From positions 1 through 24,477 of IMG/VR virus record IMGVR_UViG_3300013094_000274: a stretch of 24,477 nucleotides of DNA; one strand, 5' to 3'. The notes under the pieces were generated by a model, which was given only the letters and a program-made list of their open reading frames with translations, searched no databases and was not told where the DNA came from. Every line of letters starts with the position of its first letter. Position 1 is the first letter of the stretch. This DNA is from a virus. Below are positions 1 to 24,477 of the stretch, piece by piece. The translations under genes and the position numbers were made by a program.

Positions 1-77
1 AAATCTTGTGTTGCATCTTCAGTTACTACTTTTTTAGATACTTTTTTTATTGCTGTGGTTTTTACTGCTTTTTCCAT
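1..77 (-). CDS. N-terminal fragment of a lysine-rich protein, cut by the window edge
   Basis: An ATG at 77-75 on the minus strand opens a frame that stays open to the left edge. It gives about 25 residues, rich in lysine, valine and threonine and beginning MEKAVKTTAIKK. The start is preceded by an A/T-rich leader (AAATTTAAAA), as for other genes in this arm, and lies 47 nt downstream of the stop of the 125-397 gene. A basic low-complexity N-terminus could be a nucleic-acid-binding tail, but too little is visible to assign a function. Confidence 0.5.
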   Translation of the reverse strand, partial: MEKAVKTTAIKKVSKKVVTEDATQD

Positions 78-124
78 TTTTAAATTTTTAATTGATTTTT
101 CAGATACAGTTGGTTTAACTAATC

Positions 125-397
125 TCAGATATTCATTAATTCATTAATAATTTTGTTTTTACCAACATTGGAACCAATATGGTAAACACAATAAGCCAGT
201 TCATTTGGATGAACTACCCCATTACTGACATAAACCATCATGTCAGTAACTGTATCATGTTTCTCAAAACAAGAATCAATAAGATTTTTCAAGAAAATTT
301 GTCTTTCTTGGGTAATACCTAATGTTCCTGTTATTGTAGTTGCATTATCATCTACAATGACAACTTTTACTAAGTCTTTATAATTTGCTAAACTCAT
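125..397 (-). CDS. small hypothetical protein, member A of an 'LGIT-ER' paralogue family
   Basis: This 90-aa protein has no function I recognise. It has a VVIVDDN start region, an LGITQER motif near residue 26 and a later NELAYCV segment. The same order (acidic strand, LGI-x-x-ER, long helix, NE-L/V) occurs in the next gene (394-789) and in 6020-6346, so I see three diverged paralogues. Its start overlaps the stop of the 394-789 gene by 4 bp (ATGA), which implies translational coupling. It ends in TGA. Confidence 0.8.
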   Translation of the reverse strand: MSLANYKDLVKVVIVDDNATTITGTLGITQERQIFLKNLIDSCFEKHDTVTDMMVYVSNGVVHPNELAYCVYHIGSNVGKNKIINELMNI

Positions 398-789
398 AAT
401 CTTGGATTATATCCTTCTTCATTATCTTCTGGCCCACTATCTTTTGAATCATAACTTACTTTAATACCTTCACTTAATAAGGTATCTGTAACAATTTTTC
501 TTGTGCTAGTTTTGAGCAATAATTTTTCAATAACTCTTTCATAAGAATTGGATGTACCGTTTTTACCTAGTATAAATGCTACTAAACATAATTCATTTGC
601 ATTCTTGGTAACTAAACTCATTTTTTCAAGTACAACTGTTAACCTTTTTTCAGAAGTTATTAAATCACCCAAATGATCATTTAATTCTTCAACTCTTTCT
701 GGAGATATTCCTAGACTTACTGGAAAATTATCTGAATCAGGGTCAATACAATACACTCTTAGCAATCCTGCTAATTCTTCTTTTGCCAT
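394..789 (-). CDS. hypothetical protein, member B of the 'LGIT-ER' paralogue family
   Basis: This 131-aa protein is of unknown function. It carries VYCIDPDSD, then LGISPER near residue 27, then a long helix and NELCLVAFILGK, colinear with the 90-aa neighbour and with 6020-6346. It has a C-terminal extension of about 45 residues, acidic near its end (SGPEDNEEGY), that the other two copies lack. It is the upstream member of an ATGA-coupled pair and starts 12 nt after the 802-1071 gene. Confidence 0.8.
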   Translation of the reverse strand: MAKEELAGLLRVYCIDPDSDNFPVSLGISPERVEELNDHLGDLITSEKRLTVVLEKMSLVTKNANELCLVAFILGKNGTSNSYERVIEKLLLKTSTRKIVTDTLLSEGIKVSYDSKDSGPEDNEEGYNPRL

Positions 790-801
790 AAATAATTGAT
801 T

Positions 802-1071
802 TTAAAGAGTTTCTAATTCTATGTCTTCTTCTTTAAAGACTTCTTCTGTGATAGGGCCTCCAATCAAAATACCAAATCTTCTTGAATCATAAAGTTCATA
901 TGGAGTAGATAACTCTGATAAAGAAATTTCTAATAATTCAAATCCAAATGTATTTGGTTGTAAACCCATTCTATATACTTTTTTAAGAGTATATTGTTTA
1001 CCTTCTACAGGCCATTCAGAATCTACTATTTGCTTAGGTTTATTTGAACCATCAATAAATATCACCTGCAT
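802..1071 (-). CDS. small hypothetical protein
   Basis: This 89-aa protein has strand-rich sequence (MQVIFIDGS, YTLKKVYRMG, FGFELLEIS) and an acidic C-terminus. I recognise no domain. It begins inside the last 20 bp of the ClpS-like gene, so the two are probably coupled in one leftward operon with the helicase. Confidence 0.75.
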   Translation of the reverse strand: MQVIFIDGSNKPKQIVDSEWPVEGKQYTLKKVYRMGLQPNTFGFELLEISLSELSTPYELYDSRRFGILIGGPITEEVFKEEDIELETL

Positions 1072-1306
1072 AATTCTTGATTTCTGATTTAATTTCCAAT
1101 TTGTTTAATTTTTCCTGTATCTCAAATACTTCATCAAAGTTTCCTGTTTTTATAATACATTCACCTTTATTATGAGCAATTAAAGCACACTGTTCTGCTT
1201 GATGAGGATGATGAGCACAATATTTAATTAAACTAGCCATTATGTATTGAAATGAATGCTCATTATCATTATACATAGTAATCTGATGTGTTTTAAGAAT
1301 TTCCAT
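1052..1306 (-). CDS. clpS: ClpS-like Clp protease adaptor
   Basis: ClpS delivers N-degron substrates to ClpAP or ClpCP in the cytoplasm. This 84-aa protein aligns along the ClpS core. ITMYNDN at residues 9-15 matches the VILVNDDY substrate-pocket segment, and QAEQCALIAHNKG at 36-48 matches the helix that ends in the pocket histidine and H-x-x-G turn. N13, D14, N15 (usually D) and H45 therefore fall on the N-degron-binding positions. The bacterial N-terminal extension is missing and the C-terminus is short, compared with about 106 aa in E. coli. I chose the ATG at 1306, 16 nt after the helicase stop. A longer frame from 1402 would run through the helicase C-terminus and adds no ClpS similarity. 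Function is inferred: it may hijack or block host N-end-rule proteolysis. Confidence 0.75.
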   Translation of the reverse strand: MEILKTHQITMYNDNEHSFQYIMASLIKYCAHHPHQAEQCALIAHNKGECIIKTGNFDEVFEIQEKLNKLEIKSEIKNYAGDIY

Positions 1307-1322
1307 AATACAATTTAAGCAA

Positions 1323-2426
1323 TTAATAAGAGATATTAAAATCTTTCCACTCAATTTTATCTTGGTCAAAACCTTCCAGAGCTTCAGTAACCCATTTCTC
1401 ATCTATTGTTCCTATATAACATAGTATATGTACAACAGCTGTATCATCTGGATTAAGTCTTAAAAGTCTACCAATTCTTTGAGCAGATTTTCTTTCATTC
1501 CCATAAGCATGCATGATAATACCCTGCTTTAAATCAGGAATATTAACACCTTCACTCAACTGATGAACAGTTGAAAGACATTTAATACTTCCTTCTTTGA
1601 ACCAAGTTAAACAATCTTCACTTCCTTTATTACCACTATGGTAAGAGTAAGGTGATAATAAATCAGCTTGTTCTTGAGTATTAGCAAATACAATTACTTT
1701 ATTTTTCTGAGTAATACTAGCAATAAGCTTTTTAGTATATTTCTCTTTACTTGTATAAGTCATCAAAGCTCTCATACGCATGATTCGCAACATTTGTAAG
1801 TTACCCATACTCATGTCAATTTTATTACACCAGAAGGCATAGTTATCAACTTCAGAGACCATAAAAGTTTTGTTATTTGCTTTTACAGGAAATGTCTTAT
1901 TAGTATCAAGCTTTAACTTGTGTACTATGATTCTGTAATCATTTAAGATTCCATTATCTACAGCATCATCTGCTTTAAAAGTATAAATTACAGGACAGAA
2001 TTCATTTACCAATTTACCTTTGATACTATAGTCAACTTTTGGTGGAGTACCAGTCAAACCAATAATTTTACCTCTATAAGAATTTAAAAATGTCCGGTGA
2101 CTATCAAGTAAACTATGAGCTTCATCAAGATAAACAATTTGATAATCTCTTGGATCATGTTTATTTATACTTAAATAAGTGGTAAATACTATTCTACCAA
2201 GCAAATGCTCTTTATCAAATTTAATGGCATCATCTTTCCAAGATTTGAATATTGCTTTTTTAGGAGCAACGACCAAAACTTTATCCATAGGTGATGTATT
2301 TCTGTCCATATGTGTGAGACCTACAAGAGTTTTTCCCACACCAGTTCCAAGAACAGCACAACCACGGTTGTATTTTTCTAATTCAGATAGTGCTTCCATT
2401 TGCACATCTTGTCTGTCTTTTAACAT
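1323..2426 (-). CDS. superfamily 2 DEAH-type DNA helicase
   Basis: This 367-aa ATP-dependent helicase or translocase is probably for replication, recombination or repair of phage DNA. All core motifs are visible: Walker A GTGVGKT at 27-33, motif Ia VLVVAPKKA at 50-58, Walker B LDEAH at 100-104, motif III GLTGTP at 123-128, a second RecA-like domain with VIVFANT at 244-250, motif V SEGVNIP at 291-297, and motif VI with arginine finger QRIGRLLR at 316-323. The size is that of compact phage SF2 enzymes (UvsW-like in role) without accessory domains. It starts 5 nt after the stop of the 59-aa gene and is followed by the ClpS-like gene. Confidence 0.93.
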   Translation of the reverse strand: MLKDRQDVQMEALSELEKYNRGCAVLGTGVGKTLVGLTHMDRNTSPMDKVLVVAPKKAIFKSWKDDAIKFDKEHLLGRIVFTTYLSINKHDPRDYQIVYLDEAHSLLDSHRTFLNSYRGKIIGLTGTPPKVDYSIKGKLVNEFCPVIYTFKADDAVDNGILNDYRIIVHKLKLDTNKTFPVKANNKTFMVSEVDNYAFWCNKIDMSMGNLQMLRIMRMRALMTYTSKEKYTKKLIASITQKNKVIVFANTQEQADLLSPYSYHSGNKGSEDCLTWFKEGSIKCLSTVHQLSEGVNIPDLKQGIIMHAYGNERKSAQRIGRLLRLNPDDTAVVHILCYIGTIDEKWVTEALEGFDQDKIEWKDFNISY

Positions 2427-2431
2427 ATTAT

Positions 2432-2611
2432 TTAGATTTTTTCATTTTTAATTAGTAAGCTATTTGCATACAAAGTGTTTCTAAAAGCATTAAGAGCAAC
2501 TTTAGCTGACTCTAATTTATTTGTTTTTTGAAATTCTTCATAGCAAATATTACCAATTGTTTCAGATTTTTTTGCAACTTCTGTTATCTGTTTTACATTT
2601 GGTTTACTCAT
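2432..2611 (-). CDS. 59-aa hypothetical protein
   Basis: An ATG at 2611 opens a 59-codon frame ending in TAA at 2434-2432. It overlaps the stop of the 2608-2895 gene by 4 bp (ATGA) and ends 5 nt before the helicase start, so it fills the operon exactly. The protein starts MSKPNVKQITEVAKK and looks all-helical, with a heptad-like second half (KLESAKVALNAFRNTLYAN). I do not know its function. Placement and coding composition make it a real gene despite its size. Confidence 0.75.
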   Translation of the reverse strand: MSKPNVKQITEVAKKSETIGNICYEEFQKTNKLESAKVALNAFRNTLYANSLLIKNEKI

Positions 2612-2895
2612 GCTAATGCTCTTTTAAGGATTCTTGATTTATGTTCGATCTCAATCATTTCAGGATATTTATTAAGATCTTTGTATTTTACACCAAGTTT
2701 GTGTACTAATCCAATTTTATCTAATGCATAATCTCTGCTTAAAATGATTTCTAATTCCTCCAATCTAGATTTAATCTTTTTTCTAGTTGGAAAGCAACAA
2801 CAAGTTTTTAAGTCTTCTTTTAATTTCTTAAATTCTCTTTGTCTATCCCTATGATATAATAAAATGGTTCTACTAATAACATTGTTATAATCCAT
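2608..2895 (-). CDS. small basic hypothetical protein
   Basis: This 95-aa, strongly basic and helical protein has an RDRQREFKKLKEDLKTCCC segment followed by RKKIKSRLEELE. The CCC run at residues 32-34 is unusual. No domain is recognised. It is coupled downstream to the 59-aa gene by an ATGA overlap, and its start lies 2 nt after the stop of the zinc-ribbon gene. Confidence 0.75.
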   Translation of the reverse strand: MDYNNVISRTILLYHRDRQREFKKLKEDLKTCCCFPTRKKIKSRLEELEIILSRDYALDKIGLVHKLGVKYKDLNKYPEMIEIEHKSRILKRALA

Positions 2896-2897
2896 GA

Positions 2898-3266
2898 TTA
2901 TTTTATTTTTGTAAATTTTGCTTTATTCTCATCAGAATAAGGTAATATTTGTTTACACATTGGAAAACCTGAACAACCAAAAAAATAATTCTTTGTTGTT
3001 TTGTTTTGTCTTAAAGACATTCTTCTAAAACATTTAGGACATCTTAGATCTTTTTCCATATATGCTTCATCTAAAGCTTTTAATCTTGCTTTGTCTTTAG
3101 CATCTTGTTCATTTCTGAAAGCTTCAAATTGTTCAGCAAATTCTTTATCAGTAGCAAGTTTTAACTTACACATTCTACAAGTAATTTTTTCCTTATAAAT
3201 AGTTTCTGGTTCAAATCTACTTTTACATTTATTACCTTTAGCATGAATCAGTTTTGTATAACTCAT
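2898..3266 (-). CDS. zinc-ribbon protein with a topoisomerase I-type C4 finger
   Basis: This 122-aa protein has an N-terminal CxxC at C30/C33 with C14 nearby, a charged helical linker at 40-72, and a C-terminal C4 finger. The finger runs CPKCFRRM at 76-83, then C98 and C104 in FFGCSGFPMCK, then a hydrophobic end. This CPxC-G-x-x-x-x-R-...-F-x-G-C-x-x-[FY]-P-x-C pattern is the zinc-ribbon repeat found at the C-terminus of bacterial topoisomerase I and in restriction-like proteins, where it binds ssDNA. No topoisomerase core is present. I infer a DNA-binding accessory role. It lies 6 nt downstream of the HNH gene. Confidence 0.75.
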   Translation of the reverse strand: MSYTKLIHAKGNKCKSRFEPETIYKEKITCRMCKLKLATDKEFAEQFEAFRNEQDAKDKARLKALDEAYMEKDLRCPKCFRRMSLRQNKTTKNYFFGCSGFPMCKQILPYSDENKAKFTKIK

Positions 3267-3272
3267 AACAAT

Positions 3273-3668
3273 TTATTTTAACCAACCCATTATTCTTGCT
3301 TTTTCAGCATTCATGTGAATCCAATCATGACAATTCCTACATGAACTGCACCAAGTTGATTGTATTAAGTAATAAACACTTCTTTCTTCACCTCCTCTGG
3401 TATGATGTACATCAGTTGCATTTCTTGTACAACCTGGTACACCAATCTCACACATTGGATTTTCTGTAAGAAATCTCGCTCTTAACTTAAGGTACTCAGC
3501 ATCTTGCTTTTTCTTTTTAGCAGATACCTGAGGAATAACATTTTTATGTTCAGGATCATCTGATTTAACTTTGGCCCAACAGTATTGGCAATATTTATTT
3601 CCTTCATGGTTTTTCCAGATAACTTTAAGTTCATCACAACCATTACAGAGTTTTAGTTTCTTCTCCAT
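3273..3668 (-). CDS. HNH-type nuclease-like zinc protein
   Basis: This 131-aa protein starts with a treble-clef-like CxxC (C8, C11) and CQYC (C27, C30). The core has C73 and C80 flanking PMCEIGVPGC, the strand-turn DVHHTRGG with H88/H89 as the likely general base region, then CSSC (C107, C110) and CRNCHDWIH with H114 and H118. This order (CxC...HH...CxxCH...H) fits the small phage HNH and recombination-endonuclease group that uses structural zinc. Substrate is unknown; Holliday-junction or nicking activity and packaging roles are all possible. Its start overlaps the preceding gene by 26 bp. Confidence 0.78.
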   Translation of the reverse strand: MEKKLKLCNGCDELKVIWKNHEGNKYCQYCWAKVKSDDPEHKNVIPQVSAKKKKQDAEYLKLRARFLTENPMCEIGVPGCTRNATDVHHTRGGEERSVYYLIQSTWCSSCRNCHDWIHMNAEKARIMGWLK

Positions 3669-3867
3669 ATAATTGTTTAAATAAACCTTCTGTTAACTCA
3701 ATTACTTTTGGAAAGAAACCATCTTCTTTACCAGACCATTTACCACTTGTTAATAAAGATGTCATAACTTCTGTAGCTACTAATTCTTTTTTAGTCATCC
3801 CTGGTTGTAAAAAGCCTGCATGTACAGTTGCATATGCAGGCTTATTCATTTCACTTATTGCTTTCAT
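3643..3867 (-). CDS. small hypothetical phage protein
   Basis: This 74-aa protein has an LQPGMTKKELVATEVMTSLL segment at residues 20-39, resembling a short domain common in phage genomes of unknown function ('GMT-[KR]-x-[EY]' followed by an amphipathic helix). Its ATG overlaps the TAA of the 3867-4328 gene by one base (TAATG), which implies coupling. Its tail overlaps the HNH gene by 26 bp. Confidence 0.75.
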   Translation of the reverse strand: MKAISEMNKPAYATVHAGFLQPGMTKKELVATEVMTSLLTSGKWSGKEDGFFPKVIELTEGLFKQLYGEETKTL

Positions 3868-4328
3868 TATACTTTTTCTTTCAAAGATAAAAAGTTCTTT
3901 GGTAAAACACCTTCATTGATAAACAATTGAACTAAATGGTCTTTTGTGATACCAAGGTCTTTGAATGTAAGTTTGTTTTTGAAATTATCATCAATATCTT
4001 GAGATTCTGATAATGATTTAGTGATTTCACTTTTAGGGAAAAATGTGGCAAATAAAGCATTTGTCTTTACTATAGTAACTTGATGCTTATATTTGTTGAT
4101 AATAGCTTGAGCTCTTTTGTAAACATTTATTATTCTCTGTTTCTTTTTACCACACATCATTAATACTTCTTCTAATGGTAGTGCATCCAGACCATATAAA
4201 ACTCTCTTATAAAGATAATTTTGGTATGGTGAATACTTATCTTGTTCATATTGCATGTAAGGTTTTCTATCCCCATGTAACATATAATTTTTTACATCTT
4301 GTTTCAGCTTTTCCATTGTCATATACAT
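3867..4328 (-). CDS. hypothetical protein
   Basis: This 153-aa basic, helical protein (153 aa from the first ATG; M3 and M5 are alternative starts) has no known domain. It carries KKKQRIINVYKRAQAIINKYK in the middle and LGITKDHLVQLFINEGVLP near the end. The latter could be a helix-turn-helix or simply a short helical hairpin. Its place between the putative ssDNA-binding gene and the HNH gene suggests a DNA-metabolism role, but that is inference. The upstream terminator at 4345-4368 separates it from the ssDNA-binding gene. Confidence 0.75.
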   Translation of the reverse strand: MYMTMEKLKQDVKNYMLHGDRKPYMQYEQDKYSPYQNYLYKRVLYGLDALPLEEVLMMCGKKKQRIINVYKRAQAIINKYKHQVTIVKTNALFATFFPKSEITKSLSESQDIDDNFKNKLTFKDLGITKDHLVQLFINEGVLPKNFLSLKEKV

Positions 4329-4344
4329 TTTAAATTTCAGAAAT

Positions 4345-4368
4345 AAAAGGGGCTTTTATACCCCTTTA
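4345..4368 (-). terminator. factor-independent terminator after the ssDNA-binding gene
   Basis: Read on the minus strand, AAAGGGG (4367-4361) pairs perfectly with CCCCTTT (4352-4346) across an 8-nt loop, and the 3' side runs into UUUU. It lies just downstream of the 4374-4853 stop, so that gene can be transcribed as a separate unit. Confidence 0.8.
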
Positions 4369-4373
4369 TGTTT

Positions 4374-4853
4374 TTATAAAGTGTCAAAATCAGCATTTGG
4401 CTTCATTGCAGCTGAGTTTCCTTCAGCAGCTTTTTGTTTAGCATATGCAGTTTTGATTTCCTCAACATTGTCATGTTTAACATAAACATCTTGAGCAGCA
4501 GCATTTTCAGTGTAGATGCTTTTTCTGTAGATAGGCATTCCACCATATGTACAAACAATACCTGTTTTACCTGCTTCTTTAATTCCTTTACTAGGATTTT
4601 TCTCACTAAAAGCTTCTAAGCTTTCAATAATTACAATTTTACCTGGTAATTCTTGATCAGCATAATAACCAGAATCTTCAAGATCAGCAACAGTACCATG
4701 AATTAATGCACTAATGGTAGTTCTTTTCATGAAACCATTGTCATCAAATACATTTTTTACCTGAGCAACACGGATGAATCCAAATTCTGGATTGTTTGAT
4801 AAGTTGATAACAGCACCTGCTTCATTAGCAACAACTTTAACTTTTGAGTTCAT
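4374..4853 (-). CDS. putative single-stranded DNA-binding protein
   Basis: This 159-aa protein has a strand-rich N-terminal two thirds (FGFIRVAQV at 24-32, KRTTISALIHG, LPGKIVIIESL, GMPIYRKSIY) and ends in an acidic tail with terminal DFDTL. A compact strand-rich body followed by a flexible Ala/Lys linker and acidic tip is the usual build of phage and bacterial SSBs, where the tip recruits partners. It has its own terminator and sits among replication genes. The fold is inferred, not matched to a named family, so a different replication accessory protein remains possible. Confidence 0.6.
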   Translation of the reverse strand: MNSKVKVVANEAGAVINLSNNPEFGFIRVAQVKNVFDDNGFMKRTTISALIHGTVADLEDSGYYADQELPGKIVIIESLEAFSEKNPSKGIKEAGKTGIVCTYGGMPIYRKSIYTENAAAQDVYVKHDNVEEIKTAYAKQKAAEGNSAAMKPNADFDTL

Positions 4854-4891
4854 AACACAAAATTTTAAGAATTAATAAATAGATTTTTGAG

Positions 4892-4904
4892 AGTATAGAA
4901 TACT
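4892..4904. promoter_or_regulatory. perfect inverted repeat upstream of the ssDNA-binding gene
   Basis: AGTAT-AGA-ATACT is a 13-bp dyad located 39-51 bp upstream of the 4853 start codon, inside a short intergenic region. Spacing fits an operator or part of a promoter. No clear -7 box is seen next to it. Confidence 0.35.
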
Positions 4905-4957
4905 ATATCACATACCTACTCAAGCATGCAATAAGTAAAAATAAACCTACAGGTTTA

Positions 4958-5227
4958 TTATATATCCAAAGGGTTAAGATCTATGATATCATCAAATGGT
5001 TCATCATCTGAGATAATATTGTCAACATCTTCTTCATCAGAAGGTAAATAGTCAAAATCATAAACTTTTTCTTTTGCATTGTCTAATGCTGCGGAATCTG
5101 TAAAAGGATTAGTAGCATAATCACCACCATTTATAGACATAAGATACTGAATGTCTTGATCAGTCATTTCAAGGTATTGGTCAATAGAAATATTGATTAC
5201 TTTGCCGTTGGGTAATTGATAAATCAT
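4958..5227 (-). CDS. small hypothetical protein with an acidic C-terminus
   Basis: This 89-aa protein begins MIYQLPNGKVINISIDQYLEM, followed by a helix and a DYATNPFTDSA segment. I have the impression of a widespread small phage family with this pattern ('LPNGK...I...QYL.M.D....L'), with no known function. The last third is very acidic (LPSDEEDVDNIISDDEPFDD), which could mimic DNA or act as a partner-recruiting tail. The gene stands alone between the ssDNA-binding gene and the terminator-like hairpin at 5320-5345. Confidence 0.75.
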   Translation of the reverse strand: MIYQLPNGKVINISIDQYLEMTDQDIQYLMSINGGDYATNPFTDSAALDNAKEKVYDFDYLPSDEEDVDNIISDDEPFDDIIDLNPLDI

Positions 5228-5319
5228 TCAGTTTTTATAAAGCTTAGTAAATGTAAGATATTCTACAAAATAGTAGAACATGTTAGCATTCTTTTACAGC
5301 AATATATAGCTAAACAATA

Positions 5320-5345
5320 ATAAAGGGAAACTATGACATTTCCCT
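5320..5345 (-). terminator. hairpin, probable terminator of the 5384-6346 gene group
   Basis: On the minus strand GGGAAA (5344-5339) pairs with TTTCCC (5330-5325) over an 8-nt loop, and is followed by TTTATTATT. The U-run is interrupted, so termination may be partial. It lies about 40 nt downstream of the 5384 stop. Confidence 0.55.
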
Positions 5346-5383
5346 CATTATTTACCGGGAAAAGCAATCCACAGATTACTATC

Positions 5384-5833
5384 TTAAAACTCTTCTATGA
5401 CTTCCATATCATTACCATCAATTCTCACATTGTCAACATGTTCTCTGCCATCTTCCAGCACTACCACTTCTACCATGTAAGGTGAATATGTATGCCAACC
5501 AAAAAAGCCAACAACTTTTGCAGAAACTTTGTTGTCAGGTGATATATTTTTAAAAGCTTTACTTTTTATCATAGTAAAGTTAAATGCAAATATTCCTATT
5601 CTTACTAATGTGTTGTTTGGTATTATTGTAGGTAGTCTATTACCTAATGCAATCTTAATGTAAGCACTACAAGCAGGTTCATTATCATAAAGCAGATGTT
5701 CAATCAATTTTACAAAGTCTTCTCTTTGTTCTTTTTTATGACTATGCAGAAAACCTGTTAATGAATGACTGATAGCTTCCATTTCTAGTTTGATATTTAT
5801 ATTTCTAATATTCATAGGTATTTGATCTAGCAT
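5384..5833 (-). CDS. hypothetical protein
   Basis: This is a 149-aa protein if started at 5833; an ATG at 5815 (MNIRNINIK) would shorten it by 6 residues and cut the overlap with the upstream gene from 29 to 11 bp. The first half is helical (HKKEQREDFVKLIEHLL); the second half looks like a small beta barrel (PNNTLVRIGIFAFN, VSAKVVGFFG, YMVEVVVLEDG). I recognise no family. A barrel-like end could bind nucleic acid or a partner, but this is only a guess. Confidence 0.75.
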   Translation of the reverse strand: MLDQIPMNIRNINIKLEMEAISHSLTGFLHSHKKEQREDFVKLIEHLLYDNEPACSAYIKIALGNRLPTIIPNNTLVRIGIFAFNFTMIKSKAFKNISPDNKVSAKVVGFFGWHTYSPYMVEVVVLEDGREHVDNVRIDGNDMEVIEEF

Positions 5834-6023
5834 CTCTTATTTTATTCAAGAGAGCATCATTAAATGATGTGAACCACTTTTTATTCACCATTTTAGGTTG
5901 AATAGGTTCAATATTGTCTGGGAAATAAGTTGACTTAATTCCTGTTGGTAGGAGATTACTATTCAAATCAACTATATCAGCCTTAAGATTAAACCCTAAG
6001 ACTGATGTTATTATAGTTTTCAT
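5805..6023 (-). CDS. small hypothetical protein
   Basis: This 72-aa protein of unknown function contains KADIVDLNSNLLPTGIKS and a KKWFTSFNDALLNKIRDA helix. It starts in a 4-bp ATGA overlap with the 6020-6346 gene and stops at TAG, one of the few TAG stops in the window. That argues against TAG being reassigned. Confidence 0.7.
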   Translation of the reverse strand: MKTIITSVLGFNLKADIVDLNSNLLPTGIKSTYFPDNIEPIQPKMVNKKWFTSFNDALLNKIRDARSNTYEY

Positions 6024-6346
6024 CTTCTTCTACTTGCCCTTATTGCACCCAATATCCCATCTAAAGGATTACTGTTTTGATGTTCAAGGTAACTATTAAA
6101 GAATTGTAAGATTACAACAACTTCATTGATGTGTTTGCATTGTATTAACATTTCTTGCATAGCTGGTATTTTCTTGTCATTGTTATCACAAGCTTTTATC
6201 ATGATAGCAATTAATTCATCACTTCTTTCTTTTGTGATACCAAGTTTTTGGTATACACCTTTACCTTCTTCATCAATTAACAGTAACTCAAACTTGTTGT
6301 CCTGTGAATATGTTCTAGTGAACAATTTCTTCCATAATTTTTTCAT
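6020..6346 (-). CDS. hypothetical protein, member C of the 'LGIT-ER' paralogue family
   Basis: This 108-aa protein has a basic N-terminus (MKKLWKKLFTRTY), then FELLLIDEEG, LGITKERSDEL and INEVVVILQFF. That order matches the two genes at the left end of the window (125-397 and 394-789). A C-terminal arginine cluster (RASRRR) sets it apart. It is the first gene downstream of the large non-coding region and its terminator, so it needs a promoter in 6347-6370 or read-through from the RNA. Confidence 0.75.
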   Translation of the reverse strand: MKKLWKKLFTRTYSQDNKFELLLIDEEGKGVYQKLGITKERSDELIAIMIKACDNNDKKIPAMQEMLIQCKHINEVVVILQFFNSYLEHQNSNPLDGILGAIRASRRR

Positions 6347-6370
6347 ATGCTTTTCCCTTTTTTAAGCATT

Positions 6371-6401
6371 AAAAAACAGAGCCTATTGCTAAGCTCTGTT
6401 C
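6371..6401 (-). terminator. strong factor-independent terminator at the 3' end of the large non-coding RNA region
   Basis: On the minus strand AACAGAGC (6400-6393) pairs perfectly with GCTCTGTT (6382-6375) over a 10-nt loop and continues into a run of six U. It ends any leftward transcript that crosses the tRNA-like element, and so defines the 3' end of the RNA proposed at 6371-6990. Confidence 0.88.
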
Positions 6402-6492
6402 ATAGTTGTAATGTCACTCACGTAGACTATTCACGCTTGTCTTTCCAAGTTGTCAACCTCAAGCTGTAGTAAGCAGCGGTGTCAGGATTTTG

Positions 6493-6590
6493 TAGTGGGA
6501 GTAGGACTCAAACCTACACCTGCATTTGGCTCCGTTTAGTGTCTAATACCGCGACACATAAGAAGTGTCTATCAATTCCACCATCCCACC
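6493..6590 (-). tRNA. leucine-type tRNA-like element with an abnormal anticodon region
   Basis: The 5' half GGTGGGA-TG-GTGGAATTGATAGACAC is a typical class II (Leu) acceptor and D-arm. The 3' half has a perfect T-arm (GTAGG-TTTGAGT-CCTAC), and TCCCACT closes a 7-bp acceptor stem with one G-U pair. CCA is not encoded. At 98 nt it is about 13 nt too long for Leu. The middle offers competing hairpins: GACAC/GTGTC around TTCTTAT, a shifted GTGTC/GACAC, and TTAG-ACA-CTAA. None gives a standard anticodon arm plus variable arm. It may be a degenerate tRNA, a tRNA with an insertion, or a tRNA-like domain of the surrounding RNA. The anticodon cannot be assigned. Confidence 0.6.
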
Positions 6591-6993
6591 ATAAATAACA
6601 GGAAGCAACCTGTTCAGATTGTAAAGAATAAATTAAATAATCTACCACGCAATAACCCTCCTTCTGATCTTCAACGCGCGGACATTAACCTCAATTTGCA
6701 ACCCATGCCTTTGAGCCAATCTGTTTTGTAGTTTTATGTTTTCACATCTACATGACTTTAACTACAAAAGTTCTTGCGTTAATTTAATTCCACACACCGG
6801 AATAAGGCTGAGAAATCCTCTGTGTTGCCTGACACTCGCAGTACCTGCCTTAATTCAGTCTTAATTAGTATTCCTTTCTCAAGGGAACAAAACACATAAC
6901 CAGTCGCTCGCTTTAGAGTCAGTCGCCCAGTGTATAGCAACGCATATACAAAGGACAACACAGGAATCTTTGTACCTGTACTGGTTATTTTTT

Positions 6994-7341
6994 TTAGTTT
7001 GTTAAAGCATCTTTCTCTGCTTTAAGGAAATCTAATGTAAATGTGTGGTCTACAAGATTTTCTTTAACAGTTTCTAATGCAGCTTTAGCATTGATTAAGT
7101 TCTCAATGTATTTAGTCCTGTCAGCAATAGGTTGACCATTGTTAATTCTTGCATTGTTTAAAGCTTCTGTTGCTTCTTCAACAGCATCTTCTAACTGAAT
7201 TAAATCTCCAGTCATGTTAGATATTTGAACATCTAATGCAGAGTTGGCAGATCTCCAAGCTTTTTCAGCTTGTACTTGAGCATTATCTCCTGTTACTTTA
7301 GCAATGAATTGTTTAACAAAACTTGTTGTGTTTGTTTTCAT
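6994..7341 (-). CDS. coiled-coil hypothetical protein
   Basis: This 115-aa, almost fully helical protein has long heptad-like stretches (LIQLEDAVEEATEALNNARIN and YIENLINAKAALETVKENL). It is probably a cytoplasmic coiled-coil oligomer. I know no function, though it resembles small coiled-coil proteins seen in Bacteroidetes phages. It has its own candidate promoter at 7364-7371 and is the last gene before the structured RNA region, which may therefore be transcribed from the same promoter. Confidence 0.8.
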   Translation of the reverse strand: MKTNTTSFVKQFIAKVTGDNAQVQAEKAWRSANSALDVQISNMTGDLIQLEDAVEEATEALNNARINNGQPIADRTKYIENLINAKAALETVKENLVDHTFTLDFLKAEKDALTN

Positions 7342-7363
7342 AGGTATTTGTTTTTAAAGGTTA

Positions 7364-7371
7364 CAAAATTA
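7364..7371 (-). promoter_or_regulatory. Bacteroidetes-type -7 box for the coiled-coil gene
   Basis: On the minus strand the bases read TAATTTTG, a perfect TAnnTTTG -7 element, 22 bp upstream of the 7341 start codon. The predicted leader is about 15 nt. The -33 element is not obvious. Confidence 0.5.
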
Positions 7372-7372
7372 A

Positions 7373-8233
7373 TTATTTTATTCTATTTTTTATAGTTGGC
7401 ATAGCAACAACTTGTTTGAGTAAAGGTTTCTTTTTCTTTGAAGAAAGAAGTTTTGTTGGAAGCTTTTCATTGTTATCAACTATAGTTGAAATTAATTTAC
7501 TCATTCTATATTCTATTGTACCATTACCCTTCCAGCGCATCACTTCCCCTAATGAACCTATTGGAAATAATCTTTTTACCTTAGCTAATTGTACAGCATA
7601 CTTTGCTTCTAAAGATTCACCTACTTTTTCAATCATAGGAATATTTAACAACTCATAGATATATTCAAATGGTTTTATTTCATCAAAACAGTCTATACAA
7701 TTGCTAAAATCTACTTTTCCTGATTTAGTAATACCATAATAAATACCACAAACTGTTCCTGCAGGTTTATTATCTCCTTTATTCCTTAACCAAATTATAT
7801 ATTTTTCCCATATATCATTGATACCATAATTTCGAGGACACATAATAGCAAATGATTCAATTTTTTTAGGTTCAGAAACAATCTCAGCCCAAGTATTGGT
7901 AGATTTGTAATAAAGATAACCACTTCCAACTTCAACATCTCCGTTCAAATCGATTGCTGGTGAATAATGTGCTGTCAATGTTTCATTATTTGCTTTAGAA
8001 GCAGTTTTAAATTTTGTACCAATTGGATACATCTTTTCAGCATACTCTAGTAATTCTTCCTCTGTGTAGATAGGTTCAAAGACAGATCCTCCCTTAGGTT
8101 TAGAATTCCATTTTTTACCACTTACTTCTAATGGAGTAAAGCAAATAAATCCATCATGATCTACATTATATTCATTTCCAGTTATAAAACTTCCTTGACC
8201 ATCAATACATCTTACTTTTTTAGGTATAAGCAT
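7373..8233 (-). CDS. hypothetical protein with repeated 'PIG' modules
   Basis: This 286-aa protein of unknown function has an N-terminal 40 residues resembling a small barrel (PKKVRCIDGQGSFITGNEY). Two related modules follow: YPIGTKFKTA near residue 70 and FPIGSLGEVMRW near 223, each preceded by a helix (LLEYAEKM and YAVQLAKVKRL). The C-terminus is lysine-rich (LSSKKKKPLLK). The repeated YPIG/FPIG unit suggests internal duplication. Its start overlaps the end of the membrane-protein gene by 22 bp. Confidence 0.75.
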   Translation of the reverse strand: MLIPKKVRCIDGQGSFITGNEYNVDHDGFICFTPLEVSGKKWNSKPKGGSVFEPIYTEEELLEYAEKMYPIGTKFKTASKANNETLTAHYSPAIDLNGDVEVGSGYLYYKSTNTWAEIVSEPKKIESFAIMCPRNYGINDIWEKYIIWLRNKGDNKPAGTVCGIYYGITKSGKVDFSNCIDCFDEIKPFEYIYELLNIPMIEKVGESLEAKYAVQLAKVKRLFPIGSLGEVMRWKGNGTIEYRMSKLISTIVDNNEKLPTKLLSSKKKKPLLKQVVAMPTIKNRIK

Positions 8234-8475
8234 AATATATAGTATATTGCAACTACAGCAAGTATTGCTACTGTTGTGTAGACTGCTTGTTCAAATAATT
8301 TAACTGCTTTTGTTGTCTCTATGTTAAAGATAGCTTTTTCAAAATCAATTATTTGATCATTGATTTCTTTAAGCTTAGCCTCTTTTTCCGGATTATCCGG
8401 ATAGTTTATTGATACTTGACTGTAATACAGCTCAAGATCATAAACTCTTCTTTTTAATTCTTCAACGTGTGTCAT
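8212..8475 (-). CDS. small membrane protein with a C-terminal transmembrane helix
   Basis: In this 87-aa protein residues 1-60 are charged and helical, probably a coiled coil (EELKRRVYDLELYY, KEAKLKEINDQIIDFEKAI). Residues 64-84 form one hydrophobic segment (VYTTVAILAVVAIYYILCLYL) ending LKK, the pattern of a tail-anchored protein with a cytoplasmic N-terminus. It overlaps the secreted-protein gene by 4 bp (ATGA). The pairing suggests joint action at the envelope, such as lysis or superinfection exclusion, but neither is shown. Confidence 0.75.
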   Translation of the reverse strand: MTHVEELKRRVYDLELYYSQVSINYPDNPEKEAKLKEINDQIIDFEKAIFNIETTKAVKLFEQAVYTTVAILAVVAIYYILCLYLKK

Positions 8476-8927
8476 AAGTATCTGTTATTATACATGAAAT
8501 TAAAAGCTCCACTACTATACTTCATGTTGAATGCATAGTATAAGTCTTCATAGATATCAAATGTCATTTTTACTACAGCTTGTGTAGATTGTTTAAAGTA
8601 ATCTAAATAATAAGCATTAGCTAAATCACTTTCAAGCAACATAATGCTACCATTATCTTTAGCAACACCATGAAACTTAACTTCATAGTTACCTCTAGGT
8701 GTAACAAATATTACAGATACAAATGCCTCAGTAGCAGTGTAATTATCTTGAATGTATAAAATAATTTTTCCATTCAGACATTCCATTTTCAGATACTTAC
8801 CTGATTCTATATCTTTGGAATATGCAATAGCATAGGCTCCATTTTCTCCAACCATACGGTCATAACCCCATTGAGAGTACACAAATGATGCTGTTACAAG
8901 CATCAATAATAATAATAGTTTTTTCAT
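8472..8927 (-). CDS. secreted or periplasmic hypothetical protein
   Basis: This 151-aa protein has a classic signal peptide at residues 1-18: two lysines, a leucine-rich core, then ASFVYS before QWGYD, with a likely signal-peptidase I site and no lipobox cysteine. The mature part is strand-rich (GKIILYIQDNY, FVSVIFVTPRGNYEVKFHG, AVVKMTFDIYEDL). A phage gene with an export signal, coupled to a membrane-protein gene, may alter the host envelope. The family is not recognised. Confidence 0.78.
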   Translation of the reverse strand: MKKLLLLLMLVTASFVYSQWGYDRMVGENGAYAIAYSKDIESGKYLKMECLNGKIILYIQDNYTATEAFVSVIFVTPRGNYEVKFHGVAKDNGSIMLLESDLANAYYLDYFKQSTQAVVKMTFDIYEDLYYAFNMKYSSGAFNFMYNNRYL

Positions 8928-8965
8928 TTTGTTTTAGTTTTTAATGTCAATATATGGCTAACTTG

Positions 8966-8987
8966 GACTCTGTATTTAAACAGAGTC
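8966..8987. other. perfect hairpin in the leader of the secreted-protein gene
   Basis: GACTCTG and CAGAGTC form a 7-bp stem with an 8-nt loop, 39-60 bp upstream of the 8927 start. On the minus strand no U-run follows, so it is more likely a processing, stability or regulatory hairpin than a terminator of the 9018-9224 gene. Confidence 0.45.
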
Positions 8988-9017
8988 TTTGTTAACCTTC
9001 CCTTCCTACCATGAAAG

Positions 9018-9224
9018 TTATGCTGTTATCAGCTTCATTTTTTGTGAAGCTTCTAATCTTAACTCAGTACCAGACTTATGGTAGAATGCTTTTGTTAGTC
9101 TGGACTTAGGCTTATAGCCAATTTTTTCTGCATCATTTGCATAAGATGCTAATACACAAAGATGATGACCTAATTCAACACCTAATGTTCTGTTTTTAAT
9201 TTTTTTAAATGGTTCAATTTTCAT
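9018..9224 (-). CDS. small basic hypothetical protein
   Basis: This 68-aa protein is rich in lysine and arginine (EPFKKIKNRTLGVELGHHL, KPKSRLTKAFYHKSG). No domain is recognised. It starts 10 nt after the stop of the 9235-9522 gene and is followed by the hairpin at 8966-8987. Confidence 0.65.
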   Translation of the reverse strand: MKIEPFKKIKNRTLGVELGHHLCVLASYANDAEKIGYKPKSRLTKAFYHKSGTELRLEASQKMKLITA

Positions 9225-9234
9225 GGTAGTTTAT

Positions 9235-9522
9235 TTAAATAGATTTATAAATAGCCTTTTCTTCTTCACTCAACTCAGAGTATTTGGGTGGCTTGTACCC
9301 TTTCAACATTTCTTTTTCTGTTTGGTAAGCTTCTTGTTTGCTTCCAAACTGAACTCCTATAATACCTTCCGTGTACCATCCTGTTATTTTAGAATGTACA
9401 GCAATACTGTATTTTACTAGTTCAATATCTACTCTAAGATGAGCAGCAATATCATTTACTGTCCATTTTAGTGAGTATAGTCTGGCAACTTTCATGTGCC
9501 AGTCTATACTTTTTTTGGGCAT
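9235..9522 (-). CDS. small protein with a possible helix-turn-helix
   Basis: I start this 95-aa protein at the ATG at 9522 (MPKKSIDWH). An upstream ATG at 9549 would run into the 57-aa gene, whose TAA ends one base before 9522. Residues 10-41 (KVARLYSLKWTVNDIAAHLRVDIELVKYSI) have the helix-turn-helix rhythm of resolvase- or sigma-type HTHs: a helix, T-V-x-D-I-A-x-H-L, and a recognition-like helix. It could be a DNA-binding regulator of the leftward operon. The C-terminal half is unclassified. Confidence 0.7.
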   Translation of the reverse strand: MPKKSIDWHMKVARLYSLKWTVNDIAAHLRVDIELVKYSIAVHSKITGWYTEGIIGVQFGSKQEAYQTEKEMLKGYKPPKYSELSEEEKAIYKSI

Positions 9523-9523
9523 T

Positions 9524-9697
9524 TTAAAACTCAAAGGTAAAGAGGTCATTAAATACAACTGTTTCTTCTGGTGCTTTGATAGAACCCTGGAGGTTTGCTA
9601 CTTCTTTTAAAGCAGCTCTTAATTCTTCTACAGACATAGTGTCTATAGATACTAGTTGGTTATTAACCATCCAGTATGCTTTCATTTCTTTTGTCAT
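9524..9697 (-). CDS. 57-aa hypothetical protein
   Basis: An ATG at 9697 opens 57 codons, ending TAA at 9526-9524 directly before the next start. The N-terminus (MTKEMKAYWMVNNQLVSIDT) resembles that of the 9716-9952 protein, with YW-x-[MV]-x-N-x-x-[IV]-x-[IV]-D and then M-x-x-x-x-L-R, so the two may be diverged paralogues. Function is unknown. Filling the gap exactly supports it as a real gene. Confidence 0.7.
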   Translation of the reverse strand: MTKEMKAYWMVNNQLVSIDTMSVEELRAALKEVANLQGSIKAPEETVVFNDLFTFEF

Positions 9698-9715
9698 GGT
9701 ATTTAGGTTTTAAAT

Positions 9716-9952
9716 TTACAATCCTTGATGATAATTCATTTCATCTGCCCATTCATTATCCATCATAGTATCAAAATGATCTTGTGCTATATCTCCATGT
9801 AATTGGAAAACACTTTTCTTTTTTGATACTTGTGCTTTTTGAGCTTCAACATTTCTCAAAATCATTTTGAGTGTGTTTCTTAAATGTGTGATATTCATAT
9901 CATCAACATTTATTTTCTTACCATTCTGCATGGTCCAATAATAGTTTGTCAT
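9716..9952 (-). CDS. small hypothetical phage protein
   Basis: This 78-aa protein begins YYWTMQNGKKINVDDM and continues THLRNTLKMILRNVEAQK. This 'W-x-M-x-[ND]-G-x-x-I-x-x-x-x-M-x-x-x-HL-x-N' pattern looks like a small family common in gut phages, with no assigned function. A helical acidic tail follows (DTMMDNEWADEMNYHQ). It is the second gene of the leftward run that begins at 10285. Confidence 0.75.
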   Translation of the reverse strand: MTNYYWTMQNGKKINVDDMNITHLRNTLKMILRNVEAQKAQVSKKKSVFQLHGDIAQDHFDTMMDNEWADEMNYHQGL

Positions 9953-9967
9953 ACAATCTTAATTAAA

Positions 9968-10285
9968 TTATGATAGCTTTTTTATTTGTTTTTTAATCCA
10001 TCTTTTTCTGATCTTCCAATCTCCTGGAAACCAGAAATAACCAATACCTTTTGCTCTATATGCAGAATATGAAGACCATTTACTTGGTCTATTCTCATTT
10101 ACATACTTTGTAAGTCTGCAGTATTCATAAGCTGTAAGACTTTCAGAAACTTGATATAAATGAGCTAATAAAGCACATATACCTTTATAAGTATTTATAC
10201 TTGGTTCTTTTTTAATTACTTCATCTAAGTTGTCATATACTTTGATAAAAGCTTGTCTTAATAATTCTTTTTCTTGTTGAATCAT
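9968..10285 (-). CDS. hypothetical phage protein with a C-terminal Trp/Lys-rich segment
   Basis: This 105-aa helical protein has YKGICALLAHLYQ near residues 48-60 and ends FWFPGDWKIRKRWIKKQIKKL. The 'GIC-x-x-L ... FW-x-x-x-GDW-x-x-R' arrangement is one I associate with a small, widespread phage family of unknown role. The basic amphipathic C-terminus may contact membrane or DNA. It is the first gene downstream of the AT-rich intergenic block at 10286-10889. Confidence 0.75.
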   Translation of the reverse strand: MIQQEKELLRQAFIKVYDNLDEVIKKEPSINTYKGICALLAHLYQVSESLTAYEYCRLTKYVNENRPSKWSSYSAYRAKGIGYFWFPGDWKIRKRWIKKQIKKLS

Positions 10286-10627
10286 GGTACTTTATGTTTA
10301 TTAGTTAGTGATATTGATAGTTCCGGTAGCCCTTACTGTCAACTTCTATCTCTCTAATGTAATAGATAAGATAATAGTAAAGGTGATAATATAGTGTTAT
10401 ACTGATTAGTATAGTTGTACTGTTATTAATGTGTGAATGCCTACTCTAGCTATATAAAATGTGTAGTCTGAGCTAGTTAGAGGAATCTGTAGTATCAAGA
10501 TGTAGTAAAGATGTAAGGAGAGTTTGACACTCCCAAACAACTTCTCACCCTCTTTAACACAATTTTTAACTACATAAGTTTCAATTAGTTACAATTACTT
10601 AATCTGTCACAGCTTCATTAGTTATTC

Positions 10628-10644
10628 AATTGTTGATAACTACT
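10628..10644. repeat. 17-bp direct repeat, copy 1, with a DnaA-box-like core
   Basis: AATTGTTGATAACTACT occurs here and at 10751-10767. Its core TGTTGATAA is the reverse complement of TTATCAACA, one mismatch from the DnaA box TTATCCACA. Copy spacing is 123 bp. Confidence 0.7.
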
Positions 10645-10750
10645 GTTGATATCATAACTAGTTGATTAACAGTGTTAACAACTAAATCAGGTGCTACCTC
10701 TCCACCGTGTAGATAAAACTTCAATTGACAATTAGCTTAAAAACAATAAT

Positions 10751-10767
10751 AATTGTTGATAACTACT
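10751..10767. repeat. 17-bp direct repeat, copy 2, with a DnaA-box-like core
   Basis: This is identical to the copy at 10628-10644 and in the same orientation. The surrounding DNA is AT-rich and repeats GTTAAC-like words. A third TTATCAACA, inverted, lies at 12110-12118 just before the first right-arm gene. Confidence 0.7.
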
Positions 10768-10889
10768 CCATGGGCTTTAGAGTTAACATGATTAACATAT
10801 AAAAAAGATAACTATCAGCTTAAAGCAATTGGCATGTTTAATGACAATTGCAAATTCTGTAAAGGGTTAGCAAAGAATAGGGAAGACTT

Positions 10890-10918
10890 GTAAAAAAGAA
10901 ACTACCCTTTCGGGTAGT
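10890..10918 (-). terminator. factor-independent terminator after the 10928-11350 gene
   Basis: On the minus strand ACTACCC-GAAA-GGGTAGT (10918-10901) is a perfect 7-bp stem with a GNRA loop, followed by TTCTTTTTT. It makes the 10928-11350 gene a separate unit and shields the AT-rich block from its transcription. Confidence 0.88.
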
Positions 10919-10927
10919 CTCTCTTAC

Positions 10928-11350
10928 TTAGACATTATCTAAGTCAGCTTCTTCTGCAACTTCATCAGCAATGTCTGCAACTGATACAACAGATGCAGTT
11001 CTGTTACCAAATAACTTTCCTGTCAACTTGTTCATTGCAATTGTATTGAACTCTTGTGTAGCTCCCATACTTTTTGCAATGGATTGAGCTCTTCTAAGTT
11101 CACCATTGTCAAGACCATACTTACCTGCTCTTGAACGGTATAATTCTACAGGATGTTTATCACATCCAATAACTGGATATGCCGTTAAGAACAACGGCTT
11201 GCCTGTTACCTCATCAATAGGTGCTTTAGGATTGTCTTGTACATATTGATCAATCTCTTCTTGTGTACCATTCACTGTGAATACCCACATTTCATAGTCT
11301 CCTAACTTTTCTGATTTTGCAGGGTAGCTACTTTTGAAAATTGCTTTCAT
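10928..11350 (-). CDS. hypothetical protein with acidic C-terminus, first leftward gene
   Basis: This 140-aa protein has an N-terminal strand region (MKAIFKSSYPAKSEKLGDYE, then MWVFTVNG), a central PLFLTAYPVIG, a basic helix (ELRRAQSIAKSMG) and an acidic tail (VADIADEVAEEADLDNV). The acidic end resembles that of DNA-metabolism proteins with partner-binding tails, and the ssDNA-binding candidate at 4374-4853 is similarly built, but I see no family match. It is the gene nearest the divergent control region and has its own terminator, so it is probably expressed strongly or early. Confidence 0.75.
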   Translation of the reverse strand: MKAIFKSSYPAKSEKLGDYEMWVFTVNGTQEEIDQYVQDNPKAPIDEVTGKPLFLTAYPVIGCDKHPVELYRSRAGKYGLDNGELRRAQSIAKSMGATQEFNTIAMNKLTGKLFGNRTASVVSVADIADEVAEEADLDNV

Positions 11351-11399
11351 AACTTTTTTTGTTTTTGGTTAATTAATAATTGTTATCCAATTAAGTTAA

Positions 11400-11606
11400 G
11401 GGTTAGAAAAAGATAGGGTCTGTGCAATGAGGTTAGTTACAGCAAGCCAAGCAAACTTTTTCTCCGGTAGGAAAAAGTTAATTGGCGCAGCTGTATGCAA
11501 GCCAGCAGGGCAAAGGCATAGGGGGTACCCCGAAGATTTATCTGAGGGGGGAGGCTTGCAGTGGGGGGCACCAACATCCTACTGCCTATAATAAATCCCC
11601 TAACCC
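11400..11606. ncRNA. candidate compact structured, G-rich RNA element
   Basis: A 7-bp closing helix GGGTTAG/CTAACCC (11400-11406 with 11600-11606) encloses a perfect 9-bp hairpin AACTTTTTC/GAAAAAGTT (11454-11462 with 11471-11479) and an 8-bp helix TGCAAGCC/GGCTTGCA (11496-11503 with 11553-11560). GATTTAT inside the latter (11535-11541) matches ATAAATC outside it (11591-11597), a possible pseudoknot. A second GCAAGCC (11442-11448) could compete for GGCTTGC, which would allow switching. Four G-runs (11508, 11521, 11546, 11563) could form a long-loop quadruplex. No frame is coding. The strand is unclear: on minus it would be the leader of the 10928-11350 gene. Confidence 0.45.
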
Positions 11607-11646
11607 ATAAGCTCATATAACCATTAGTAAAGCTCTCACAACTGTA

Positions 11647-11676
11647 TTACCATTTGGTAAGTTACTATGTGGTAAC
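11647..11676. promoter_or_regulatory. two adjacent dyads, possible operators of the divergent control region
   Basis: TTACCA-TT-TGGTAA (11647-11660) is directly followed by GTTAC-TATGTG-GTAAC (11661-11676). Both share the half-site GGTAA[C/G]. They lie 69-98 bp upstream of the right-facing promoter box at 11745 and between the two transcription arms, as expected for repressor or activator sites. Confidence 0.45.
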
Positions 11677-11744
11677 ATAAGGGCCAAAGAGCGCGGGGCT
11701 AAATTAAAAAGTATCTACTTCTACCTTAGAATAAAAAAATGTGT

Positions 11745-11752
11745 TATATTTG
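11745..11752 (+). promoter_or_regulatory. Bacteroidetes-type -7 box (right-facing promoter 1)
   Basis: TATATTTG is a perfect TAnnTTTG box within TTATATTTGTG, nearly identical to the box at 12087. Transcription would start near 11758 and meet the terminator at 11798-11832 first, then the tRNA-Trp. No protein gene lies directly behind it. Confidence 0.6.
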
Positions 11753-11797
11753 TGCTATGTCATTTTAGGTACTGTTTCCGCTTTAGCCTAATATGTT

Positions 11798-11832
11798 AAA
11801 CCCCGGTACCCTTGTCTAAGCCGGGGTTTTTT
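11798..11832 (+). terminator. strong terminator between right-facing promoter 1 and tRNA-Trp
   Basis: AAACCCCGG (11798-11806) pairs perfectly with CCGGGGTTT (11821-11829) over a 14-nt loop, followed by a run of six T. It would release a leader RNA of about 75 nt from promoter 1 or attenuate tRNA-Trp expression, unless the tRNA has a promoter I cannot see. Confidence 0.85.
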
Positions 11833-11834
11833 AT

Positions 11835-11907
11835 GCAGGTGTAGTTCAATTGGTAGAGCACTGGTCTCCAAAACCAGTAGTTGTAGGTTCGAGTCCTTCC
11901 ATCTGTG
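11835..11907 (+). tRNA. trnW: tRNA-Trp (anticodon CCA)
   Basis: This is a complete 73-nt cloverleaf. The acceptor GCAGGTG/CATCTGT has two G-U pairs, the D-arm is GTTC..GAGC, and the anticodon stem CTGGT/ACCAG holds loop CTCCAAA, giving CCA. The T-arm is GTAGG-TTCGAGT-CCTTC with one U-U mismatch, and the discriminator is G. CCA is not encoded. Anticodon CCA reads UGG only, so this tRNA does not suppress UGA. It starts 2 nt after the terminator. Confidence 0.93.
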
Positions 11908-11919
11908 CAACTCCCCTGT

Positions 11920-11976
11920 GGATAGTATCTGCAGGTCAAGTACCAGGAGGCATACCGTAAGATCTGCTCACTATCT
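11920..11976 (+). ncRNA. small hairpin RNA element between tRNA-Trp and the next terminator
   Basis: GGATAGT (11920-11926) pairs with ACTATCT (11970-11976), with one terminal G-U, to form a 7-bp acceptor-like stem enclosing 43 nt. No T-arm or anticodon arm is visible, so it is not a normal tRNA. It would be co-transcribed with tRNA-Trp up to the terminator at 12024-12070 and may guide tRNA 3' processing or be a small RNA. Confidence 0.35.
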
Positions 11977-12023
11977 CTGGTCTTTTCTGTTAGTGGGAAA
12001 GTAGTTATTATATAACCATTGAC

Positions 12024-12070
12024 AAGCCCAAGTAAGTTTCTCTGATCAAGAATTACTGCTTGGGTTTTTT
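12024..12070 (+). terminator. factor-independent terminator of the tRNA-Trp transcript
   Basis: AAGCCCAAGTAA (12024-12035) pairs with TTACTGCTTGGG (12053-12064) with a small asymmetry, and is followed by a run of six T. It closes the tRNA unit just upstream of right-facing promoter 2. Confidence 0.8.
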
Positions 12071-12086
12071 ATTTAGAAAAGTTTTT

Positions 12087-12094
12087 TATATTTG
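12087..12094 (+). promoter_or_regulatory. Bacteroidetes-type -7 box (right-facing promoter 2)
   Basis: TATATTTG is a perfect TAnnTTTG box, 24 bp before the ATG at 12119, with an expected start near 12100. The leader would contain the DnaA-box-like word TTATCAACA at 12110-12118. It should drive the cluster 12119-14485. Confidence 0.7.
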
Positions 12095-12118
12095 TACAAC
12101 CAACAAACATTATCAACA

Positions 12119-12343
12119 ATGGCAAAAAACAAAAAAGCGGAAGAACCTATAAAGGTTTTAGAAATCCTTTCATATCCAGAGGGAGGATTTGAAATTAGAA
12201 CGGCACAATTCCAAAAAAAAGCTATCCCAGTTTTAGTAGGATTATTAGAGAAAGCAAAGTTTGATTTGTTAGCTAGAGACTTTGATGAAGATGGTCATGA
12301 TGAAGCTTTAGCTCCTATTAGCAACACTAAAAATTATGCATAA
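12119..12343 (+). CDS. small hypothetical protein, first gene of the rightward cluster
   Basis: This is a 74-aa protein started at the ATG at 12119 (MAKNKKAEEPIK); a longer frame from a TTG at 12092 would begin inside the promoter box and is rejected. It is basic at the N-terminus, then strand-rich (VLEILSYPEGGFEIRTAQF), with a helix (IPVLVGLLEKAKFDLL) and an acidic, calcium-loop-like DFDEDGHDE segment. No family is recognised. It overlaps the next frame by a few bases. Confidence 0.8.
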   Translation: MAKNKKAEEPIKVLEILSYPEGGFEIRTAQFQKKAIPVLVGLLEKAKFDLLARDFDEDGHDEALAPISNTKNYA

Positions 12344-12626
12344 AATGAGTGGAAGATACATGACAAAACCAACATATGTTGATGTATTGAGATATGTTGA
12401 AGGAGATAGATCAGATGTATTTGTATTTACCTCCGGTGCTGCTGAGTTTATTATTCCTAGTAATACTAATCAGATGGCTTTATATGTTACTACATCTTTG
12501 GGTCCAAAGAGAACACATCCTGGAGATTACATTGTAAAGGATAGTGAAGGAAGACTTTCAGTGTACAGACCAGATCTTTTTGAGGAGAACTACCTAAAGG
12601 TTAAGAGTCATGCCGGAGAGAAGTGA
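12336..12626 (+). CDS. conserved small phage protein (PGDYIV type)
   Basis: This protein is 96 aa from the ATG at 12336; in-frame ATGs at 12345 and 12360 are equally possible. The C-terminal half PGDYIVKDSEGRLSVYRPDLFEENY follows a pattern I know from many small phage proteins ('PGD[WY]I...G..y.V.pd.F...Y') of unknown function. The upstream part is strand-rich (VFVFTSGAAEFIIPS, QMALYVTTSLG). Its end overlaps the next gene by 17 bp. Confidence 0.75.
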   Translation: MHKMSGRYMTKPTYVDVLRYVEGDRSDVFVFTSGAAEFIIPSNTNQMALYVTTSLGPKRTHPGDYIVKDSEGRLSVYRPDLFEENYLKVKSHAGEK

Positions 12627-12825
12627 TTTGAAGAAATGTTGTTTGATCCCTTTTCATAGAAGAATGTATTTTGTTGTAGCATATGCTGATTATAAATTAG
12701 CTTTTGCTAAGATCAAACAAATGGCAAAGAATAAGAATTGTGAACTTCATCCAGGAAGTTATGAAGAATATAAACCAGGAATATTTAGAGCAATAGCTAT
12801 TCCTAAAATAAATAATCATGAGTAA
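12610..12825 (+). CDS. small hypothetical protein
   Basis: This protein has 71 aa from the ATG at 12610, or 53 aa from 12664 (MYFVVAYADYKLAF). The longer form starts inside the preceding gene, as is common here. It has a helix (YKLAFAKIKQMAKNK) and a GSYEEYKPGIFRAIAIPK end. No family is recognised. Its stop overlaps the start of the 29-codon gene by 8 bp. Confidence 0.65.
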   Translation: MPERSDLKKCCLIPFHRRMYFVVAYADYKLAFAKIKQMAKNKNCELHPGSYEEYKPGIFRAIAIPKINNHE

Positions 12826-12907
12826 AACAAGTAACAGACAAAAGCTTGAAGCATTGAAAGGATGGCTTCAGCATTTAGTATTAACCACTAAAAATTATAA
12901 AAAATGA
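12818..12907 (+). CDS. 29-aa microprotein
   Basis: The ATG at 12818 opens 29 codons, ending in a TGA that overlaps the next ATG by 4 bp (ATGA at 12904). It begins inside the preceding stop region, so both ends fit the translational coupling used by its neighbours. The peptide is basic and helical (RQKLEALKGWLQHLVLTT). It could be a real microprotein or only a coupling device that feeds ribosomes to the Acb2/Tad1-like gene. Confidence 0.5.
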   Translation: MSKTSNRQKLEALKGWLQHLVLTTKNYKK

Positions 12908-13191
12908 GTGAGATAGTTGTAAACATTCCAGAAGGAGCTCAAGGAGGAATAGAGCTTAATGAAACTAAGGTGCTTTCATTTGGAGAACAGTTAGTAGGTA
13001 TTGAATTCAATCCCTCTAATGATGCTGGTGTAGCTAAAATAAAAGAATTATTTGCTGAGGTAGCAAACATTCTTAAAGACAGTTATACTTCAGATTCAAG
13101 AAGTCCTGTTAAGAGCTTATTGTTTGACCATGCTGTTGGTGAATTAGTAAGCGCGCAAATGGCAGTAGTAAAAGTAATCACATTTAAATAA
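12904..13191 (+). CDS. Acb2/Tad1-like hairpin-domain protein, candidate anti-CBASS sponge
   Basis: In this 95-aa protein, residues 35-40 (FNPSND) lead into a helix (VAKIKELFAEVANIL, 43-57), a short linker, and a second long helix ending LVSAQMAVVKVITF (81-94). The order FNPS-x-[DN] - helix - charged loop - helix with A-x-x-x-x-x-AQM-x-VK-x-x-T is that of the small helical-hairpin family grouped with Acb2 and Tad1, which bind cyclic nucleotides or gcADPR and blunt CBASS or Thoeris defence. Here an N-terminal 34 residues (GAQGGIELNET...) precede the hairpin. Family placement is by pattern only; ligand and function are inference. It sits in an early-type accessory cluster, as such inhibitors often do. 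Confidence 0.6.
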   Translation: MSEIVVNIPEGAQGGIELNETKVLSFGEQLVGIEFNPSNDAGVAKIKELFAEVANILKDSYTSDSRSPVKSLLFDHAVGELVSAQMAVVKVITFK

Positions 13192-13195
13192 AGTC

Positions 13196-13654
13196 ATGTA
13201 CACATTAGAATTATTCAGAAAACATTTTGGCTATATAGGTCTTATTACGTATAACCATTACATTTTCAAAATGGAAGATAAAGAAGATATCTGGGGTTTT
13301 GAGATATACAAGCAACTTGAAAAAGGAAATACAAAAAAATTGTCATTAGTTGTTAGAGCAACAGACTTAGTTTCTTATGAAGAAGCTGAACGTGATTGCA
13401 TTGAGCATATATCAAAAGAATTAAACTCTGAGTTAAACTTATTAATAAATAATACAGATGAGTATAAACTAAAAGTTATAAAAGAGCATAATGATTTACA
13501 AATTGACATAATTAAATTAAAAACTTTTTTAGCTACCCACAAATTTAAAACAGAACTAGATCTTGTAGAAAAAGAATCATTGATTAAAGAATTAGAAACA
13601 ATGGAAGTCTATAGAGGTATCTTAAGTGAAAGAATTAATAACTTTACAAAATAA
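13196..13654 (+). CDS. crAss001_48-related protein
   Basis: In this 152-aa protein the C-terminal part from about residue 96 (EHNDLQIDIIKLKTFL, then LIKELETMEVYRGILSERI) shows the spaced pattern of the crAss001_48-related family: 'E...L..ri.KL..FL', about 20 residues, then 'L...L..M..Y..IL..RI'. That family is common in phages of gut Bacteroidetes and its role is unknown. The N-terminal 90 residues (YIGLITYNHYIF..., DIWGFEIYKQL) look like a separate strand-rich domain. It starts 4 nt after the Acb2/Tad1-like gene. Confidence 0.7.
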   Translation: MYTLELFRKHFGYIGLITYNHYIFKMEDKEDIWGFEIYKQLEKGNTKKLSLVVRATDLVSYEEAERDCIEHISKELNSELNLLINNTDEYKLKVIKEHNDLQIDIIKLKTFLATHKFKTELDLVEKESLIKELETMEVYRGILSERINNFTK

Positions 13655-13666
13655 AAACAATAAATT

Positions 13667-13945
13667 ATGAAACAGTTATTCGGAAAAAGAATCTTAATCA
13701 ATGTACCAAAGATTGAGAAACCAGTTATTGAATTAAGTCCTGCTCAAGAAGCAGCGCGCGAAAAAGAAGCTATCCAGAAATGGACAGAACTTGAAGTATT
13801 TGCCGTGGGGGATGAAGTAGAAAAAGTTCAAACCGGGGATAAAGTATATGTACAAACATTTGCTTTAGAAGGTGCTGAGAAAATCATGATCGGTGAAGAA
13901 ATGAAGTTATTAGTAAAAGAATTTGACATTGCATTTAAATACTAA
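13667..13945 (+). CDS. GroES-like (Cpn10-fold) small protein
   Basis: This 92-aa protein has LFGKRILINVPK at the start, a charged helix (AQEAAREKEAIQKW), then ELEVFAVGDEVEKVQTGDKVYV at 41-62 and a final KLLVKEFDIAFKY. This matches the Cpn10 plan: 'V.AVG..V..[IV]..GD.V.V', an '[EK]K[IM].I' strand, and the terminal '[VR]-x-E-x-DI' strand. Phage co-chaperonins such as T4 gp31 direct host GroEL to fold phage proteins. The mobile loop is not evident and the helix insertion is unusual, so it may use the fold for another purpose. Confidence 0.6.
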   Translation: MKQLFGKRILINVPKIEKPVIELSPAQEAAREKEAIQKWTELEVFAVGDEVEKVQTGDKVYVQTFALEGAEKIMIGEEMKLLVKEFDIAFKY

Positions 13946-13946
13946 G

Positions 13947-14297
13947 ATGGGAACATTAGATTACGATACTTACATGAATGAGCAAAGAAAACAAATCTTG
14001 AAAGAAAGAGCAGAGCAATCCGCTTCTATTGAAGCAGTATTACCTGCTAACCAAGGTGCTTCAAAAGAACAATTGTTTTGTGAGAAGATGGAAGCTATTA
14101 GACCTGCTCATTATGGTGGGGCTGATAATCCATATGAAGTATTTGCTGTGTTAGAAGCTTGGAAACTTGACAAAGATTTCTATCTTGGTAATGTAATTAA
14201 ATACATTGCGCGCGCTGGAAAGAAAGATCCTGCAAAAGAAAAGGAGGATTTACAAAAAGCTTTAATATATTTGCGCAGAAGAATTGATAGTTTATGA
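13947..14297 (+). CDS. DUF3310 family protein (putative nucleotide kinase-like)
   Basis: This protein has 116 aa from the ATG at 13947, one base after the previous TAA; a TTG start at 13925 in the upstream gene is not needed. The C-terminal domain has all DUF3310 landmarks: HY at 55-56, NPYEVF at 61-66, EAW at 70-72, the core GNVIKYIARAGKK at 81-93, EDL at 100-102 and YLRRRI at 108-113. The family is widespread in phages and often labelled nucleotide kinase without firm proof. The N-terminal 45 residues form a charged helical extension. It overlaps the membrane-protein gene by 4 bp. Confidence 0.88.
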   Translation: MGTLDYDTYMNEQRKQILKERAEQSASIEAVLPANQGASKEQLFCEKMEAIRPAHYGGADNPYEVFAVLEAWKLDKDFYLGNVIKYIARAGKKDPAKEKEDLQKALIYLRRRIDSL

Positions 14298-14485
14298 AAA
14301 TAATATTGTACATATTTGGTATTATCACTATACTTGTTTTGTTTCAAGTACAAGACAAGTTAAGAAAACCTGTCTTTAATAGAATACACAATGTATGGAA
14401 TGAAGATAGAGATAGTATTCTTATTGCTAATGCCATTGTTGTAACGATGTTAATTATATCATTTGTTTTAGGTTTTCATATGTAA
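14294..14485 (+). CDS. small two-helix membrane protein
   Basis: This 63-aa protein has hydrophobic segments at residues 3-19 and 43-61, separated by a basic and acidic loop (KLRKPVFNRIHNVWNEDRD). It is likely an inner-membrane hairpin. Small hydrophobic hairpins at the end of phage operons can be holins, but no lysin is nearby and no family is recognised. A terminator follows. Confidence 0.7.
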   Translation: MKIILYIFGIITILVLFQVQDKLRKPVFNRIHNVWNEDRDSILIANAIVVTMLIISFVLGFHM

Positions 14486-14507
14486 CTAGTTTAATTCTAT
14501 TTCTATT

Positions 14508-14543
14508 AAAGTCCTTGGTTTAATTACTAAGGACTTTTTTTTG
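14508..14543 (+). terminator. factor-independent terminator closing the 12119-14485 cluster
   Basis: AAAGTCCTT (14508-14516) pairs with AAGGACTTT (14529-14537) over a 12-nt loop and runs into a T-tract. It separates the accessory cluster from the fibre module. Confidence 0.88.
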
Positions 14544-14549
14544 TGGAAT

Positions 14550-14557
14550 TAATTTTG
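14550..14557 (+). promoter_or_regulatory. Bacteroidetes-type -7 box for the fibre module
   Basis: TAATTTTG is a perfect TAnnTTTG box, just after the terminator and 32 bp before the ATG at 14590. It should drive the first fibre operon (14590-16732). Confidence 0.6.
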
Positions 14558-14589
14558 TATATTAAAGTATAACATAAATTTTTATAATC

Positions 14590-14883
14590 ATGGATATTTT
14601 TAATTGGCTTAATTGGACTAAGAATAATAGAATTGTAACGTCAGTAACAGATGATGCATTAATTGCAGTGGGAGAACCTGATCCAAACAGAGATGATAAA
14701 TACTTGACAGTAGCTATCAAGAAATCAGACCTTTTACCTACAGTACCAAAGCTACCACATTTTACAAATGATGCAGCAGTAAATACATTTGTGGGTACAG
14801 CTATTGCAGGACAAATGTATTATGATACTACATTAAATAAAGCAAAAGTATATAACGGTACAGCTTGGCAAGCAATGAACTAA
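14590..14883 (+). CDS. fibre-associated structural protein
   Basis: This 97-aa protein has an N-terminus (MDIFNWLNWTKNN) that is aromatic and may anchor it to the virion. The middle is DKYLTVAIKKSDLLPTVPK. The end is GQMYYDTTLNKAKVYNGTAW, a 'G-x-[ML]-YYDTT-x-x-[KA]-x-[KR]-VYNGT-x-W' segment common in tail-fibre and structural proteins of Bacteroidetes phages. It is probably a fibre adaptor or connector. The gene is 12 nt upstream of the 458-aa fibre gene. Confidence 0.72.
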   Translation: MDIFNWLNWTKNNRIVTSVTDDALIAVGEPDPNRDDKYLTVAIKKSDLLPTVPKLPHFTNDAAVNTFVGTAIAGQMYYDTTLNKAKVYNGTAWQAMN

Positions 14884-14895
14884 TAAATAAATATT

Positions 14896-16272
14896 ATGAG
14901 TTTTCAAGGACAAATAAATTTTGGGTATCCTATTACGGCTCAAAATATAATAACAGATGTTCCAGATAATGCTGTGATACCTGTATCAATAGGAAGTAGT
15001 TTACAAGGAAATACTTTAGGTGTAACTTTTGGAGATTTAAAATCTCAAATTAGCAGTGTTCCCGCATGGGGTACAATTACAGGAACTCTTTCTGATCAAA
15101 CAGATTTACAAAATTCACTAAATGATTTACAATCAAATATTAATGTTGTACAATCAAATGTTAATAGTGTACAATCTCAAGTAAATGGTAAACAAAATAC
15201 ATTAGTATCAGGTAGTAACATTAAATCTATTAACTCTACAAGTTTATTAGGATCAGGTAACATAAATGTTCAAGCAACATTGGTTTCCGGAACCAATGTT
15301 AAAACAGTTAATAGTACTAGTATTTTAGGATCAGGTGATATTTCTGTTCAGGCAACTTTAGTATCAGGTAGTAATATCAAAACTATTAATGGTAATTCTG
15401 TTTTAGGTAGTGGTGATTTATCTGTAGGTTTACCGACATATGTAAATCAAAATACATACTTAGGTAATAATACATTATCTGCTGTTACTACAGGTTATGC
15501 AAACACCGGAGTAGGAGATCAAGCTTTATACCGCGCAACATCAGGTTATCAAAATACAGGTTTAGGTGTTCAAACTTTATATGGATTAACAACTGGTATT
15601 AATAATACCGGAATTGGATGCGTAGCTTTAACTTCTATAACAACAGGAAGTTATAATACAGGTATAGGTGTATTTGCATTAAACCAGATTACAACATCAT
15701 CTTATAATACAGCTGTAGGACATAGTGCAATGAGATCCACTGTAACTGGTGCATATAATACAGCAGTAGGAGCATATGCTTTAAATAATAATGTGGGTTC
15801 AATAAATACAGCAGTCGGGCATACAGCATTAAACTTTAATACCACAGGGCAGTATAATACAGCTATGGGTCAAGGCTCACTTTATACAAACACAACTGGT
15901 TCATCTAACACAGCATATGGTGCAACTTCATTAAACGGTTGTACTACAGGTGCGGCAAATACAGCATCTGGAGCAGGAGCATTGCAAAACTTAACTACTG
16001 GTAATTATAATACTGCAGTTGGTTATCAATCACTTCAAAGTTTTTTATCAACTGGTACAGATAATACAGCAATTGGTATGAATACTGCAGTAAATGGTGA
16101 TTATTCAGGATCTGTAATTATTGGATCTGGTGCAACAGCTACAGGTTCAAATCAATTTGTAGTAGGTTCATCTAGTGTAAATGCTGGATCAGTAACAACA
16201 GAAAGTCATACTTCTTCACAAGTATGGAATGTTATTATTAATGGTGTACCAAGAAAAATATTATTAGTATAA
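14896..16272 (+). CDS. tail fibre with YadA-head-like repeats
   Basis: In this 458-aa protein the N-terminal 65 residues are an entry domain (INFGYPITAQNIITDVPDNA). Residues 66-100 are a coiled coil (LQNSLNDLQSNINVVQSNV). Next come three repeats of TLVSG-[ST]-N-[IV]-K-x-[IV]-N-x-x-S-[LIV]-LGSG-[ND]-[IL], then about twelve copies of an NTA-[VI]-G-x-x-A-L unit of roughly 18 residues (about 196-395). That repeat is the beta-roll of YadA/Hep_Hag-type trimeric adhesins. The C-terminus ends in strands (SQVWNVIINGVPRKILLV), with no S74 chaperone domain. I infer a trimeric virion fibre for host binding. Confidence 0.85.
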   Translation: MSFQGQINFGYPITAQNIITDVPDNAVIPVSIGSSLQGNTLGVTFGDLKSQISSVPAWGTITGTLSDQTDLQNSLNDLQSNINVVQSNVNSVQSQVNGKQNTLVSGSNIKSINSTSLLGSGNINVQATLVSGTNVKTVNSTSILGSGDISVQATLVSGSNIKTINGNSVLGSGDLSVGLPTYVNQNTYLGNNTLSAVTTGYANTGVGDQALYRATSGYQNTGLGVQTLYGLTTGINNTGIGCVALTSITTGSYNTGIGVFALNQITTSSYNTAVGHSAMRSTVTGAYNTAVGAYALNNNVGSINTAVGHTALNFNTTGQYNTAMGQGSLYTNTTGSSNTAYGATSLNGCTTGAANTASGAGALQNLTTGNYNTAVGYQSLQSFLSTGTDNTAIGMNTAVNGDYSGSVIIGSGATATGSNQFVVGSSSVNAGSVTTESHTSSQVWNVIINGVPRKILLV

Positions 16273-16290
16273 ATTAAAAAAATAAATAAA

Positions 16291-16515
16291 ATGACAACTC
16301 AAGAATTAACTCAAGAAGAAATTAATAAAGCAATATCTGCAGCTTATGATAGTGTAGCTTTAATTACAGAATTAAAAGCTCAATCAACATTAACAGAAGA
16401 ACAAACAAATGTTCTTAACAGAAATGTACAGCATATACAAATTATGCTGGGTAAAGATTGGTTTGTTAATTCTTTAACTCCAGAACAAAAAACTCAATTG
16501 CAAGCTATACAATAA
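16291..16515 (+). CDS. small helical protein between fibre genes
   Basis: This 74-aa, fully helical protein has (TTQELTQEEINKAISAAYDS, EEQTNVLNRNVQHIQIML, LTPEQKTQLQAIQ). It is probably a structural or fibre-assembly accessory, judged from position only. It starts 18 nt after the fibre stop. Confidence 0.75.
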   Translation: MTTQELTQEEINKAISAAYDSVALITELKAQSTLTEEQTNVLNRNVQHIQIMLGKDWFVNSLTPEQKTQLQAIQ

Positions 16516-16570
16516 GTTTAAATGTATTATATTTACAACTCAGTAATTATAAACTACAAAAATTTAAACT

Positions 16571-16732
16571 ATGAAACCAGCTGAAGCAATTAAAGTATTA
16601 GAGTAAGCATTGAATGCAGCTAATCTAAAAGGTGTATTTACATTAGCTGATACCAATCAAATCTTGGTAGCGTTGAATGTTGTACATGGATTAGTTCCTG
16701 TAAAATCTACTTTAGAAGTAGTAACAGAATAG
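16571..16732 (+). pseudogene. small gene interrupted by an in-frame TAA
   Basis: The frame from the ATG at 16571 reads MKPAEAIKVLE, then TAA at 16604-16606, then continues open as ALNAANLKGVFTLADTNQIL... for 41 more residues to TAG at 16730-16732. A single C-to-T change in CAA (Gln) would explain the stop, since LEQALNAANLKG would be a natural helix. The downstream part resembles a small phage protein type ('AL..A..KG.FTL.[DE]...I..AL'). It may be a recent nonsense mutation, a read-through site, or re-initiation at TTG 16610. A near-consensus -7 box TATATTTA lies at 16528-16535. Confidence 0.6.
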
Positions 16733-16753
16733 TCATTGCTTGACTCCTTTCTT

Positions 16754-16784
16754 AAACCCTGGATTAACTTCCGGGGTTTTTTGT
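16754..16784 (+). terminator. factor-independent terminator of the first fibre operon
   Basis: AAACCCTGG (16754-16762) pairs with CCGGGGTTT (16771-16779), with one G-U, over an 8-nt loop, followed by TTTTT. It separates the 14590-16732 genes from the giant-fibre genes. Confidence 0.85.
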
Positions 16785-16836
16785 TTATGTGAATTTTTTT
16801 GATTATATTATTATACATAGTCTAAATATTTATATC

Positions 16837-17190
16837 ATGTCAATCGGAAATTTAAAAGATACAGGAAACCAAGGAAATAATTATCCTTGGCAATATAAAG
16901 TGTTGTTAGGTTTAGATAAAATCTTTCAAGCTTTTACAGGTAATTCAGGATCATATCTTGCACCTCAAACTAAAACAGCGCATATTCTTAGAACAAATGG
17001 AGCTGCAACTTTAACAAATATAAGCAGTATTTCAATTGCAAATGTTGGTACAAATCCGGCTACTGTTAATGGTGTTGAGTTATTACCAACTGAAATTATT
17101 AATTTAGATGCAGGAGCTTTAAATAATATCATAAGTACTATTAGTTATGATGCAGATGGTACAACCTTATTAATTGCATATTTAGCATAA
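16837..17190 (+). CDS. virion structural protein, fibre-associated
   Basis: This protein has 117 aa from the ATG at 16837 (MSIGNLKDTGNQGNNYPWQY); a longer frame from 16789 starts in the region just after the terminator and is rejected. The 'GN-[KQ]-GNN-[FY]-PWQ-x-K-VL-x-GL' start is one I associate with structural proteins encoded next to fibre genes in Bacteroidetes phages. The rest is a strand-rich domain (AATLTNISSISIANVGTNPA). It is probably a baseplate or fibre-attachment piece. No promoter box is clear, but it follows a terminator, so one is expected. Confidence 0.72.
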   Translation: MSIGNLKDTGNQGNNYPWQYKVLLGLDKIFQAFTGNSGSYLAPQTKTAHILRTNGAATLTNISSISIANVGTNPATVNGVELLPTEIINLDAGALNNIISTISYDADGTTLLIAYLA

Positions 17191-17221
17191 TACATTTACT
17201 TTAACCAATTCTTGAATTAGA

Positions 17222-20200
17222 ATGAGTACTGAAATTACTTTAATAAACAAAATCATTGTTGAAGATAATGGTACTATTGTAACATCCAATCTTAGAACAT
17301 TAAATTTTACAGGAGATGTAACGCTAACAACTGTGGATAATGATGTTACTTTAAGTATTGGAGGCAGTAGTGTTACATCTGTAACTGCAACATTACCATT
17401 ATTATCATCAGGTGGGTTAACTCCAAATCTTTCTATATATCAAGCTTCTCCAATTCAAGATGGTTATTTATCAGCAACTGATTGGAATACATTTAACAAT
17501 AAAGGTACAGGTAGTGTCACAAGTGTTGGTATAACAGTACCTTCTGCATTTACAGTTTCTAATTCTCCAATAACAACTTCAGGTACAATCAATATTGGTG
17601 CTGCTGGATTAGCTTCTCAATATGTAAGAGGTGATGGTCAATTATCTACATTTCCAGAAATAAGCGGTGGAGGAAGTAGTGTAAATTATTATTTAAATGG
17701 TGGTGTCAATCAAGGAACTTTTGGTGGAAACCCTTATTATCAAATAAGTCAAAATGCAAATACAGGAACAGCTGTAAATTTTAATTTAACATCTGGATCA
17801 GATACCGTATATTTTTTAACAGATGTAAATGATCCTGATCAACTTACCATTCCTTCAGGATCATGGATTTGTAGAATGTATTTTTCACAAAATAATAATT
17901 CTGGAAATTGTACAATACAACCTAAACTTTATAAGTATGATGGAACAAATTTTACATTACTTGCAACAGGATCACCTGAATCAATTACTAATAGTACAAC
18001 AATTGATTTGTACACCTTCACTATTGCAATACCATCAGGTATTACATTATTGTCAACAGATAGACTAGCTATTGGATTAACTGCTGGAAATTTTGGAGGA
18101 AGTAGAACTGTTACATTATACACACAAGATTCAAGATTAGCCCAATTACAAACTACTTATTCTATTGGTGTAGTTACATTAAATGGTCTGAGTAAACCAA
18201 CACAATACTTTTCAGTTGGTTCAGCGGGAACGGATGTTAATATATTTAGTACAGCTGAAACTCATACATTTAATTTTCCTACAGCATCATCAACAAACAG
18301 AGGTGTTTTAAGTACAACTGATTGGAATAATTTTAATAGTAAAGAACCTAGTATTACATCAGGCACTACCTCTCAATATTGGAGAGGTGATAAATCATGG
18401 CAAACATTAGATAAATCTGCTGTAGGATTGAGTAATGTAGAAAATACAGCTCTATCAACTTGGGGAGGTTCTGGAAATATTACTACTGTAGGAACAATAA
18501 GTAGTGGTGTTTGGAATGGTTCACCTATTTTAGATTCTTATATTTCATCCGTATTTTTAAAAGCTGATGGATCAATTGCATTAACAGCTGATTGGAATGC
18601 AGGCTCGTATAGGATAACAACAGGTAATGTTACTTCTACAGGTGATATGTTAGTAAATAATATAACTATTGGTAGAGGTCCAAATAATATAGCCAATAAT
18701 ACAGTACTAGGTGAACAAGCATTTAATTCCAATATTTCAGGAGGTAATAATACCACTGTTGGTTATCAAGCTGGTTTTTCTGCTTCTGGAGTATATAGTT
18801 TAACTGCATTTGGTTACCAATCTGCATTAAATAGTACAGTTTTAATAACAGCATTTGGTAGTCAATCTGCATTAGGGAATACTACAGGTATTCAAAATAC
18901 AGCTATAGGACATCAAACATTACAAAATAATAGTACTGGTAATTCAAATACTGCAGTAGGATTTAGATCTCTTTTGAACAATACTTCAGGTCCAAATACT
19001 GGAGTTGGAGCTTATTCATTAAGAGAGAATACTACGGGATCTGGAAATACAGGCATCGGATATGGAGTATTACAAAGCACTACTACTGGATCATATCTTG
19101 CAGCATTAGGAATGGATGCTGGTGTAAATAACACAACTGGTAACTATAATACTTTTGTTGGTTATGAGTCAGCGTTTAATAATACTACAGGAAATAATAT
19201 TATTGCAATTGGATCAACTGCATTATACAGTAACCTGACTGGTTCATCATTGATTGCTATTGGTAGAAATGCTTTATATAATAGTACTGCTGACAGCAAT
19301 AATGCCATTGGATTAACTGCTATGTACTTGAATACTACCGGTACCGTAAATGATGCATTTGGACAAGAAGTTTTATATAACAATATTTCCGGTAACTATA
19401 ATGTGGCATTTGGTTATAGAGCATTGTTTAATAATGAAACAGGTTCAAATAATATTGGTATAGGTTCTCAAGCTGGAGCTTTTCTTTCTAATGGGTCAAG
19501 TGTTAATACAACACCTAATCAATCAATATTTATTGGTATAAATACTAAATCATTAAACGCAACGGATACTAATCAAATAGTGATTGGTTATAATACAATA
19601 GGTAATGGTACAAATACCACAACTATTGGTGCACAAGGAGTTACTATAGATACTTATTTAGCTGGCTACTTGCATGTTAATAATGCATATAGACTACCTA
19701 ATACAGATGGTACTGCAAATCAAATATTAAAAACAAATGGTTCTGGTATAGTAACTTGGCAAGCTGATTCAGGAGGGATTGCTTTAACTGATTTATCTGC
19801 TACATCTCCTCTTACATATAACAATACTACAGGAGTATTTGGAATACAAGTTGCAAATACGTCACAATCTGGATATTTAAATAATGCAGACTGGAATACT
19901 TTTAATGGTAAGCAAACAGCATACACTATACTTTCTACTTTAGGAGCTCTTTCTAATTCATCAGGTTGGTTAAAGAATAATGGTTCTGGTGTTTTAAGTT
20001 ATTCCACTCCAACTAAAGCAGATGTAGGTTTAAGTAATGTAGAGAATACTGCATTAAGTACTTGGGTAGGAACTAATACAATTACCACTCTTGGAACAAT
20101 AACAGTAGGTGTATGGAATGCAGGAGCAATCACTGATACTTATATCTCTTCATCAGCAAATTGGAATAGTGCATATACCAATAGAATTACAAGTTTAACT

Positions 20201-22459
20201 ACTACTGGAAATAGTGGATCTGCAACATTATCAAGTAATATTTTAAATATCCCAACTTATACATTAGGAGGTCTTGGAGGATTAGCTTTATCAGGAGGAA
20301 CCATGACTGGGAATCTGATATTAAATGCAGATCCTACAGCATCATTAGGTGCAGCAACAAAACAATATGTAGACAACCTCATAACAGGTATTACTTGGAA
20401 AAACTCATGTATTGTTGCAACTACATCCAATATAACACTTAGTGGATTTTTAACAATTGACGGTGTTTCATTAACTACAGGTAATAGAGTTCTTGTTAAG
20501 AACCAGTCAACTGCATCAGATAATGGTATATATGTTGTAGCAAGTGGTGTATGGTCAAGAGCAACTGATGTATCAACATCAATTGAACTTGAGACAGCAA
20601 CAGTAGCAATTGAACAAGGAAGTACTTATAAAAATACACAGTGGACTTGTACTACAACAAATGTTACTATTGGTGTTACACCAATTACATTTGGGCAAAT
20701 ATCAGGTGCAGGAACTTATTCAGCTGGTTCAGGTTTATCACTAATAAGTAACTCCTTTTCTATATCAAACTTAGGTGTAACTAATGCAATGCTTGCAGGT
20801 TCAATATCTGCTAGTAAATTAATTGGTACAGATATTAATACAGTTGGAACAATTGCTTCAGGAGTTTGGCAAGGTACAGCTATTGCTGATTCATACATCT
20901 CATCTGCAGCAACATGGAATGCTAAACAAAATGTTATAAGTGTAACAACAACGGGTTCATCAGGAAGTGCAACTTTTATTGGAACAACCCTGAATATACC
21001 AACATATACTTTAGCTGGTTTAGGAGGTATTTCTTTAACAAGCTTGACAGCAAGTACACCATTGTCATACAATAATAGTTCAGGTGCTTTTTCAATACAG
21101 CAAGCAACAACATCTCAATCAGGTTATCTGAGTTCTACAGACTGGAATACATTTAATAACAAAGGCTCAGGTAGTGTTACTTCTGTAGCAGCTTTAACAA
21201 TCGGTACAACGGGAACAGATATAAGTTCAACTGTAGCAAATGGAACAACAACACCAGTTATTACATTAAATATTCCAACGGCATCTGCAAGTAATAGAGG
21301 TGCCTTAAGTTCTACTGACTGGTCTACATTTAATGGAAAACAAGCAGCAATATCACTTACGACAACTGGTAATTCTGGTTCTGCTACTTTTATAAGTAAT
21401 ACCATAAATATTCCTACTTATACATTGGCAGGTTTAGGTGGTATTAGTTTAACAGCTCTTTCTGCTTCATCACCATTATTTTATAATAATACTACTGGGG
21501 TATTTACAATACAAGCTGCATCAGGATCCCAAGGAGGTTATTTAACATCTTCTGATTGGACAACTTTTAATAACAAACAATCTGCATTAAGTGGAACAGG
21601 TTTTGTTAAAATTTCTGGTACAACAATAAGCTATGATAATTCAACTTATCTTACAGCAAATCAAACTATAACTCTTAGCGGAGATATTTCTGGATCTGGA
21701 TCTACATCTATTTCAACAAGTATATCAGCATCAACAGTTACAGGTAAACTAATTACAGGCTTTGTATCTGGTGCTGGAACAATTACTACAGCAGATAGTA
21801 TTTTGACAGCTATCAATAAGTTAGATGGAAACATAGCAAATAAACAATCAACACTTGTATCAGGTACAAATATTAAAACTGTTGCCGGTGTAAGTTTATT
21901 AGGTTCTGGTGATATAGGAGCAATTGGAGATACCTATATTAGTTCAGCAACAACATGGAACTCTAAACAAGCAGGAAGTACAATACTAACAAATCTTTCT
22001 ACATTATCATACGTAAGTGGTACACCTTTTATTAAAATGACAGGTGCTAATACCTTTGCTTTAGATACAAATACTTATATAACGGGGAATCAAACTATTA
22101 CATTAAATGGTGATATAACAGGTTCAGGAGCTACTTCTATTACCACATCAATATCTGCAAGTACAGTAACTGGTAAAGCTATTACAGGATTTGTTTCAGG
22201 TTCAGGAACAGTAAGTGCAGCAGATTCTATTTTAACAGCAATAAATAAGTTAGATGGAAATACTGCTTTAAAAGCTCCTTTAGCTTCTCCCGCATTGACA
22301 GGAACACCAACAGCTCCAACAGCAACTCCATTAACAAATAATACTCAAGTAGCTACAACAGCTTATGTAGATGCTGCAGTAACCGCAGGAGGTGGAGGAT
22401 CTGGTAGTTTTAACTATGGTTTAGCAAATGCATTCACTATAGGGAATTTTATGATTTAA
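17222..22459 (+). CDS. giant modular tail fibre (1745 aa)
   Basis: This is the largest gene here. Domains in order: an N-terminal strand region; six 'GYL-x-x-x-DW-x-TFN-x-K' units, at about residues 80, 362, 882, 1302, 1362 and 1442; a YadA-head-like beta-roll with NT-x-x-G-x-x-AL repeats at about 492-806; and a segment at about 1036-1160 (KNQSTASDNGIYVV, WSRATD) like phage tail-fibre repeat domains. Repeated 'LTAL-x-A-x-[ST]-PL-x-YNN' and 'TYISSATTWN' blocks follow, and the C-terminus carries ALTGTPTAPTATPL...TTAYVDAAV, a tail-fibre motif. Modules are shared with the 458-aa fibre. I infer a trimeric fibre reaching the host surface. Composition is Ser/Thr/Asn/Gly-rich. Confidence 0.88.
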   Translation: MSTEITLINKIIVEDNGTIVTSNLRTLNFTGDVTLTTVDNDVTLSIGGSSVTSVTATLPLLSSGGLTPNLSIYQASPIQDGYLSATDWNTFNNKGTGSVTSVGITVPSAFTVSNSPITTSGTINIGAAGLASQYVRGDGQLSTFPEISGGGSSVNYYLNGGVNQGTFGGNPYYQISQNANTGTAVNFNLTSGSDTVYFLTDVNDPDQLTIPSGSWICRMYFSQNNNSGNCTIQPKLYKYDGTNFTLLATGSPESITNSTTIDLYTFTIAIPSGITLLSTDRLAIGLTAGNFGGSRTVTLYTQDSRLAQLQTTYSIGVVTLNGLSKPTQYFSVGSAGTDVNIFSTAETHTFNFPTASSTNRGVLSTTDWNNFNSKEPSITSGTTSQYWRGDKSWQTLDKSAVGLSNVENTALSTWGGSGNITTVGTISSGVWNGSPILDSYISSVFLKADGSIALTADWNAGSYRITTGNVTSTGDMLVNNITIGRGPNNIANNTVLGEQAFNSNISGGNNTTVGYQAGFSASGVYSLTAFGYQSALNSTVLITAFGSQSALGNTTGIQNTAIGHQTLQNNSTGNSNTAVGFRSLLNNTSGPNTGVGAYSLRENTTGSGNTGIGYGVLQSTTTGSYLAALGMDAGVNNTTGNYNTFVGYESAFNNTTGNNIIAIGSTALYSNLTGSSLIAIGRNALYNSTADSNNAIGLTAMYLNTTGTVNDAFGQEVLYNNISGNYNVAFGYRALFNNETGSNNIGIGSQAGAFLSNGSSVNTTPNQSIFIGINTKSLNATDTNQIVIGYNTIGNGTNTTTIGAQGVTIDTYLAGYLHVNNAYRLPNTDGTANQILKTNGSGIVTWQADSGGIALTDLSATSPLTYNNTTGVFGIQVANTSQSGYLNNADWNTFNGKQTAYTILSTLGALSNSSGWLKNNGSGVLSYSTPTKADVGLSNVENTALSTWVGTNTITTLGTITVGVWNAGAITDTYISSSANWNSAYTNRITSLTTTGNSGSATLSSNILNIPTYTLGGLGGLALSGGTMTGNLILNADPTASLGAATKQYVDNLITGITWKNSCIVATTSNITLSGFLTIDGVSLTTGNRVLVKNQSTASDNGIYVVASGVWSRATDVSTSIELETATVAIEQGSTYKNTQWTCTTTNVTIGVTPITFGQISGAGTYSAGSGLSLISNSFSISNLGVTNAMLAGSISASKLIGTDINTVGTIASGVWQGTAIADSYISSAATWNAKQNVISVTTTGSSGSATFIGTTLNIPTYTLAGLGGISLTSLTASTPLSYNNSSGAFSIQQATTSQSGYLSSTDWNTFNNKGSGSVTSVAALTIGTTGTDISSTVANGTTTPVITLNIPTASASNRGALSSTDWSTFNGKQAAISLTTTGNSGSATFISNTINIPTYTLAGLGGISLTALSASSPLFYNNTTGVFTIQAASGSQGGYLTSSDWTTFNNKQSALSGTGFVKISGTTISYDNSTYLTANQTITLSGDISGSGSTSISTSISASTVTGKLITGFVSGAGTITTADSILTAINKLDGNIANKQSTLVSGTNIKTVAGVSLLGSGDIGAIGDTYISSATTWNSKQAGSTILTNLSTLSYVSGTPFIKMTGANTFALDTNTYITGNQTITLNGDITGSGATSITTSISASTVTGKAITGFVSGSGTVSAADSILTAINKLDGNTALKAPLASPALTGTPTAPTATPLTNNTQVATTAYVDAAVTAGGGGSGSFNYGLANAFTIGNFMI

Positions 22460-22480
22460 TTAATTTAATAGATAATAATT

Positions 22481-22900
22481 ATGGCAGGAAATGGAACTCC
22501 TATATATTCAAGAGTAGGAAGTGTACAGTGGTCACAAGGTGCTATGACAGCAGCTAATACTACTATAGACCTAACAGCAGGTACAAGTTACTTAATATTT
22601 ACAGCAGATGCTGCTAATGGTGGATATATTCCTAGAATTAGATTTAGATCCTTAGGGACTAATGTCGCTACAGTTGCTAGAGTTTGGATTAATAACGGCG
22701 CAGCAACAAGTACAGCACCAAATAACATTCTATGGGATGAGATTACTTTACCAGCAACAACGGTTTCTCAAACAGGTGCTTTAACAGTTCAAGAATTACC
22801 AATGGGGTTTGCATTGAACCCAGGTTATAAAATTTATGTAACTTTGGGTACTGCTGTTGCAGCTGGATACCATGGAACAATTCCTGGTGGAGCATATTAA
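22481..22900 (+). CDS. fibre-associated structural protein
   Basis: This 139-aa beta-rich protein includes IYSRVGSVQWSQGAMTAANT, then a jelly-roll-like set of strands (IRFRSLGTNVATVARVWIN) and a final GFALNPGYKIYVTLGT-AVAAGYHGTIPGG. The last part is a pattern I know from virion proteins of Bacteroidetes phages ('L-x-x-GY-x-[IL]-x-x-x-[LI]-GT-x-[VL]-x-x-G'). It lies between the giant fibre and the glycine-rich tips, so it is likely a fibre-tip adaptor or capsid/tail decoration. Confidence 0.72.
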   Translation: MAGNGTPIYSRVGSVQWSQGAMTAANTTIDLTAGTSYLIFTADAANGGYIPRIRFRSLGTNVATVARVWINNGAATSTAPNNILWDEITLPATTVSQTGALTVQELPMGFALNPGYKIYVTLGTAVAAGYHGTIPGGAY

Positions 22901-22917
22901 TAATTAAAAATAAACCA

Positions 22918-23112
22918 ATGAAGTACATTTTATGTGAATTTGAAGATGAAGAAACATATCCTGGAATTAAGTATTCCGGACAGTTTTATCAATATGTAGA
23001 TAAAGATGGTAATGTTGTTGCTTATATAGGGTTAGATGGGTCAACATTAAATCTTGAACCACCATATGGTTATCATGTAGTTGATGCAAACCCTCCACAA
23101 CCTAATTTCTAA
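22918..23112 (+). CDS. small hypothetical protein of the fibre operon
   Basis: This 64-aa acidic protein (CEFEDEETYPGIKYSGQFYQ) contains DKDGNVVAYIGLDGSTL. Function is unknown. It sits 17 nt after the previous stop and 3 nt before the first glycine-rich gene, so it may help assemble or attach the tip. Confidence 0.72.
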   Translation: MKYILCEFEDEETYPGIKYSGQFYQYVDKDGNVVAYIGLDGSTLNLEPPYGYHVVDANPPQPNF

Positions 23113-23115
23113 GAT

Positions 23116-24006
23116 ATGTTTGATGGAATGCATTTGCCTGGTTTTGATAGAGCCAACCAGGTTTTCTTTTCTAATGATGGTGCATGGCATACATGGACTA
23201 AACCAAGAAATGCTAAGATTGTAAACTTTTTGCTTTTAGGTGGTGGAGGTGCTGGTGCAGGAGGTGGTTCAGGTTCTTCAGGAACAACAAGATCTGGAGG
23301 AGCCGGTGGTGGTTCTTCTGCAATTGCTAGAGGTACATTTCCCGCATCACTATTACCAGATACTTTATATATTCAGGTTGGTAAAGGTGGTACTGCTGGG
23401 TCCGCTGGAAATGGTAATGGTGGCGCAGGAAGTTTATCTTATGTATGTGTACAACCTAATACATTAGCAACAAGTATTATCCTTGCTTCTGGAGCTGCAA
23501 CAGCTGGAGGTGGTACAGGATCTGCAACAGGCGGTATAGCAGGAACAGTATTTTCTCAAACAGCAGGAATCCTTTCTTACTTAGGAACTATTTCTCTTGT
23601 AGCAGGACAAGCTGGTGTTGCTGGAGGAACCAATGTTGCTGGTACATCTATATCCTTAACTTTACCTATTTCAGCAGGTGCGGGAGGAGGTTCAGCAAAC
23701 ACCACTTCTTATGTAGGTGGAGATATTACAGGTGCAGGTATTATACCAACAATTTCAGGTGGAGCAACAGGAGGAACAAACCCTGGTGGTTTTGGATATA
23801 TGTCTATGAGACCTTCAGAATTATTATCATCAAGAGTTCCTATGTTTTTCACAGGAGGTTCAGGCGGTGGTAGTTTCAATACAGGTGTAGGAGGACCTGG
23901 AGGTGAAGGAGCATTTGGTTCTGGAGGCGGTGGCGGAGGTGGTGGTACTACCGGTGGTATTGGAGGAAAAGGTGGTGATGGAATAGTAATAATAACATGT
24001 TCTTAA
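23116..24006 (+). CDS. glycine-rich receptor-binding tip-like protein, copy 1
   Basis: In this 296-aa protein an N-terminal domain (FDRANQVFFSNDGAWHTWTK, residues about 10-29) leads to NFLLLGGGGAGAGGGSGSSG. Strand modules such as LLPDTLYIQVGKGGTAG, SYVCVQPN and TVFSQTAG alternate with Gly-rich loops, and the end is a dense polyglycine stretch (GSGGGGGGGGTTGGIGGKGG) followed by DGIVIITCS. Alternating polyglycine segments and variable loops are the build of phage adhesins of the T-even gp38 type (polyglycine II sandwich). Receptor binding is inferred. The next gene is a paralogue. Confidence 0.78.
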   Translation: MFDGMHLPGFDRANQVFFSNDGAWHTWTKPRNAKIVNFLLLGGGGAGAGGGSGSSGTTRSGGAGGGSSAIARGTFPASLLPDTLYIQVGKGGTAGSAGNGNGGAGSLSYVCVQPNTLATSIILASGAATAGGGTGSATGGIAGTVFSQTAGILSYLGTISLVAGQAGVAGGTNVAGTSISLTLPISAGAGGGSANTTSYVGGDITGAGIIPTISGGATGGTNPGGFGYMSMRPSELLSSRVPMFFTGGSGGGSFNTGVGGPGGEGAFGSGGGGGGGGTTGGIGGKGGDGIVIITCS

Positions 24007-24007
24007 A

Positions 24008-24477
24008 ATGGATACTTTACATTTACCAGACAACTCAGAAATTACAAAATTATTTTATTCTACTGGAGATGGTAACGGATGGCAGGTATGGAACAAACCT
24101 TCTGGTATTTCACTAGTACACTTCTATATCATTGGTGCTGGAGGAGGTGGAGGTGGAGGATATGACTCTGCACTTAACTCTTCAACCGGAGGTGGAGGAG
24201 GAGGTTCAGGAGGTATATGCTCTGCACAATTTCAAGCAAGTATTTTACCAGACATTCTTTATATACAAGTAGGTGTAGGTGGTGCAGGTGGTGGTGATAG
24301 AACAACAGGATCTTCAGGAGGTATATCTTATGTATCATGTCAACCTAACTCAACATCAGCTAATGTTATTGCAGCAAGTGGTGCGGCGGCTGCTGGTGGT
24401 GGCGGAGCAGGCGCTTCAGCTATTCAAGGGGCTGCTGGTGTTGGTAGTACAGTATTTTCTCAGTCACTAAGATATGG
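24008..24477 (+). CDS. glycine-rich receptor-binding tip-like protein, copy 2 (cut by the window edge)
   Basis: The ATG at 24008, one base after the previous TAA, opens a frame of 156 codons that runs off the right end. It begins MDTLHLPDNSEITKLFYS. It parallels copy 1 module by module: VHFYIIGAGGGGGGG for NFLLLGGGGAGAGGG, ILPDILYIQVGVGGAGG for LLPDTLYIQVGKGGTAG, SYVSCQPNS for SYVCVQPNT, and TVFSQS for TVFSQT. It is therefore a tandem duplicate with diverged loops, perhaps extending host range. The end is not visible. Confidence 0.78.
   Translation, partial: MDTLHLPDNSEITKLFYSTGDGNGWQVWNKPSGISLVHFYIIGAGGGGGGGYDSALNSSTGGGGGGSGGICSAQFQASILPDILYIQVGVGGAGGGDRTTGSSGGISYVSCQPNSTSANVIAASGAAAAGGGGAGASAIQGAAGVGSTVFSQSLRY

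Follow-up and report, generated by a model that had tools for sequence, protein, structure and literature searches.

GOLLD and ROOL are long-standing orphans of RNA biology. GOLLD is a large RNA of phages and prophages that occurs near tRNAs, some examples having tRNAs in a linker, and ROOL, also large, of phage origin and without a known function, often lies near tRNA islands; kissing loops are described for both (PMC12286853). The RNA analysed here is, we would say, of a kind already known, namely the large phage RNA of unknown function. Its modular make-up has no parallel in the descriptions of that kind found in the open-access literature. The same literature, outside which lie most subscription papers and preprints, gave no description of phage tRNA-like arrays or of RNAs such as this one.

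The locus lies in a linear IMG/VR virus record of 24,477 bases (IMGVR_UViG_3300013094_000274), which was analysed over its whole length and is here called the window. Minus-strand ORFs at 6020-6346 and 6994-7341 flank a stretch without a convincing gene, with a GC content of 0.38-0.40 compared to about 0.30 in the surroundings. An earlier note, made from the window sequence alone, had drawn attention to this 620-nt gap and proposed that it encodes a large structured RNA on the minus strand. The comparative evidence supports this proposal, including the strand, which is right because every homologous domain matches there. Judged by comparison, the gap is a real structured RNA of about 600 letters, a chain of separately folding domains that is predicted to encode no protein. 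The domains, in order from the 5' end of the RNA (B, A, G, H, tRNA-like, E, F, terminator), are preceded below by the whole RNA. Labels of the type L110 denote other sequences in the comparison.

6371..6988, minus strand: whole structured RNA; bounds from homologous domains and the terminator, with a presumptive 5' end
6896..6988, minus strand: domain B; 91.5% identity to L110 across 130 nt that run into the start of A; compensatory changes in L110 and L157
6802..6895, minus strand: domain A; covariance model R1 match at 6894-6802; pair counts; at least 110 non-redundant loci
6724..6803, minus strand: domain G; homologues in L013, L164 and L171
6597..6723, minus strand: domain H; motif matches in viral stretches
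6493..6590, minus strand: tRNA-like domain; Rfam tRNA, 33.0 bits
6452..6487, minus strand: domain E; linker AAUCCUGACA..GCUG/CAGC..UUGAGGUUGACA between the tRNA-like and F; homologues in L160, L161 and L174
6436..6454, minus strand: domain F; hairpin GACAACUUG-GAAAGA-CAAG; compensatory versions elsewhere
6371..6399, minus strand: intrinsic terminator ACAGAGC..GCUCUGU-U6; from sequence, with a stable hairpin in the MFE fold; conserved in L003/L004

The terminator, also pointed out in the earlier note, is a strong hairpin followed by U6 (6399-6371), with near-identical copies in L004 and L003; it is absent from the list produced by a consensus terminator scan. Folding energy was left out as evidence, since the z-scores for the whole RNA are weak and alike on both strands (-1.85 minus, -2.23 plus). 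A search for relatives of the neighbouring protein (6023-6346) found none. DNA similarity searches against annotated phages gave only short, weak matches for the whole RNA, and none for the A-G-M-H stretch of L171. The overlap contig L002/L100 is 99.98% identical to the window over 8.8 kb and covers part of the RNA only; it is practically the same phage and provides no independent evidence. The window phage is taken to be a tailed phage; its host probably belongs to the Bacteroidota, judging from phage phi14:2 (below) and the promoter-like motifs. The window contains two more long non-coding stretches (10286-10927 and 11351-12091), both conserved in L003/L004, the second containing a tRNA-Trp (11835-11908) and a GC-richer part resembling L174.

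The earlier note had regarded the RNA as a member of, or an analogue to, the GOLLD and ROOL classes. Positions 6300-7100 were therefore compared by cmscan with all 4227 families of Rfam 15 (E<=10, relaxed filters). Only tRNA rose above chance, and there was no match to GOLLD, ROOL, OLE, HEARO or tmRNA. At Rfam gathering scores the homologous loci matched only tRNA and tmRNA, with no ROOL, and no tmRNA gene was called in the window. Membership is not supported, as GOLLD and ROOL gave no covariance-model match and show no relation to the window RNA in sequence or domain order. What stands is the analogy, which is a fair one in size, phage origin, loop-loop contacts and tRNA association.

Domain A carries most of the comparative evidence. 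It is predicted to consist of a closing helix P1 (6895-6888/6827-6822, with a UU bulge; GUGUUG/CAACAC), hairpin 1 (6887-6871; UUCC/GGAA) followed by a joining piece, a variable P2 region (6870-6828) with a hairpin beside P1, and hairpin 2 (6820-6804; GAGG/CCUC). The layout is GUGUUG-UUCC[CUUGAGAAA]GGAA-P2-CAACAC-A-GAGG[UUCUCA]CCUC. Loop 1 (UGAGAA) is complementary to loop 2 (UUCUCA), giving a loop-loop pairing of 6881-6876 with 6814-6809. A bulged 9-bp helix 6856/6800, proposed earlier, is unsupported because it cuts across the conserved P1 and hairpin 2.

The exact 18-mer GTTCCCTTGAGAAAGGAA from domain A occurs in at least 120 IMG/VR stretches, and at least 110 loci are non-redundant by a simple shared-25-mer filter, beyond which some may still be related. 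Tandem copies are seen among the IMG/VR matches listed. A chance origin of the 18-mer was considered and rejected: 257 Gb of prokaryote genomes contain it 16 times, the flanking structure being missing from 14 of these copies and present in two, which come from metagenome-assembled genomes. Covariance model R1 matches the window at 57.3 bits (E 1.5e-10), and was built without it, the window, L002 and L100 all being outside the 25 sequences of alignment A1. In the domain A alignment (25 sequences) 98.5% of cells are paired, and the covariation score was reached by none of 500 shuffles and lies above every slid version. Both strands of P1 are changed in L094/L109 (GCGUUG/CAACGC), L124, L132, L130 and L056. 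Two-sided changes are also seen in hairpin 1 (phage phi14:2, UCAC/GUGG; L115) and in hairpin 2 (L119; L031). In L109 two pairs of the loop-loop contact differ, A-U being replaced by G-C and G-C by A-U, at the price of one U-U mismatch. All the predicted pairings, namely P1, the two hairpins and the contact between their loops, are supported by these compensatory changes. The P2 region was at one stage read as a hypervariable insert, and this reading was rejected, P2 being largely an ordinary variable hairpin: at least 5 bp form next to P1 in 66 of 109 inserts, against a mean of 33 and a maximum of 46 in 40 rounds of shuffling.

Copies of domain A occur in two settings. By spacing rules that were written after the pattern was seen, a tRNA or tRNA-like begins no more than 45 nt away in 37 of 71 class 1 cases, and no more than 250 nt away in 55 of them (random positions, 106/1240). 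The distance after hairpin 2 is mostly 3-6 nt, with a second peak at about 90-119 nt where another domain lies in between. Class 2 copies lie downstream of a promoter-like sequence and have further helices 3'; in phi14:2, L040 and L088 a phage tmRNA gene comes next. Certain P2 inserts are common to both classes. In Cellulophaga phage phi14:2 (L153, KC821624; 2913-3365 and 4031-4500), the class-2 RNA lies opposite the annotated small hypothetical proteins gp007-gp009. The tmRNA downstream of it (tag GSSVQKLAMVA, ARAGORN) is absent from the annotation of the record.

The other domains were analysed in the same manner, and covariation in homologous regions, which the earlier note had named as a check, was found for A, B, F and G. 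Domain B consists of an outer helix (6988-6980/6904-6896) and a hairpin (ACAGG/CCUGU, 6979-6960), whose loop UACAAAG can pair with CUUUGUA at 6953-6947. The outer helix had been predicted previously as a 9-bp pairing, and holds up well: a C-G pair becomes U-A in L110, and two pairs are compensated in L157. The only matches to an exact 21-mer of this domain were in L110 and the overlap contig of the window itself. Domain G begins with a hairpin (AUUCC/GGAAU, 6803-6787) whose loop is predicted to pair with ACGCA at 6779-6775, forming a pseudoknot. The two strands are UGCGU/ACGCA in L171, and are altered yet still complementary in L164 (CAUGGGG/CUCCGUG) and L013 (CACUGGGG/ACUCAGUG). The pseudoknot is followed by a 10-bp stem (6769-6760/6733-6724) with a GAAA hairpin (6747-6736). 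This stem, also noted earlier, is supported by L013 (UGAAGUU/AACUUCA), the apical GAAA hairpin being swapped for other hairpins elsewhere. A 6-bp long-range helix 6779/6647, likewise proposed earlier, did not survive the comparison. Its ACGCA strand is engaged in the pseudoknot with the domain G hairpin loop (L171, L164, L013), and its UUGCGU half sits in domain H, which is present without G in L163/L168.

Domain H has the same layout as A: a closing helix (6723-6717/6621-6615), a hairpin (6716-6701), a variable insert and a second hairpin (6614-6597), with loop AGGCA (6710-6706) complementary to UGCUU (6607-6603). It was found in 20 viral stretches by one motif, and by another in 17, a few of them by chance. 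The copies are nearly invariant (98.1% of cells paired), which leaves little for covariation. Domain E has GCC/GGC in L160, L161 and L174 in place of the GCUG/CAGC of the window. Domain F has compensatory versions in L031 (GCUCG/CGAGC) and L174 (CCAG/CUGG), and is found at the same locus in L003, L004, L005 and L013. Comparison thus shows that the base pairs of the domains are kept by selection. The possibility that the gap is a short protein-coding region has next to no probability. An open frame of 60 codons starting with GTG is listed at 6961-6779, but the variable parts of the relatives carry insertions of any length, and conservation tracks base pairs and not codons.

The tRNA-like domain that the earlier note had perceived lies at 6590-6493 on the minus strand. 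It matches Rfam tRNA at 33.0 bits (gathering score 29, E 6e-5) in a scan of a small stretch, and was missed in whole-window scans. It has an acceptor stem (6590-6584/6500-6494), a D arm, a T arm (6517-6501) and a discriminator A6493. An insert with a hairpin (6557-6539) replaces the anticodon arm: the element lacks an arm with a 5-bp stem and a 7-nt loop, and ARAGORN calls nothing there with or without introns. A normal tRNA with an intron was considered and rejected for this reason, and for the inconsistent anticodons in relatives.

Under a rule that requires acceptor, D and T arms and that was written after the pattern was seen, the domain-A loci (110 among the matches listed) contain 96 unique tRNA-likes of at least 96 nt, 62 of them with the identical acceptor AGTCAGG. 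A canonical anticodon stem is present in 4.5% of 89 tRNA-likes of the AGTCAGG family, compared to 81% of 321 ordinary tRNAs, these being of ordinary length with other acceptors, selected by the same rule from the same loci. The inserts recur as small families, with some stems compensated, and some are common to different contexts. Judged by its arms, the window element is a member of this oversized class, in which the acceptor, D and T arms are fixed while a structured insert takes the place of the anticodon arm. Its acceptor (GGTGGGA/TCCCACT) is unlike that of the AGTCAGG class, and it has a G-U first pair, A73, C74 and a weak model score. The flanking nucleotides of tRNA-likes resemble those of ordinary tRNAs (U at -1 in 85% and 70%, respectively; C74 in 99% of both), which suggests tRNA-type processing. 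Despite the near-constant C74, CCA is encoded in few of the ordinary tRNAs or tRNA-likes of these phages.

Long phage arrays in L099 (1-6100), L091 and L044 mix ordinary tRNAs with many anticodon-less tRNA-likes. They also contain further recurrent, structured-looking modules (e.g. GATAGTGGTTTTCCCCA... and AACTTCAGTTCCCATAC...) that have no Rfam match. Close to arrays, in L127, L099 and further array loci, the sequence GTTCTTTGACATATTGG is found repeatedly; it is similar to a boxA antitermination signal. Tenacibaculum phage pT24 (L154, 5278-6235) has an annotated tRNA-Sup, two tRNA-Undet and a tRNA-Pro, and may hold the same kind of tRNA-like. The occurrence of so many anticodon-less tRNA-likes in phage tRNA arrays, their inserts differing while the acceptor stem stays fixed, could point to a role as decoys or shields where host defences target tRNAs or translation; the tRNA-likes would bind tRNA-handling factors while escaping anticodon nucleases. 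Such a role leaves domains A, B, G and H unexplained, and we consider it rather improbable.

A search of IMG/VR with the neighbouring protein at 4377-4853 gave 14 relatives. Where the window has its RNA, L005 and L013 have one that agrees with it in a 5' motif, a tRNA-like and a 3' hairpin; in L004 there is just a tRNA-like with the 3' part (F and terminator); L003 has only the 3' hairpin (F) and terminator; and L007/L009 have a single oversized tRNA-like. This differing content indicates that a cassette has been gained and lost here, and that the RNA is dispensable in L003 and L004, where it is missing or reduced. Because the terminator is directly upstream of the 108-aa gene (6346-6020), and F and the terminator are kept before the same gene in L003 and L004, the RNA might be a cis-regulatory leader or attenuator that controls read-through into that gene. 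However, the same domains precede unrelated genes elsewhere, or sit in tRNA arrays without such a gene, which makes this very unlikely.

Other phages contain each domain of the window RNA again, and optional domains come and go. Retrieved units with both A and H keep the order (B)-A-(N,G,K,M)-H-tRNA-like-(E,F); A is upstream of H in every one of them, and a tRNA-like often follows directly after H. Domain H is also seen without A, or without a tRNA-like after it, and L163/L168 have H alone. The recurrence of domains in the same relative order, with optional gain and loss, indicates that the RNA evolves by domain shuffling, and the presence of the same domains in new combinations in more than 100 other phage sequences suggests that large RNAs are built from a shared kit. 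Selfish mobile structured elements, inserting by tRNA genes and kept only by their own spread, would also explain why close relatives differ in whether one locus is occupied, as well as the tandem copies, the placement beside tRNA ends and the inserts common to different contexts. We consider this quite improbable, since independent insertions would hardly give the constant order B-A-(G,K,M,N)-H-tRNA-like-E-F that many phages have.

A self-assembling RNA similar to GOLLD or ROOL, for which a homo-oligomeric nanocage is characteristic, forming one particle through intermolecular loop contacts and with the tRNA-like as a domain or cargo, is a more serious proposal, which we nevertheless regard as unlikely. 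The size, phage origin and tRNA neighbourhood are similar, GOLLD and ROOL have kissing loops and GOLLD has linker tRNAs (PMC12286853), and in both A and H the loop of the last hairpin is complementary to a loop further inside the domain. However, the paired loops of A close within one domain, which suits a contact inside the molecule, and the occurrence of domains alone or recombined (H in L163/L168; A directly before ordinary tRNAs) is unlike one fixed particle.

On the basis of these observations, we hypothesise that the best explanation is a multi-domain phage RNA built by domain shuffling and punctuated by tRNA-likes, to which we give a probability of about 0.6. The RNA would be transcribed leftward with the surrounding genes as an operon, and would end at its own terminator at 6371. 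The tRNA-like would keep the features read by tRNA-processing enzymes, having lost the anticodon arm, and so serve as punctuation: host RNase P would cut at 6591/6590, and the 3' side would be trimmed, freeing the B-A-G-H (about 400 nt) and E-F parts. The G-U first pair and the weak model score of the element in the window count against this explanation. In tRNA arrays, the same arrangement could yield many such RNAs from one transcript. As a guess from the tRNA context, and the least certain step, the freed domains might bind components of the translation or defence machinery during infection. The broader proposal, to which we give somewhat less than even odds, is of a new phage RNA group with at least eight shared, shuffled domains, in which anticodon-less tRNA-likes act as punctuation for RNase P and 3'-end processing, so that one transcript gives many structured RNAs in infected Bacteroidota.

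The window RNA would thus add a further widespread group to GOLLD and ROOL, with nothing in Rfam 15 but tRNA, with covariation support and with a clear domain grammar. The many natural combinations make each domain separately testable, and the related class-2 form in the cultured phage phi14:2 provides a laboratory system for expression. The question raised is whether phages rely on tRNA-processing enzymes to excise structured RNAs from long transcripts.

Internal tRNA-likes act as cut sites for RNase P and RNase Z in MALAT1/mascRNA and in viral tRNA-pre-miRNA transcripts. These systems are eukaryotic or from animal viruses, and no homology to them is claimed for the window RNA, whose processing is a proposal. 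tmRNA (SsrA) also has a tRNA-like part without a normal anticodon arm, as well as pseudoknots, and its genes are found near the class-2 RNAs noted above. However, the tRNA-like of tmRNA joins the two ends of the molecule, whereas that of the window appears closed at both ends inside the RNA. ROOL is likewise a large phage RNA with a tRNA neighbourhood, and differs in its domain order and motifs. GOLLD resembles the window RNA in being large, of phage origin, near tRNAs and with loop-loop contacts, its association with phages and tRNAs being paralleled here by the virus record, the internal tRNA-like and the homologues in tRNA arrays. Unlike GOLLD, the window RNA has a tRNA-like without an anticodon arm, and its other domains are shuffled between contexts.
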